A DNA stretch of 53,732 bases, taken from IMG/VR virus record IMGVR_UViG_3300017770_000016, positions 1 through 53,732 of that record. One strand, given 5' to 3'. The translations under genes and the position numbers were made by a program. Below the pieces are notes generated by a model. That model searched no databases. It was not told where the DNA came from and saw nothing but the letters and a program-made list of their open reading frames with translations. Source of the stretch: a virus. Shown piece by piece: positions 1 through 53,732 of the stretch (position 1 is the stretch's first letter; every line of letters begins with the position of its first letter).

Positions 1-123
1 AGGCATATCCACGCAAGAGTTGGCAGGTAGGCTTGCACAGCAAGGTGGCGCTCTTGGATTGCAGGCACAGCAAGGGATTGGTGGTCTAGCTGGTCAACGT
101 GCAGACATCGCCTCTGGCTTGGC
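1..123. repeat. Left copy of terminal direct repeat (assembly overlap)
   Basis: Bases 1-123 are identical to 53610-53732. The reading frame of the gene starting at 52402 continues in phase through this repeat into 883. The repeat is therefore best read as the overlap of a circular contig, not as a gene duplication. A true short terminal repeat of the packaged DNA cannot be excluded, but the junction lies inside a coding frame and shows no packaging-site features. Confidence 0.95.
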
Positions 124-883
124 AAGAGATTTCCAGTCTGGCCAGCAACTTGGCTCTGGCATATTCAGCGACAGAATGGGCAGGATCGCTGGCGCAGCAG
201 GTGGCCTTGATAGAACAACTCGTGGTGCATTTGGCGATGCGTTGAGCGCATTCCAAGCTGGCCAACAAGGAGCTCGCGCAGGTGCTCAAGGTATTGCGGG
301 TCTAGGCCAACAAGGCTTTGACATGCTGACCGGGCAGATAGGAACACTTGGCGGACTAGGCGCAGCGGGCAGAGGCATACAGCAGCGCGGATTTGATGCT
401 CAGTACAAAGCCGCTACTCAAATGGCTGATGAGCCGTTCATGAGGTTACAGCGTGGATTCAATGTCCTTGGCCAAGGCTCTCAATTCATGCCTCAATATT
501 CTAGTGGATTTGATACTCGATTTGCCCCAACCAGTGCATACACCAGCCCTAGTGGAGCAGAAAGAATTAGCTCTGGCGTGTCAAAAGCTGGTGGTTTCTT
601 AGGAACATTGGGAAGCATTGCGGGCGGTATAGGAAGTCTTTTTGGTAGTGACATTCGCTTAAAAGAAAACGTGATGAAGGTTGATCAAGTAGAGCCAGGC
701 GTTGGCTGGTACACATGGGATTGGAATGACACAGCTAAACAGCTTGGCATAGGTGGCCCAACTGAAGGTGTCATTGCTCAAGAGTTAATCAAAGTTGATC
801 CTTCAGCCGTTCTCATGGGCGAAGACGGTTATTACCGTGTAGATTACTCAAAGGTTAATTATGAGCGCAAAGAAGCAGTCTAA
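2..883 (+). CDS. Tail protein with C-terminal S74 chaperone domain (3' part of gene crossing the contig ends)
   Basis: This is the C-terminal part of a protein of about 696 residues that starts at 52402. The body is Gly/Ala/Gln-rich and repetitive (GLGQQGF, QAGQQGAR types). It ends in a peptidase S74 (endosialidase-type intramolecular chaperone) domain: the SDIRLKENV motif begins at the Ser codon 647-649 and is followed by GWYTWDWN and EGVIAQEL. In this family the domain helps a fibre or spike trimerise and then cuts itself off just before the conserved Ser. The TTG at 20 is an internal codon, not the start. The last 23 bases overlap the next gene. The receptor-binding role is an inference. 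Confidence 0.85.
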   Translation, partial: GISTQELAGRLAQQGGALGLQAQQGIGGLAGQRADIASGLARDFQSGQQLGSGIFSDRMGRIAGAAGGLDRTTRGAFGDALSAFQAGQQGARAGAQGIAGLGQQGFDMLTGQIGTLGGLGAAGRGIQQRGFDAQYKAATQMADEPFMRLQRGFNVLGQGSQFMPQYSSGFDTRFAPTSAYTSPSGAERISSGVSKAGGFLGTLGSIAGGIGSLFGSDIRLKENVMKVDQVEPGVGWYTWDWNDTAKQLGIGGPTEGVIAQELIKVDPSAVLMGEDGYYRVDYSKVNYERKEAV

Positions 884-2525
884 GCGTAAGAACAAGATTG
901 CTACCGTAATGAGGGAGTTTAAAGCGGGCGACCTCAAGTCTGGCGGTTCGGGTAGAAAAGTAACAAATCCAAAGCAAGCGATAGCGATTGCGCTGTCAGA
1001 AGCAAACGCGATGAATCAAGGTGGCATGATGTACAACGAAATCATGAACAGACCAATGTTCCAAACACCACAGATGCGTGAGGGTGGCGGCATCATGGCA
1101 GGTGTCGCGCCGATTCGTGGGTATGCAGAGGGTGACTTGGTTGAAGACGATGATTCAATAATTGCTTCGCTTCTTTCTCAAGCGGAAGAACTCCCAGAAG
1201 TCTTATCAAATTTAACCATGGATGACGCTATCGGGTTTGTTAAAGAAAATCCCGAAGTTTTGCTTCTTGTGCCTGGATTAGGTCAATACGGCTTGGCTGC
1301 TAGGGGATTGCAATTTGGGGCTAGAGGGTTGCAGCGTGGCGGTCAAAAATTAGCTAGTTTAATTAGAGGCCCAAGAAAAGTGACCGAAGCTGATTTGGCT
1401 GCGCCAAAGCCAGGGCCAAGGACGATGGGTGGAAGAGACATTATGGGCACAAATGTCGCTTCTAGAGAGCCAAGTCAAAGAATAATAAGACAAGGCGAGC
1501 GTTTTGATTCAAGAGCTCAACGAACTGAAGCTCAATCAGCTAGGCCATCGACCACCAGAAAAATGGAAGATTCTGATATAGCATCACCCAGTCAGTCTGC
1601 CGCGCCTAAACCTGCATCTAGAAAAGCTGATGCTCCTGAAGCTGAAGGTGGAATAAAGTCATTAGGACAAAGAGCAGCGGGAACTATTAGAAAAGGTGTT
1701 GGTATAGCGGCACTCACAGGCGCTACTGGTTATTTATTAAAAATGCCAATTGTTCAAGACCTCATAAATCAAGGCTTCGGCATTGATGAGCTGATGGAAA
1801 TGCCTGAGATCAGAGCTTTGTTAGGTTCAGATATGGACGAGTATGCAGAAAAAAGCAGAGAAGAACTTTTTACAGATCCTACCAAAGAAAAACTCAGGCA
1901 GATAACGGGACAAGACCCATTAACAGCGCCAGACAACAAAGAAGCAATGGCTAGGTTAAGAGAAGCAGCCCTTGCTTCTGAAGCCCCAGCCCCGCCAGAA
2001 CAACCAGATCCTATTATAACTGCACCATCGAAGAAGCCCAACATACTAGAAAGATTAGGTGGCGCGCTCACTGATATTAGTGGCGCTATAGGGTCTGAAA
2101 AAGACTTGATAAGAATGGGTCAGTCAACTGGCGAAAGAAGATCAGGTAGACCAATTAGAAACTTAGCTCTTGAAAGATTCAAAGCTGGAGAAGAGTACGA
2201 TAAAGCTCTGAGAGAAGCAGACCTTGCTGAAAGAGCTATGCAGGTTAGCGAAAGAGGCCCAAGACTGGAACAAGAGTTTGAGTTCATAAAGAGCAAATCT
2301 CCAGACACTCCTGATCAAGAAATTTTAGATCGACTTTTGACCAGGCAAGAATCAGCCAGAGATGCCTTTATATCTTTGTATACAGCTAATGTTCCTGCAG
2401 GAATGACTCCCTCACCAGAATTAATAAAACAGTTAAGCTTATTTACTGGGTATGAAATGACGCCAGAGGAAATACAAATGTTAAGTTCTCCTGTGGGTTC
2501 ATCGCCATCAGCTGTTGTTGACTAA
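861..2525 (+). CDS. DUF6496-like N-terminus, structural or ejected protein candidate
   Basis: 554 residues. Residues about 10-45 (KIATVMREFKAGDLKSGG, then KQAIAIALSEA) match my memory of the DUF6496 domain of phages and bacteria, whose function is unknown. The middle is low complexity, rich in Pro, Ala, Ser and charged residues. A hydrophobic Gly-rich stretch near residues 275-295 could be a membrane-interacting segment. The start overlaps the S74 tail gene by 23 bases and the stop shares an A with the ATG of the giant gene (TAATG). That tight coupling places it with virion proteins. Its function is unknown. Confidence 0.7.
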   Translation: MSAKKQSKRKNKIATVMREFKAGDLKSGGSGRKVTNPKQAIAIALSEANAMNQGGMMYNEIMNRPMFQTPQMREGGGIMAGVAPIRGYAEGDLVEDDDSIIASLLSQAEELPEVLSNLTMDDAIGFVKENPEVLLLVPGLGQYGLAARGLQFGARGLQRGGQKLASLIRGPRKVTEADLAAPKPGPRTMGGRDIMGTNVASREPSQRIIRQGERFDSRAQRTEAQSARPSTTRKMEDSDIASPSQSAAPKPASRKADAPEAEGGIKSLGQRAAGTIRKGVGIAALTGATGYLLKMPIVQDLINQGFGIDELMEMPEIRALLGSDMDEYAEKSREELFTDPTKEKLRQITGQDPLTAPDNKEAMARLREAALASEAPAPPEQPDPIITAPSKKPNILERLGGALTDISGAIGSEKDLIRMGQSTGERRSGRPIRNLALERFKAGEEYDKALREADLAERAMQVSERGPRLEQEFEFIKSKSPDTPDQEILDRLLTRQESARDAFISLYTANVPAGMTPSPELIKQLSLFTGYEMTPEEIQMLSSPVGSSPSAVVD

Positions 2526-5500
2526 TGATAGTAGTTGTGCCTGATGGAAGCGGTAGAACCATAGATGTTCGTACCGATGATCCTGAGTACGCTGCACGCA
2601 GGGCTGCAGAATGGGGCGCTGAAAACCCAATCGTTGAACGTGGCGCACAGCTAGGCGAAGAAGACGTATCTGCCATAGGTGATATCGGCAGAGGTATTGG
2701 TGCTGGTCTTGTTAGCGCAGCGGAGGGTGTTACTACACTGCCAATGGAGTTGATTGGCTCTGATGAAGAAAATATTCAGTCAGTCAGAAACTTCTTCGAT
2801 AAGTACAAACCTGAGACTCAGACTGAGATAGGCAAAGCTTCTCGATTCATAGCTCAGTTCGCAGCCCCCGGCGGACTTGCCGCCAGAGCGGTTAGAGGTG
2901 CAGGATCATTAGGAAAGCTTGGCGCAACAGTCAGCGCAGACATAGCTGCTACCACACCGGACGTTGAGACACTCGGTGACTTCTTCGAAGCTGGGCCCAC
3001 CAAACGGATAGATACATCAGACTTATCTGGAGCAGAGCTTTCCGCAGCAAACCTATCCAATCGTTTGCGTGTGGGAGCAGAGGGCGCTGCTGTAGTGCTT
3101 GGCGTACCTGCTATCGCATCTTTAGGGGCAAAGACTGTTGGTGCAGGACTTGGCGCTCTTGGTCGCACAGACTTCGCAAAGGCCGCTGCTCAAGCCATCA
3201 GAAATCCAGAGACTCCGTTTAGCCCTGTTGGTGTAAGACCAGATCTTGAAGACCCTACATTTATGCAAAGGCAAGTAGAAGGTCTCAAAAAGGTTGGGCG
3301 CAAATATCTTTCTCAACAAGGAAGTCTTCCAGACAGGTTCACTGCTCAATACGATGCCATGAGAGTGACGCAAATAGCGGCTCAGAACTCTCAGGCAAGA
3401 CAAGCTGTTGAAAAGATGGAGAACGCTCTGTCTTTTGTAAACAAGAACGAAGGCCTGTTCAACGATCAAGACAAGTCACAAGTTCTTGATACGCTGAATG
3501 ACTTCTTGTTTGCAGAAACCACAGGCATGAAGCCTGGTATGGGCCGAGATACCATAAAAAGAACCGCTGAAAACAAGTTAAAAGAAATTGATGACATCAT
3601 TGCCCAGAACACGCCGAAGAGTTTGTTTGGCAACAGAAAAGATTTAAGTCTTTTTCAAGGCGCCAGTGATCTTAGGCAACAGATCGATGGATTGAGTGCG
3701 TCTGTAAAAGAAATGTTAGAGGATGGTTTTCAAAGCGATGAAGCAAAAAACGCTTTGATTGAAACCATAGGTAACAACAAAACGTTTTACGGCATGCGTC
3801 TTTATCGCGCACTGAAAGATACCAATTACTCTCCTACAGCAGAGCAAGCAGAACTTGCCGTTGAAGAGCTTGTTAAATCAAGCCGTGGCTTAGATGAGGC
3901 TGCTCAGCTTGATCAAAATCAAGCCAGAGAGTTGTTGAACAGTATGATTCAAGGCAACTTCAACAACGCTAAGATGCAACCAAGAGATGTTGTTGACTCA
4001 GCAACACTAAAAGGTGTGTCTCAAGGAATGTTGAAAGGTAGAAAGCTAGATGATCTGCCTGCAGTAAGGGACTTTCTTGGCGAATATACAGGCGCAAAAG
4101 ACGTCATGATGCGTTTTCGTCCAGAACGTATCAGAGCTAGGGACATCGGTGAACAAGAAGCTGGTTTGCGCACTAAGATGGTTGAGACTGTTGATATCAT
4201 GTCGAAGCACATCGCAAAGTCTCAGTATTACAACAACTTAATTCAATACAATGCCAAGCTTCCAGAAGGTGCAAAGTTTATATTCGATACGATCCCACCA
4301 AACGCACGGCTTGGAGAGTACTCAAGAGTGGGTGCTGAATCTGGTAACCCACTTGGAGAAATTACAGCTTCTCAAAAAGCTAGGTTTGGACAGCTTGCCG
4401 GTAAGTACATAAAGAATGAATACAAAACTGCACTTGAGGGTGGTAGCGATGTGTTTGATTTGTCCAAAGGAAGCATACCACTGTATTCAACCTTCTTAGG
4501 CCTAAAGGGCGTGTCTCAGATAGCCAAGACTGTCTACAGCCCGATCACTCAAATACGAAACGCAACTACTGCAGGCTTCTTTGCGCTTGCCAATGGAAAC
4601 GTTGGCAACTCAAAGTCTTTGGCTAACTCTGTATCAACAGTATTCAGCAATTTGAATCAGCGGTTGACCGGGCCAGGCAAAGCAAACATGACGCTTGCTG
4701 AAAGGCAAAAATATTACAATGAGCTTGTTGACTTAGGCGTGATCAACACGAACGCCAAGATTGGTGAGTTTGAGTCGCTGCTCAATGATGCCGCCGAAGG
4801 TACAGGTCTTGGCTCAGGCGCGACTCGTAAGTTGTTCAAAAAAGCTCAAGGAATGCAGAACGGCTTTGCGGCTAAGCTCTATCAAGCATCTGATGATGTG
4901 TGGAAGACATACAGTTTTGAGATGGAACTTGGGCGTCTTGAAAGAATATTTGCCAAGAACCCAAACACTGCGCTACCTGTGTCTGATCCCAGAAACTTTA
5001 CTGAGTTTGATCCAGTCATAAGACCGTCTGAGTTAACGCCGGAACAGCTTAAAATTGCTATGAAGCGTGAAGCTGCGGAGATAGTTAAAGACACTGTGCC
5101 AAACTATGCGCGTGTTCCAGAATTCATCAAGCGTTTGCGCCAAATGCCGTTTGGAAACTTCGTTGCCTTTCCTGCTGAAATGATCAGGACTAGTGGCAAC
5201 ATTCTTGGTAGAAGCATTAAGGAACTAGCAAGCGAGTCGCCGGAGCTTCGTGAAATAGGCATGAAGCGACTGACTGGCATCATATCAGTCAATGCAGCGA
5301 TACCGGCTTCACTGGTGAAGGCAGGAACGCTTCTCACTGGTGCGGATCAAGAGCAAATTGATGCATACAAGCGATCTATGGCTGCTGACTGGGATAGAAA
5401 CTCAACGTTGATACCTGTCGCCACAGATAAGAATGGCAAGGTCACAGACTTCTATAATTTTTCGTATACCAATCCGTATGACTACGTTGGCAGGCCTGCC

Positions 5501-6568
5501 GCCGCTGTGTTCAATGCGGTGAACAACGGTATTACGAAGGAAGAAGATTTAAGTAAAATAGCTTTTGATGCGTCGTTAGATGCAGGTGCAGAGTTCTTTT
5601 CGCCATTCATGAGCGAAGCGATTGTTTCAGAAAAAGCTTTAGACATTTTAAGAAACAACACAACGTTTAACAGACCAATTTGGCGAGAAACAGATACGCT
5701 TGGAACAAAAGTTGGCAAAGGATTTGCACATTTTGTAGATGGCTTGATGCCAGGATTCAGCCCGGTAGATCTAACAACAACACCTACATCGCCTTTCCCT
5801 GGCTCTCTGTCGTTCACTCTCAGAGACTTTCCACGGGCCGTTGCTTCTGTTGCCACACAAGACGCACAACTTGGTGTTAGTAAACAAGGTTACCGTTTAG
5901 ACCCAGTGCAAGAATTTACAGAAGCTTTGACTGGCGTCAAAAGCATCAAGCCTCGCACTGAGCGTGTGCTGTACTATCGCGCACTTGAAGCTGCAAGAAA
6001 CGTCCGTGACGCTGCCGGTATCTTCAACCAAGTAGCAAAAACTCGTGGCAATGTTGACGCAGAGACCACCACTCAAGCTTTCATCACTGCAAACGAGCAG
6101 CGTTTCAAGGCGCTGCGCGATCTGAACATGGCCATTGAAGACGCCAAAACGCTTGGGCTTTCTACTGCTGAGATTATAAAGCCATTAAAAGAAGCCAAGA
6201 CACCAAACCTAGGCATGGTCATGTCAGGTCGATTCAAAGCGTTCTTTCCAAGTAAAGAAACTATATCCATCGCTTTGCAAGGAAACGAAAACAAGCTATC
6301 TAATCCTTTAGACTTTCAAGCAATTGGAGAGCAGTTTGGACAGTTCCAGGGCGCTCCATTCAGGCCACGCGCTGACGCTGAAGCACAAGCCGCCAGAATG
6401 GAGGCTTTGCAGCAAGCCTCTGCGCCACAGCCTGCACCTCAAACGGCGCCTGCACAGCCTAGCACAGCGGCTACGCCACCTGTTGCACCTCAGATACCAT
6501 CCTTGTTTAATCGTGCATCACAGTTCCTGCGCCAGCAGGAAGAAGAAAAACTGATGGGTGGTAGTTGA
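2525..6568 (+). CDS. Giant 1347-residue protein, candidate internal virion/ejection protein
   Basis: The longest gene of the genome. A short N-terminal segment (VVPDGSGRTIDVRTDDP) is followed by an Ala/Gly-rich region with hydrophobic stretches near residues 50-75 and 115-140. Long mixed helical regions follow, and a Pro/Ala/Gln linker precedes the C-terminus. I see no lytic transglycosylase, polymerase or protease motif. In podoviruses proteins of this size and position, next to tail genes, are often ejected with the DNA; that is inference from size, position and composition. It starts at an ATG overlapping the preceding TAA and ends overlapping the DUF1064 gene by about 11 bases. Confidence 0.7.
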   Translation: MIVVVPDGSGRTIDVRTDDPEYAARRAAEWGAENPIVERGAQLGEEDVSAIGDIGRGIGAGLVSAAEGVTTLPMELIGSDEENIQSVRNFFDKYKPETQTEIGKASRFIAQFAAPGGLAARAVRGAGSLGKLGATVSADIAATTPDVETLGDFFEAGPTKRIDTSDLSGAELSAANLSNRLRVGAEGAAVVLGVPAIASLGAKTVGAGLGALGRTDFAKAAAQAIRNPETPFSPVGVRPDLEDPTFMQRQVEGLKKVGRKYLSQQGSLPDRFTAQYDAMRVTQIAAQNSQARQAVEKMENALSFVNKNEGLFNDQDKSQVLDTLNDFLFAETTGMKPGMGRDTIKRTAENKLKEIDDIIAQNTPKSLFGNRKDLSLFQGASDLRQQIDGLSASVKEMLEDGFQSDEAKNALIETIGNNKTFYGMRLYRALKDTNYSPTAEQAELAVEELVKSSRGLDEAAQLDQNQARELLNSMIQGNFNNAKMQPRDVVDSATLKGVSQGMLKGRKLDDLPAVRDFLGEYTGAKDVMMRFRPERIRARDIGEQEAGLRTKMVETVDIMSKHIAKSQYYNNLIQYNAKLPEGAKFIFDTIPPNARLGEYSRVGAESGNPLGEITASQKARFGQLAGKYIKNEYKTALEGGSDVFDLSKGSIPLYSTFLGLKGVSQIAKTVYSPITQIRNATTAGFFALANGNVGNSKSLANSVSTVFSNLNQRLTGPGKANMTLAERQKYYNELVDLGVINTNAKIGEFESLLNDAAEGTGLGSGATRKLFKKAQGMQNGFAAKLYQASDDVWKTYSFEMELGRLERIFAKNPNTALPVSDPRNFTEFDPVIRPSELTPEQLKIAMKREAAEIVKDTVPNYARVPEFIKRLRQMPFGNFVAFPAEMIRTSGNILGRSIKELASESPELREIGMKRLTGIISVNAAIPASLVKAGTLLTGADQEQIDAYKRSMAADWDRNSTLIPVATDKNGKVTDFYNFSYTNPYDYVGRPAAAVFNAVNNGITKEEDLSKIAFDASLDAGAEFFSPFMSEAIVSEKALDILRNNTTFNRPIWRETDTLGTKVGKGFAHFVDGLMPGFSPVDLTTTPTSPFPGSLSFTLRDFPRAVASVATQDAQLGVSKQGYRLDPVQEFTEALTGVKSIKPRTERVLYYRALEAARNVRDAAGIFNQVAKTRGNVDAETTTQAFITANEQRFKALRDLNMAIEDAKTLGLSTAEIIKPLKEAKTPNLGMVMSGRFKAFFPSKETISIALQGNENKLSNPLDFQAIGEQFGQFQGAPFRPRADAEAQAARMEALQQASAPQPAPQTAPAQPSTAATPPVAPQIPSLFNRASQFLRQQEEEKLMGGS

Positions 6569-6941
6569 TGTGATCCCGAAGCGGGCACCAAAGAAAGGCA
6601 AGAGCAAGTACTTCGCCAAGAAGACTGAGTACGATGGTATTGTCTTTGACTCCAAACTCGAAGCAGCCCGGTACAAGATACTCAAGCGTTACGAAGAAGC
6701 TGGTGAGATCACTGATCTTGAAGTCCAAGTAGACTTCCCATGCGTGATCACCGTCGAGGGTGAAGACAAAAAGATCTGCTCATACGTTGCGGACTTTCGT
6801 TACAAGCGCGATGGCGAGGTAGTGGTAGAGGACACCAAGGGCATCATCACCCAGGTGTTCACCCTCAAGAAGAAGCTTGTCGAAGCCCTCTACCCCGGCC
6901 TCAAGATACTGATCATCAAAGACCCACGAGAGTGGGCCTAG
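6558..6941 (+). CDS. DUF1064 family protein (restriction-endonuclease-fold nuclease candidate)
   Basis: 127 residues. It has the DUF1064 pattern: K-YFAKKTEYDGIVFDSKLEA, a middle I-DLEVQVDFPC strand, then YVADFRYKRDGEVVVEDTKG and VFTLKKKL. The D...E-x-K arrangement (ADFRY, VVEDTKG) fits a PD-(D/E)XK-type active site, and related phage proteins are regarded as possible Holliday-junction or flap nucleases. GTG starts exist at 6558 and 6570; the first overlaps the upstream gene. Its stop TAG lies in a CTAG shared with the stop of the convergent nuclease gene, so the early and late transcription units collide here with no intervening terminator. Confidence 0.8.
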   Translation: MVVDVIPKRAPKKGKSKYFAKKTEYDGIVFDSKLEAARYKILKRYEEAGEITDLEVQVDFPCVITVEGEDKKICSYVADFRYKRDGEVVVEDTKGIITQVFTLKKKLVEALYPGLKILIIKDPREWA

Positions 6942-8029
6942 AACGGCATCTTGCGCTCATCAACGTTCTCAAGGTAGCTACCAGGGAACTCACGCCTCAC
7001 GCTTTCGCCGGTCATCATCAAGCCCGCCTCAAAGTCTGCCTTAGATAACTCACGCATCTCTGTGCTGCTGTAGTGATACTCACCCGTCACCTCAGACGTT
7101 GAGTTGTAGAACTCCATGATCCCAACCTGATAGGCCACAGAATCCTCTGTGCTCTTGCCCGGCAGATGGTTGGCGTTCACAAGCTCTGGTATCCACAAGT
7201 GGTCATTGCATCCCTCTCGCTGCTCATCAAGCGTCAGAGATTTCTGTTTGCGCTTGCAGAACCACACGGCGCCGTTTGATTCAGTCAGTGGCTTCACGTT
7301 CTTGCAGTTCCTGCAGTTGACCGATTCCGGCAAGCGGCGACCAAAGTAGATATTGCGATACAACTCCGACTCATTCTTCATGCGCCAGTCCTTCTCAGAC
7401 ATGCGCGTGCTCTTGTCGGGAGCGTCACTGGTGATGATGCGCCAAGCCCTAGCTTGAGCCTTATCCCACATGTCTGGGTTGTAATCGATGATCTCTTCGT
7501 ACACCTCGTTAGTGTTCTTGTTGACCACAACAACCATACACATCTCTAGGCCAAGCGCGCCCATGTAAGCATGAATCTGCCATCGATAGGTTTCGCTCCA
7601 TTCCTCATAGCTTTGAAGCTTCACGAGCTCTTTGAACCGCTTGTCGTTGGCGCTCTTGACTTCCAGCAGTAGAATCACTTCTTCACTAGGGGGTGGAAAT
7701 ACGCCTTTGAGGAGGCCGTCACAAGAGCCTGCGAAGTGACCGCCAAGGAACGATGCGCGAAACTGATTGCCGTCCTTGTCATGCGAGGCGATAGATATCA
7801 CGTCGGTATCGCGTATGTTCTCAACCACCTGATCCTCGATGCGGTTGCCTAGATCGAAGAGGCGCAGCATCCTGCCGCCGAAGGTAGACGGTAAGCACCA
7901 ACGGAAACCCATCCACTGCTTGTATTCATCGTCATAACCTATCCCGCTGAATCCAAGGTGCCCACGAAAGCGGTTGTCTTTCTCTGCTAGTTGCTCATCG
8001 ATCCGATCAAAAATGGACTCTAACGACAT
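6938..8029 (-). CDS. PD-(D/E)XK exonuclease with four-cysteine cluster
   Basis: 363 residues. The nuclease core is visible: D104 in GSCDGLLKG, E123-x-K125 in LLEVKSAN, and a downstream Q-x3-Y motif (Q151, QIHAY) as in RecB/Cas4-type exonucleases. Near residues 235-275 there are cysteines (NCRNCKN, WFCKRK, EGCND) that could hold zinc or an iron-sulfur cluster, as in Cas4/AddB relatives. It is the last gene of the leftward replication operon and overlaps the helicase gene by 23 bases. It probably provides resection for the Sak4/DUF669 recombination system. The nuclease call is strong; the metal cluster is inference. Confidence 0.85.
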   Translation of the reverse strand: MSLESIFDRIDEQLAEKDNRFRGHLGFSGIGYDDEYKQWMGFRWCLPSTFGGRMLRLFDLGNRIEDQVVENIRDTDVISIASHDKDGNQFRASFLGGHFAGSCDGLLKGVFPPPSEEVILLLEVKSANDKRFKELVKLQSYEEWSETYRWQIHAYMGALGLEMCMVVVVNKNTNEVYEEIIDYNPDMWDKAQARAWRIITSDAPDKSTRMSEKDWRMKNESELYRNIYFGRRLPESVNCRNCKNVKPLTESNGAVWFCKRKQKSLTLDEQREGCNDHLWIPELVNANHLPGKSTEDSVAYQVGIMEFYNSTSEVTGEYHYSSTEMRELSKADFEAGLMMTGESVRREFPGSYLENVDERKMPF

Positions 8030-9683
8030 TCCAGTACTTACCCTCTTTTCTTACAGTGATTTGTTTGATGTGTTGCATGGCCCCGTTGTGGTTGACCTCA
8101 ACCAAAGCCTGCTCAATAGTGCTGGGGCACCAATGGTTGTTGGTCAGTGACCGCCATTTCTTCTGCGCCATCATGCCAGCCTTCCCTTTCATGCCGATCA
8201 TGATTGGCATGTTTTGTGGCCAGTAGTCGCCAGGACTTGAGAACATGACATTGAGATACTCATTACCGTTCTTTGATGTCTTTGATTCAGCTGAAACGTA
8301 CTCGATGTTCTTGATGCGCTCGTGTTTCTCTACTGGGTCTTCGAGTTCATCTGATAACACAGAACCTTGAGCCGCCTGCCTAGTGGCGGCAGCATCCTTC
8401 TCTTCTTCTTCAAACAGCTTGGGCTGCTCAACGGGTGCTGGCTTCAAGGCACCGCACTCAATGCATGTGTCACGATCTATGTCGTTGACCGCCACGCATG
8501 AGTCGCATATCCAGATCTTAGTTTGCTGCTCTTTCTCTTTGTCTTCTTTGCTTGGAACCGATGGACGGGCGGTGTCTATGCAGCCGTGCCGATCCATGTT
8601 CTCGCCATAGTCCAGCAGCATGCAGTCTTTCTTGTCGCCCCAAGTGCGCATGCCTCGTCCACAGATCTGAACATACAAGCCCAGCGACTTGGTGGGACGC
8701 AGCAGTGCGATGCAGTCTGTGCGTGGCGCGTCCCAACCTTCAGTCAAGACAGACACATTGCATAGTGCGTTAATCTGGCCGTCCTCAAAACGCTCCAAGA
8801 TATCTTCGCGCTCTCCCTTTGGTGTCTCGCCGGTCACAACCGCAGCCTCTACACCAGCTTGGCGCAGGTACAGACACATCTTCTCGGCATGAGCCACGGT
8901 TATACAGAAGAACACAGTGCTCAATCGGCCTTTGGTGTACGCCTTCTCAATCCAGTCATCGATGATGGCCAGCATGGTCTGATCTTCCATAGCCAACTTC
9001 TCAATGTCTGACTCACGATAGTCACCACCTTTGAACTTGACCCGCGCAGTTGACGCATCAATTACAGCCTCATCGTTCACCTTGAAGGCTGACAGACGGC
9101 ACAGGAAGCCCTGTTGGATCATTTCAGGTATACCTACACGGTAAGCAACCCCCGCAAAGAAGTGCTCCTCAAGGCCGTATATGAAGCCTTGGCCCATGCG
9201 ATAAGGTGTAGCGGTCACGCCCAGTATGCGTGGCGTTCTCCAGATGGAGGACTCAAAGTGATCGAAGATCTTGCGATACCGGGTGTTTGGGTCTGGCGCC
9301 ACATGGTGCGCCTCGTCAACGATGATGTAGTCAAAGTCACCAGAGGTATCAAGCCTGCTTGGTGTTGCCAAGGTGTCCCGACTGGCAATGACGATACGCC
9401 CATCGACTTCGTATTGATTCAACCCCGCAGCCAGAATGCCTGATGGTGCACATGGCCATACCTTCTTGAGTTTATCTTCTGCCTGGCTGACCAGTTCTTG
9501 CCGGTGAGCTAGGATCAGAATCCTGCAGTCAGGCTCTCGCTCACATATCTCCTTGATTAGGGTGGCGAAGACAACAGTCTTGCCAGCCCCAGTGGGTAAA
9601 ACGATGAGTGGGTGCGTGTCTTGGGTGTTGAACCAATGGACTGCCGCATCAACGGCTTCGCGCTGATAGTACCTGAGCTCCAT
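8007..9683 (-). CDS. Superfamily II DEAH-box helicase with zinc ribbon
   Basis: 558 residues. Helicase motifs in order: N-terminal YYQREAV, Walker A PTGAGKT (30-36), DEAH (123-126), VTATPYR (about 156-162), a helicase C domain with TEGWDAPRTD (about 314-323) and QICGRGMR (339-346). A zinc ribbon follows with C393, C396, C407 and C410. This layout is that of phage type III restriction/RecG-like SF2 helicases used in replication or recombination. The C-terminal 130 residues (NGNEYLNVMF and following) may be an OB-like nucleic-acid-binding region. The gene sits between a small hypothetical gene and the nuclease, overlapping both. Confidence 0.93.
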   Translation of the reverse strand: MELRYYQREAVDAAVHWFNTQDTHPLIVLPTGAGKTVVFATLIKEICEREPDCRILILAHRQELVSQAEDKLKKVWPCAPSGILAAGLNQYEVDGRIVIASRDTLATPSRLDTSGDFDYIIVDEAHHVAPDPNTRYRKIFDHFESSIWRTPRILGVTATPYRMGQGFIYGLEEHFFAGVAYRVGIPEMIQQGFLCRLSAFKVNDEAVIDASTARVKFKGGDYRESDIEKLAMEDQTMLAIIDDWIEKAYTKGRLSTVFFCITVAHAEKMCLYLRQAGVEAAVVTGETPKGEREDILERFEDGQINALCNVSVLTEGWDAPRTDCIALLRPTKSLGLYVQICGRGMRTWGDKKDCMLLDYGENMDRHGCIDTARPSVPSKEDKEKEQQTKIWICDSCVAVNDIDRDTCIECGALKPAPVEQPKLFEEEEKDAAATRQAAQGSVLSDELEDPVEKHERIKNIEYVSAESKTSKNGNEYLNVMFSSPGDYWPQNMPIMIGMKGKAGMMAQKKWRSLTNNHWCPSTIEQALVEVNHNGAMQHIKQITVRKEGKYWNVVRVHF

Positions 9684-9825
9684 TTCTTCTTTCTTCCATG
9701 AGTTTGCGGTAGGTGTTGCGCCAATACTCCTTGGCCCAACTGTCCTCTGGTGACTTGTAGATGCACCGCAGCACGGCGCGCTTACGTTCTTTGAACTTAG
9801 ATAAGTCTTCTGTCGCTAATGACAT
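9649..9825 (-). CDS. Small basic protein, 58 residues
   Basis: This short gene fills the gap between the 91-residue gene and the helicase. It is Lys/Arg-rich (FKERKRAVLR, WAKEYWRNTYRKLMEERR) and looks helical. Its ATG overlaps the stop of the upstream gene by 10 bases, and an AAGGAT Shine-Dalgarno lies just before it. Its 3' end overlaps the helicase start by 35 bases. Continuous packing of the operon supports it as real. The function is unknown. Confidence 0.6.
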   Translation of the reverse strand: MSLATEDLSKFKERKRAVLRCIYKSPEDSWAKEYWRNTYRKLMEERRNGAQVLSARSR

Positions 9826-10091
9826 ATCCTTTCATCCTCCATTACTTCTGCCACATTCGTGTAAGAACCATCTTCAATGCTTTCAACGACTTGTGGCAAC
9901 AACTGAGTCATGAGCTCATGATCACCATGAGCTAAGTTCCAGCCCAGTGAATACACCATCATGACCTCGAACAGGATGCGTGGTTCTAGATCTTCTTTGC
10001 TGACCTTCACCAAGTTTCTGATCAAGTCCATGGCGTACTCGTGATCCTCACTGCCGCCTTCCATTTCCATTTCACAGTCATCTTCTTTCAT
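9816..10091 (-). CDS. Hypothetical acidic protein, 91 residues
   Basis: A Glu/Asp/Met-rich protein with an acidic N-terminus (KEDDCEMEMEGG) and a helical middle (YAMDLIRNLVKVSKEDLE). Its ATG overlaps the stop of the upstream gene in the classic ATGA arrangement at 10088-10091, showing translational coupling. Position in the early operon suggests a replication accessory or host-takeover role, but no motif supports a specific function. Confidence 0.65.
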   Translation of the reverse strand: MKEDDCEMEMEGGSEDHEYAMDLIRNLVKVSKEDLEPRILFEVMMVYSLGWNLAHGDHELMTQLLPQVVESIEDGSYTNVAEVMEDERICH

Positions 10092-10567
10092 TGATCTTTA
10101 TCCTCTGGCGCTGGTTCTGGTGCTGGTTTAGGAAGAGATTTAGTGGGATGCCACTCGCCCAAGTGGGTGTCTGTGAATACAGCTTTCAAGCCTAAAGATC
10201 TTCCTTCGCCATCTTCCCACCAAGGCATAGATTCATAACATTTTGCAAGGGCATCCATCAGTTCAAACAACAAATGACGGTCATCCTCGGAAAAACCTAC
10301 AAAAGGTATGATGAATAGATTCTTTCGCTCCTCACCATCCTCGTTATGCGTGAACCCATGAATGCCTGCTCCCATATTTTCTATGAAGAAAAAATTGTCC
10401 GCGCTAGGCCCAAGATAATCACGATCCAATCGAAGCCTTTCTTCTTTGTTGAAGTCTCGAAGATTGTGGTTATCTGTTTTGTAACGAGAGTTAGCATTTG
10501 CAAGTTCATTGTTCTCTTTCTCAAGCACTTCAATGCGCTTGAGTAAGTCGGCCTTTGAATCCGTCAT
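10088..10567 (-). CDS. Hypothetical protein with N-terminal coiled coil
   Basis: 159 residues. Residues 5-45 (LLKRIEVLEKENNELANANSRY) form a clear heptad-type coiled coil. The rest includes NFFFIENMGAGIHGF and a Pro-rich tail (LPKPAPEPAPEDKDQ). No family was recognised. It starts one base after the stop of the HTH gene, in the same operon. The coiled coil suggests oligomerisation or an adaptor role. Confidence 0.65.
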   Translation of the reverse strand: MTDSKADLLKRIEVLEKENNELANANSRYKTDNHNLRDFNKEERLRLDRDYLGPSADNFFFIENMGAGIHGFTHNEDGEERKNLFIIPFVGFSEDDRHLLFELMDALAKCYESMPWWEDGEGRSLGLKAVFTDTHLGEWHPTKSLPKPAPEPAPEDKDQ

Positions 10568-10568
10568 C

Positions 10569-11498
10569 TCAAATGTTCTCTATGTTGTTGATCTCGACAT
10601 CCACAGTGACCTCGTTGTCAGGCCAGCCGCCACACTTGGCGTACAGTTCACCAATACGTTGAGCGATATCCACCAACAGAGCGATGTGCTCTTGGGTTTC
10701 AATCTTTTTGCGGGCACTGTATTGCTCGCGTGTCTCAACCAAAACAGTTTCAGATGGGTAAAATTGACCATCAATATCAACATTAGGCCTTTGCCACACT
10801 TGACCCTTATCGTCTTCGTCAACTAAAAACCAATAATCACTCTCGACCATCTCCCATTTTCCATCCTTATAGGTTTGTATGGGTGGAACCTTGTGGTGCC
10901 AAGTAGATGAAAGGTTTAGGTTGGGAATCGGGATCGTGCAGACACGCTGCTTCGGGCCTGAGTGGAAGTCAGCCTCCTCGCCTTGCGTGTTGATGGTGAT
11001 GTACGCATCAGAGTATTCCATCCACCAAGCATTGTCTGGGTGGACGATCTTGTACTTGTCTACCAAGTCTGGATCATGGTTGTCGATGGCTAACAGAGCC
11101 TCCAGTTCCTCAACACGCTCACGTTTCTCAACGAACCTCTTTCGTGTCGATTCTATTTGAGCCTCTGAGGCTCTCAAGCGACGCTCAGTGTCGATTAGCT
11201 TCTCGTTGACTGCGTCTAGTTGTTCACGCAGTTCCTGTTTTGATTCAGGGCCAGACTTTTCAACCTTTTCAGGGTTAACTCCAAGCCAATCGACATACTT
11301 CTGCATGGTCTTTGGTGCAGGTTTGACAACTTCACCGTTGAGAAACTGTCTGATCGAACTAGGATCAACGCCAATATCATTCGCAATCTGTGCGCGAGCC
11401 TTAGTTATCTTGATGCCTTTGTCAGCAGCCATGGCCACTATATGTGACTCCAATGCTTTCTTTGCGAACCGTAATGTTTTTTCTGATTGTAAATTCAT
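10569..11498 (-). CDS. Helix-turn-helix (Xre/Cro-like) DNA-binding protein with coiled coil
   Basis: About 309 residues from the ATG at 11498, chosen because AAAAGGAATT precedes it; the longer frame upstream to 11576 has no good ribosome site and crosses the small membrane-protein gene. Near the N-terminus, ARAQIANDIGVDPSSIRQF reads as an HTH with recognition helix PSSIRQFL. A long coiled coil follows (KQELREQLDAVNEKL and onwards, about residues 90-145), then a C-terminal domain with many Trp and Tyr residues. It may regulate the early operon in which it lies. The C-terminal domain is unrecognised. Confidence 0.7.
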   Translation of the reverse strand: MNLQSEKTLRFAKKALESHIVAMAADKGIKITKARAQIANDIGVDPSSIRQFLNGEVVKPAPKTMQKYVDWLGVNPEKVEKSGPESKQELREQLDAVNEKLIDTERRLRASEAQIESTRKRFVEKRERVEELEALLAIDNHDPDLVDKYKIVHPDNAWWMEYSDAYITINTQGEEADFHSGPKQRVCTIPIPNLNLSSTWHHKVPPIQTYKDGKWEMVESDYWFLVDEDDKGQVWQRPNVDIDGQFYPSETVLVETREQYSARKKIETQEHIALLVDIAQRIGELYAKCGGWPDNEVTVDVEINNIENI

Positions 11499-11521
11499 AG
11501 CAATTCCTTTTGTGTTTTTGA

Positions 11522-11614
11522 CTATCCAAATAACGATAGAAGAAAGGCAACAAAGTAGATCGATGCAGCGATGCACACGCCCATGATGATGCCCTTCTTC
11601 GTATCGTCATCCAT
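11522..11614 (-). CDS. Tiny single-pass membrane protein, 30 residues
   Basis: The frame runs from ATG at 11614 to TAG at 11522. It has a short charged N-terminus (MDDDTKKG), then an uninterrupted hydrophobic segment (IIMGVCIAASIYFVAFLLSL) typical of one transmembrane helix, and ends at Gly. It starts about ten bases after the stop of the DUF669 gene, with AGG upstream. It fills an otherwise empty gap in a tightly packed operon, which supports it. The function is unknown. Confidence 0.55.
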   Translation of the reverse strand: MDDDTKKGIIMGVCIAASIYFVAFLLSLFG

Positions 11615-11623
11615 CTACCTGCG

Positions 11624-12124
11624 CTACGACCAGCTTGCCGTGTTCAGGCCAGCGGCAGGTTGTGCCGGTGCCTGTTGTGGCTGCTCAGTCTGAGCGTGTG
11701 GTTGTGCAGGGCCAGCACCAGACTTGAACGAAGAGATCTTGTTCTTGTCTGCATACGTTCCGCCGCTAGGATTGGGGCTACCCTTTTCAATCTCGATGTT
11801 TGCCAAGAAAGACTTGCCCATGCAGCCACGCACCATATCCTCACTGAGCTTCCCAGATGGGTTGCCGCCTGACGCAATCATCCAAGATTTGAGGCGCCCA
11901 ACGCCCACTTGGTTGTTGAGTACAAACCGATCCCAGACCTTACGGCCTGCGTGAGTTGGGCCTACCACGTTGAATTCAAACTCCAACATAGGATTGCCAT
12001 TGCTCGACGTTTTTCGCTCAAACAACGCTGCAGAAAGCGTGTATTCACCTGGCGGGAACGGCGCAGAACCCCCCGAAGTTTCCTTTACATCGTCAAGATT
12101 GATATTTAGATCGTCTAAAGACAT
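11624..12124 (-). CDS. DUF669-family single-stranded DNA-binding protein
   Basis: 166 residues. The core pattern PFPPGEYTLSAALFERK, GNPMLEFEFNVVG, GRKVWDRFVL and VGVGRLKSWMIASGG matches the phage DUF669 family, which works as an SSB-like partner of Sak/Sak4 recombinases. The tail is Pro/Gln/Ala-rich and disordered, as in SSB C-termini. GAGGAG lies upstream of the ATG. It is immediately downstream of the Sak4-like gene, the usual partnership. Confidence 0.85.
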   Translation of the reverse strand: MSLDDLNINLDDVKETSGGSAPFPPGEYTLSAALFERKTSSNGNPMLEFEFNVVGPTHAGRKVWDRFVLNNQVGVGRLKSWMIASGGNPSGKLSEDMVRGCMGKSFLANIEIEKGSPNPSGGTYADKNKISSFKSGAGPAQPHAQTEQPQQAPAQPAAGLNTASWS

Positions 12125-12137
12125 AGCTGATTACTCC

Positions 12138-12911
12138 TCAAGCTGCTTCAGTGTTAGTGGTTGCAGCGAGTGCTGCGGTGTAAGCTTCCATGAAATTGTT
12201 CCATGAAAACTCAAGCTTGTTTGGCAGTTCCAAACGAGACTTGGCGTCATATGCCGCTGCGAACCGAGTGTACAAACCACGGTTGCCGTAGCTGACACCT
12301 CTGGCCTTCTGGCCATCCTTGATTAACTGCGTTTCGTAGTTCGCAAACAAGTTGAAGTCCACCCAGTCCTTGATGAGTGAGTTAACCTTCTTGTTGCAGC
12401 GCATCTCCCAGCGGTCATACGGCTCCAATTCAGGATCTTTGTATGCCTTGGAAGCAACGTGGCTGAGCAGAATGACGTTCATACCTTTCTGTGTGTGCAG
12501 CACGTTGAGACCAGACAACAGATGAACCCATGCATTCTCTTCGGCAACGTAGAACGCGCCGTAGCCTGCCTTGGGATCAGCTGCTGATGACCAACTGTTC
12601 TGCTCACAGACATATGCCTCGCCAAGTTTGGCTGCAGCGTCTGTGGTATCCAGCACAACTGTCTTGTACTGGTGCTCTTCAGTCACCAAGCTTTTGATTT
12701 GCTCCAACATCTCAGCCCAAGTATCCGCTTGTGGGAAACGTGGCGCGTTGATGAAAGACAATCCGTCTTCCGCTTGTATGAAGATTGGGTCTATTGACCC
12801 AGCACCAAAGGTGCTTTTGCCGATACCGTCAGTGCCTTGGATATTCATCCGCACTGGAGGTATTGGGCCACCCGAAGGACGGGTGCTCGTGATCTGCTGA
12901 AGTAAAGACAT
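12138..12911 (-). CDS. Sak4-like RecA-fold ATPase (AAA_24), single-strand annealing/recombination
   Basis: 257 residues. Walker A is GTDGIGKST (residues 26-34) and Walker B is TVVLDTTD (84-91). The later LLSHV (sensor-like), RGLYTRFAAAYDAKSRLELP and C-terminal Trp region follow the AAA_24/Sak4 pattern seen in many phages. Such proteins pair with DUF669 SSBs in phage recombination. The ATG overlaps the stop of the upstream gene (TAATG at 12911), so the two are co-translated. Confidence 0.88.
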   Translation of the reverse strand: MSLLQQITSTRPSGGPIPPVRMNIQGTDGIGKSTFGAGSIDPIFIQAEDGLSFINAPRFPQADTWAEMLEQIKSLVTEEHQYKTVVLDTTDAAAKLGEAYVCEQNSWSSAADPKAGYGAFYVAEENAWVHLLSGLNVLHTQKGMNVILLSHVASKAYKDPELEPYDRWEMRCNKKVNSLIKDWVDFNLFANYETQLIKDGQKARGVSYGNRGLYTRFAAAYDAKSRLELPNKLEFSWNNFMEAYTAALAATTNTEAA

Positions 12912-13330
12912 TAGTCCTCCTTTAGTTTATCAGCGTTGATTTTTTTGATTTTAGAATCACCTAGCTTGATCGAATGCGCAGCGTGCCATGGGCCAGCCTC
13001 ACTAGGATTGTTGACCGCATAGTCCTTAAACTTACGCATATCGATTTTGTAGGTGATCTGCTGGGTAACAAAGGAGGGCCAATCACTCTGAGGCATAGCC
13101 TCAAGGATTTCATCAACCATGGCTTGGTCCCACACATGAGTGCGAGGGATCTCAACGGTGTAAGGGCCGTCTGTGGTTTCGCCGCCTTCGTTATGGATTG
13201 TAGCCAGTAGAGCACTGACTAACTGGGTATCGAGCAGGTCGCGTTCAAGCTTCTTGATGTGCTTGTCTAGCTCTGCCTTTTTGTTTTTTGCGCCGACAAT
13301 CTGGTGCGCCAAACACTTAGCGTTTTGCAT
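12911..13330 (-). CDS. Hypothetical protein, first gene of the leftward replication operon
   Basis: 139 residues. It has an N-terminal helix with heptad character (KKAELDKHIKKLERDLLDTQ), then a mixed region (TVEIPRTHVWDQAMVDEILEAMP) and a basic C-terminus. A strong GAAAAGGAAAAGG ribosome site precedes the ATG. Small proteins of this kind often precede Sak4 in phages, but I cannot name a function. Confidence 0.7.
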   Translation of the reverse strand: MQNAKCLAHQIVGAKNKKAELDKHIKKLERDLLDTQLVSALLATIHNEGGETTDGPYTVEIPRTHVWDQAMVDEILEAMPQSDWPSFVTQQITYKIDMRKFKDYAVNNPSEAGPWHAAHSIKLGDSKIKKINADKLKED

Positions 13331-13473
13331 TTCCTTTTCCTTTTCTAACTCAACTCATCTCTCTACGAAACGGAGAATGACTCAGGCAAAAGAAAAGTGC
13401 AATACCTTTTGTGAAAAAAATTGTATTAATTAATTTGGCAGGATAGTATCGGCAACTGGTAAAGGAGCCAGAC
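13331..13473. promoter_or_regulatory. Divergent early promoter region
   Basis: This 143-base AT-rich gap separates the leftward recombination operon from the rightward prim-pol operon, so it must hold promoters for both unless transcription comes from further away. On the plus strand TTGTAT (13421-13426) and TAGTAT (13444-13449) are 17 bases apart. On the minus strand a TACAAT lies close to the same AT block (ATTAATTAAT), without a good -35. Overlap of the two suggests mutual regulation. Confidence 0.55.
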
Positions 13474-13695
13474 ATGGAATATGTGATCGAGAAGAACTCA
13501 CCCTTGCCGCCACACCCTACAAAAGGGTCAGGCAAATGGCAAAAGCTTTTGAGCGAAATGTCTGTAGGTGATGCAGTAACGGTGAAAACCGAAGAAGAAG
13601 TTAGGGGGATCAGAACTGCGGGTTACGGCCTGGGCATGAAGATCAAGTCAAGGCGCATCGATGACGGTGTGTATTGGGTGAAAAGGGTACAGTGA
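13474..13695 (+). CDS. Small hypothetical protein, first gene of rightward early operon
   Basis: 73 residues. AAAGGAG stands before the ATG. The sequence reads KGSGKWQKLLSEMSVGDAVTVKTEEEVRG with a basic C-terminal part ending YWVKRVQ. Similar proteins occur beside phage replication genes and may be small DNA-binding factors, but no HTH is clear. Its TGA overlaps the ATG of the prim-pol gene (TGATG), so the two are translationally coupled. Confidence 0.7.
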   Translation: MEYVIEKNSPLPPHPTKGSGKWQKLLSEMSVGDAVTVKTEEEVRGIRTAGYGLGMKIKSRRIDDGVYWVKRVQ

Positions 13696-15731
13696 TGATG
13701 CCGTTCTTATCTTCCGATTCAGACGGGCCCATGTCACCCGAAGCAAAAGAAGAACTCCTACACACGATGTGGGAGCACGGGATGCACATCATCCCCTGCG
13801 GTTCACCCAGCGAGGTGGTGCCACAATACTTCAGACAACGTCATCCGTTTGATACCGAGGAAGATCTCAAGGCCAAGTGGGCCAAGACACCACGAGTCAA
13901 ATGGCAGCACTATCAAAAGATTCAGCCGTCACAGGATGAGATCACCCAGTGGCATGCTCAGTATCCCACCGCTAACTGGGCAGCAATCACCGGCATATCC
14001 TTCGCCGTGGTCGATGCAGACTCAGACGATGCTGTGAACTGGATCGATGCAGGTGGCATCACACGAACACCACTAACACAAACCTCGCCCAAAGGCGGGA
14101 AGCACTATTTCTATTCTATCGGTGGTGCCAACCCGCTGATCCGTAACAGCGTAGGCCAGAACAAACTGGATGTCCGAGGCGATGGTGGATACATCATGGT
14201 GTCACCCAGCGTGGGATACGACATGAAGTGCGATCAGTCATACGGCGTGTCTGGTCTGGATGACCTGCCACTGCTAGGCGAAGCCGACATACAACAAGTG
14301 CATGTATTCAACACTGGCAGCAAAGTCGAAAGCATACGCGAGAAGCTGACAGAAGAACCCAAAGAACAAGGCAGTCGCAACGACACACTAGCGCGCTTGG
14401 TCGGCAAGTGGGTCAAAGAAGGCTGGGGTATGCGCGAGGTGCTGATCAAGGCACAAGACTGGAATCAATCCTGTGTGCCGCCCATGGACTTGATCGAGGT
14501 CACTCGTACCACCATCAGTATCGTCAACGGGCACATCAAACGACACCCCGATGATGTCGATGCAGGCATCATGGCATGGCAGACATCGAAGTGGCAGACA
14601 GAGATCAACGAAGATCTCAAAGAGATACAGTCACAAGAAGACCCGCTCGATGAACTCAAGCGCGATGGAGATGAAGAGGCACAGTCAGGGCCGCTAGGAC
14701 TGCAACCGTTCAGTGCAGACACATGGTCTGACATGACCGACGATGGCATCGAACAGTTCTGGGGTGATGCATTCATCTTCCAGAAGAGCCGAGTGCTGCT
14801 CCTAGGTAAGCCAAAGATAGGTAAGTCCAACTGGCTTGGCGCCTTCGCAGCAGGGGCGACCACTGGCACAGACTTCATGGGCGAAGAATTCAGCAAACCA
14901 TTGAAGGTGATGTGGTTCCAAGCAGAGATCATCGCAGAGTTCTTGAAGCGTAGGATCGATACTTACTTCAGGCGCTTTGAGTTTGACCAAGATCTGATAT
15001 CGATGGGGCACAACAACTTGATCATCAGTGGCAGGCTACGCAAGAACCTGATGAAAGACCAAGACATACAAGCGTTCTCAGATGAGATAGCGTTTCACAA
15101 ACCCGACATCGTACTGATAGACCCGATCATCAACTTCTTTGATGGCGAGGAGAACTCCAACACAGAGATACGCAAACTCCTTGATCGTGTCGATATGCTC
15201 ATAGAGATGCACGGTATCAGCGTGATCATCGCTCACCATACAGGCAAAGAACGGGCAGATGATAAGTCATTCATGTCTGCACGAGGCGGCAGCGTGTTCG
15301 CCGGTTGGTTCGATAGCGGCATCAAGCTCAGCGGCGAGAAGCCCGATGTGTCTGTCTTCTACGAAGCGCGTAACGCCATGGAACCCAAAGAACATCTGGC
15401 CAGTTTCGACTTCAATGATGGCCTGTGGAAAGTCAACGACTTCACACCGCGCAACGTCAAGCCTCAACTTAGCGAGGAGGATGAGGTCAAGATAGCGGGC
15501 GTGGTGGTTGATGCGATGAGTAGCACAAAGTTTTATCTGCGCAAGGAACTTGAAGTGTTGGCGCGAGAAGCACTCAGCGCCGCTGGTATGAACAGTGGTA
15601 ACAAAGCTTCTCAAAAAGCAGTGTCGTATGTGCAGAAGTATAAGGGCAGCGTGGTCAAGACATACGCTCAGCCTGGCATGGCTGTGTGGCACTATCTGGA
15701 ATCAAATGAAATGACAAAGCCTTGGGAATGA
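13695..15731 (+). CDS. Primase-polymerase / RecA-like helicase fusion replication protein
   Basis: 678 residues from the ATG at 13695, preferred over the TTG at 13674 because AAAAGGG lies 7-8 bases upstream and the ATG overlaps the preceding TGA. The N-terminal prim-pol domain shows D107-x-D109 (AVVDADS), PKGGKHYFY (132-140) and LDVRGDGGYIMVSPS (158-172). The C-terminal half is a RepA/AAA_25-type helicase: Walker A GKPKIGKS (371-378), Walker B IVLIDP (D476), then VIIAHHTGK. It should prime and unwind phage DNA. No DNA polymerase I-type gene is visible, so elongation probably uses a host polymerase or this protein. Confidence 0.93.
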   Translation: MMPFLSSDSDGPMSPEAKEELLHTMWEHGMHIIPCGSPSEVVPQYFRQRHPFDTEEDLKAKWAKTPRVKWQHYQKIQPSQDEITQWHAQYPTANWAAITGISFAVVDADSDDAVNWIDAGGITRTPLTQTSPKGGKHYFYSIGGANPLIRNSVGQNKLDVRGDGGYIMVSPSVGYDMKCDQSYGVSGLDDLPLLGEADIQQVHVFNTGSKVESIREKLTEEPKEQGSRNDTLARLVGKWVKEGWGMREVLIKAQDWNQSCVPPMDLIEVTRTTISIVNGHIKRHPDDVDAGIMAWQTSKWQTEINEDLKEIQSQEDPLDELKRDGDEEAQSGPLGLQPFSADTWSDMTDDGIEQFWGDAFIFQKSRVLLLGKPKIGKSNWLGAFAAGATTGTDFMGEEFSKPLKVMWFQAEIIAEFLKRRIDTYFRRFEFDQDLISMGHNNLIISGRLRKNLMKDQDIQAFSDEIAFHKPDIVLIDPIINFFDGEENSNTEIRKLLDRVDMLIEMHGISVIIAHHTGKERADDKSFMSARGGSVFAGWFDSGIKLSGEKPDVSVFYEARNAMEPKEHLASFDFNDGLWKVNDFTPRNVKPQLSEEDEVKIAGVVVDAMSSTKFYLRKELEVLAREALSAAGMNSGNKASQKAVSYVQKYKGSVVKTYAQPGMAVWHYLESNEMTKPWE

Positions 15732-15732
15732 T

Positions 15733-16536
15733 ATGAGTAAACTCACGGTTATCAGTCTGGGCGCAGGTGTACAGTCGAGCGTGATGGCGTTGATGGCGGC
15801 GAAGGGTGAGATCACACCCATGCCTGATTACGCGATCTTCGCAGACACACAAGCGGAACCTGATCACATATACGAATGGCTTGACTGGCTAGAAAGCCAG
15901 CTGCCGTTCCCGGTGCTGCGCGTCACACGAGGCAGTCTGTTTGAAGATGTCATGGACCCAAACAACAGAAGCGCATCACCGCCGTTCTTTACCGCATCAC
16001 CAAGTGGGATAGGCGAGGGTATCTTGATGCGTCAATGTACCCGCGACTACAAAGTCACGCCGATCCAACGAAAGCTACGCGAACTGGCAGGCTACAAACC
16101 GCGCCAGCGTATCCCAGCAGACACAGTCGAGCAGTGGATAGGCATCAGCACCGACGAGATACAGAGGATGAAGGACGCGCCAGAGAAATGGTGCAACAAC
16201 CGATGGCCTTTGATCGAAACCCGCATGTCACGGTGGCATTGCCTGCGCTGGATGCGTGACAACGGCTACAACGAACTGCCGCGCAAAAGCGCATGCACGT
16301 TCTGTCCCTATCATGACAACGCAACCTGGCGTGAGATGAAAGCCAATGACCCCAAGTCATGGGAGCAGGCGGTGGCTGTGGACAAACACATACGCGATGA
16401 CTTTCGTGGCACAACAAGCAAGATCTACATACACCGATCACTTGTGCCGCTTGATGAAGCAGACCTGGCTGACCCTGCAGAGGATCAGATTGTGATGGAC
16501 TTTGGTGACGAGTGCGACGGGATGTGCGGGGTATGA
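15733..16536 (+). CDS. PAPS-reductase-like ATP-pyrophosphatase family protein
   Basis: 267 residues. The PP-loop S-L-G-A-G-V-Q-S-S lies at residues 8-16, followed by AIFADTQAEPDHIY, C102-T-R and C188-T-F-C191-P, the usual features of phage members of the phosphoadenosine phosphosulfate reductase superfamily. True sulfate reduction is unlikely without other sulfur genes. Related enzymes activate sulfur for nucleic-acid thiolation (DndC, TtuA types). Its place directly before a GNAT-like protein and a methyltransferase suggests nucleic-acid modification; that is inference. The start is one base after the prim-pol stop. Confidence 0.85.
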   Translation: MSKLTVISLGAGVQSSVMALMAAKGEITPMPDYAIFADTQAEPDHIYEWLDWLESQLPFPVLRVTRGSLFEDVMDPNNRSASPPFFTASPSGIGEGILMRQCTRDYKVTPIQRKLRELAGYKPRQRIPADTVEQWIGISTDEIQRMKDAPEKWCNNRWPLIETRMSRWHCLRWMRDNGYNELPRKSACTFCPYHDNATWREMKANDPKSWEQAVAVDKHIRDDFRGTTSKIYIHRSLVPLDEADLADPAEDQIVMDFGDECDGMCGV

Positions 16537-16985
16537 GCAAGCTTTCTGTCACCCCCATCAACTTGGATGAAGCAAACGCCTTTGTGGAGCAGCATCACCG
16601 ACACCATAAGCCGGTGCCTGGTGCAAAGTTCTGTGTAGCTGTGTCAGAGGAAGATGTGGTGCGAGGTGTGGCCATAGTCGGCAGGCCTGTGGCCCGGCAT
16701 CTTGATGATGGCTGGACTCTTGAGGTCAATCGGTGCTGCACAGACGGCACGAGAAACGCTTGCTCGATGCTCTACGCAACAGCGTGGAAAGCTGCGCGAG
16801 CGATGGGATACACAAGCTTGATCACCTACACGCTAGAGTCAGAGGGCGGAGCCAGCTTACGAGGCGCAGGATGGCGGTGTGTTGGCCAGACAAGCACTGC
16901 AAATCGAGGGTGGAATACACCTAGTCGGCCTAGAGTGGACACCCATCCGCTGCAGCAGAAACTCAAGTGGAGCGCAGATGTCTGA
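16533..16985 (+). CDS. XF1762-family, GNAT-like protein
   Basis: 150 residues from the ATG at 16533, which overlaps the preceding TGA as ATGA. The motif FVEQHHRHHKPVPGAKFCVAV, then GVAIVGRPVAR, LEVNRCCTDGTRNACSMLY, and AARAMGYTSLITYTLESEGG follow a GNAT acetyltransferase-like fold, as in the XF1762 family common in phages. Mom, the phage Mu DNA-modification enzyme, is also a GNAT-like protein, so a role in modifying phage DNA is possible but unproven. The 3' end overlaps the methyltransferase ATG by 8 bases. Confidence 0.8.
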   Translation: MSKLSVTPINLDEANAFVEQHHRHHKPVPGAKFCVAVSEEDVVRGVAIVGRPVARHLDDGWTLEVNRCCTDGTRNACSMLYATAWKAARAMGYTSLITYTLESEGGASLRGAGWRCVGQTSTANRGWNTPSRPRVDTHPLQQKLKWSADV

Positions 16986-17655
16986 TGTGGATTGTACCAA
17001 AGAACTACCAACCGTCCTCAGTCTCTGCACTGGATACGGTGGCATCGAGCGAGGACTTGAGCTTGCCGGGTTTGAACATCGAACAGTCGCTCATGTGGAG
17101 ATCGAAGCCTTCGCCGCTGCGAACTTGGTTGCAAAGATGGAAACGGGACAGCTGGTTCCAGCACCTATCTGGTCGGATCTTAAAACCCTGCCAGCACACT
17201 GCTTTCGAGACAGAGTTGATGTCCTCACTGGCGGCTATCCCTGCCAGCCGTTTAGCGCCGCTGGGCTGCGCAAAGGAGCCGAAGACCCCAGACACCTATG
17301 GCCATACATCTACGACCACATACGAACAATTAGACCTGTTCGCTGCTTCTTTGAGAACGTCGAAGGACACATCAGCCTTGGACTCAGAGAGGTCATCGAT
17401 GATCTGGAAGGACTTGGTTACGCAACGACGTGGGGAATATTCAGCGCGGCTGAAGTTGGCGCACCTCATCAGAGAAAACGGGTCTACATTCTGGCCGACG
17501 CCAGTGGCGCAGGACGACAACAAATCACCAGAGGCTCACATGAGGATGAAGCAGCGCATGAAGGGCGGGCCTCGACACAAACCCACATCGCTGCAGGTGA
17601 TGGTGAAGGGCGTGGAGCGGGGGCTCTGGCCAACACCGACAGCGCAAGACAATAA
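16978..17655 (+). CDS. C5 cytosine-specific DNA methyltransferase, motifs I-VIII, ended by an in-frame TAA
   Basis: 225 residues from the ATG at 16978, with GGAG six bases upstream. Motif I LSLCTGYGGIERG (14-26), motif IV GGYPCQPFS with catalytic C89, motif VI ENV (126-128) and motif VIII QRKRVYILA (165-173) are all present. The frame stops at TAA 17653-17655 inside the target-recognition region, but it reopens at once and carries motif X further on (17656-18078). A full product would be 366 residues, the normal family length. Readthrough, a recent nonsense mutation or a sequence error are all possible. A second frame overlaps throughout (see 16985-18010). An intact enzyme would protect phage DNA from restriction. 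Confidence 0.85.
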   Translation: MSDVDCTKELPTVLSLCTGYGGIERGLELAGFEHRTVAHVEIEAFAAANLVAKMETGQLVPAPIWSDLKTLPAHCFRDRVDVLTGGYPCQPFSAAGLRKGAEDPRHLWPYIYDHIRTIRPVRCFFENVEGHISLGLREVIDDLEGLGYATTWGIFSAAEVGAPHQRKRVYILADASGAGRQQITRGSHEDEAAHEGRASTQTHIAAGDGEGRGAGALANTDSARQ

Positions 17656-18010
17656 CCAAGTGAGTGGCAACCCAGATCACCCGAAGCGCGGCACAACGCT
17701 GGGCGGGGCAGCGAGACTCTGGCCAACACCGACAGCCAGCGACAGCGAGGGCGGGCCGAGACAGCAGGATGGCAAGCGGGGCAGGGCGCTGAAGGATTTG
17801 CCGCAACAAATGTGGCCGACGCCAACGGCCAACGAAGACGCGGCGGGCACGCCGAACGGCAACATGCAGAAGATGCTGGGCAATCACCCGGCGGTACGGG
17901 GCACGACGCCAGCGGAGTGGTCAGCTGGGCAACTGAACCCGACGTGGGTCGAGTGGTTAATGGGGCTGCCTTTAGGGTGGACAGACTTAGGCTCTTGGGG
18001 AACGGAGTAG
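16985..18010 (+). CDS. Overprinted WPTP-repeat protein in the second frame of the methyltransferase
   Basis: A frame open for 342 codons from ATG 16985 (GTG also possible at 16967), entirely inside the methyltransferase gene. Its ATG overlaps the TGA of the XF1762 gene (TGATG), seven bases from the methyltransferase ATG. It encodes SKPSPLRTWLQRWKRDSW, EPKTPDTYG, EQLDLF, TSKDTSALDSERSS and RRGEYSARLKLAHL. Four repeats follow (FWPTPVAQD, LWPTPTAQD, LWPTPTASD, MWPTPTANE), then LNPTWVEWLMGLPLGWTDL. I recognise these as features of a widespread unnamed phage protein usually found beside or within C5 methyltransferases. Whether it is translated here is not shown. Confidence 0.6.
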   Translation: MWIVPKNYQPSSVSALDTVASSEDLSLPGLNIEQSLMWRSKPSPLRTWLQRWKRDSWFQHLSGRILKPCQHTAFETELMSSLAAIPASRLAPLGCAKEPKTPDTYGHTSTTTYEQLDLFAASLRTSKDTSALDSERSSMIWKDLVTQRRGEYSARLKLAHLIRENGSTFWPTPVAQDDNKSPEAHMRMKQRMKGGPRHKPTSLQVMVKGVERGLWPTPTAQDNNQVSGNPDHPKRGTTLGGAARLWPTPTASDSEGGPRQQDGKRGRALKDLPQQMWPTPTANEDAAGTPNGNMQKMLGNHPAVRGTTPAEWSAGQLNPTWVEWLMGLPLGWTDLGSWGTE

Positions 18011-18078
18011 TGCCAGATACCGCAGCCAAGGCGTGGATTGTGTTGAATGACCAACTTGCCAAAGAAAATCATGGGTGA
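17656..18078 (+). pseudogene. C-terminal part of the C5 methyltransferase (motifs IX-X) after the in-frame TAA
   Basis: This is the same frame as 16978-17655 and is free of stops until TGA at 18078. It contains the repeats TLANTDSQRQRG and VADANGQRRRG that commonly follow motif VIII in such enzymes. It ends with EPDVGRVVNGAAFRVDRLR and LLGNGVVPDTAAKAW, the usual end of motifs IX-X. It has no ribosome site or convincing start of its own. It is either reached by stop-codon readthrough or is a dead remnant. Confidence 0.7.
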
Positions 18079-18095
18079 ATCGCAGGCACAAAAAA

Positions 18096-18138
18096 GCCCC
18101 GCAAGACGTACAAAAGGAATAAAGACGCCAAGCGGGGC
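18096..18138. terminator. GCCCCGC/GCGGGGC hairpin, possible leftward terminator
   Basis: GCCCCGC at 18096-18102 pairs with GCGGGGC at 18132-18138 across a 29-base loop. A run of six A before the left arm becomes a U run on the minus strand. The loop is long for an intrinsic terminator, so the assignment is weak. It may instead structure the leader of the small genes that follow. Confidence 0.35.
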
Positions 18139-18161
18139 AAACACTTTGTTAAGGAGACATC

Positions 18162-18200
18162 GTGTTGAGCGAAAGATACGACAGAGAAAAAGGAATGTAA
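18162..18200 (+). other. Possible 12-codon minigene or leader peptide
   Basis: A clear AAGGAG (18151-18156) lies before GTG at 18162, but the frame closes after 12 codons (…KGM, TAA). The sequence just before the stop supplies AAAAAGGA for the next gene. This could be a coupling leader for the HTH gene or a degraded gene start. No other feature is seen in 18079-18210 apart from the hairpin. Confidence 0.3.
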
Positions 18201-18234
18201 AGAGCGGTGGATGGGAAAATCAATAAGGATTCGG

Positions 18235-18450
18235 ATGCGAATGAAAGAAAAAAGCGAACAGATGGATCTGGTGGAGCGTGAGCGGAAGATTGTCAGCCTG
18301 ATGCAGCAGGGGCTGAAGCGGGCAGAGATCGCAAAGACACTGGGGCTTACATCAGATGAAGTATACCAGGTGACCCGAATGTACAGGCTTGAGGTCACAA
18401 AAGGTTCAGGCGGCACTGGAAAGGCAGTGCGGATAGAGGGGCTCATTTGA
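18235..18450 (+). CDS. Small helix-turn-helix protein
   Basis: About 71 residues from ATG 18235, which has AAGGA five bases upstream; ATG at 18211 would add 8 basic residues. The segment ERKIVSLMQQGLKRAEIAKTLGLTSDEVYQVTRMY is a sigma-like/LuxR-like HTH (AEIAKTLGLTSDEVYQVTRM). It is a likely transcription regulator, placed before the terminase region. The gene ends where the next begins (TTTGA overlap). Confidence 0.65.
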   Translation: MRMKEKSEQMDLVERERKIVSLMQQGLKRAEIAKTLGLTSDEVYQVTRMYRLEVTKGSGGTGKAVRIEGLI

Positions 18451-18641
18451 ATAGTAAGATGCCGATTGAAGTTGTGAGTGACGGCCCCTGGCATATCGAG
18501 TGCCTTGTCTGCAGGGCACAATATTACTTAGTCGATTACCCTAGAAAAGGGTGCAGAAACTGTGGTCGAGATGCCCTGCTGATCACAGACAATAGGGCGC
18601 CTAAGAAGATCAAAAGGAATGAACTTACAAGTGAAAGTTAA
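18447..18641 (+). CDS. Small zinc-ribbon protein
   Basis: 64 residues from TTG 18447, chosen because GAGGGG lies five bases upstream; ATG 18459 is the alternative. Two CxxC pairs (ECLVCRAQY and GCRNCGRD) make a zinc-ribbon. The C-terminus is basic (PKKIKRNEL). It overlaps the HTH gene stop. It probably binds nucleic acid or protein; no closer function is seen. Confidence 0.6.
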   Translation: MNSKMPIEVVSDGPWHIECLVCRAQYYLVDYPRKGCRNCGRDALLITDNRAPKKIKRNELTSES

Positions 18642-18683
18642 AGTAGTTTCGAGGTTGGCGGAACAGTCGTTTTACCCAAAAGA

Positions 18684-18932
18684 GGTAGGGTCAAGGGCAC
18701 TTTTTTATTTTGACCCTACCCCTGTGGATAAGTTGGTTAAGTCATTGATTTATAAGGAAACGTAGGTAGGGTCACATGGGTCAAGCGTGACCCTCGTGAC
18801 CCATGACCCTACCCCCACCTAAGTCATTGATTTTAAAAGGTGGGTCAAGGGTCACATGGGTCACCTCTAAAGAGGGGGAGAGATATATGAAATATCTCCC
18901 CTTCGGGATAACCCGATCTCCCCTCTTTGAGG
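18684..18932. repeat. Structured repeat region upstream of terS (candidate origin or packaging site)
   Basis: The 358-base gap 18642-18999 holds no gene. It contains: a perfect 11-bp inverted repeat (GGTAGGGTCAA 18684-18694, TTGACCCTACC 18710-18720); a 17-bp hairpin with a 2-base bulge (18765-18783 with 18797-18813) built from the same GGTAGGGTCA word; a direct repeat of GGGTCACATGGGTCA (18769 and 18849), each preceded by TAAGTCATTGATTT; and nested AAAGAGGGG/CCCCTCTTT, GAGATAT/ATATCTC and CGGGATAACCCG pairs up to 18932. Iteron-like direct repeats plus hairpins just before terS fit an origin or a terminase recognition site. Confidence 0.65.
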
Positions 18933-18999
18933 AAGGGGGAAGAAAAGAAAAAAAATTTTTTGTAGGATGACAAACAAGGGCGCATAGAAGAGATTTTGT

Positions 19000-19749
19000 A
19001 TGGCAAAGAATCAAGCTGTCGATATGTTGAATAATCCAAAGCGTAGTCTGCCAGAGCGGCACAAGGAGAAGCCGTTCACCAAGAAGCAGCAGGCGTTCAT
19101 TCAGCACTATGTGTATCACGATCTGACTAACACAGAAGCTGCGCATCGAGCAGGTTACTCAAACCCACGGCAGATTGCGTATGTGCTTTTGAATGATCCC
19201 AGATACATGAACGTGCAGATGAAGATTCGTGAACTGCAAGAGGCGCAGCAGAAGAAATATGAGATTACGTTTGAGAAGGTTGCGCGTGACTTGCAGATGA
19301 TAAGGGACAGGGCAGTTGAAGATGGATCGTATGGTGCAGCCGTCACAGCAGAGTTGGGTAGAGCAAAACTTGCGGGCCTGATGGTTGAGAAGAAAGAGAT
19401 CAAGCACGGGCGAATCGACCAAATGGATCGATCAGAAGTTGAGGCCAGGTTGAATGCTCTGCTCGACAAAAATCAGCTGATGCCCGGCTTGCGCGCTGCA
19501 GTGGTGGATGACAGCGTGATTGATGTTGAGGATGTGCCTGATGATGATGTTGAAGAGGCACAGTTTGAGGATGCAGAGTTCGAGGAACAGGAAGATGAGG
19601 AGCCCGCAGCGGAGCCCCTCGATGGTGAGGATGAAGAGGATTTAGGTGAGGATTATGATTTAGGTGATGAGGATGATTTAGGTGAGGAGGAGGAGGACGA
19701 AGAAGATGAGGAGGATGATTTAGAGCCAGACGAAGAGGACGAATGGTAA
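19000..19749 (+). CDS. terS: Terminase small subunit with long acidic tail
   Basis: 249 residues. KPFTKKQQAFIQHYVYHDL and NTEAAHRAGYS followed by VLLNDPRYMNVQMKIREL match the Terminase_2 small-subunit family: an HTH that binds packaging sites and helical oligomerisation segments (EITFEKVARDLQMIRDRAVED). From about residue 165 the protein becomes almost pure Asp/Glu for 80 residues, an unusually long acidic tail. The large subunit is not adjacent but 4.7 kb downstream beyond a minus-strand island. The 3' end overlaps the opposite-strand gene at 19653. Confidence 0.88.
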   Translation: MAKNQAVDMLNNPKRSLPERHKEKPFTKKQQAFIQHYVYHDLTNTEAAHRAGYSNPRQIAYVLLNDPRYMNVQMKIRELQEAQQKKYEITFEKVARDLQMIRDRAVEDGSYGAAVTAELGRAKLAGLMVEKKEIKHGRIDQMDRSEVEARLNALLDKNQLMPGLRAAVVDDSVIDVEDVPDDDVEEAQFEDAEFEEQEDEEPAAEPLDGEDEEDLGEDYDLGDEDDLGEEEEDEEDEEDDLEPDEEDEW

Positions 19750-20027
19750 CGAACCAACGCAATCGGTGGTCTGAAACCTTTGCCTCTACGCCTCAGTTGA
19801 GTGATACGCCTTGGCTTATCAATGCGTCTAACCGCTCGAAAGGCTTTGCTTCGATGCGCCTGACAGCAGTACTTGGCTGATGACTGCGTGCTCATGAACT
19901 TCACACCACACCATAAGCATGTGAACTCACGCTCAACTTTGTGTTGGTGCATCGTGGATGAGTTGGCTCTCATGCCCCCACGAGTTTCTTTTTCGTAGGG
20001 ATCTGTTGATGAGATGAGGTCTTCCAT
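19653..20027 (-). CDS. Zinc-finger protein with Ser-rich tail, antisense to the terS end
   Basis: About 124 residues from ATG 20027, with GGAG eight bases upstream; a TTG at 20031-20033 overlaps the preceding stop. FTCLWCGVKFMSTQSSAKYCCQAHRSKAFR is a short treble-clef/zinc-finger motif (CxxC, then CC-x2-H) seen in phage and bacterial nucleic-acid-binding proteins. The last 25 residues are nearly all Ser, because they are the antisense of the acidic tail of terS (97-base convergent overlap). It is the last gene of a three-gene leftward unit. Confidence 0.6.
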   Translation of the reverse strand: MEDLISSTDPYEKETRGGMRANSSTMHQHKVEREFTCLWCGVKFMSTQSSAKYCCQAHRSKAFRAVRRIDKPRRITQLRRRGKGFRPPIALVRYHSSSSSGSKSSSSSSSSSSSSPKSSSSPKS

Positions 20028-20029
20028 GA

Positions 20030-20560
20030 TCAAGGCTCCATCACGATTGATTTGCCAATGGTCTGAGGCAGTCGGGTTGTGCGCAAAGCAAACTCTTTGT
20101 TCCCAGACAACGTGATGCGCTCCGCTTGGGCACGGCTCATGGCTGTGACCTTCACTTCGTGCTTGATTACTTCAAGGTAGCTGATGGTGTACTCAGTCAG
20201 AACACCACGAGAATCTTCGTAGCATTCGCTGTAGCACATCGGGCAGCAGTTACGCATGCCCGTGTCAGTGTTGATTGATGCAAGCATGTGCTCAGCAGTC
20301 ATCGTGCCGCACTCGTCGCAGGCGAAGAAGATGTCCTCGTCAGCAACGGTGGTGCCAGAAACATTGGCGTCAGGAATCGATGTGGCAAGACCAAGGCGGC
20401 TAAGCCTTTGCTCTTTGTTCAGGCCGTACATCTCTTCCAACTCTTCGACCTCGTCATCGCATCCAATGCACATCGCGGTGGTGCCGTGAAACACCATGCT
20501 ACGTTCATGGTTGTACTCACCACAGCGGTCACAAGAAATCTTGCCGTCGATTGAACTCAT
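20030..20560 (-). CDS. Multi-zinc-ribbon protein
   Basis: 176 residues from ATG 20560, preferred over 20620 because GGAGGAC precedes it and the ATG overlaps the upstream stop (ATGA). It has two cysteine clusters: CDRCGEYNHE with CIGCDDE near the N-terminus, and CDECGTM with NCCPMCYSECYED in the middle. A C-terminal region, YLEVIKHEVKVTAMSRAQAERIT, recalls the small domain of phage proteins that begin with a beta strand followed by an EEA helix. It may bind nucleic acid or proteins. Function unknown. Confidence 0.65.
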   Translation of the reverse strand: MSSIDGKISCDRCGEYNHERSMVFHGTTAMCIGCDDEVEELEEMYGLNKEQRLSRLGLATSIPDANVSGTTVADEDIFFACDECGTMTAEHMLASINTDTGMRNCCPMCYSECYEDSRGVLTEYTISYLEVIKHEVKVTAMSRAQAERITLSGNKEFALRTTRLPQTIGKSIVMEP

Positions 20561-21183
20561 GATGCAGTCCTCCAGTATTTGTATGCTTCCGCCTCTGGGA
20601 TAATGTTGAGCCATATCCAATCCTTGGCGTTCTTGTCAGTGCGCTGCAAGACAAAGTGAGCCTTGTATTTCTCTAAGATCTCATCGGTGGGCTTGTCTTT
20701 GCCAAGCTGTAAGATGTCGTTGCTCTTGGGGTCATAGACCGCGACTTTCTTCTTCAACGTCTTGCGCATTTCTTTTAGCGTTAGTTGTTCGTTGATCAGA
20801 TCCGTGATCAGCCAGTCGATTAGCTCGTCACTCTTTCCATCACCGAATGCATCTATCGCCCATTGCAGGTCTTCGCCTAACTCAATCTTCTTGAGTGTGT
20901 ATTGCTTGGCCTCTTCACGGGCGATTGCCATGGCCTCATCAAAAGCTTCTTTGCCTTTGCCGAAATCAGATGGTGAGTAGAAGTTCGGGCCACCGTTGCC
21001 ACCGTTGGACACAGAGAACATGCGCTTGCCGTTGATGTAGACAGATGCTCGGAAGCAGTGCGTTTCCTCAGAGAAGGTCACGTTGTGACTGAGGTTCTTG
21101 AGTTCCATGGTAGAGCGTGGCTCTATCGCTGCAAGCGTAGGGTCAAGGTCTTTGGGTTGGAATGGTTTGTTGTTGCGTGGCAT
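20557..21183 (-). CDS. Hypothetical protein, first gene of promoter-linked island operon
   Basis: 208 residues; AAGGAG before the ATG. The N-terminal region (LSHNVTFSEETHCFRASVYINGKRMF) looks like beta strands, with SNGGNGGPNFY, followed by helical regions with charged residues. No family was recognised with confidence, but the gene resembles a class of phage accessory proteins with GKxxFSVSNxGxGG. A strong sigma70-type promoter lies 34-61 bases upstream, so it is probably well expressed early. Confidence 0.65.
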   Translation of the reverse strand: MPRNNKPFQPKDLDPTLAAIEPRSTMELKNLSHNVTFSEETHCFRASVYINGKRMFSVSNGGNGGPNFYSPSDFGKGKEAFDEAMAIAREEAKQYTLKKIELGEDLQWAIDAFGDGKSDELIDWLITDLINEQLTLKEMRKTLKKKVAVYDPKSNDILQLGKDKPTDEILEKYKAHFVLQRTDKNAKDWIWLNIIPEAEAYKYWRTAS

Positions 21184-21216
21184 ATGCTTTCTCCTTTTGT
21201 TTGCTATGCGCGTTCG

Positions 21217-21244
21217 ATAATAATGCTTTGGCGTTCTATGTCAA
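21217..21244 (-). promoter_or_regulatory. Sigma70-type promoter for the 21183-19653 operon
   Basis: On the minus strand TTGACA (21244-21239) is a perfect -35 box, followed 16 bases later by TATTAT (21222-21217) as the -10. It points towards the ATG at 21183. It is the best match to a bacterial housekeeping promoter seen in the window, and suggests that the island is transcribed by the host polymerase independently of the phage late genes. Confidence 0.75.
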
Positions 21245-21360
21245 TAGAGAATTATGAGTGCCGACAAAAATGCTCCAAAATGTGGGGATTTGTGGGGGTT
21301 AGTCGCTCCCCACCCCTCTCACAAGGGGTCTAGCGTTTGATTTGAGGCGTTTTCCCGCCC

Positions 21361-21549
21361 GCCTAGGGGTTTGCGTAGGCTTGCGGCCTTGCGGCCTTGT
21401 ACGGGGCCGTGCGTGCGTCTGAGAGCTTGCGGCCTTTTGCGATTTTTTAAGCATGCTTGCGGGCTTGCGGCCTTGATCGAATATATATGCTTGCGGCTTG
21501 CGGCCTTGGGCGATCCGCGGATCACGGCGGCGGGCCCGAGGGCCTGGGG
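21361..21549. repeat. GCTTGCGGCCTTG repeat tract, noncoding
   Basis: The 368-base gap 21184-21551 holds the promoter above and, beyond 21361, an array of GCTTGCGGCCTTG and close variants (21379, 21425, 21454, 21489, several fused in tandem), mixed with ATATATATG (21481) and ending at a perfect palindrome GATCCGCGGATC (21512-21523). Frames through it on either strand are low complexity (ACGLAAL types) and have no ribosome site, so I see no gene. The same repeat recurs at 22915-23035. Confidence 0.7.
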
Positions 21550-21551
21550 GA

Positions 21552-21776
21552 TTACTCCCCCGCCTCGATGTCCGTGTATGTGTAGATGTATCGGATATTG
21601 CAATCGCCGTACTCGACGCCAGGTATTGGCTCGCCGGTATTGAAGTCTACCGGATAGGTCGGTTCTTCTAGGCTGGCATCGTCTATCAGGTTGTAAGCTT
21701 CTTCCTCGCTATTAGCTTTCACTTCGTAGGTGTGAACCTCTTTGATTTCTACTGAAACGTAATAGGTTTTTAACAT
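21552..21776 (-). CDS. Small hypothetical protein, 74 residues
   Basis: Starts at ATG 21776 with GGAG nine bases upstream; the frame extends further upstream without a ribosome site. KTYYVSVEIKEVHTYEVKANSEEEAYNLIDDA is the beta-strand then EEA-helix arrangement common in small phage proteins, possibly a compact ferredoxin-like fold. It overlaps the upstream gene by seven bases. Function unknown. Confidence 0.65.
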   Translation of the reverse strand: MLKTYYVSVEIKEVHTYEVKANSEEEAYNLIDDASLEEPTYPVDFNTGEPIPGVEYGDCNIRYIYTYTDIEAGE

Positions 21777-22165
21777 ATTTCTTCTCTCCAGCAGTCCAGC
21801 AACTCCTTGATGGATGACTCGACTTCGTCGCGCTGCTCCTCGTCGAAGTAGTACTTGCCATTGCGTGCAAGGAAAGCTTTCATAAAGGGAAGCTTCCACA
21901 ATTGCGCCTCCTCTTTCTCCGTGAGCTTTTTCTGCGGGTATCTCGTGCCATCAGAAAAGCAGAACGATACCTTTACGATATCGCTCATTAGCTCTAATTC
22001 ATCAACGCTATTGATATCAAACATTGACTGTATGAGGTTATAGATCACCCGATCTTCTGACTCGGTCACGTCAAGCTTGAAATTCTGCTCTCCCATTTCT
22101 TGCTCGTGGTTTGCGAAAGTAAAAATTGCTTCCGCATGTATGTCGTTTTTCCAGCATATAGCCAT
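21770..22165 (-). CDS. Hypothetical protein, 131 residues
   Basis: Starts at ATG 22165, preceded by AAGGAG; the longer frame to 22339 runs through the GP88-like gene and is rejected. Acidic, with YNLIQSMFDINSVDELELMSDIVKVSFCFSDG and a charged C-terminus ending ELLDCWREEIC. No family recognised. It lies 13 bases after the GP88-like gene and is probably co-transcribed. Confidence 0.65.
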   Translation of the reverse strand: MAICWKNDIHAEAIFTFANHEQEMGEQNFKLDVTESEDRVIYNLIQSMFDINSVDELELMSDIVKVSFCFSDGTRYPQKKLTEKEEAQLWKLPFMKAFLARNGKYYFDEEQRDEVESSIKELLDCWREEIC

Positions 22166-22178
22166 GGTTTTTGTCTCC

Positions 22179-22793
22179 TTAGTGGTATTTGTAAGATATG
22201 TTTTTGATGCGTGGATTCCAGCATGCGCGACAATCTTTGCACTCGTTGTCTTGCTTGTACGCGATACACTCACGGCCAAACGGTTTGCCAATGTGAACCG
22301 TGCTTGTGTGCTGGTAGTGCTTGATAGGTGCTTGGTCAATATTGGGTGACGATACGCGCACTATCAGATTCTTTGGGAAGCTTCCGTGCTTGCGCATGAA
22401 TCGCGCTACCATTAGATATTCTTTGGTGGGTAGCCAATGCTTGGTGTTTGGTGTCGCGATTGCTACGCGCACGATATTGGCTAGGTGTTCGTCGCTTTGG
22501 ATATCGCCGCTATCAAACCAACGAAAATACTCGTCGCCATTGATGGCGGTTACCATGGCATCGACCCAGCCAGCAGTGAAGATTGCGTCTAACCTTTTGG
22601 CGTGCGCCTTTTCCACTACCGGCCAAACATACGCGCCCTTCAGCGCATAGCATCCATGGCAAACCGTGCCTTCTACCTTGGCGAGTTTGCTACCAGTCTT
22701 GCATTCCTTGGCGCTAATTCCCCAAGATTTGCAAGGCATCTTGCTAGTTTGTGACAGCCCGCCTACAGCGGCGCGCGCTTCTGATACTTTCAT
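22179..22793 (-). CDS. GP88-family protein (PF17338-like)
   Basis: 204 residues from ATG 22793 (AAAAGG upstream). The pattern MPCKSWGISAKECKTGSK, GTVCHGCYALKGAYVWPVV, FRWFDSGDIQS, LPTKEYLMVARFM and the late cysteines CIAYKQDNECKDCRACW match the GP88 family of phages and plasmids. It has about seven conserved cysteines, suggesting metal binding. The biochemical role of the family is unknown to me. An extended -10 promoter with a palindrome lies upstream. Confidence 0.8.
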   Translation of the reverse strand: MKVSEARAAVGGLSQTSKMPCKSWGISAKECKTGSKLAKVEGTVCHGCYALKGAYVWPVVEKAHAKRLDAIFTAGWVDAMVTAINGDEYFRWFDSGDIQSDEHLANIVRVAIATPNTKHWLPTKEYLMVARFMRKHGSFPKNLIVRVSSPNIDQAPIKHYQHTSTVHIGKPFGRECIAYKQDNECKDCRACWNPRIKNISYKYH

Positions 22794-22840
22794 CCTTTTG
22801 TTTCCTTTTGTTGCCAGCCCATTGCTTGACTGTTGCGTCG

Positions 22841-22859
22841 ATTTTAGCAAATTTTGCTA
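22841..22859 (-). promoter_or_regulatory. Extended -10 promoter overlapping a palindromic operator
   Basis: On the minus strand TGCTAAAAT gives an extended -10 (TAAAAT at 22846-22841) about 48 bases before the GP88-like ATG; no good -35 is seen. The 15-base palindrome TAGCAAATTTTGCTA (22845-22859) overlaps the -10, as a repressor site would. Confidence 0.5.
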
Positions 22860-22910
22860 GGTATTTGCACATTTTTTTGGTGCCTAGCATTTGCTTCGAA
22901 CCCGTCATGA

Positions 22911-23050
22911 GCTCGGCTTGCGGCTTGCCAGGCTTGCGGCCTTGTGCGTTTTATATATGTTTGTTCGCAATGCCTGCGGCCTCGCAGGCTTGCGGCCCTT
23001 GGCCATTTATATATGTTTGCTTGCGGCTTTGGGTGCCGGGTGCCGGGCTC
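22911..23050. repeat. Second GCTTGCGGCCTTG repeat tract, noncoding
   Basis: Within the 302-base gap 22794-23095, beyond the promoter, lie GGCTTGCGGCTTGCC, GGCTTGCGGCCTTG, GGCTTGCGGCCCTTGG and GCTTGCGGCTTTGGG, separated by TTTATATATGTTTG (twice). The tract is followed by GGGTGCCGGGTGCCGGG. The words and their order resemble those at 21361-21510. No gene is supported here. Confidence 0.7.
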
Positions 23051-23064
23051 CTGGCGTTGATCCG

Positions 23065-23088
23065 AAAAAAATGGGGGCCGCAGCCCCC
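23065..23088 (-). terminator. Intrinsic terminator after the 93-residue gene
   Basis: On the minus strand GGGGGC, loop TGCG and GCCCCC are followed by ATTTTTTT. A GC-only six-base-pair stem with a U tract, about eight bases after the stop of the gene at 23096-23377. This is a textbook intrinsic terminator. Confidence 0.85.
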
Positions 23089-23095
23089 AGGTTGA

Positions 23096-23377
23096 TTATG
23101 ACTGATACTGTTCCAGCCACTCAGGCTCGGCATCGAGCAGCCGGTAGCAGGACTGAATCATGCCAGCGTATTGGTCGCCATAATCCCAGCTGCCAAATGT
23201 CGCATCCGACTTGGCTGCAGTGAACCATCGCGAGTACTGGTTCTTTTTCTCGGCCTCGACTGATTGCTTGTAGCGTTTCAGTATGCGTATTTCGATTGGG
23301 CCTAGGTCGCGGTGATAGCCAACATAGGTTGCATATGGTTTTTCAACGTCGCGTGTCTTTCCGAATGGGTTTGCCAT
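23096..23377 (-). CDS. Small hypothetical protein, 93 residues
   Basis: AAAAGGAAAAC precedes the ATG. The sequence includes PYATYVGYHRDLGPIEIRILKRYKQ and a stretch rich in Trp and Tyr (YSRWFTAAKSDATFGSWDYGDQY). No family recognised. It is a single gene flanked by a GC hairpin upstream and an intrinsic terminator downstream, a moron-like arrangement. Confidence 0.65.
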   Translation of the reverse strand: MANPFGKTRDVEKPYATYVGYHRDLGPIEIRILKRYKQSVEAEKKNQYSRWFTAAKSDATFGSWDYGDQYAGMIQSCYRLLDAEPEWLEQYQS

Positions 23378-23422
23378 TGGTTTGTTTTCCTTTTGATTTG
23401 ATCCGTGGATCAGGTTGAGAGT

Positions 23423-23438
23423 GGGGGCCGGAGCCCCC
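23423..23438. terminator. GC-rich hairpin between two island genes
   Basis: GGGGGC (23423-23428), CGGA loop, GCCCCC (23433-23438), just after the stop of the gene at 23446-23733. It is nearly identical to the terminator stem at 23073-23088 but lacks the U tract on either strand, so it is more likely a 3'-end stabiliser or weak attenuator. A GATCCGTGGATC palindrome lies beside it (23400-23411). Confidence 0.5.
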
Positions 23439-23445
23439 GTCTAGG

Positions 23446-23733
23446 TTATCGGTTGCCGATTAGTTCGAGAACCATGTCGTTGGCTGCGGTCAGGTCATGC
23501 CCGCCAATGTTCCATTCGTCTACGTCCTCGATGGTGCCGCGGCCAATGTAGTTCGGGCCATTCTTCCAATTGTAGATTGTGGCCACTACGCCATCGCGCT
23601 CGAAGGCCCACTCCACGTCGGTTTTGTAGCCGTCACTCATGGCGTTGGGCTCGCCTATAAGCTCGACCAGTTTGGCGTATGGCATTTTGAAGCATCCGCA
23701 ATAGCTGGTGCCGTTGGTGTTGATATCGGTCAT
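23446..23733 (-). CDS. Small hypothetical phage protein, 95 residues
   Basis: AAAAGGATAAAATGCT precedes the ATG. The pattern SYCGCFKMPYAKLVELIGEP, DGYKTDVEWAFERDGVVATIYNWKNG and WNIGGHD is one I recall from many phage genomes as a conserved small protein of unknown function. It is probably a compact alpha/beta fold. A GC hairpin follows its stop. Confidence 0.7.
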   Translation of the reverse strand: MTDINTNGTSYCGCFKMPYAKLVELIGEPNAMSDGYKTDVEWAFERDGVVATIYNWKNGPNYIGRGTIEDVDEWNIGGHDLTAANDMVLELIGNR

Positions 23734-23825
23734 AGCATTTTATCCTTTTGCTTTGTCGTTACAGTTTAATTGATGCGAGGCCGCATCGCAATGGGCACCC
23801 GATTGGATGCCCAGCACGTTGATGC

Positions 23826-24092
23826 CTAGACCATGTCGATGCGGACACTAGTGCGCTCGTGGGCCTTGACCTGCGCGAGTGTGACCTTGTACTTGGCGGT
23901 CTCGCCATTGATCTGCATTTTTCCTTCATTGCGACCAGTGCGCGCCGCGATCTTTTTGGCGCGGTCTTTTGCTGGTGACATTGCTGCAGCAATCGCGGCC
24001 TCGATAGCAGCCAACTCTTTTGCTTTTTTGGTTTGCGATATTTCAAACTTCAAAAGTTTTTGCGCTGCGATTAGATCTTTGAGTGATTCCAT
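23826..24092 (-). CDS. Small Lys/Ala-rich protein, first gene of island
   Basis: 88 residues from ATG 24092 (AAAAGGC upstream); the frame beyond this to 24212 has no ribosome site. A long Ala/Lys/Glu helix (EISQTKKAKELAAIEAAIAAAM) is followed by a basic segment (KDRAKKIAARTGRNEGKMQ) and KYKVTLAQVKAHERTSVRID. This helix-plus-basic-tail design is reminiscent of small nucleoid-associated proteins, but the similarity is only compositional. Confidence 0.6.
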   Translation of the reverse strand: MESLKDLIAAQKLLKFEISQTKKAKELAAIEAAIAAAMSPAKDRAKKIAARTGRNEGKMQINGETAKYKVTLAQVKAHERTSVRIDMV

Positions 24093-24118
24093 TTTGTTTG
24101 CCTTTTGTTTCAGTGCGT

Positions 24119-24136
24119 CATTGCACAAATGCAATG
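24119..24136. promoter_or_regulatory. Operator-like palindrome upstream of the island
   Basis: CATTGCA-CAAA-TGCAATG is a perfect 7-bp inverted repeat 27 bases before the first minus-strand gene of the island. The flanking minus strand reads TTGTTTTTTTCTGATACATTGC, which could supply a weak promoter. The position and symmetry suggest a repressor site. Confidence 0.45.
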
Positions 24137-24212
24137 TATCAGAAAAAAACAACACACACAAGCAAAACAACGCAACGCCAACGCAACAACCTAGACACAA
24201 GTTAGACATCAC

Positions 24213-24457
24213 CTGATCGATAGGGCGCGCCTCACTGTTAAACCTCCGCGCTCACATCGTCGCGGCCTTCCATCGCGCCACTCAGTCGCCCGCTCAGCCT
24301 AACAGTTTGCATAACCTGCGAGCGGCCTAGGTACCCTAGGGCGCGCACCCAAAAAAAGCCCGCGACTTGTCGCGACCCCACCACCCCCTATACAGCGCAG
24401 CGTATAGTGTTAGTGTATATATAACGTTCCCCACCCATAATGTTATGAAAAATAGAA
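24213..24457. promoter_or_regulatory. Leader of the late region (hairpins, possible late promoter)
   Basis: No gene is seen in 24093-24457. From left to right it holds CCTAGG-TAC-CCTAGG; a hairpin CGCGAC-TT-GTCGCG (24361-24374) preceded by seven A, which reads as a leftward terminator on the minus strand; an inverted repeat CTATAC...GTATAG (24388-24407); and TAGTGTATATATAAC about 40 bases before the terL ATG. A late promoter here is plausible because all downstream virion genes are on the plus strand, but no consensus pair is clear. Confidence 0.4.
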
Positions 24458-25921
24458 ATGGCTAACCTCAGTCACCTCTCTGAAGGTGAGATGAAAGAGA
24501 TTTTGATGTTGCAGGAGCGTTTGACGCTTCTGGATACGCAGCACAAGGCGAAGGACTCGTTCATGGAGTACATACGGTACATCTGGCCGGGCTTCATTGA
24601 GGGTGATCACCATCGGATCATTGCGGAGAAGTTGACTCGTGTGGCGAAGGGTGAGTTGAAGCGGTTGATTGTGAACATGCCGCCCCGTCATACGAAGAGT
24701 GAGTTCGCTTCGATCTACTTTCCGTCTTGGGTGATGGGTTTGAATCCTGACATGAAGATCATGCAGACCACGCACACGGCTGATTTATCGATCAATTTTG
24801 GTCGCAAGGTGCGTAACCTGATGGATTCGGACGAGTATTCTAATATTTTTCCCAAGGTATCCTTGGCCTCTGACTCAAAAAGTGCGGGGAAGTGGCAAAC
24901 GAGTCAGGGTGGTGAATATTTTGCGGCAGGTGTGGGTGGTGCGATAGCGGGTAGGGGTGCAGATTTATTGATTATTGACGATCCGCACTCTGAACAGGAC
25001 GCGATGTCGATCAATCTGCTGGATTCCTGTTACGAGTGGTACACATCGGGGCCGAGGCAGCGACTTCAGCCTGGTGGTGCGATTGTTATTGTGATGACTC
25101 GATGGAATACGGCGGATTTGACGGGTAGGTTGTTGAATCGGCAGACGGAGACGCACTCTGACCAGTGGGAGGTGGTTGAATTGCCTGCTGTTTTTGAAGA
25201 TTCGGGCAATGTGTTGTGGCCAGAGTTCTGGAAGAAGGAGGAATTGGATGCAGTTAAGGCGTCGATCCCTGTTTCCAAGTGGAATGCGCAGTATCAGCAG
25301 AATCCTACGTCGGAAGAGGGTGCGATTATCAAGCGGGAGTGGTGGCAGCTATGGGAAGCTGAAGATCCTCCTGCGTGTCATTATGTTATTCAGTCGTATG
25401 ATACTGCGTTTTCTAAGAAGGAGACGGCGGACTACTCCGCTATCACCACATGGGGCGTATTTTCGCCGCAAGAAGGCATGGGTGATGCGATTATTTTGTT
25501 GGATGCGCAGAAAGGCAGGTGGGACTTCCCTGAGTTGAAGTCAGTTGCGCAGGAGCAGTATGTTGAGTTCAACCCCGACATGGTGTTGATTGAGGCTCAG
25601 GCGAGTGGCACGCCGCTGACGCACGAGTTGAGGGCGATGGGAATTCCTGTGGTGAATTACCGGCCTTCCAGAGGTAATGACAAGATGACTCGTGTGCATG
25701 CGGCGAGTCCTGTGTTTGAGGCTGGGATGGTATGGGCGCCTGATCGTGTATTTGCGGATGAGGTGATTGAGGAATGCGCTGCATTTCCGTTTGCACCGCA
25801 CGATGATTATGTAGACACTACGACGCAGGCGATATTAAGATTCAGACAGGGTAACTTCATCAATCTTTATTCTGACGAGGATGAAGAAGAAGTATACCGA
25901 GATAGGCGCGCATATTATTAG
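24458..25921 (+). CDS. terL: Terminase large subunit
   Basis: 487 residues. The ATPase domain shows the Walker A variant MPPRHTKSE (74-82), LLIIDDPHSE as Walker B (170-179), then VMTRWNTADLTG (coupling region). The nuclease domain has D315 in QSYDTAFSKKETADYSA and a C-terminal HDDYVDTTTQAILRF. The length and motifs are normal for the family. It powers DNA packaging and cuts the concatemer. The ribosome site is weak (AAAAATAGAA). Unlike the usual arrangement, it is separated from terS by a minus-strand island. Confidence 0.95.
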   Translation: MANLSHLSEGEMKEILMLQERLTLLDTQHKAKDSFMEYIRYIWPGFIEGDHHRIIAEKLTRVAKGELKRLIVNMPPRHTKSEFASIYFPSWVMGLNPDMKIMQTTHTADLSINFGRKVRNLMDSDEYSNIFPKVSLASDSKSAGKWQTSQGGEYFAAGVGGAIAGRGADLLIIDDPHSEQDAMSINLLDSCYEWYTSGPRQRLQPGGAIVIVMTRWNTADLTGRLLNRQTETHSDQWEVVELPAVFEDSGNVLWPEFWKKEELDAVKASIPVSKWNAQYQQNPTSEEGAIIKREWWQLWEAEDPPACHYVIQSYDTAFSKKETADYSAITTWGVFSPQEGMGDAIILLDAQKGRWDFPELKSVAQEQYVEFNPDMVLIEAQASGTPLTHELRAMGIPVVNYRPSRGNDKMTRVHAASPVFEAGMVWAPDRVFADEVIEECAAFPFAPHDDYVDTTTQAILRFRQGNFINLYSDEDEEEVYRDRRAYY

Positions 25922-25930
25922 GAGCTTCGT

Positions 25931-27067
25931 ATGGCTAATACCAAATACGACAACAGAACCCGCCAGCAAATAGCCAGTGATGTTTTAAAGGAAAAAGGTT
26001 TATTCGGTACGATTGGGACTTATTTAAGTGGCGACATGCCCCGATCCGAAAGCAGGGATGATATTCAAGGCAAAGTAAATCGCAGACGCAAAGGGATGGA
26101 AGTCCTCAAGCAACGCGAAGCTGAAGGTAGAAAGCGTGCTGCTCGCCTCAAGAGAGAGAAGGAACAGCAGATCGCAAAGAATGAAGCGGCTCGCAAAGAG
26201 CGTATTCGTGCTAGTGAGCAAGCAAAGATTGATCGTCAAGCTGCGTCTGTTAGTGGCAGGGCTTTAAATGCTGACGAAAAGAAAGCAATTGCCGACATGA
26301 AGCGTCGAGAGCGTTTGGCTCAAGCAGATTCTGCAAAGGCAAGCACGGGTGTCCTGCGTTCCTCTGCAAACCCAGCGAAGCCAAAGCCTCCCGCCAAGCC
26401 AAAGGTTCCTGCAAAGACTGCTTCCACGTCCACTAAGCCAGCCGCAAATACTTCCTCTACGACCTCGAAGCCTGCTGCGAAGTCCACTCCCGCCAGTTCC
26501 ACGCCTGCATCAAGCGGCCCAGACTGGAAGCAGTACAAGTCTGTTGCTGCGGCAAAGAGAGCAGGTTCTAGATTTTATACAGGCCGTGACGGCAAGAAGA
26601 AGTTAGCGATTACGAAGGAAGAGCTTGGTCGTAAGAAGGGTGAGACGCTTACTCAAGCGTACAATCGATTTGAAGGAAAGACTGCTAGAAAAACCGCAAA
26701 CAAAGCTGGAGGCGGCATGATGAAATCTAAGATGGCGTCTAAAGGTGGTGCTCGTGGTGGCAAACGTATGCCTACGGGTATGAAGGCTGGTGGCCCTGCA
26801 GGCAAGTTTCCTGATCTCAGTGGTGACGGCAAGGTAACACAGAAAGATATCTTGATGGGCAAGGGTGTCGTCAAGAAGCAAGCTGGCGGCATGATGAAGT
26901 CCAAAGGCATGGCTAAAGGCGGTGCCATGAAGAAGAAAGGTTATGCCATGGGTGGTATGACCAAGAAGGGCATGGCCAAAGGCGGGCCCGTCAAGAAGAA
27001 AGCTGTCTCACGCAAGCCTCGCGGCGTAGGTGCTGCGCTTCGTGGATACGGCAAGGCGATGAAATAA
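25931..27067 (+). CDS. Lys/Gly-rich protein with Ca-binding-like loop and AKGG repeats
   Basis: 378 residues; AGGAG before the ATG. The N-terminal part is a charged helix (KQREAEGRKRAARLKREKEQ). The middle is a Pro/Ala/Ser/Thr/Lys linker. Near residue 293 PDLSGDGKVTQKD has the spacing of an EF-hand/dockerin calcium loop. The tail repeats AGGMMKSKGMAKGG-type segments, a hallmark of uncultured marine phage virion proteins. It may coat or condense DNA or act in head assembly; this is not established. Confidence 0.65.
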   Translation: MANTKYDNRTRQQIASDVLKEKGLFGTIGTYLSGDMPRSESRDDIQGKVNRRRKGMEVLKQREAEGRKRAARLKREKEQQIAKNEAARKERIRASEQAKIDRQAASVSGRALNADEKKAIADMKRRERLAQADSAKASTGVLRSSANPAKPKPPAKPKVPAKTASTSTKPAANTSSTTSKPAAKSTPASSTPASSGPDWKQYKSVAAAKRAGSRFYTGRDGKKKLAITKEELGRKKGETLTQAYNRFEGKTARKTANKAGGGMMKSKMASKGGARGGKRMPTGMKAGGPAGKFPDLSGDGKVTQKDILMGKGVVKKQAGGMMKSKGMAKGGAMKKKGYAMGGMTKKGMAKGGPVKKKAVSRKPRGVGAALRGYGKAMK

Positions 27068-27366
27068 TGGCCTTACCTGCGGTAATAGCTGCTTTCATCA
27101 GCAGAGAGGGCATCAAGAAAGCCATCAAGAAGTTTGGTGAGAAGGCTGTAAAAGAGTCAACTGAAGAGCCGATCAAAGGCGTCACACAAGCCCGTCAAAA
27201 GATGATGACGCCTGCTCAGAAGAGTCGCGCTCGAAAGGCTCAGAAAGACTTGGGCCTTTCTGCCCGCAGGGACATGAAGGATGCCAAGCCGCCTATTGAG
27301 AGGTCAAAGGGCGGCATGGCCAATAAGCGCACTAAGAGCACCAAGTGGGAAGCCAAGTGGGGATAG
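27067..27366 (+). CDS. Small basic hypothetical protein
   Basis: 99 residues. Its ATG overlaps the preceding TAA. An amphipathic N-terminus (PAVIAAFISREGIKKAIKKFG) is followed by a Lys/Arg-rich body and SKGGMANKR. It overlaps the metalloprotease-like gene. It is probably a head-associated minor protein; no motif identifies it. Confidence 0.6.
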   Translation: MALPAVIAAFISREGIKKAIKKFGEKAVKESTEEPIKGVTQARQKMMTPAQKSRARKAQKDLGLSARRDMKDAKPPIERSKGGMANKRTKSTKWEAKWG

Positions 27367-28244
27367 AAGACCTGCTGCGGGATGCTTTGTCTGAGGAAGC
27401 TCGTGCGGCATCTGAACAGATGGCTGACATTGAGTTTGAAGATGAGGTTCAAACTCGCCTTCCTGAAGATCTCCGCTATGGTGGGCTTTATGGCCTTATG
27501 TCTTACCTAGGCATGCAAGGCCAAGGTGATCAAGAGGGATCACAAAGTCGCCGTGCTGTTATCAAGCCCAAAGGCATGCCGAAACCAGGTGAAGATCAAC
27601 GTGCATCAACATTCCTTGGTTCATATTATTTGCCAGAAGCAAACCCTGACAGACTGGCTATGAATGTAGATCGAACAATGGGTCTTGATTTTTACCAAGG
27701 CTCTTACCCCAATCCTGATGAGATCAGGTACTTTCAGTCAACCAGTCCAAGAGCTAGAGAGCTTGGTGTTGGTGGGCTAGATGAAGTGTCAGACACAGTT
27801 GCTCACGAGCTTTTTCACAGAGGTCAAAGCCTGCCGTTCTTGAAAGATATGCTTGAAGAAGTAAATCAGAAGATGGATCTTGCTGACCGTGACTCTGTGA
27901 TGGGCCGCGTTAAGTATGAACGTCTTAAAGATGAACGATCTAGGCTCAGAAATCTTGTGCGCAAAGGACACTATTATTTGGATGCTTTAGACAAAAAGAA
28001 TCCAACTACTAGTGAAGACAAGCAAAGAAGAGATGATCTATTGGATATCTATGGTTACTATCCCATAGGTTTAGACAGGACTCGTCTAGAAGAGCTTGAA
28101 GCTTTGCAAGACGATATCGGTAACTACTTAACGCCTGAAAAACAAAAGGAACTTGGGGTAAAGCTTCCAACCCCTGCGGCGAAACCAAAAGAACCGCCAG
28201 GCTTTGTGGAACGGGCACTAGACTATGCTAAGGACATTTTTTAA
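27345..28244 (+). CDS. HExxH zinc metallopeptidase-like protein
   Basis: 299 residues from GTG 27345; GTG 27357 is equally possible and has GGGA upstream. The motif VAHELFHRGQ places HELFH at residues 154-158, a zincin active site (two His plus catalytic Glu), followed by a long helical region (LEEVNQKMDLADRD and onwards). A structural-region zincin could process a head or tail protein or act on the host envelope. The third zinc ligand is not obvious. The motif alone could be chance, but the context D-TVAHELFHRGQS is typical. Confidence 0.65.
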   Translation: MGSQVGIEDLLRDALSEEARAASEQMADIEFEDEVQTRLPEDLRYGGLYGLMSYLGMQGQGDQEGSQSRRAVIKPKGMPKPGEDQRASTFLGSYYLPEANPDRLAMNVDRTMGLDFYQGSYPNPDEIRYFQSTSPRARELGVGGLDEVSDTVAHELFHRGQSLPFLKDMLEEVNQKMDLADRDSVMGRVKYERLKDERSRLRNLVRKGHYYLDALDKKNPTTSEDKQRRDDLLDIYGYYPIGLDRTRLEELEALQDDIGNYLTPEKQKELGVKLPTPAAKPKEPPGFVERALDYAKDIF

Positions 28245-28943
28245 TTGCCATACCTACAAAGCAACATCCCGCACTTCAAGTGCTGGGTGAGACGAGAATA
28301 CACACACAATCACGACAAATACCACGGCGAGTTCTTACACGCGATGGTTATCGCTGTGACCACGATGCCCACGAGGTGCTTGAGCTTTCAGGTAATCTTT
28401 ACGGGCTGTGAGAATGATGACGAAGAGGATGAGTCAAATGTGCATGGTGGGGCCATGTGGGCGAGGATGCCGATCACTGCTTTGGTGGCGGACACACCGT
28501 TTGAAGACTGGCCTATCCCTATGGCGGTACATGATGCCCAGCCTTGGGACTGTTCTTCTCACACTCATGCTGTATACGTTCTAGATCGCGCTACGCCATG
28601 CCCCTGGCTTGCCAAGATCGATGGCAACATGTACCCGGCAAAGTATCTGTTTACGGTTGATTATGCGGAGAATGAGATCGCTGATGATCCTGCGCAGCAT
28701 AAGCAATCGCATGTGATGGAGTTACTTGATGCTGGCGAGTGGACTGGGAATATAGTAGCTTTGCCTAACAACAGGGTGCGAGTGACGCATCCTGCGTGGT
28801 TTGAGACTGGCAGTGGGGCACCTGACTTCAAGCCTTCTCAGCACATTCACTACAGTAAGTCGGATTTGGATTACACGTTAGATGTGAATCGTATCTTCGA
28901 TAATCTGTATGCAGATAGTGGCCACGATACTGAGGACGAGTAA
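28245..28943 (+). CDS. Hypothetical late-region protein, 232 residues
   Basis: The TTG start at 28245 follows the previous stop directly. It contains FKCWVRREYTHNHDKYHGEFLHAM, CLSFQVIFTG, AMWARMPITALVAD and HPAWFETGSG, a pattern I associate with a conserved protein near the terminase and portal of marine phages. Rich in Trp, His and acidic residues. Probably a globular head accessory; function unknown. Confidence 0.65.
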   Translation: MPYLQSNIPHFKCWVRREYTHNHDKYHGEFLHAMVIAVTTMPTRCLSFQVIFTGCENDDEEDESNVHGGAMWARMPITALVADTPFEDWPIPMAVHDAQPWDCSSHTHAVYVLDRATPCPWLAKIDGNMYPAKYLFTVDYAENEIADDPAQHKQSHVMELLDAGEWTGNIVALPNNRVRVTHPAWFETGSGAPDFKPSQHIHYSKSDLDYTLDVNRIFDNLYADSGHDTEDE

Positions 28944-29000
28944 ACTCGAACATAGGCGAGTGATCTTGACCAGATGAGATAAACCCAAGAAGGGCATGCC

Positions 29001-31556
29001 ATGGCCATAGAGCGCGGTGTAGATGACGTTGATGTCGATGAGCTAGGGATCGAGGACAACACCAAAGAGATTGAGGTAGGCGCTGAGTCTCCTGAAGATC
29101 TGATGTTCGATGGCATGGATGATGAAGATGCCGCCCTCATGGACGATGGCACTATGGTGTTTGGCGAAGACGATCTTCGTGAAGACATTCCCCCTCCGTT
29201 CAACTCTAACCTCGCTGAAGTCATTGATAAGTCTGATCTGGGCAGAATCTATTCTGACTTGATGGCCGACATTGATGACGATAAGTCATCGCGCAAAGAG
29301 TGGGTTGATCAGTATACCGAGGGCTTAAAGTTCTTGGGCATGAAGTTTGAAGATCGCACTGAGCCTTTTGAGGGCGCATCTGGTGTGATTCATCCGTTGC
29401 TTGCCGAGTCTGTGACGCAGTTCCAAGCACAAGCATACAAAGAATTATTACCTGCTGGTGGCCCTGTTAAGACCATGGTCATGGGTATGGGCACACCTCA
29501 GACTGACCTACAGGCGGCTCGTGTTCAGGAGTTCATGAACTATCTGATCACTCAGGAGATGAAGGAATACGATCCTGAGACTGACCAGCTGCTGTTCTAT
29601 TTGCCTTTGTCTGGCAGCGCATTTCGTAAGGTTCACTTTGACCAGTCACTAGGCCGTCCCGTTTCTCGTTTCATCCCATCTGAAAAGCTGATTGTGCCTT
29701 ATGGCACCACCAGTCTTGATAATGCGGTGCGTATCACGCATGTGATTGACATGTCGATGAACGAAGTGCGCAAGCTGCAGCAGACGGGCTTTTACCGCAA
29801 GACCAAGATCTCTGGTGAGTCTGACGATACGACATATTCATCTACGGATGTTGAAGAAGAGATCGATGAACTGCAGGGCGTGAAGCCATCTGGTAGCTCT
29901 AGCGATTACGAAGCAGAGCTCATGGAAGTTCACGTTGAGCTTGATATTCCTGGCTTTGAAGATAAGGATGCGCAAGGTGAAGAAACAGGTATCAAGTTAC
30001 CGTACATCGTCACGTTACTCCCTAAGCAAAACACGATTCTTTCGATACGCAGGAACTATGTCGAAACGGACATTATGCGCCGTCGTATTGACTACTTTGT
30101 GCATTACAAGTTTCTGCCAGGTGTTGGTTTTTATGGTTTTGGTCTGACCCATATGATTGGTGGATTGTCTCAGGCATCCACCTCGATCCTGCGCCAGCTG
30201 ATCGACGCTGGCACGCTGGCGAATTTGCCTGCAGGTTTCAAGGCTCGTGGTATTCGTATTCGTGATAGCGATGTGCCACTGCAGCCTGGTGCGTTTAGGG
30301 ATATGGACGCACCCGGCGGATCACTGCGCGATGCGTTGATGCCGCTGCCTTTCCAAGAACCAAGCGGCACGTTGTTGCAGTTACTTGGTATGTTGGTGGA
30401 GGCGGGCCGTCGTTTTGCTTCTGTAGGTGATATGCAGGTCGGTGACGGTAACCAGCAGGCGCCTGTCGGCACCACGATTGCGTTACTTGAGCGCGGCACT
30501 AAGGTGATGAGCGCGATACACAAGCGCATGCACTACAGCCAAAAGGTTGAGTTCAATATTCTTGCACGAGTGATCAAAGAGTCACCGATCAAGGCATATC
30601 CGTATCAGATTGCTAGTGGTCAGCAGCAGTTGTTAGCACAGGACTTCGATGATCGTATCGACATCATTCCTGTATCTGACCCGAATATCTTCTCCATGAG
30701 CCAGCGTGTGATGCTTGCTCAAGAGATGATGCAGATGGTGCAGTCGAACCCTCAGATCCATGGGCCTATGGGTATGTACGAAGCGTATCGACGCATGTAC
30801 GAAGCGATGGGTGTGCAACAGATTGAGCAGTTACTACCACCACCTCCGCAGCCACAGCCTGTGCCGCCTGGGATAGAGAACTCAAACTTCTTGCAGATGC
30901 AGCCTGCACAAGCGTTTGCAGAACAGAGTCACGAGGCGCACATAGATGCACACATTGCGTTACTCAAAACGCCAATTGTTTCTTCTGCTCCTCCAGGTCA
31001 GCAGCAAGTCACGGCTATGATTCAAGCGCATATCTATCAGCACATTGACTTCAAGGCACGCGAGATGGCGCAGCAAGACCCTGAGATCAAGCAGATGGAA
31101 CAACAGATGCAGCAAACTCAACAGCAGATGCAACAACAAGCTCAGATTGATCCGATGGCTGCGCAACAGGCTCAGATGCAGATGCAGCAGATGCAACAAC
31201 AGATGCAGTTGATCATGGAAGACAAGGTCGCTGAGATCACTATGCAGCTAACAGAGCAGTTGGTTCCAGAGCTTGCACCGACACAGCAAGATGATCCTTT
31301 GGTTAATCTGCGTGACCGTGAGCTTGATATCAAAGAAGCAGATCTGCAGCGTAAAGCAAGCGAAGCTGATCGACGCATTGATCTGGAAAGTGAGCGTATT
31401 GATAACGCTGCAGACATGGCTGATGAGCGCATGGACTTGCAGAAAGAGATTGCTGACATGAAGGACGATGTGGCTCGTGAGCGAATAGGCTTGCAACGTT
31501 CTGCACAGATGGCTAAAACTGCAGAAAACATTGCCAAAGATTTTTTCAGGCAGTAA
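29001..31556 (+). CDS. Portal protein (P22-like)
   Basis: 851 residues, the size of large podovirus portals. After an acidic N-terminus, FEDRTEPFEGASGVIHPLL, EFMNYLITQEMKEYDPETD, LPLSGSAFRKVHFD and PSEKLIVPYGTTSL follow the P22-type portal pattern. The C-terminal third (from about residue 690) is Gln/Met-rich, then a long charged coiled coil (LQRKASEADRRIDLESERID), comparable to the extended barrel of P22 portals. It forms the dodecamer at the DNA-entry vertex. It starts 58 bases after the preceding gene. Confidence 0.9.
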   Translation: MAIERGVDDVDVDELGIEDNTKEIEVGAESPEDLMFDGMDDEDAALMDDGTMVFGEDDLREDIPPPFNSNLAEVIDKSDLGRIYSDLMADIDDDKSSRKEWVDQYTEGLKFLGMKFEDRTEPFEGASGVIHPLLAESVTQFQAQAYKELLPAGGPVKTMVMGMGTPQTDLQAARVQEFMNYLITQEMKEYDPETDQLLFYLPLSGSAFRKVHFDQSLGRPVSRFIPSEKLIVPYGTTSLDNAVRITHVIDMSMNEVRKLQQTGFYRKTKISGESDDTTYSSTDVEEEIDELQGVKPSGSSSDYEAELMEVHVELDIPGFEDKDAQGEETGIKLPYIVTLLPKQNTILSIRRNYVETDIMRRRIDYFVHYKFLPGVGFYGFGLTHMIGGLSQASTSILRQLIDAGTLANLPAGFKARGIRIRDSDVPLQPGAFRDMDAPGGSLRDALMPLPFQEPSGTLLQLLGMLVEAGRRFASVGDMQVGDGNQQAPVGTTIALLERGTKVMSAIHKRMHYSQKVEFNILARVIKESPIKAYPYQIASGQQQLLAQDFDDRIDIIPVSDPNIFSMSQRVMLAQEMMQMVQSNPQIHGPMGMYEAYRRMYEAMGVQQIEQLLPPPPQPQPVPPGIENSNFLQMQPAQAFAEQSHEAHIDAHIALLKTPIVSSAPPGQQQVTAMIQAHIYQHIDFKAREMAQQDPEIKQMEQQMQQTQQQMQQQAQIDPMAAQQAQMQMQQMQQQMQLIMEDKVAEITMQLTEQLVPELAPTQQDDPLVNLRDRELDIKEADLQRKASEADRRIDLESERIDNAADMADERMDLQKEIADMKDDVARERIGLQRSAQMAKTAENIAKDFFRQ

Positions 31557-31575
31557 ATCAAAAGAGGGATTTACA

Positions 31576-31788
31576 ATGAGTTCAGTAAGACAGAAGATGG
31601 CCGCAGTTCAAAAGGCCGTCAACAAAGCAGAGGAAAAGCTCCGTCTTGGCGAAGAGCCAACTCCTGCACCTGTTGAAGATAAGGTTGAAGAAGTTGCGCA
31701 GCCAACACCAGAGAAGAAGGCAGCACCTAAAAAGAAGGCTGCTCCAAAGGCCAAAGCCAAATCAACACCAAAAGGTAAGAAGTCATGA
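31576..31788 (+). CDS. Small Lys/Ala/Pro-rich protein
   Basis: 70 residues from ATG 31576 (AGAGGGAT upstream). The N-terminus (VRQKMAAVQKAVNKAEEKLRLG) is helical. The C-terminus (KKAAPKKKAAPKAKAKS) is histone-H1-like. It may bind DNA in the capsid. The four-base stop overlap (ATGA) couples it to the next gene. Confidence 0.65.
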   Translation: MSSVRQKMAAVQKAVNKAEEKLRLGEEPTPAPVEDKVEEVAQPTPEKKAAPKKKAAPKAKAKSTPKGKKS

Positions 31789-31979
31789 TCAAGCGTCAAA
31801 CGAGTTTTCCCCAGCCAAAGGTCACTGATAGCAAGGTGTCTATCAAAGATCAGGGTACGGTGAACTATGCAAAGAGCGAGTCTGTAGCTACGCCCACTTC
31901 TTCTGCTCCTTACGGCGCAGGTGAGATGCGTGGTGGTGGTGCAGCGATTCGCGGCAAGAAGTTCAGCGGAATCTTCTAA
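31785..31979 (+). CDS. Small conserved late protein
   Basis: 64 residues, beginning in an ATGA overlap. The C-terminal EMRGGGAAIRGKKFSGIF belongs to the MRGGGAAxRGxKF type that I recognise from several marine phages. Function unknown; its place between the portal and the capsid genes indicates a virion role. Confidence 0.65.
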   Translation: MIKRQTSFPQPKVTDSKVSIKDQGTVNYAKSESVATPTSSAPYGAGEMRGGGAAIRGKKFSGIF

Positions 31980-32626
31980 TGAGCTTGATGCCTATTCAAG
32001 GCTATTCGCCCAATCGTCAAGATTACATTGACGATCCTGATACGTTTAATTTTAGAGTGCCTACGCTTAGGCCTACGCGCCCCCCTCGCCCCCTGATGTC
32101 TAGTATGGATAGGGATATCTTTGGTCGCCCCTCTGTGGATAACAGGGGAAAGTTTATGCGTCAGGTCGGCGAGACTCCACGTCTTGGAGGATACTCCGAT
32201 AGGAGGGCTAAGCTTGGAAACGTTACGCCTGTGCCTAGGCCTGAACCGATTCAATTTAACGAGCCTTTTACTCAACAACCTCGTCAACTAGGAGTTTCTG
32301 GTGACAACAATAGCGCAGAAGCTTCTCGCCGAGGACAATTAGGTCAACAACCTCAATTTGGTCAAGTGCAACAACAACCACAGTTCAACCAACAAGGCAT
32401 GCAACAGATGATGCAGTTCATGCAGCAAATGATGCAGATGTTCTCTATGATGAGCGGCCAGGGTGGTCAAGGCGGCTTTGGCGGTGGTTATATGAACCAA
32501 GGGCCATATGGCGGTGGTTTTGGACAAGGTGGATATCAACAGTTTCAACAGCCTCAACAAAGGCCAATGCCTAGATACCCTAGGATGCAGAACAATTATT
32601 CACAAAGTCCTTTTGGTAGGTACTAA
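31979..32626 (+). CDS. Gln/Gly/Met-rich low-complexity protein
   Basis: 215 residues. Arg/Pro-rich N-terminal half (VPTLRPTRPPRPLMSSM) and a C-terminal half of Gln, Met and Gly (MQQMMQFMQQMMQMFSMM). It is probably disordered. A start of ATG directly at the previous stop and a stop just before the next ATG show co-translation. Possibly a structural or assembly protein; no family known. Confidence 0.6.
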   Translation: MSLMPIQGYSPNRQDYIDDPDTFNFRVPTLRPTRPPRPLMSSMDRDIFGRPSVDNRGKFMRQVGETPRLGGYSDRRAKLGNVTPVPRPEPIQFNEPFTQQPRQLGVSGDNNSAEASRRGQLGQQPQFGQVQQQPQFNQQGMQQMMQFMQQMMQMFSMMSGQGGQGGFGGGYMNQGPYGGGFGQGGYQQFQQPQQRPMPRYPRMQNNYSQSPFGRY

Positions 32627-32628
32627 TT

Positions 32629-34113
32629 ATGCGCGGCGGAAGACGAAACAGATCTAGAAAGACAGTAGCCAAAGAAGAGCCTATTGTTCGTGTTGCGCCT
32701 ACAAGAAGAAGCCGCGCCAAAGTGCGTCGGCCTTCTCCACCTGTTACGCCTAAGATTCCTGAGAGCGTTCAAAAAAGAATTGAAGAGATGATAGCTTCAG
32801 GCCGAATGAAAGCTCCTGCGCCTAAAAAGCCTGCCCCTAAGAAGACTGTCGCTAAGAAAAAACCGGTGCCCCCCAAAGCCACACGGCCTAAGCCAGTTGC
32901 TCGTCGTAAGCCTGCAGTTCAACCTGTGCGCAAAAAACCTACAGCCAAGAAACCTGTTGCCAGAAAAAGACCAGTCACGCGCATAGGTGAATTGGGGCGT
33001 GAATCTTATTCAGGCATGCCTGACATTTCTGAGAGCGTTCAAAAAAGAATTGAAGAGATGATGGCTTCAGGCCGAATGAAAGCACCTACGACTCCGCGCA
33101 AGACTACGCCTCGCAAGACTACGCCTAAGAAAACTGCTGCGCCTAAGGAAACTGCCGCTAAGAAAAAACCTCAGACAACAACAGGTAGTTTTGGTGGAAC
33201 AGGCATTGTGATGTCTGAGTCTGCAAGAAAAGAACAAGAAGCAATTAAAAACAGCCCTTTGTATTCTGAGGTTCAATCAGCTAACCGAGCCTTGAATAAA
33301 TATGTAAAAGAAAAACATGGTAACAGTGAAAACTCTGCACAGTCTGATCCAGTCTATCAAAAGATGGTGAAAGACTTGTTTGCGCTTCAAGATCGCGCTG
33401 CTGGAGCTTTTTCATCACAATCAACTGCACCACAGGCTCCTACGCCACCTGCGACTCAACAACAAACAGGCGGCGGTTCTTTTGAATCAGATTATATTGA
33501 TTGGTTAGAATCTAGGCCTACGGCTCCGCGCAGACCAAAAGGTATGGGCGCTGCAAGCAAAAGTTATCAAGCAAAAAGAAAGAAATACGAGAGCGACAAA
33601 GCTAAATGGGACGCAAGCAAGCCATCAAGGGCAACGTACACTGCACCTGCGCCAGCATCGTCACCTACAGCGCCAACTGCGCCTGTCGTTCAGCCAGATT
33701 ATGTGCCACCTCCTTCTGGAGAAGCACCAGATAAGTTTGCAGGAAGGTATGTGCCGCCAACATCAATCCTTGGTACGCCAGACATGTCGATATCAAGCAA
33801 CATCGTTGGCCAGTCTTTTGATCCAAGCTTTGCAGCAAGCTTTACCCCTCCACCGCAGCCCTCTGGCAGCACCTTTGGTGGATACGGTCAGCAAGCACCT
33901 ATGCAGGCTTTGGCGCCTTATGCAGGAATGGCTCAAGCAAATCCGCAACCGACAGATTTCTTCCCGACTTATATTCCAAGGCCTGAACCTATTTATGAAA
34001 CCGTGCAACGGCCTCAAGTCAATAATCCGCCGCCAACAGCACCTCAACGGCCAGTTATGGGCCGTGGTTTGAGCGACGATGATGTTTTTGAAAGACCGTA
34101 TTCGCTCAGATAA
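32629..34113 (+). CDS. Basic Pro/Lys/Ala-rich repeat protein
   Basis: 494 residues. The first third is H1-like (PKKPAPKKTVAKKKPVPPK). It contains a duplicated segment, ESVQKRIEEMIASGRMKAP, near residues 45-63 and 135-153. The C-terminal two-thirds is Pro/Thr/Gln-rich with helical islands. It is likely a disordered virion or DNA-associated protein. The family is unknown to me. Confidence 0.6.
   Translation: MRGGRRNRSRKTVAKEEPIVRVAPTRRSRAKVRRPSPPVTPKIPESVQKRIEEMIASGRMKAPAPKKPAPKKTVAKKKPVPPKATRPKPVARRKPAVQPVRKKPTAKKPVARKRPVTRIGELGRESYSGMPDISESVQKRIEEMMASGRMKAPTTPRKTTPRKTTPKKTAAPKETAAKKKPQTTTGSFGGTGIVMSESARKEQEAIKNSPLYSEVQSANRALNKYVKEKHGNSENSAQSDPVYQKMVKDLFALQDRAAGAFSSQSTAPQAPTPPATQQQTGGGSFESDYIDWLESRPTAPRRPKGMGAASKSYQAKRKKYESDKAKWDASKPSRATYTAPAPASSPTAPTAPVVQPDYVPPPSGEAPDKFAGRYVPPTSILGTPDMSISSNIVGQSFDPSFAASFTPPPQPSGSTFGGYGQQAPMQALAPYAGMAQANPQPTDFFPTYIPRPEPIYETVQRPQVNNPPPTAPQRPVMGRGLSDDDVFERPYSLR
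32761..32817 (+). repeat. 57-bp internal duplication, copy 1
   Basis: 32761-32817 matches 33031-33087 at 55 of 57 bases. It encodes ESVQKRIEEMIASGRMKAP. The two copies are 270 bases apart within one gene; the near-identity points to a recent duplication or gene conversion. Confidence 0.9.
33031..33087 (+). repeat. 57-bp internal duplication, copy 2
   Basis: Second copy of the segment at 32761-32817, with two substitutions (one Ile to Met, one silent in the Ala codon). It is in the same frame as copy 1. Confidence 0.9.
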
Positions 34114-34314
34114 ATGGATTCAATATCTCTCGCGGCCTACATTTATAAGAAAATAGATCAGTATGAGGAATCTCATATTGATTACATAACCTCTGGCAAT
34201 ATCAAAGATATGGAGGACTACAAATTTGCGATGGGTGAGTTATCGATGCTTCGCACCCTTCGTGAGGAACTAAAAGAAGCGTTGCATATTGAAGGAGATC
34301 CCCTCGATGAGTGA
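34114..34314 (+). CDS. Small hypothetical protein
   Basis: 66 residues, starting directly after the preceding stop. Helical and acidic (YKKIDQYEESHIDYITSG, LSMLRTLREELKEALHIEG). Its 3' end overlaps the GroES-like gene by eight bases. Function unknown; short proteins of this shape often occur next to the phage co-chaperonin. Confidence 0.6.
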   Translation: MDSISLAAYIYKKIDQYEESHIDYITSGNIKDMEDYKFAMGELSMLRTLREELKEALHIEGDPLDE

Positions 34315-34741
34315 TCTATCACTAGATTCCATCGCAACACCGTCCATTACGGATGCATATGTGAGTGAACGGGTCTTAGACCCATCTGTGCTTGATTCAA
34401 GTTTGATTGAAAGAATGCCTGAACCTTCTGGCTGGAGGCTTCTTGTGCTCCCGTACAAAGGCAAAGGTATGACAGATGGCGGCATACAGCTGCTTGAATC
34501 CACGGTGAGCAAGGAAAATCTTGCTACATCGATTTGTTATGTTCTGAAAGTTGGGCCATTGGCTTATCGTGATCTAGATAAGTTTGGCAACGAGCCTTGG
34601 TGCCAAGAAGGCGACTGGGTTCTCATTGGTCGTTATGCAGGCGCTCGATTCTCTTTGGAGGATGACCACGAGGTTCGCATCATCAACGACGATGAAGTAA
34701 TCGGAACAATTCTTGATCCAGACGATATCAAATCAGCATAG
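34307..34741 (+). CDS. GroES-like co-chaperonin
   Basis: 144 residues from ATG 34307 (GAAGGAG upstream). After an N-terminal extension of about 40 residues, SGWRLLVLPYKGKGMTDGGIQ, then ICYVLKVGPLAY, EPWCQEGDWVLIGRYAGA and VRIINDDEVIGTI trace the GroES/Cpn10 beta barrel. The mobile-loop segment (KGKGMTDGGIQL) is present. In T4 the counterpart gp31 replaces host GroES for folding of the capsid protein. Its position before the scaffold and capsid genes supports the same job here. Confidence 0.85.
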   Translation: MSDLSLDSIATPSITDAYVSERVLDPSVLDSSLIERMPEPSGWRLLVLPYKGKGMTDGGIQLLESTVSKENLATSICYVLKVGPLAYRDLDKFGNEPWCQEGDWVLIGRYAGARFSLEDDHEVRIINDDEVIGTILDPDDIKSA

Positions 34742-34751
34742 GTAAAAAACA

Positions 34752-35396
34752 ATGGCCGAAGAAACATTGAGTGAAGCTTTATCAAAGCTTGACGATGACA
34801 ACATAAACAGCGCAGCACTGCCTGAAGGTAAGCGCGTAGAAGAAGAAGTTCAGGACGATGCGACTTACATAGACTTTTCTGAAGAAGAGATGGAAGACAT
34901 CTCGCCTGTTACAGAAGATTCTGTGCAAGAAGACTTTGATGCGCCTGAAGTTCAAGGTGAAGAAGAGCTATCTGAAGCAGAGGTAAGGGCTCGCACGGCT
35001 CAGAATCGCATCAACCAAGCGGTTAAGCAGGCGAAAGACTACCAGCGCAGAGAGTTGCAGGCGCTCCAGTATGCGAAAGAACTGCAGGAGCAGAATGAAC
35101 AACTTTCTTCTCAGCTTCAACAAACGCAAACGTCTACTGCAGAGCAAAATCTCAAGATGCAGGAAACGTACAGCGGTGAGTTTGCCACTCGTGTAGAGAC
35201 TCAAGCTGAAGCAGCCAAGAGAAACTTAAAGACTGCATATGAGTCTGGTGACCCAGAAGCTATGGCAGAAGCTCAGCAGCTGCTTGCAAAAGCTGAAGCT
35301 GATCGCAATGCACTGGCTCAGTATCAACGTGACCTTGAGCAGTACAAAGTTGACTACGCTGCTTGGCTTGAGCAGCAAGAAGCTGATGCTGAGTAA
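34752..35396 (+). CDS. Scaffolding protein, N-terminal part, ended by an in-frame TAA
   Basis: 214 residues. An acidic N-terminal region (TYIDFSEEEMEDISPV) is followed by a long Gln/Glu/Ala coiled coil (from about residue 75 on), typical of phage scaffolds upstream of the capsid gene. The frame stops at TAA 35394-35396, but continues open at once for another 143 codons to 35825 (see next entry). Together they make 357 codons, a normal scaffold length. The TAA is followed by C, a context often linked to readthrough. Confidence 0.7.
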   Translation: MAEETLSEALSKLDDDNINSAALPEGKRVEEEVQDDATYIDFSEEEMEDISPVTEDSVQEDFDAPEVQGEEELSEAEVRARTAQNRINQAVKQAKDYQRRELQALQYAKELQEQNEQLSSQLQQTQTSTAEQNLKMQETYSGEFATRVETQAEAAKRNLKTAYESGDPEAMAEAQQLLAKAEADRNALAQYQRDLEQYKVDYAAWLEQQEADAE

Positions 35397-35825
35397 CAAG
35401 AGCAACAAGCGGCTCAGCAACAACCTGCATATCAAGAACCCACATATCAAGAGCCATCACCAAAGGCTCAAAACTGGGCTTCTGCTAATGAATGGTTCGG
35501 CACAGACACTGTTATGACGAATGTCGCTTTTGCCATACATAACGACCTCATACAGAGCGGTGTTGACTTAGAGTCTGATGAATACTACGCTCAAATTGAT
35601 TCCCGTATGCGGCAAGAACTGCCACATAAATTTAACGGGCAAACTAACGCGAGAGGCAACACCAACGTCCAAACCGTTGTCTCTGGATCGCGCACGACTG
35701 GAAGTGGACGCAATCAAAACTCTCGTAGAGTTGAACTGAATCCAAGTGAACAAGCATTAGCAAGGAAGCTTGGAGTACCGTTCAAAGAATACGCAAAACA
35801 GAAAATGAGGTTACAAAATTCATGA
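35397..35825 (+). CDS. C-terminal part of the scaffold (same frame after the TAA)
   Basis: Frame open without a break from 35397. It has Gln/Pro repeats (PAYQEPTYQEP), then NWASANEWFG, TNVAFAIHNDLIQSG, YAQIDSRMRQELPHKF and a basic C-terminus. The WFG...DxxM...HxxL...DxxYYxxID...PHKF pattern is what I expect for the capsid-binding end of a marine-phage scaffold. The first in-frame ATG (35514) has no ribosome site. It is therefore likely translated only as part of the joined protein; readthrough, mutation or sequencing error decides which. Confidence 0.6.
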   Translation, partial: QEQQAAQQQPAYQEPTYQEPSPKAQNWASANEWFGTDTVMTNVAFAIHNDLIQSGVDLESDEYYAQIDSRMRQELPHKFNGQTNARGNTNVQTVVSGSRTTGSGRNQNSRRVELNPSEQALARKLGVPFKEYAKQKMRLQNS

Positions 35826-36301
35826 GCGAAGAAACAACAGTACCAGGTTCTGATAGAACCCCACGGCGTGCTTCTTCACGGTCTTCAAAGGCCGCAAGAA
35901 AACCATGGACTCCACCTCAAGTATTGGAAACTCCAGAGGCTCCTGAAGGGATGCGGTATCGTTGGGTGCGAACCCACATACGGGGTGAAGCAGATAAGAC
36001 TAACGTGCACATGAGATTTCGTGAGGGGTACGAACCTGTACACCCAAGTGAAGTTTCAGGCTATGACTTGCCGGTTATCGATAATGGTAACCATGCAGGA
36101 ACAGTCGGTGTCGGTGGTTTGATGCTTACCAAAATTCCAGAAGAGACTGTGGAAGAGCGAAATGCTTACTTCGCAAAACAGACCGATCAGCAAATGAATG
36201 CTGTAGATAACGATCTGATGCGCGAAGAACACCCTGCGATGCCAATCTCGAAAGAGAGAAAGACGCAGGTATCTTTTGGGCGAGGCAACAAATCAACGTA
36301 G
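35822..36301 (+). CDS. Conserved head-region protein
   Basis: 159 residues; ATG overlaps the previous stop (ATGA). A basic, Ser-rich N-terminus precedes MRYRWVRTHIRGEADKTNV, FREGYEPVHPSEV and GVGGLMLTKIPEETVEERN, ending with KERKTQVSFGRG. I recall this as a conserved marine-phage protein located immediately before the capsid genes. It is probably a capsid accessory protein; no biochemical role is known to me. Confidence 0.7.
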   Translation: MSEETTVPGSDRTPRRASSRSSKAARKPWTPPQVLETPEAPEGMRYRWVRTHIRGEADKTNVHMRFREGYEPVHPSEVSGYDLPVIDNGNHAGTVGVGGLMLTKIPEETVEERNAYFAKQTDQQMNAVDNDLMREEHPAMPISKERKTQVSFGRGNKST

Positions 36302-36340
36302 CCTCATTTTGATTGTGTTTAACTACTAGGAGGTTCAAAA

Positions 36341-36925
36341 ATGGCAAATCAAGATGCCGCTTTTGGAATGCGTCCAGTTCGGATGATAGGGGGTGGCCCC
36401 TTCACTGGCGGACAAAGCCGATATCGAATCGCCGCTAACTACGGAACCGCTATCTTCCAAGGAGATATGGTTATGCAAGTTACTGGTGGTACGGTAGAGG
36501 TTCACGCTGACGGAGGCACTGTGCCTATCGTTGGTGTGTTCAACGGCTGCTCTTTTACTGACCCAACAACGGGTGAGCAGAAGTTCAGCAATTTCTACCC
36601 TGCAAGCACCAATGCTTCGGACATCATCGCTTTCATTATCGATGATCCGAATGTTGTGTATGAAATCCAGGCTGATGACACATTCCCAGTCGCTGATCTT
36701 TTCGGCAACTTCGATATCGTGTACACCAGTGCTGGCAGCACCGTTACAGGTATCTCTGGCGCTGAGCTAGATGTAACTACGGGTGCAACCACAGCTGGCT
36801 TGCCAATTAAGGCGATTGATATTTCTGCTGATCCAGAAAACTCAGATGTCGCCACGGCGAATACCAACGTACTTGTTGTTATTCAGAACTCAATCTACGG
36901 CCAAAAAGGCGCCGGTTTAGCATAG
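36341..36925 (+). CDS. Capsid decoration-like protein
   Basis: 194 residues; the strongest ribosome site of the region (AGGAGG) precedes it. GMRPVRMIGGGPFTGGQSRYRI, YGTAIFQGDMVMQVTGGTV, PIVGVFNGCSFTD and VVIQNSIYGQKG indicate a beta-rich, secreted-like fold similar to decoration proteins that sit beside the capsid gene. It is separated by only 11 bases from the capsid gene, so the two are surely co-expressed at a high level. Confidence 0.7.
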   Translation: MANQDAAFGMRPVRMIGGGPFTGGQSRYRIAANYGTAIFQGDMVMQVTGGTVEVHADGGTVPIVGVFNGCSFTDPTTGEQKFSNFYPASTNASDIIAFIIDDPNVVYEIQADDTFPVADLFGNFDIVYTSAGSTVTGISGAELDVTTGATTAGLPIKAIDISADPENSDVATANTNVLVVIQNSIYGQKGAGLA

Positions 36926-36936
36926 GAGGCTAACTA

Positions 36937-37845
36937 ATGGCTATTTCAAGAGCACAATTAGCCAAAGAGCTAGAGCCTGGCCTCAACGCTTTATTTGGCA
37001 TGGAATACGCTCGTTATGAAAACGAGCACGCCGAGATCTTTGAAACTGAAGCTTCAGACCGAGCGTTTGAAGAAGAGGTGCTGATCGTAGGCTTTGGTAA
37101 CGCTCGTGATAAATCTGAGGGGCAAGGCGTTGCATACGACCAAGCTTCTGAAGGTTTTACTGCGCGTTACACGCACGAGACGGTTGCTTTGGCGTTCGCG
37201 CTAACCGAGGAAAGTGTAGAAGATAATTTGTATGACCGCCTTGGTGCGCGCTATACGAAGGCTCTCGCACGAAGCATGGCACACACTAAGCAGGTGAAGG
37301 CTGCAAACGTATTGAACAATGCGTTTTCTAGCTCTTTCACTGGCGGTGATGGCAAGTCACTTGTGGCTACCGATCACCCACTGGCTGGTGGTGGCACCTT
37401 CTCAAATCGTCCATCTGCATTTGCAGACTTGAACGAAACGTCGCTGGAGAATGCGTTGATCAGCATCTCTACTTTTGTGGATGATCGAAACATGATCTTG
37501 GCTCTGCAAGGAACCAAGCTGATTGTTCCGCCTCAACTGCAATTCGTAGCTGATCGCCTGCTGGAAACACCAGGGCGCGTCGAGACTGCGGACAACGACA
37601 TCAACGCAATCAGGAACATGGGTCTGCTGCCTCAGGGCTATGCAGTCAACCACTTCTTGACTGACACTGATGCGTTCTTCGTATTGACCGACTGCCCAGA
37701 TGGCTTCAAGCACTTTGAGCGCAGCCCGATTGCGACTTCTATGGAAGGTGACTTCAACACTGGTAACGTGCGTTATAAAGCCCGCGAGCGATACAGCTTT
37801 GGCTTTAGCAATCCACGCGCAGTGTTCGCTTCACAAGGCGCATAA
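36937..37845 (+). CDS. Major capsid protein (HK97 fold, gpT-like)
   Basis: 302 residues; AGGAGG upstream. The N-arm (LAKELEPGLNALFGMEYAR) is followed by YTHETVALAFALTEESVEDN, a long spine helix (YTKALARSMAHTKQVKAANVL) and LVATDHPLAGGGTFSN. This pattern is that of Mu gpT-like major head proteins with the HK97 fold. It is flanked by a scaffold, decoration protein and a terminator, as expected for the most abundant virion protein. Confidence 0.88.
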   Translation: MAISRAQLAKELEPGLNALFGMEYARYENEHAEIFETEASDRAFEEEVLIVGFGNARDKSEGQGVAYDQASEGFTARYTHETVALAFALTEESVEDNLYDRLGARYTKALARSMAHTKQVKAANVLNNAFSSSFTGGDGKSLVATDHPLAGGGTFSNRPSAFADLNETSLENALISISTFVDDRNMILALQGTKLIVPPQLQFVADRLLETPGRVETADNDINAIRNMGLLPQGYAVNHFLTDTDAFFVLTDCPDGFKHFERSPIATSMEGDFNTGNVRYKARERYSFGFSNPRAVFASQGA

Positions 37846-37846
37846 T

Positions 37847-37862
37847 TGTTCCACATGGAACA
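37847..37862. promoter_or_regulatory. parS-like palindrome TGTTCCACATGGAACA
   Basis: A 16-base imperfect palindrome immediately after the capsid stop codon. It differs by one base (A for G at position 9) from the symmetric form of the bacterial centromere site parS, TGTTCCACGTGGAACA. As RNA it could instead form a six-base-pair hairpin before the terminator. No ParA or ParB gene is present in the genome, so any binding protein would be the host's. Confidence 0.45.
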
Positions 37863-37867
37863 GTAAG

Positions 37868-37897
37868 AAAGGGGCACTTGTTGCCCCTTTTCTTTTT
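37868..37897 (+). terminator. Intrinsic terminator after the capsid gene
   Basis: AAAGGGGCA (37868-37876), loop CTTGT, TGCCCCTTT (37882-37890), then TCTTTTT. A nine-base-pair stem and U-rich tract 20 bases after the capsid stop. It should set the high capsid/decoration mRNA level apart from the tail genes. Confidence 0.9.
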
Positions 37898-37909
37898 CTG
37901 CTGTATAAG
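37881..37909 (+). promoter_or_regulatory. Possible promoter overlapping the terminator
   Basis: TTGCCC (37881-37886) and TATAAG (37904-37909) are 17 bases apart, with TG two bases before the -10. It would restart transcription for the tail genes beyond the terminator. The -35 lies in the terminator stem, so this may be coincidence. Confidence 0.35.
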
Positions 37910-37967
37910 TATTCCATCCCTGACAGGCGCATACCGTGCCTGACACTAGCCAAGACAGGAGATACCC

Positions 37968-38477
37968 ATGGCTAATACAACATTCAACGGCCCAGTCCGA
38001 TCTGAGAATGGATTTAAGTCCATAAGCAAAGACGCAACTAGCGGCGCAATCACTGAAATCACCACTTATGGTGGCGCTCCAGTTAGCCTTTCAGACGGCA
38101 ACGTAACACTAACCAACGCAACTCATAGTGGAAGGATTCTTCTTGTTCCAGACGGTGGTCAAGATAATACTTATACGCTTCCTGCTCCTGTTGCTGGATC
38201 TGTTTTTAAGTTTGTATACGCTGGCGGCGCTGCTGATGCTACGGACGCGCTTATTGTTACTCCCGGCAACACTAATTTTTATATTGGTGGTGTTACTTTC
38301 TTAGATACAGACGGCAACGAAGTTAGTTCAGTATTCTCTGATGGAAACTCCAACAGCAGCATACAGTTGAATGTGCCTGCTGGCTTTGAAGTAACTATTG
38401 TCGGCCTAAACACAACTAACTATCAGATCTTTGGACATGTAACGAGCACTACTGCGCCTGCTTTTGCTGACCAGTAA
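37968..38477 (+). CDS. Beta-rich virion protein
   Basis: 169 residues; CAGGAGATACCC upstream. Gly/Ala/Thr-rich (GPVRSENGFKSIS, THSGRILLVPDGGQDNTYTLP), with strands and hydrophilic loops as in phage decoration or tail-tip domains. It begins like many marine-phage proteins found after the capsid gene. Probably an outer-capsid or connector decoration; not proven. Confidence 0.65.
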   Translation: MANTTFNGPVRSENGFKSISKDATSGAITEITTYGGAPVSLSDGNVTLTNATHSGRILLVPDGGQDNTYTLPAPVAGSVFKFVYAGGAADATDALIVTPGNTNFYIGGVTFLDTDGNEVSSVFSDGNSNSSIQLNVPAGFEVTIVGLNTTNYQIFGHVTSTTAPAFADQ

Positions 38478-38489
38478 TAGGAGAGCGAG

Positions 38490-38891
38490 ATGGCTGATAC
38501 AGTCACATCACAAACAATTCAGGATGACAATCGTAAAGCTGTCCTGAAGTTTACGAACATCAGTGATGGCACTGGCGAAAGCGCAGTAACCAAGATTGAT
38601 GTCAGTGCTCTTCAGGCAAACAGCAAGGGCGATTCCTGCACAGAGGTGGCGATATCAAAGATCTGGTGGCAGTGTGTTGGCATGGGCGTTCAGCTTTTGA
38701 ATGACGCAACCACAGACACTTTGATCATTGCCTTGTCTCCTGACTCTAATGGTATGCATGATTACACACCGTTCTCTGGCATACCTAATAACGCAGGATC
38801 AGGTAAAACTGGCGATGTTCAGTTCACCACGATTGGTGCGAGTAGTGGCGATACATACACTGTGATCCTTGAGGTCATAAAGAGTTATTAA
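38490..38891 (+). CDS. Virion protein, small beta-rich
   Basis: 133 residues; AGGAG upstream. VLKFTNISDGTGESAVTKIDVSAL and ISKIWWQCVGMGVQLL, then DTYTVILEVIKSY. The pattern is one I recall for a conserved protein between the capsid and connector genes of marine podoviruses. Its last base is shared with the next ATG (TAATG). Function unknown. Confidence 0.65.
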   Translation: MADTVTSQTIQDDNRKAVLKFTNISDGTGESAVTKIDVSALQANSKGDSCTEVAISKIWWQCVGMGVQLLNDATTDTLIIALSPDSNGMHDYTPFSGIPNNAGSGKTGDVQFTTIGASSGDTYTVILEVIKSY

Positions 38892-39568
38892 TGGCCACTT
38901 CTGGAAGCAGAGACTTTGAACCAGATGTTGCGGAATACATCGAGGAAGCATTTGAAAGATGTGGCCTTGAGTTCCGCACTGGTTACGATGGCGTAACTGC
39001 AAGAAGATCTTTGAACCTTCTGTTTGCCGACTGGGCAAATAGAGGTTTGAATCAATGGACTGTTACCAATAGCGCAACCACGCTTACCGTTGGTGCTGAG
39101 TTTATTGACTTGTCTGCAAGCACAATTGATGTGCTAGACGTTGTTATCAGAAGAACTGAAGGCTCTACGACCACAGACATCACTATGGAGCAGATAGGTA
39201 GGTCTGAGTACTACAACATTCCTACCAAATCGACTCAAGCAAGGCCGACTCAGTTCTTCCTTGATAAGCAACTGACTCCCCGTCTTTACATTTGGCCAGC
39301 ATCAGAAAACGCAACAGACCAGTTGATCATCAATCGCTTAGTTCGTATTGAGGATGCAGATGCTAGTGTGAACACAGTTGATGTGCCTTTTCGATTCTAT
39401 CCTTGTTTGGCGGCAGGACTGGCATACTACATAGCTCTTAAAAAAGCGCCTGACAGAGTTCAAATGCTCAAAGGATTCTATGAAGAAGAGTTTGCTAGAG
39501 CAGCTGATCAAGATCAAAGCAGAGCTTCTTTGATGATATCTCCAGGTCTAAGATCTAGGATAGCGTAA
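38891..39568 (+). CDS. Head-tail connector/adaptor-like protein
   Basis: 225 residues. An N-terminal helical part (DVAEYIEEAFERCGLEFRTG, RRSLNLLFADWANRGLNQW) precedes strands with FIDLSASTIDVLDVVIRR and a C-terminal helical part (YEEEFARAADQDQSRAS). Similar proteins in P22-like and SU10-like podoviruses form an adaptor ring beneath the portal. Position just before the zinc-ribbon and second adaptor-like genes agrees. Assignment by pattern and position only. Confidence 0.65.
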   Translation: MATSGSRDFEPDVAEYIEEAFERCGLEFRTGYDGVTARRSLNLLFADWANRGLNQWTVTNSATTLTVGAEFIDLSASTIDVLDVVIRRTEGSTTTDITMEQIGRSEYYNIPTKSTQARPTQFFLDKQLTPRLYIWPASENATDQLIINRLVRIEDADASVNTVDVPFRFYPCLAAGLAYYIALKKAPDRVQMLKGFYEEEFARAADQDQSRASLMISPGLRSRIA

Positions 39569-39909
39569 TGGCTTTTGCTTCTGGCAAGTATGCAATTGCC
39601 ATATGCGACAGGTGTGGCTTTCAGTATAAATACCTCACACTCAAGAAAGAGTGGACAGGTTTTCGTGTTTGTCCTGAGTGTTACGAACCCAAACACCCGC
39701 AGCTAGAGCCTATTCACAATGTTTCTGATCCAGAAGCTTTGCGCTTCCCCAGGCCCAATCTTTCTTCTGATGTGGTTGCCGGGGCAGGCGTTGTAAGAAC
39801 CATCGATGATAATCAGATGATGTCTACCACGGGGGATCCGATAGGTTCAGAATTCAACATAGATGGCGCAACTGGCTCTGTCGGAACAGTAACGGTGGTG
39901 ACAACATGA
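39568..39909 (+). CDS. Zinc-ribbon virion-associated protein
   Basis: 113 residues. CDRCGFQYKYLTLKKEW followed by CPECYEPKHPQLEP is a clear zinc ribbon, well conserved in marine podoviruses at this position. The C-terminal half is Gly/Val-rich. A virion or assembly role is inferred from the neighbours, with which it overlaps at both ends. Confidence 0.75.
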   Translation: MAFASGKYAIAICDRCGFQYKYLTLKKEWTGFRVCPECYEPKHPQLEPIHNVSDPEALRFPRPNLSSDVVAGAGVVRTIDDNQMMSTTGDPIGSEFNIDGATGSVGTVTVVTT

Positions 39910-40541
39910 GTTTTACATTAGCGACACTGAAGTCTACGGTTCAGGATTACTGCGAAACTGCAGAGACTACGTTTGTAGCTGACCTTGATACATTCATAAA
40001 AGAAGCTGAAGAGCGCATACTGAAGAATGTAGAGCTTCCTGTGTTCAGAAAGAACGTCACAGGTAACGCAACAACAGACTTTCCGTACTTAGCTACACCA
40101 TCAGACTTCTTGGCCACATACAGTCTGGCACTGATCATTAACAGTGTTTACACCTATCCACTATTCAAGCATGTGACTTTCATAAGAGATTACACGCCAA
40201 ACGCAACAACGACTGGGCCAACAAAGTATTACGCCTTATTCGATGACAACACGTTTATCTTGGCGCCTACACCAGCTTCTGATTATTCGTTTGAACTTCA
40301 TTACAAATATCGGCCCGCATCACTGACAACAACGTCTGGATCAAGCACGACTTGGCTTTCTGACAACGCGCCTGATGCTTTGCTGTATGGCACACTTGTA
40401 GAAGCGGCTACTTTTTTGAAAATACCTGAAGAGGCGGCTCAATATGAGCAGCGTTTTATGATGGCTATATCTGCTCTTAAAAAGCTTGGCGAAGGCTATG
40501 GCGCAAGAGATGAGTATAGATACGATATTGCCAGGGGGTAA
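39906..40541 (+). CDS. Second head-tail adaptor-like protein
   Basis: 211 residues; ATG inside the previous stop overlap. LATLKSTVQDYCETAETTF, FIKEAEERILKNVELPVFRKN and the later HYKYRPASLT and LLYGTLVEAATFLKIPEEA follow a known phage adaptor pattern (SU10/T7 gp11-like). It probably forms the ring joining the portal to the tail. The C-terminal helix is amphipathic. Confidence 0.7.
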   Translation: MSFTLATLKSTVQDYCETAETTFVADLDTFIKEAEERILKNVELPVFRKNVTGNATTDFPYLATPSDFLATYSLALIINSVYTYPLFKHVTFIRDYTPNATTTGPTKYYALFDDNTFILAPTPASDYSFELHYKYRPASLTTTSGSSTTWLSDNAPDALLYGTLVEAATFLKIPEEAAQYEQRFMMAISALKKLGEGYGARDEYRYDIARG

Positions 40542-40543
40542 GA

Positions 40544-40837
40544 TTGTCTTTGTTTGAAGCGCCTACCCTTGAGGTAGGCAATGTTTTAGTAGCAACGACC
40601 CAAGATAAAGGGCATGACCCAGAGTTTTGGGCAAAAGCTGCTGCAGATAGGATTGTGAGTGTTGGTGGAAACTGCCATCCTTTGATTGCTCAGCAAGCAG
40701 AGGCTTTCAAGCAGTCTGTAGAAGCAACTGTGGCGTTTTACATCAAAGAAGCCATCAAGAGCGACAGAACAACTTTGATCGCAGAACTAGAAAGACAGGG
40801 CCATGCTGACATGGCAAACATAATTAGGAGTCTGTAA
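40544..40837 (+). CDS. Small conserved virion-region protein
   Basis: 97 residues from TTG 40544. PTLEVGNVLVATTQDKGHDPEFWAKAAADRIV is distinctive; the rest is helical (FKQSVEATVAFYIKEAIKSD). I recall homologues in marine podoviruses between connector and fibre genes. Its TAA overlaps the next ATG. No defined role. Confidence 0.7.
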   Translation: MSLFEAPTLEVGNVLVATTQDKGHDPEFWAKAAADRIVSVGGNCHPLIAQQAEAFKQSVEATVAFYIKEAIKSDRTTLIAELERQGHADMANIIRSL

Positions 40838-41268
40838 TGGCGATAACGACAGCAATGTGCACAACCTTCAAAAAAGAAATCTTGGAGGCAGTTCACAACT
40901 TCAAGAACACAGGTGGCAGCACATTTAATCTTGCGTTGTACACAAGCTCTGCATCTTTGGGTGCAGGCACCACGGCGTATACAACATCGAATGAGATATC
41001 AGGCACTGGCTACACCGCCAAAGGTGCAGCACTTACTCGTGTTGATCCTAGCAATGATGGCACTACTGCGATAACAGACTTTTCTGATTTAACGTTTAGC
41101 TCTAGCAGCCTGACCGCACGAGGCGCATTGATCTTCAACGACAGCGCCTCTGGTGACCCGGCTGTTTGTGCATTAGATTTTGGTGCAGACAAAACGTCTA
41201 GCTCTGGTGACTTTACGATTCAGTTTCCTGCAGCAGATGCGTCTAACGCGATTATTCGCATTGCTTAG
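40837..41268 (+). CDS. Beta-rich tail/virion protein
   Basis: 143 residues. FKKEILEAVHNFKNTGGSTFNLALYTSSA, ISGTGYTAKGAAL and RGALIFNDSASGDPAVCALDFG point to an all-beta Thr/Ser/Gly-rich protein known from marine phages. It follows the connector genes, so a tail-associated function is likely. Confidence 0.7.
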   Translation: MAITTAMCTTFKKEILEAVHNFKNTGGSTFNLALYTSSASLGAGTTAYTTSNEISGTGYTAKGAALTRVDPSNDGTTAITDFSDLTFSSSSLTARGALIFNDSASGDPAVCALDFGADKTSSSGDFTIQFPAADASNAIIRIA

Positions 41269-41274
41269 GATGTT

Positions 41275-41364
41275 GTGGCCAAGCAGGTTCAGCAGAAACG
41301 CATGACTGAAGAAGAATATCGACGATGGTTAAAACAGCAGAAAGACCGTCGCCATAATCAGTAG
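41275..41364 (+). CDS. Very small basic protein, 29 residues
   Basis: GTG 41275 with AGGA just upstream, ending TAG 41364. It is helical and basic with KRMTEEEYRRWLKQQKD. It is below the length of usual gene calls but fills the gap between two genes and has a ribosome site. Function unknown. Confidence 0.5.
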   Translation: MAKQVQQKRMTEEEYRRWLKQQKDRRHNQ

Positions 41365-41374
41365 GATATAACGT

Positions 41375-41944
41375 GTGGCAAATGTTACAGGTTGGGGTAG
41401 AGGCACTTGGGGCCAAGGCGCTTGGAATGAAGCGATACCTGTTGAAGTCACGGGCGTTGCAGGCACTGGCGCGGTTACGACTGTCACGGTCAGCGCAGAC
41501 GCAAATGCCACTGTCACAGGCGTTTCAGGAACAGGGGCAATCGGGTCAGTCACAATCGTCCAGGGGGCGGGTGTTGACGTATCTGTCACGGGCGTGGCGG
41601 GCACTGGATCTGTCGGAACGGTTACTGTTACCGGCGGCGCGAATGCTGCTGTTACTGGGAATGCTGGGACTGGAGCAATTGGCTCGGTTACAGTCACGGG
41701 CACGGCAAATGTTTCTGTCACTGGAGTCCAAGGTGACTCCAACGTTGGGAACGTTACTGTTGCAGCAGATGCAAACGTTTCTGTCACGGGTGTTTCAGGG
41801 ACGGGAGCGATAGGATACTTCCTTGTTTATGGCATCATAAATGATGGCCAAGACCCTAACTGGGGTACTATAACGGATAGTCAAACACCGAGTTGGACTG
41901 CTGTCACCGACAGTCAAACTCCTAATTGGGAAGAGGTAGCTTAA
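41375..41944 (+). CDS. Tandem-repeat tail protein (VTGVxGTG repeats)
   Basis: 189 residues from GTG 41375 (AGGATATAAC upstream). N-terminus GWGRGTWGQGAWNEAIPV; then about six repeats of the type VSVTGVAGTGAVGTVTV, and a C-terminus with three Pro-Trp units (DPNWGTITD, TPSWTAVTD, TPNWEEVA). It is probably a beta-solenoid fibre or spike part. The Gly-Trp signature recurs in the gp10-like protein at 48023. Confidence 0.7.
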   Translation: MANVTGWGRGTWGQGAWNEAIPVEVTGVAGTGAVTTVTVSADANATVTGVSGTGAIGSVTIVQGAGVDVSVTGVAGTGSVGTVTVTGGANAAVTGNAGTGAIGSVTVTGTANVSVTGVQGDSNVGNVTVAADANVSVTGVSGTGAIGYFLVYGIINDGQDPNWGTITDSQTPSWTAVTDSQTPNWEEVA

Positions 41945-44869
41945 ATGGCAACTTACGTTAACGATTTACGGCTCAAAGAGATTGCCACTGGCGATGAGGC
42001 AGGTACATGGGGCACCAGTACGAATACTAACCTCGAATTAATTGCAGAGGCATTTAGTTTTGGCACGGAAGCTATTACGACTAATGCTGATACTCATACT
42101 ACTACTATTGCCGATGGCTCTACTGATCCCGGCAGGAGTATGTTTCTCAAATATACTGGCACTCTTGATAGCACTTGCACCATCACTATAGGGCCAAACA
42201 CGGTCAGTAAGCTGTGGTTCATCGAGAACGCAACCAGCGGCTCACAGAGCATTATTATCAAGCAAGGCAGCGGCGCGACTGTCACCATACTGAATGGTCA
42301 GACCAAAGCGATTTACAGCGATGGTGCTGGCTCTGGTGGCGCGATGGTCGATGCTTTCCAAGACCTGTCTGTGCCTGATCTGTTCGTTGACGATGACCTG
42401 ACGTTTACCTCTGACGGTGCAGTCATCACTTTTGGTGCGGATGGCGATACGACTCTGACGCATACAGACGGTTCTGGCCTAACGCTTAATAGCACCAACA
42501 AGATTATGTTCAACGATGCGAGCCAGTTCATACAAGGCTCAAGCGCCACGGTCTTGTCGCTCGGTGCGACGGATGAGATTGATCTCACGGCGACCGCGCT
42601 CGACTTCAACGGCACTGTTGCTATTTCTGGTGATACGACAATAGAGGATGGCGCGGATCTTATCACCGCATCCGCTGGCACATCCAACGTCCGTATAGGT
42701 GTCAACGCAGGTAACAGCATTACCTCTGGCGGCAACTACAACGTGGTTGTGGGTGATGAAGCGGGTACGTCTTTGACTACGGGTGACGGTAATGTTGCCA
42801 TTGGTTATGCGGCTTTACAGACAGAAGACGCACATGGACTTAATGTTGCTATTGGTAATGCCGCCTTATTAAATTTGAACGCAGGAGACAATGCTTACAA
42901 CGTGGCTGTAGGCGCAAGTGCAGGAACCGCAGTAACCACGGGAGTTAATAACACCATTGTCGGAGGTCTTGCAGGGGACGCTCTTACTACTGGAAGTAGA
43001 AACGTAGTTGCTGGGCAGGGAGCGTTGAGTGCCGATACGCTTGGTAGCGAATCAGTTGCTTTAGGGTGGGGTGCATTAGCTGCACAAAACTTCACTACCG
43101 CGACGAATGCTCTCAATGTGGCAGTTGGGGCCGTTGCTGGCCTTTCAATTACCACGGGAATTCAGAATACCTTAGTGGGAGCGTTAGCAGGCGATGCAAT
43201 CACGGATGCCGATTTTAATGTGGCATTGGGATATTCCTCTTTAAGCACTAACCAGCTTGGAAGTCGTTCAGTAGCGGTTGGCTACAATGCTCTCCTTACA
43301 CAAAACCCAGCTACTGCTACGGATATGTACAACGTGGCGGTAGGGCATAACGCAGGAAGAAATGTCACCACTGGAACTTTTAACACTATCTTGGGTGGTA
43401 CGGCAGCAGATGCGATTACAGCAGGGACAAGAAATGTCGCCATCGGTTACGGCGCTCTGACATCTGACACGTTAGGTTCAAAATCAATCGCCATTGGTGT
43501 GGGCGCTTTAGATACCCAAAACTACACTACAGCTACCGACAGCTTAAATACAGCCGTTGGACACGGTGTAGGTTCGTCGATAACTACGGGAATTCAAAAC
43601 ACTCTCATCGGTGCGTTAGCTGGTGACGCACTCACAGATGCGGATTTTAACGTGGCTTTAGGAGCATTTGCTTTAACCTCAGACACGCTCGGATCTCAGA
43701 GCACTGCACTCGGATTCGGGACGTTGCAGAGCCAAAACTTCACAACAGCTACAACTACTTACAACACAGCAGTTGGGGTGAATGCAGGGGCGTCAGTCAC
43801 CACGGGAACCCAGAACACTATTATCGGCGGTCTTGCTGGTGATGCTCTGACAGCTAGCGATTTCAACGTAGCCGTAGGTTATGGAGCTTTGAGTTCGGAC
43901 ACTTTAGGTGCTAGGAATGTTGCAATTGGTCAAGAGGCATTAGGCTCTCAAAACTTTACTACAGCAACAACTGTTTATAACACCGCAGTGGGGATGCAAG
44001 CAGGGCGATTAATCACTACGGCTGAACAAACAACTCTTGTTGGCGGTCTTGCTGGTGATGAACTAACGACTGGTGGAAGTAATGTTGCCGTCGGCTATGC
44101 AGCTCTTTCTACAGCTCAGATAAACACCGCAAATACAGCAGTTGGTGCTTTAGCTTTACTCAACGCGATTAACACGGGAATCACCTCGACCTTCAATACC
44201 GCAGTAGGATACGCCGCAGGAGACAGCTTAGCTAACGGGGTAAACAACACGCTTGTTGGGGCACTAGCGGGGGATGCCCTACAATCCGGAGACTCAAACT
44301 GTTTCTTTGGTAAAGACGCTGGCGACAGCACTACAAGCGGCGATAAAAACATTTGCATTGGGCAGAATGCTAACAACGCATCAGCGTCTGGCAGCAATGC
44401 AATTGTAATCGGTCACGATATAACTGGAGCAAGCAACGATTTTAGTTTCGGTAAAGCATCAAACATCGTAAGTAACGATTTTGACACCGACGCTAACTGG
44501 TCGCGCTCCTCTGACCAAAGACTCAAAAAGAACATAGCTGATTCAACGCTAGGCTTGTCCTTCATAAACGCTCTACGCCCTGTTAAATATAATTGGAAAC
44601 CTAGCCATGAGCTTGATTCTTCAGATGCTCAACTAGCGCACCGTTACAAAGAAAACCCTGAAGACAATGAAATGAACACAGAAGCGACGATGTATAACTT
44701 CATCGCGCAAGAAGTGAAGGCTGCGTTGGATGCAGCAGGTGTTTCAGATTTCAGCGGCTGGAGCGAAGATCAGTGGGGTGTTCAACAAGTATCGCGTGAA
44801 ATGTTCATCATGCCGCTAGTCAAAGCAGTTCAAGAACTAACGGCTCGTATTGAAGCCCTTGAATCATAA
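41945..44869 (+). CDS. Long tail fibre with haemagglutinin-like repeats and S74 chaperone domain
   Basis: 974 residues. The N-terminal region (FVNDLRLKEIATGDEAGTWG type) is followed by at least eight degenerate repeats: NVAVGYGALSSDTLG, NTAVGxxAG, SxTTGxQNTLIGALAGDAL. These resemble the left-handed heads of trimeric adhesins. The C-terminal S74 domain starts at the Ser codon 44510 (SDQRLKKNI) with LRPVKYNWK and YNFIAQEVKAAL, and ends in a short coiled coil. S74 domains trimerise the fibre and are then released by self-cleavage. It is the likely main receptor-binding fibre. Confidence 0.9.
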   Translation: MATYVNDLRLKEIATGDEAGTWGTSTNTNLELIAEAFSFGTEAITTNADTHTTTIADGSTDPGRSMFLKYTGTLDSTCTITIGPNTVSKLWFIENATSGSQSIIIKQGSGATVTILNGQTKAIYSDGAGSGGAMVDAFQDLSVPDLFVDDDLTFTSDGAVITFGADGDTTLTHTDGSGLTLNSTNKIMFNDASQFIQGSSATVLSLGATDEIDLTATALDFNGTVAISGDTTIEDGADLITASAGTSNVRIGVNAGNSITSGGNYNVVVGDEAGTSLTTGDGNVAIGYAALQTEDAHGLNVAIGNAALLNLNAGDNAYNVAVGASAGTAVTTGVNNTIVGGLAGDALTTGSRNVVAGQGALSADTLGSESVALGWGALAAQNFTTATNALNVAVGAVAGLSITTGIQNTLVGALAGDAITDADFNVALGYSSLSTNQLGSRSVAVGYNALLTQNPATATDMYNVAVGHNAGRNVTTGTFNTILGGTAADAITAGTRNVAIGYGALTSDTLGSKSIAIGVGALDTQNYTTATDSLNTAVGHGVGSSITTGIQNTLIGALAGDALTDADFNVALGAFALTSDTLGSQSTALGFGTLQSQNFTTATTTYNTAVGVNAGASVTTGTQNTIIGGLAGDALTASDFNVAVGYGALSSDTLGARNVAIGQEALGSQNFTTATTVYNTAVGMQAGRLITTAEQTTLVGGLAGDELTTGGSNVAVGYAALSTAQINTANTAVGALALLNAINTGITSTFNTAVGYAAGDSLANGVNNTLVGALAGDALQSGDSNCFFGKDAGDSTTSGDKNICIGQNANNASASGSNAIVIGHDITGASNDFSFGKASNIVSNDFDTDANWSRSSDQRLKKNIADSTLGLSFINALRPVKYNWKPSHELDSSDAQLAHRYKENPEDNEMNTEATMYNFIAQEVKAALDAAGVSDFSGWSEDQWGVQQVSREMFIMPLVKAVQELTARIEALES

Positions 44870-44879
44870 GGAGGACGAA

Positions 44880-45131
44880 ATGTCTGAAGTAAGAACCGAC
44901 GAAGAAAAAGCCAAGATGTATCAAGCGATGCTCGATGGCGCGAATGTCATCACCAGTGTGCTGGACAGCAGCAATGAATATGGCAATGACCTGACCAACA
45001 CTGAAAAGCAGGCAAAAGTTTTGCGTAGCTCTGGCTATCTTGAATACGGCAAGGCGCTTGGCGATTGGGGATCAGAAGACTTCTCTGCCATTGACTCTGC
45101 CGTTACCGCAGCCAAAGCATATACACCATAA
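44880..45131 (+). CDS. Small hypothetical protein after the fibre gene
   Basis: 83 residues from ATG 44880 (AAGGAGGAC upstream). Helical, with RTDEEKAKMYQAMLDGANVI and DLTNTEKQAKVLRSSGYLEYGKAL. Could be a fibre assembly factor because of its position, but there is no recognised motif. Confidence 0.65.
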   Translation: MSEVRTDEEKAKMYQAMLDGANVITSVLDSSNEYGNDLTNTEKQAKVLRSSGYLEYGKALGDWGSEDFSAIDSAVTAAKAYTP

Positions 45132-45144
45132 GGAAAAATAGACC

Positions 45145-45327
45145 GTGCAAATTAGCCTAGAAGAAAACGAGATCAATGCAATCCTAGCGATACTGGGCGA
45201 TATGCCAAGTAAGTCAGGCACTTGGCCTTTGATGATGAAGATTAAAGTGCAAGCTGACGCGCAACTCGTTGAGCCAGAAGAAGACGAAGGCGACGAAGAA
45301 GAGACTGAAGAAGTCGTAAATGGCTGA
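45145..45327 (+). CDS. Small acidic protein
   Basis: 60 residues from GTG 45145 (AAGGAAAAA upstream). QISLEENEINAILAILGDMPSKSGTWPLMMKIKVQ and an acidic C-terminus (EEDEGDEEETEEVVNG). Small proteins of the type 'ISLEENEINAIL' are common in phages. Overlaps the oxygenase gene by eight bases. Confidence 0.65.
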   Translation: MQISLEENEINAILAILGDMPSKSGTWPLMMKIKVQADAQLVEPEEDEGDEEETEEVVNG

Positions 45328-46033
45328 GATTCAGTTTCAGATGCACCCGCTGCCGTCAGTGTTCCTGATGGAGTTGGACATTCCGACAGAGTTCGTTGAA
45401 TCGTGTAATGACTACCTCGATGAGTTAGTCACACAAAACGATAAGGTCAGCGCGGCGCATACGTTGGTGGGCCAGATCAAGACAGGCGAGCAGCTTGTAA
45501 TGGATCACGAAGATTCTAGGCTGGCACCGTTTTCTAGGTTCTTGTGCGAGATGGGCGTGACGTATATTAACCAGTTCATGGCCCAATCTGGTCAGGTGCT
45601 GGACGGGAACAGAAACGTCGAGATGGATGAGCTATGGTCAGTCCACAGTTATGAGGGTGATTACAACCCGATACATGACCACGGCACGAAAACGGTGATG
45701 GGTATTAGCTGTACGACATGGACGAAGGTGCCGCCACAGATAGTGCAGGGGCCAAGGCCGGGATCGCAAGAATACGGGCTATACAATGCCTCTGGCGAAA
45801 GCGATGGTTGTCTCTGCTTCAACTACGGGCAAAGCAGCACATGGGATAGAGAACGGCTCAAGCCTACGCAGAATGTCGTAGTGAGGCCACAAGTAGGTAG
45901 GCTATATATGTTTCCTAGTTGGATGCAGCACATGGTCTACCCTTTTCAGGGCGAAGGTGAGCGAAGGACGGTAGCTGCCAATATAAATTGCTTTCCTGTG
46001 CAGAATGAAGGAGCGGTAAATGACACCCACTGA
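45320..46033 (+). CDS. 2OG-Fe(II) oxygenase family protein
   Basis: 237 residues. Strands with WSVHSYEGDYNPIHDHG (H119, H121 region), then GISCTTW, CLCFNYG and RLYMFPSWMQHMVYPF (H204) with R215/R216 in GEGERRTV match the 2OG-FeII_Oxy_5 type widespread in marine phages. The metal ligands are His-x-Asp/His, His and the Arg contacts 2-oxoglutarate. The substrate is unknown; fibre or envelope modification is possible because it lies between fibre and lysis genes. Confidence 0.85.
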   Translation: MAEIQFQMHPLPSVFLMELDIPTEFVESCNDYLDELVTQNDKVSAAHTLVGQIKTGEQLVMDHEDSRLAPFSRFLCEMGVTYINQFMAQSGQVLDGNRNVEMDELWSVHSYEGDYNPIHDHGTKTVMGISCTTWTKVPPQIVQGPRPGSQEYGLYNASGESDGCLCFNYGQSSTWDRERLKPTQNVVVRPQVGRLYMFPSWMQHMVYPFQGEGERRTVAANINCFPVQNEGAVNDTH

Positions 46034-46202
46034 GAAGGCAATAGCCCAGATTGAAGCGCATGAGCGTGAGTGTGCGGTACGTTACGAGGCTATCGAAAAG
46101 CGCCTCGCTTCTGGCAGCAAACGATTTGATCGTCTCGAAATGATGATTTGGGGGGTCTACGTCACAGTCGTTGTAGCTGTAGCTTTACCGCAATTTATTT
46201 GA
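46020..46202 (+). CDS. Small membrane protein (holin-associated, XhlA-like)
   Basis: 60 residues; GAAGGAGCGG upstream. A charged helical N-terminus (EKAIAQIEAHERECAVRYEAIEKRL) and a C-terminal membrane helix (MIWGVYVTVVVAVALPQFI). This layout is that of XhlA-like phage lysis accessory proteins. It overlaps the oxygenase gene end by 14 bases and starts the lysis cluster. Confidence 0.65.
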   Translation: MTPTEKAIAQIEAHERECAVRYEAIEKRLASGSKRFDRLEMMIWGVYVTVVVAVALPQFI

Positions 46203-46212
46203 GGTAAGTCCT

Positions 46213-46677
46213 ATGGTGATCGAATCTGTCGCAGCGGCTGGGATGCTGCTGAACCAAATTAACCAAGTAATTCAGCAGGTTAACGAGACAGGTTCGGGCG
46301 TGCAGCAGGCGATGGGACTGATCTCCGACTTTGGAGAAGCCCTTAACACGTTTGAAGTAGACCGTAAAAACTCTACGTTCAAGGCTCTTAGCCAAAATGA
46401 CATCCTCAAGATACAGATGCTTCGTAGGCAGTATGAGAGACATTGGCAAAGCGTAAATGACTTGCTTTTGGTTGCTGATCCTAAGCTCTTAGAAGATTTC
46501 AAAAGGGCCAAAAAAGAACAGGAAGAAGCGCGGCAGAGGCACTTAGCGATGTTAGCTCGAAAGAAAAAAGCGCGTGCTCTCCTCATTAGCCAACTTTTAG
46601 TCGGAGGAACCACGCTCCTCCTTGGTGGAGCAATAGCGGTTGGGGCCATAGTGTTAATCATTAAGATATTCGGATGA
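46213..46677 (+). CDS. Membrane-anchored coiled-coil protein
   Basis: 154 residues. An N-terminal helix (LLNQINQVIQQVNETGSG), a charged central coil (LEDFKRAKKEQEEARQRHL) and a hydrophobic C-terminus (LLVGGTTLLLGGAIAVGAIVL) that should span the membrane. Possibly a spanin-like or tail-membrane factor; the lipobox of spanins is absent. The final bases overlap the next ATG (ATGATAATGG). Confidence 0.6.
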   Translation: MVIESVAAAGMLLNQINQVIQQVNETGSGVQQAMGLISDFGEALNTFEVDRKNSTFKALSQNDILKIQMLRRQYERHWQSVNDLLLVADPKLLEDFKRAKKEQEEARQRHLAMLARKKKARALLISQLLVGGTTLLLGGAIAVGAIVLIIKIFG

Positions 46678-46889
46678 TAATGGCGTTCCTGCTAGTTATG
46701 CTGGTCGAAGGCGAACAAGTCGCGGGCCAGTTTCACTTCCGCAACATCCACAGGTGCAATCAATTTGCTTACTGGCTGGAACAAGGCACGGTCAAACCTG
46801 TAGAGCGCAGGCGGTTGAACAATCAGCAAAACATTACAGCCTACTGTATCCCTGTTAAAGTCAGGCCAAACATACAATTCTATGACTGA
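46674..46889 (+). CDS. Small hypothetical protein in the lysis cluster
   Basis: 71 residues. A hydrophobic start (MAFLLVMLVEG) may be a signal or short membrane segment, then FHFRNIHRCNQFAYWLEQG and IPVKVRPNIQFYD. It overlaps both neighbours. Function unknown. Confidence 0.6.
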   Translation: MIMAFLLVMLVEGEQVAGQFHFRNIHRCNQFAYWLEQGTVKPVERRRLNNQQNITAYCIPVKVRPNIQFYD

Positions 46890-47217
46890 TATGGCAGCAA
46901 AGAGACTAGAAGACGGTAGTGAGTACGCCGAATACGATGCGGATGGCGATGGCATTGTCACTGATGAAGAGTTGCAAACAAGCAGAGAGTTGCAGGAGCT
47001 ACGCTTGCGGCATGAACGAGCAGATGCTCAACGTGCTATGAGTTGGTTTGCGCTATGGGGCATGTTGCTATACCCAAGCCTTGTGGTTGTCAGTGAGTTC
47101 TTTGGGATGAATCAAGCTGCATCTATTTTGGGCGATATGGCTGCGGTCTACTTTGTATCCGTTGCAGGTATCTTAGCTGCGTTCTTTGGGGCACAAGCAT
47201 GGTCGAATAGGAAATAA
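46882..47217 (+). CDS. EF-hand membrane protein
   Basis: 111 residues. A canonical EF-hand loop D-A-D-G-D-G-I-V-T-D-E-E (19-30) is followed by a charged helix and two membrane segments (MSWFALWGMLLYPSLVVV and VYFVSVAGILAAFFGAQAW). Its place before the holin suggests a lysis accessory or second holin, possibly calcium-sensitive. EF-hands are rare in phage membrane proteins; the calcium binding is inferred from the motif only. Confidence 0.7.
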   Translation: MTDMAAKRLEDGSEYAEYDADGDGIVTDEELQTSRELQELRLRHERADAQRAMSWFALWGMLLYPSLVVVSEFFGMNQAASILGDMAAVYFVSVAGILAAFFGAQAWSNRK

Positions 47218-47220
47218 ATT

Positions 47221-47604
47221 ATGAGTATTGTTGCATCACTCGTTGGGCCAGTCACAGGACTGCTGGACAAGTTCATAGAAGATAAGGATCAGAAGAATGT
47301 GTTGGCACATGAGATTGCCACCATGTCAGAGCGTCACGCTCAAGAGGCTCTCAAAGGCCAACTAGAAATCAACAAGATGGAAGCTGCACACAAGAGTTTG
47401 TTTGTAGCTGGGTGGCGACCTGCCATCGGTTGGATTTGTGCAGTAGGGCTGTTGTACAACACCATCATCGCTAATGTCCTTGGTATCTGGATGGATGTGC
47501 CAGAGGTAGATACAACACTTCTTGTGCCCGTTATGATGGGGATGTTGGGTCTCGGCGCTATGAGAAGCTACGAGAAGGTCAATCAGGTAGCGCGGGAGAA
47601 GTAA
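47221..47604 (+). CDS. Holin, 3-TM type
   Basis: 127 residues. A charged amphipathic N-terminal half (FIEDKDQKNVLAHEIATM) precedes FVAGWRPAIGWICAVGLLYN and LLVPVMMGMLGLGAM. This is the Holin_3TM family (also found in gene-transfer agents). It makes the membrane holes that release the lysozyme. Its last base is shared with the lysozyme ATG. Confidence 0.88.
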   Translation: MSIVASLVGPVTGLLDKFIEDKDQKNVLAHEIATMSERHAQEALKGQLEINKMEAAHKSLFVAGWRPAIGWICAVGLLYNTIIANVLGIWMDVPEVDTTLLVPVMMGMLGLGAMRSYEKVNQVAREK

Positions 47605-48023
47605 TGACTCAGCTAATAGACATGCTGAAGCTACACGAAGGTGTACGATCTAAGGTATATGTGTGTAGTGCAGGCTACGAAACGATAGGTGTGGGTAGGA
47701 ACATCTCAGAGTCTGGCCTTGGGTTGTCTGACGATGAAATTGACTACTTATTAGCCAACGACGTTGCTCGTGTGAAGGGCGAGTTAGCAGACACTTACTT
47801 CTGGTTCGGTGCTTTGAACGAAGCGCGTCAGGATGCAATGATTGATATGTGTTTCAACCTCGGTCTGACCAGATTGCGCGGCTTTGTGAAGGCACTGGAG
47901 GCTATGTCGCGTGAACAGTTTGACATAGCTGCTGATGAGTTTATGGATAGCAAATGGGCAACTCAGGTGGGTGATCGCGCAATTCGTGTAACGGAGATGA
48001 TCCGCAGTGGTGAGTACATCTAA
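47604..48023 (+). CDS. GH24 lysozyme (endolysin) with Glu-Cys-Thr active site
   Basis: 139 residues. E12 in KLHEGVR, C21 in YVCSAGYETIGVGRN and T27 match the spacing of E11, D20 and T26 of T4 lysozyme, with Cys in place of Asp, as in one branch of phage muramidases. AMIDMCFNLGLTRLRGF and a C-terminal WATQVGDRAIRV complete the fold. No signal peptide or anchor, so it needs the holin directly upstream. Confidence 0.93.
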   Translation: MTQLIDMLKLHEGVRSKVYVCSAGYETIGVGRNISESGLGLSDDEIDYLLANDVARVKGELADTYFWFGALNEARQDAMIDMCFNLGLTRLRGFVKALEAMSREQFDIAADEFMDSKWATQVGDRAIRVTEMIRSGEYI

Positions 48024-49918
48024 TGCCTTTGCAGAAGTACATATTTAACCCTGGCATCAACAAAGAGGGCACAGACTACACCGCTGAAGGCGGATGGTTT
48101 GACGGTAATCTTGTTCGATTTCGCAAAGGTTTGCCTGAAAAGATAGGCGGTTGGGTTAAGTTTATTACTGCTTCTTTCAATGGCACAGGCAGAAAGCTGT
48201 TTGGGTGGACTTCTTTATCCGGCACCAAACTTTTAGGCTTGGGCACTCGCACTAAGCTCTACATACAATCAGGCGCAAATTACAACGACATCACCCCTAT
48301 ACGCTCTACTACATCTGCAGGCGATGTGACGTTTGGTGCAACTGATGGGTCAAGCTCAATCAACGTGACTGACACTGCTCATGGTGCAGCCAAAGGCGAC
48401 TTCGTAACTTTTTCTGGCGCTGCTTCACTTGGCGGGAATGTCGTTGCTGCCGTGTTAAATCAAGAGTATGAGATCGATTCGATTACCAGCACTAGCGTGT
48501 ATGTCATTACAGCCAAAGACACCTCTGGCGCAACGGTAACGGCTAACAGCAGCGACAGTGGCAATGGCGGTAGCTCAACAGTAGGCGCATATCAAATCAA
48601 TGTCGGCCTTGATGTATTTGTTGCTGGCACGGGTTGGGGCGCTGATGCATGGGGTGCAGGCACCTGGGGCTCATCAAGCGCGCTGAGTTCTTTGAATCAG
48701 CTACGCCTTTGGTCTTTAGATAGTTTTGGCGAAGACTTGATAGCAAATGTGCGGGCAGGTGGTATCTATTACTGGGATACCAGCGCAAAGACGCTTGGTA
48801 CAGATAGGGCTGTCAACATCTCAGCTTTGTCGGGGGCTAACTTCACCCCCACCGCCGCCTTGCAAGTACTGGTATCCGATGTAGATAGGCACGTTATTGC
48901 GCTTGGCGCAGACCCAATCAATGATTCTGCAACGGCAAGAACCGGGTCAATAGACCCTTTGTTGATTGCTTTCTCTGACCAAGAGAATCCTGCTGAGTGG
49001 TTCCCAACAGCCACAAACACAGCGGGCTCTCTTCGTTGTTCTGCAGGATCACAGATTGTTGGTGGCTTGCGAGCACGGCAAGAGACACTTGTATGGACTG
49101 ATGTTGCGCTCTATAGCTTGCAGTTTATCGGCGCGCCTCTCACCTTTGGTCTGAATCTAATCAACGAGGGCGTCAGTCTTATTGGCCCAAATGCTCCGAT
49201 TAACACGCCTGCTGGTGTGTTTTGGATGGATAAGAAAGGGTTTTATTCATACCAAGGCGCCGTGCAGTCTGTGCCGTGCAGCGTTAGGTCTTATGTGTTT
49301 GATGACTTCAACGAAGGCCAGGCGTTTCAGGTTTTTGCTTTCTTGAACAAACAGTTTGATGAGGTAGGTTGGTTCTACTGCTCTGGCACGAATACGGTAA
49401 TTGACCGATATGTTACCTACAACTATGTCGAGCAAACATGGGCCATAGGCAACCTGTCTAGGACAGCATGGCTTGATGAAGGTCTTGAAAGCTTTCCTCG
49501 TGCAGCAGGAAGCGATGGTACTAGCAACTATGTTTACTCGCACGAGACTGGCTTTGATGATGATGGGTCACCTATGGATAACGTCTTCATTGAAAGCGCG
49601 GACTTTGACTTGGGTGATGGCGAAGAGTTTCAGTTTATTCGCAGGTGCATACCAGACGTTAAGTTCACAGGTGATAGCGGCTCTAGCCAGACGATGAACT
49701 TTGTCATCAAAGCGCGCAACTTCCCCGGCGACTCATTAGCTACTGACCAAACTACGGCATTTACCGGCAGCACCACCAAGATTGATGCACGAGCTCGTGG
49801 CAGGCAGGCGGTTGTACGCTTTGAGTCTGATGATGACGGAACAACAGATGTGAGGCTTGGCCTTGGGTTCAGGATTGGCGGCACTCGACTAGATGTGCAG
49901 CCAAACGGTAGACGATGA
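48023..49918 (+). CDS. P22 gp10-like tail/DNA-stabilising protein
   Basis: 631 residues. The N-terminal FNPGINKEGTDYTAEGGW and VRFRKGLPEKIGGW are a well-known phage signature; later WSLDSFGEDLIANVRAGG, YYWDTSAKTLG and QIVGGLRARQETLVWTD fit the P22 gp10 (phage stabilisation) family, a beta-propeller-like tail plug factor. An insertion at about residues 95-185 contains Ser/Thr-rich strands. The GWGADAWGAGTWG segment is shared in style with the protein at 41375. Confidence 0.8.
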   Translation: MPLQKYIFNPGINKEGTDYTAEGGWFDGNLVRFRKGLPEKIGGWVKFITASFNGTGRKLFGWTSLSGTKLLGLGTRTKLYIQSGANYNDITPIRSTTSAGDVTFGATDGSSSINVTDTAHGAAKGDFVTFSGAASLGGNVVAAVLNQEYEIDSITSTSVYVITAKDTSGATVTANSSDSGNGGSSTVGAYQINVGLDVFVAGTGWGADAWGAGTWGSSSALSSLNQLRLWSLDSFGEDLIANVRAGGIYYWDTSAKTLGTDRAVNISALSGANFTPTAALQVLVSDVDRHVIALGADPINDSATARTGSIDPLLIAFSDQENPAEWFPTATNTAGSLRCSAGSQIVGGLRARQETLVWTDVALYSLQFIGAPLTFGLNLINEGVSLIGPNAPINTPAGVFWMDKKGFYSYQGAVQSVPCSVRSYVFDDFNEGQAFQVFAFLNKQFDEVGWFYCSGTNTVIDRYVTYNYVEQTWAIGNLSRTAWLDEGLESFPRAAGSDGTSNYVYSHETGFDDDGSPMDNVFIESADFDLGDGEEFQFIRRCIPDVKFTGDSGSSQTMNFVIKARNFPGDSLATDQTTAFTGSTTKIDARARGRQAVVRFESDDDGTTDVRLGLGFRIGGTRLDVQPNGRR

Positions 49919-50259
49919 GCAAAGTATTACGGGGCCGTTTGCCTTTTATTCAAGGCAACCAAATGGTCGATGGCGGCACGTTCAATCGAACTGTGCGCTT
50001 ATTAGAATTGAGTTTGGACTCTCTTGATCCAGACGCAACGCCTTTGTTTACCAGAACGCAGCGAGATGAGCTAAAGTTCAACAGAGGCGATATTATTTGG
50101 AACACATCAATCAATGTGTTGCAGGTGTACGATGGTGACAACTGGATAAGTTTATCTCAAGAGTTACCGTACACCACTGATCCGCTTGAGGCGACAGCAC
50201 TTGTGGGCTCGGTTCAAGTGATAACTAACGGCGATATAGTAGTGAGTGTAGGTTCATGA
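49915..50259 (+). CDS. Small tail-region protein
   Basis: 114 residues; ATGA overlap with the gp10-like gene. LPFIQGNQMVDGGTFNRTVRLLELSLDSL and FNRGDIIWNTSINVLQVYDG suggest a coil followed by a beta domain with the GDxxWNTS...LQVYDG pattern seen in phage fibre attachments. It may be a tail-fibre connector. Confidence 0.65.
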   Translation: MSKVLRGRLPFIQGNQMVDGGTFNRTVRLLELSLDSLDPDATPLFTRTQRDELKFNRGDIIWNTSINVLQVYDGDNWISLSQELPYTTDPLEATALVGSVQVITNGDIVVSVGS

Positions 50260-50543
50260 CAAAACTATGCCCAAGGGGTAAAGCAGCAGCCAAGCGCAAG
50301 TTTGATGTTTATCCATCAGCTTACGCAAATGCCTATGCCAGCAAGATCTGTGCGGGAAAGATCAAAGACCCGTCTGGTAAAAAGCGTAAAGACTTCAAAG
50401 GGCCAAAGCCTAAGAGTAGCGGCACATCTGCAGCTGCCAAGAGAGTCCGCACATCTCCTGCATCTGCAAGAGGTAGGCGAGTGGTGCGCAAAAATGCCGG
50501 TGGCTTTGTTGCCAAAAGAGCTAGGATGGCAGGCGTGACATGA
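50256..50543 (+). CDS. Basic protein of the CxxGKAAAKRKFxVYPSAYAN family
   Basis: 95 residues. LCPRGKAAAKRKFDVYPSAY, then YASKICAGKIKDPSGKKRKDF is a signature I recognise from many uncultured phages, function unknown. The C-terminal SPASARGRRVVRK is repeated in the next gene. Strongly basic, so DNA binding or packing inside the capsid is a fair guess. ATGA overlaps at both ends. Confidence 0.75.
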   Translation: MTKLCPRGKAAAKRKFDVYPSAYANAYASKICAGKIKDPSGKKRKDFKGPKPKSSGTSAAAKRVRTSPASARGRRVVRKNAGGFVAKRARMAGVT

Positions 50544-50914
50544 GCCTACAAGATTGGTTTGGCAAAGGCCCGAAGGGCGACTGGGTGGATATTGGAGCAC
50601 CGAAGAAAGACGGTAAGTTCCAAGCCTGCGGGCGTGCCAAGACCAAAGGATCAAAGCGTAAGTACCCAAAGTGCGTGCCTAGGTCAAAAGCGAAAGCCAT
50701 GACTGAGGGTGAGCGTCGTAGTGCAGTAAAGCGAAAGCGAGCCAAGCCTCAAGGCGTAGGCGGTAAGCCTACAAACGTAAAGACATTCACCTCGCCTGCC
50801 TCTGCAAGAGGACGCAGAGTGGTAAGAAAAGCCAATGGTGGCGAAGTGATGCGCAACCATAGAGGATGCGGTGCGATTATGTCTGACCGTCGCAAGAGGA
50901 CTAGGTACTCCTGA
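50540..50914 (+). CDS. DUF5872-like basic protein
   Basis: 124 residues. GDWVDIGAPKKDGKFQACGR and KRKYPKCVPRSKAKAM match DUF5872-like proteins of phages. It shares the tail SPASARGRRVVRK with the previous gene and carries a further Lys/Arg-rich tail. Function unknown; a capsid-DNA role is inferred from the charge. Confidence 0.75.
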   Translation: MSLQDWFGKGPKGDWVDIGAPKKDGKFQACGRAKTKGSKRKYPKCVPRSKAKAMTEGERRSAVKRKRAKPQGVGGKPTNVKTFTSPASARGRRVVRKANGGEVMRNHRGCGAIMSDRRKRTRYS

Positions 50915-51261
50915 TGTTTAGACGTTACGCTGAAGAGTTCAATGGTGGTGGGGCTGTCACGGGTGGCAGATCAAAGGCCGCTAAGCGTAAACGCGACACC
51001 ATGCCGAAGCGTAATAAGAAGAATTTTCGCCCTACAAAAGAAGGCGCGGGGATGACAGAAGCGGGTGTAAAAGCGTATCGTAAGGCCAATCCTGGTAGTA
51101 AACTCCAGACGGCGGTAACGGAGGACAAGCCCACAGGTAAACGTGCGAAGCGCAGGAAGTCTTTCTGCGCTCGATCTGCTGGGCAAATGAAGAAGTTTCC
51201 TAAAGCAGCGAAAGATCCTAACTCAAGGCTACGGCAAGCTAGACGTAGGTGGAAGTGTTAG
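50914..51261 (+). CDS. DUF6321-like basic protein
   Basis: 115 residues. GAGMTEAGVKAYRKANPGSK, LQTAVTEDKPTGKRAKRRKS, FCARSAGQMKKFPKAA and NSRLRQARRRWKC match the DUF6321 proteins I know from phages. It is very basic. Third of three linked basic genes; all overlap, so they are likely made together. Confidence 0.78.
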   Translation: MFRRYAEEFNGGGAVTGGRSKAAKRKRDTMPKRNKKNFRPTKEGAGMTEAGVKAYRKANPGSKLQTAVTEDKPTGKRAKRRKSFCARSAGQMKKFPKAAKDPNSRLRQARRRWKC

Positions 51262-51286
51262 TTAACTAGACATGGCGGATGCATAA

Positions 51287-52402
51287 ATGCCAACAACATC
51301 AGAAGGCAAAAGACTACAGGCATTAGAGACGGGAGCGACTCAAGCCACCACTAATGTCTACAGCCAACCAGCGTTTTTTCAAAGACCTGCTGGATTATCA
51401 TCTATTGTTCCTGGTCTTGCTCAAAGCACCACTTTTTTACCTCCTGGTGTAGTTAATCCATCTGCAGATTCTTTTGGCTATCAACGCATGCCTGGCGCCC
51501 AATATGGAAATTACGCTATGGCTGCGCCAAACGTTGGTGGGCCGCTTACAGCACCGCAAGTGCCTGCTGGATTTGTACCTGCAGGAACTCAGCCAGAAAC
51601 CATTCGAGTTTATCCTGACGGCACACCCGTTGGAGATGAAGAAGAAGAGGATGATTCTCCTATCTCAGCTTCAGATAAAGCATTAGAAAGAATAAATGAA
51701 ATGCGCATAGCTCAGGGCCAAGAACCTTTTGAATCTATGGCCGAATTCCAAGCTGATTTAAGAAGACAAATTGGAATTGGCATGCCAGGAGGGTTTAATC
51801 CTTTCGGTGGCCGCTTCGCTGAAGGCGGAATTGCATCGCTTGAGCCAATGTATATGAACCAAGGTGGGTTTAGTTCTTTTATGACCAATCTTGGCGGCAA
51901 GCTTACTGGTTTCAGTGAAGCTCTTGGGGGTGGTGGGTTCGGCGGCGGCGGTCAAGAAGAAACTGGAAGAGCGTCAGGAAGAACGTATGCAGATTCTGCC
52001 ATGGGTGGAGGACAGTCTGTAGAGAGTTTGTTGGAAACTATTAGAAAGCTTAAAGAAGAGTTAGCTAAAAAAGATAGAGAAAGAGTGACTGATCTTCTTT
52101 TATCTGGGCCAAAAACAGATCCCATGAGAAACGCCACGCCGCCTATTTATGGCGGATTTGCCGCTGGTGGTGATGTTGACTTCCCTCGCATGAACGGCCC
52201 TATCTCTGGCCCAGGAACAGAAACATCTGATGACATACCTGCAATGCTTAGCGATGGCGAGTTTGTTGTTAATGCAAAAGCGGTGAGAGGTATTGGTAGA
52301 TTGGAAGGCGCTGGTAAATCTAAAGAAGAGCAGCGTAGAGAAGGTGCTCGCATGATGTATGCATTACAGCGTGCTGGTGAAAAAGCTATGAGGAAAGCGT
52401 AA
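51287..52402 (+). CDS. Low-complexity protein with GTETSDDIPAMLSDGEFVV motif
   Basis: 371 residues. After Pro/Thr/Ala-rich sequence with RFAEGGIASLEPMYMNQGG, the C-terminus has PGTETSDDIPAMLSDGEFVV, NAKAVRGIGRLEGAG and ARMMYALQRAGEKAM. That motif is familiar from tail and tape-measure-like proteins of marine phages, where it may mark a conserved tail or DNA-ejection function. The stop overlaps the ATG at 52402. Confidence 0.7.
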   Translation: MPTTSEGKRLQALETGATQATTNVYSQPAFFQRPAGLSSIVPGLAQSTTFLPPGVVNPSADSFGYQRMPGAQYGNYAMAAPNVGGPLTAPQVPAGFVPAGTQPETIRVYPDGTPVGDEEEEDDSPISASDKALERINEMRIAQGQEPFESMAEFQADLRRQIGIGMPGGFNPFGGRFAEGGIASLEPMYMNQGGFSSFMTNLGGKLTGFSEALGGGGFGGGGQEETGRASGRTYADSAMGGGQSVESLLETIRKLKEELAKKDRERVTDLLLSGPKTDPMRNATPPIYGGFAAGGDVDFPRMNGPISGPGTETSDDIPAMLSDGEFVVNAKAVRGIGRLEGAGKSKEEQRREGARMMYALQRAGEKAMRKA

Positions 52403-53732
52403 TGTCATTTTTTGAAGGCGAAGATGAAATAGCTGCTACTGGGGTTCCTTTAGCTTTACCTCAAGCTGGAATTAGGTATTCAGATCCAGCAACGGAGATG
52501 GCTGCGCGCCAACTTCAAGATCTTTATTTTAATCCTGAATACGGGATGATTGGCCGACAAATACCGATACCTGTTCAACAGGTGGCTGGTCTTTCGCCAT
52601 TAGAAGTACAAGCTCGTAACCTCGCTGGTGGCCTCGGTGGTTTTGGTCAACAGTTAACAGAAGCTCAAAACTTATTCAGGCAGTCTGCTCGTGGTTTTGA
52701 CCCACGTTCTGCAGGCGCTTTTGCAGACCCTCGCGCTCGTCAACTGTATGAACAAAGTATCGGTGCTTATGACCCGCGCATGGGTTCGCAGTTTATGGAT
52801 CAAGGTGCCAGAGCCATGATGAGGGGCGCTGCGGAAGATATTCGTGGTGCTGAGCGAGGCATGAGCAGAGAGGCTGCTACTGCTCAAAGAGGATTGATGG
52901 ATGCGGCTAGGGGCGCAGGCAGAGAATCTCGTATTGGCCAGAGAGCCATGGAGCGCGCCGGTCAAGGCATCGGTGGTCAGGTAACTGGCGCCCAAGAAGG
53001 TGCCATGGACGCAGCACAACGAGCTAGAATGCAGACGCAAATGGCAGGACAAGACCTCCGTTCTGCCGGTGAGATGGGTAGAGCTACTGCACTTCAAGGT
53101 ATTGCTGGCCTTGCTGGCACGGGCGCTCAGTTCGATCCATCAGCCGTATCTAGATTCCAAGACCCGTTCACACAACAAGTTATTGATGCGCAACAAGCTG
53201 AGATTGCGCGACTGGGCGAACAGCAAAAAATTGCTGCGCGTGATCAAGCGGTGCGATCTGGTGCATTTGGCGGATCTCGTGGCGCCATAGCGCAAGCAGA
53301 GATTGGCCGTAATGTCCTGCAGCAACAAGCCAAGACTGGCGCTGAGTTGCGCTCACAAGGCTTCCAGCAGGCTCAACAGGCCGCACAGCAGGCGTTTGAG
53401 CAAGCACAAGCACGCAGACAACAAGCTTCACAAATAACTGGATCACTAGGCCAAGCAGGCGCTCAGACAGGCATCAGTGCTGCACAGCAAGCAGCGAACC
53501 TTGGATTGAGTGCAGAGCAGTTAGCTCAACGTGGCGCGCTTGAAGGTGGACAGCTTGGCCTTAGTGGTCTGACTTCTCAGGCAGACATTGCTCAACGTGC
53601 TGCACAGTTAGGCATATCCACGCAAGAGTTGGCAGGTAGGCTTGCACAGCAAGGTGGCGCTCTTGGATTGCAGGCACAGCAAGGGATTGGTGGTCTAGCT
53701 GGTCAACGTGCAGACATCGCCTCTGGCTTGGC
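52402..53732 (+). CDS. Tail protein with S74 domain, 5' part (continues at base 2)
   Basis: Start ATG overlaps the preceding TAA. The frame runs to the window end and continues in phase at 2-883, giving about 696 residues. After an N-terminal globular part (DPATEMAARQLQDLYFNPEYG), it is a long helical Ala/Gln/Gly-rich region with MDAARGAGRES and VRSGAFGGSRGAIAQAEIGR. It is likely an elongated tail or spike stalk carrying the S74 domain at its far end. Confidence 0.85.
   Translation, partial: MSFFEGEDEIAATGVPLALPQAGIRYSDPATEMAARQLQDLYFNPEYGMIGRQIPIPVQQVAGLSPLEVQARNLAGGLGGFGQQLTEAQNLFRQSARGFDPRSAGAFADPRARQLYEQSIGAYDPRMGSQFMDQGARAMMRGAAEDIRGAERGMSREAATAQRGLMDAARGAGRESRIGQRAMERAGQGIGGQVTGAQEGAMDAAQRARMQTQMAGQDLRSAGEMGRATALQGIAGLAGTGAQFDPSAVSRFQDPFTQQVIDAQQAEIARLGEQQKIAARDQAVRSGAFGGSRGAIAQAEIGRNVLQQQAKTGAELRSQGFQQAQQAAQQAFEQAQARRQQASQITGSLGQAGAQTGISAAQQAANLGLSAEQLAQRGALEGGQLGLSGLTSQADIAQRAAQLGISTQELAGRLAQQGGALGLQAQQGIGGLAGQRADIASGL
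53610..53732. repeat. Right copy of terminal direct repeat
   Basis: Exact copy of bases 1-123, marking the contig as circular or circularly permuted. Confidence 0.95.

Follow-up and report, generated by a model that had tools for sequence, protein, structure and literature searches.

One viral locus raises the question of how a single stretch of DNA could encode both a C5-cytosine methyltransferase and a second protein containing WPTPxA repeats, and of what the second protein might contribute. The locus lies within the window, which is the whole 53,732-nucleotide stretch of viral DNA that was analyzed (IMG/VR record IMGVR_UViG_3300017770_000016). The methyltransferase frame (ATG 16978) is termed F1, the +1 frame (ATG 16985) is termed F2, and the remaining forward frame is termed F3; the features of the locus, together with the Mom-like gene directly upstream, are on the plus strand. 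The explanation favored here, with a probability of about 0.88, is that the locus encodes a heterodimeric C5-cytosine methyltransferase whose two subunits would be specified by overlapping frames. Dual coding appears well supported by the sequence comparisons, and the heterodimeric function is one that we infer from homology.

Organization of the overlapping frames

The F1 frame encodes a putative catalytic subunit (alpha) of 225 amino acids at positions 16978–17655, as judged from its match to PHROG 363 (E 9e-54) and the positions of its motifs. Motifs I (LCTGYGG), IV (GGYPCQ), VI (ENV), and VIII (QRKR) are present downstream of ATG 16978, as anticipated by the original prediction. The TIGR00675 (dcm) model matches F1 with an E of 1e-25 and 93 bits, which is under its cut-off of 100.65 bits. 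Against PF00145 (cut-off 22), the intact relative L049 reaches 114.8 bits. Beyond the TAA codon that closes the 225-codon frame, the same frame continues at positions 17656–18078 with a linker and motif X (LLGNGVVP, 17992–18015), and this part matches PHROG 32758 (E 8e-12) and PHROG 363 (E 5e-6). The first start codon in the F1 frame 3' of the TAA is GTG 17812. A single F1 containing all of the motifs had been proposed; the frame is not continuous in the window, as the TAA (17653–17655) separates motif X from the chain that carries motifs I–VIII, but motif X is indeed found in the same frame beyond it.

The F2 frame runs from 16985 to 18010 and would encode a protein of 341 amino acids, the proposed target-recognition subunit (beta), an assignment based on PHROG 1008 and on the stop depletion and wobble constraint described below. 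Its stop codon is located at 18008–18010, in agreement with the claim of more than 340 open codons, and use of the upstream GTG 16967 would lengthen the product to 347 amino acids. The match to PHROG 1008, which is likewise labeled DNA methyltransferase, has an E of 3e-30, while no significant match to F2 was found in Pfam, NCBIfam, or the PDB sequences. The predicted four WPTPxA repeats, RGEYSARLK, and LNPTWVEWLMGLPLGWT were all recovered. The repeats (17492–17836) lie opposite the F1 linker (LANTDS...), as determined by alignment, and are matched by the LLPTP repeats of single-chain enzymes. The segment LNPTWVEWLMGLPLGWT (17933–17983), assigned as motif IX, faces F1 EPDVGRVVNGAAFRVD and is almost invariant among 50 F2 sequences. 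The exact correspondence of LANTDSQRQ with LWPTPTASD, and of EPDVGRVVNG with LNPTWVEWLM, was also confirmed.

The start region offers a candidate site for the initiation of both chains. As originally described, the start codons at 16978 and 16985 are seven bases apart. In addition, the F2 ATG at 16985 overlaps another possible F1 start, GTG 16987, to give a nested start, ATGTG (16985–16989), which is conserved in relatives: ATGTGG lies directly 5' of motif I in 52 of 66 distinct relatives, with the F2 ATG followed two bases on by the F1 GTG. For 31 of these 66, F1 could begin at a single codon only, mostly the GTG of ATGTG. Of 57 distinct relatives, 41 have a Shine–Dalgarno-like motif 3–17 nt 5' of the ATG of F2, and in the window a GGAG sequence (16969–16972) is a candidate shared ribosome-binding site. 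Taken together, these sequence features suggest that both chains may be started from one site.

Directly upstream lies a gene for a Mom-like DNA modification protein (16536–16985; PHROG 1384, E 4e-43), for which the Pfam Mom model gives an E of 5e-6, slightly under its cut-off. The TGA of this gene (16983–16985) overlaps the F2 ATG by one base (TGATG). A phosphoadenosine phosphosulfate reductase-like gene (PHROG 424, E 1e-47) is also located upstream of the methyltransferase, the two upstream genes occupying positions 15733–16985 of the window. The presence of reductase-like and Mom-like genes beside the methyltransferase suggests a DNA-modification cluster. Farther downstream, positions 19000–19749 encode a protein that resembles the terminase small subunit (PHROG 51, E 9e-12) and carries a long acidic tail of Asp and Glu.

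Selection on F2 and its distribution

The openness of F2 was probed in the 80 nearest relatives in viral contigs, which were retrieved using only the first 225 residues of F1 as the query, so that F2 had no role in their selection. The number of stops expected in F2 and F3 was obtained by shuffling synonymous F1 codons within each gene. In these 80 relatives F2 contains 23 stops compared with 490 expected, totals that do not represent independent events because the loci are related by descent, while the F3 control shows no depletion (1390 observed, 1335 expected). In most loci, the observed number of F2 stops is below that of every shuffle. When stops were counted by block, F2 had none in the blocks between motif I and motif IX, compared with 149, 24, 73, and 93 expected; all five F2 stops seen in this count are 5' of motif I, within the block where F2 starts. 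The overlap has a median length of 918 bases in the 71 loci measured.

Constraint on the residues of F2 was assessed from third-base entropy at conserved four-fold degenerate codons of F1. This entropy is 0.91 bits across motifs I–VIII and 0.51 bits between motifs VIII and IX, and rises to 1.56 bits in the motif X tail, which in the clade of the window is encoded by F1 only, F2 having already ended. Several third bases are invariant in 60–73 sequences, and the stretch around motif IV is free to vary. Substitutions that are silent in F1 and change F2 number 0.32 per site in the overlap, compared with 0.68 per site in the tail. This comparison includes motifs I–VIII and the motif X tail only, since the F1 alignment between motifs VIII and IX is full of indels and unreliable, and it is not expressed as SN/SS ratios because SS is saturated. 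In the Acinetobacter/Pseudomonas clade, the region between motifs VIII and IX is almost frozen (0.20 bits) and the region of motifs I–VIII is not clearly constrained (1.24 bits). Consequently, residue constraint on the N-terminal half of F2 is established for the clade of the window only; the motif X tail is moreover not a clean control in the Acinetobacter/Pseudomonas clade, because F2 extends beyond motif IX there. The excess identity of F2 over synonymous shuffles of F1 was discounted as evidence, as the F3 control is nearly as high and the excess in both frames reflects wobble conservation and shared descent.

These results bear on the simplest alternative, in which F2 is an untranslated by-product of F1 codons and base composition. 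F1 does force part of F2, the F2 identity expected from F1 alone being about 0.30, but codon choice of this kind leaves unexplained both the loss of stops from F2 and not from F3 and the relaxation of wobble constraint where F2 ends. It is further contradicted by the degeneration of F1 opposite the F2 repeats in loci where motif X need not be reached (see below), and we consider the by-product explanation barely credible. The original prediction had named stops in F2 and synonymous-site constraint among relatives as the features to be checked; stops are nearly absent and the constraint follows F2. The second frame is thus open beyond expectation and constrained at the level of its amino acids, and is under purifying selection by these computations. 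The claim of a long, widespread case of dual coding inside a catalytic gene accordingly gains support, at the level of sequence, from stop depletion and constraint.

Relatives of F2 were confirmed in bacterial genomes (356) and in viral contigs (at least 474). The record titles name Acinetobacter, Pseudomonas, Chromobacterium, Halomonas, Burkholderia, Paenibacillus, Brevibacillus, and metagenome bins of many phyla, and the members in bacterial genomes are probably mostly prophages. In phage records, the annotation covers F1 alone, F2 alone, or the pair, and databases usually show one of the two. For distant members in E. coli chromosomes, the annotation contains F1 alone or two pseudogene pieces despite read-through of F1. 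One such locus, in E. coli ST361 (NZ_CP103704.1; L375 563–1740), is annotated as two partial "DNA cytosine methyltransferase" pseudogene pieces; F1 is in fact uninterrupted, and most of its length is also open in F2. Searches of the open-access literature yielded no account of this widespread overlap; the restriction to open access makes the absence weak evidence.

Complementary parts of a probable two-subunit methyltransferase

The nature of F2 is clarified by single-chain methyltransferases of mycobacteriophages, in which the catalytic motifs, LPTP repeats, motif IX, and motif X are all in one frame. For example, Mycobacterium phage Rita gp76 contains motifs I–VIII, three LLPTP repeats, LAPAFSEWMMGWPAGWV, and IIGNGVVP in one chain, and matches both PHROG 363 (E 4e-79) and PHROG 1008 (E 2e-61). 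In a profile of the C-terminal half of the single-chain enzymes, positions 66–225 (the repeats and motif IX) match F2, with an E of 2e-13 for the window, and positions 232–257 (motif X) match the F1 tails of relatives. This division of the profile indicates that F2 holds the recognition region and motif IX, neither of which is part of the F1 chain. The original prediction had assigned EPDVGRVVNG to motifs IX–X of F1. Where F2 reads WVEWLMG, the genetic code limits F1 to [LMV]G[*GR][MV][AV][DHNY]G, so that VGRVVNG is a forced out-of-frame shadow of the true motif IX in F2 and not a motif IX itself.

Structural comparison was carried out with a model of a single-chain relative (pTM 0.75), which aligns over its length with M.HhaI (E 3e-14); the TM score is about 0.5 due to the poorly modeled repeat region. 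The profile places FsEWmmGwP on M.HhaI residues 273–308, where motifs IX and X of that enzyme are located, a placement that carries no significance alone. The AlphaFold2 model of F2 by itself is poor (pLDDT 49) and was left out of the fold search.

Related genes with other layouts serve as natural controls. Complete single-chain genes contain 6–12 stops in the +1 frame in 15 of 16 cases and three in the other, and the tandem-split genes of mycobacteriophages (Backyardigan gp74/gp73 and relatives) contain 2–6 such stops over the catalytic part. Openness of F2 across the catalytic domain accompanies the overprinted layout only. In Gordonia phage GordDuk1 (L131 1474–2360), a split second half with LLPTP, WIMG, and ILGNSVV lies in the +1 frame, and only its C-terminal part has been called, as a hypothetical protein.

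The overlap was also examined from the side of F2. A second sample was gathered by searching bacterial genomes and viral contigs with a profile of the C-terminal half of F2 and taking the best 80 loci of each. The F1 catalytic domain is found in the -1 frame in 159 of these 160 loci, and F2 contains 36 stops over that domain compared with 369 expected. F2 is open across at least 95% of the catalytic domain in 143 of the 157 loci analyzed. In one metagenome bin (L162 2491–2932), the catalytic domain switches from the F1 to the F2 frame, reflecting an indel or an assembly error. In the reciprocal test, the codons of F2 were shuffled and F1 stops were counted opposite the repeats. Where motif X is in F1 (141 of 157 loci), no F1 stop occurs opposite the repeat region compared with 448 expected, while in the seven loci with motif X in F2 there are 63 F1 stops and about 73 expected. 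F1 is therefore kept open opposite the F2 repeats only where it is needed to reach motif X. Motif X has also moved to F2 in six loci of the first sample (L109, L113, L115, L118, L121, and L071). By these computations, the two frames hold complementary parts.

Two further explanations accept that F2 is translated. In the first, F2 would perform an unrelated job, such as anti-restriction or regulation. No homologue of the N-terminal half of F2 is known beyond the F2 family itself, and the lack of a significant Pfam or PDB match noted above is in keeping with such a job; yet the C-terminal half corresponds to the portion of single-chain methyltransferases that holds the target-recognition region and motif IX, and motif X is exchanged between the two frames, so we give this explanation a very slim chance. 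In the second, programmed ribosomal frameshifting from F1 to F2 after motif VIII would yield one fused protein. The split-tandem Backyardigan gp74/gp73 genes join in that manner just after motif VIII, and both parts are fused in single-chain relatives. A frameshift product, however, would have no need for F2 to be open and constrained from its own start across the catalytic region, and where motif X is in F1 it would require two opposite shifts. The ATGTGG start is also conserved. This explanation is improbable.

The heterodimeric reading can be stated as a mechanism. Alpha, from F1, would comprise catalytic motifs I–VIII, a linker, and then motif X, and beta, from F2, would comprise an N-terminal region opposite the catalytic domain followed by the WPTP-repeat target-recognition region and motif IX. 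Ribosomes landing at the nested-start site (ATGTG) would probably start both chains. These may come together as a single enzyme for the methylation of phage DNA, presumably as protection against restriction. Translation of both frames, DNA recognition by the repeats, and the protective role are each proposed. We further think it fairly likely that this large family of phages and prophages is an obligate dual-coded heterodimer in which overprinting occurred both ways: the N-terminal region of beta would have arisen opposite the ancient catalytic domain and the linker of alpha opposite the ancient recognition domain, with the nested ATGTG starts causing both chains to be made together. If so, the "conserved" C-terminal GRVxxG of many annotated methyltransferases is the coding shadow of a partner protein.

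The TAA that ends F1 in the window, between motif VIII and the C-terminal segment, was compared with ten close relatives. All ten have CAACAA where the window has CAATAA, a single C>T change that converts Gln to a stop in F1 and is silent in F2 (Asn AAC to AAT). Among the relatives inspected, the TAA is common only to a 99.9% identical contig (L007). As the TAA cuts motif X off from the catalytic part, the activity of the window copy is uncertain, and this copy may be inactive or dependent on a third polypeptide. It is possible, at somewhat less than an even chance, that the enzyme of the window is dead, the TAA in alpha being pseudogenizing and F2 still open because the change is recent. Such a reading concerns this single copy and does not compete with that of the family. 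The TAA is one substitution away from intact relatives and otherwise confined to the nearly identical contig, which speaks for this reading; against it, F2 is intact, GTG 17812 could start a motif X polypeptide, and split enzymes tolerate breaks between motifs VIII and IX (PMC3404938). Four other loci (L171, L178, L158, and L287) likewise combine a nonsense codon in F1 with an intact F2; these were retrieved through F2, and the asymmetry between the frames may therefore be due to ascertainment.

Significance and comparison with known systems

To our knowledge, long same-strand dual coding has rarely been established outside small viral genomes. The present family of loci combines strong selection signals in both frames with natural controls: fusion of the parts, their tandem splitting, and the exchange of motif X between frames. 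It offers an explanation for PHROG 363, PHROG 1008, and many half-called bacterial "DNA cytosine methyltransferase" annotations, and supplies overlap-detection methods with a large collection of loci for which a function is proposed in each frame. It also makes possible a cheap test of whether two chains from one locus form one methyltransferase.

A second reading frame within a phage methylase gene is also known from the ShiLan domain, an out-of-frame HNH endonuclease (PMC11855218). The ShiLan domain is a mobile nuclease insertion, whereas F2 overlaps the conserved catalytic core and would belong to the enzyme. The possibility that F2 is a hidden HNH of this type was rejected, as it has no HNH match in Pfam or NCBIfam and in every relative overlaps the gene's core. 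Enzymes of the Rita gp76 type contain the same parts in one chain; unlike the loci described here, they use one frame only, and the +1 frame of their close relatives is full of stops.

Among the systems known, M.AquI and M.EcoHK31I are split C5 methyltransferases made of two polypeptides (PMC3404938). The first subunit of M.AquI contains motifs I–VIII and the second motifs IX–X. A similar split is seen in the loci with motif X in F2 (e.g. L113, L118, and L121), comprising the seven in the second sample and the six named above from the first, and does not apply to the window. In contrast to M.AquI, whose subunits share the variable region, F2 also covers the whole catalytic domain of F1. In M.EcoHK31I, the large subunit contains motifs I–VIII and X, along with the predicted recognition domain, and the small subunit contains motif IX (PMC3404938). 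The same division of motifs, with I–VIII and X in one polypeptide and IX in another, is found in 141 of 157 loci, and in the window motif X is in the F1 frame but 3' of the stop. The small-subunit gene of M.EcoHK31I is likewise reported to be contained, in a different frame, within the large-subunit gene (Lee et al. 1995). The present loci differ from M.EcoHK31I in that the repeats, i.e. the recognition region, are in F2 together with motif IX, and in that F2 spans nearly all of F1, has nested starts, and occurs in many phages and prophages.
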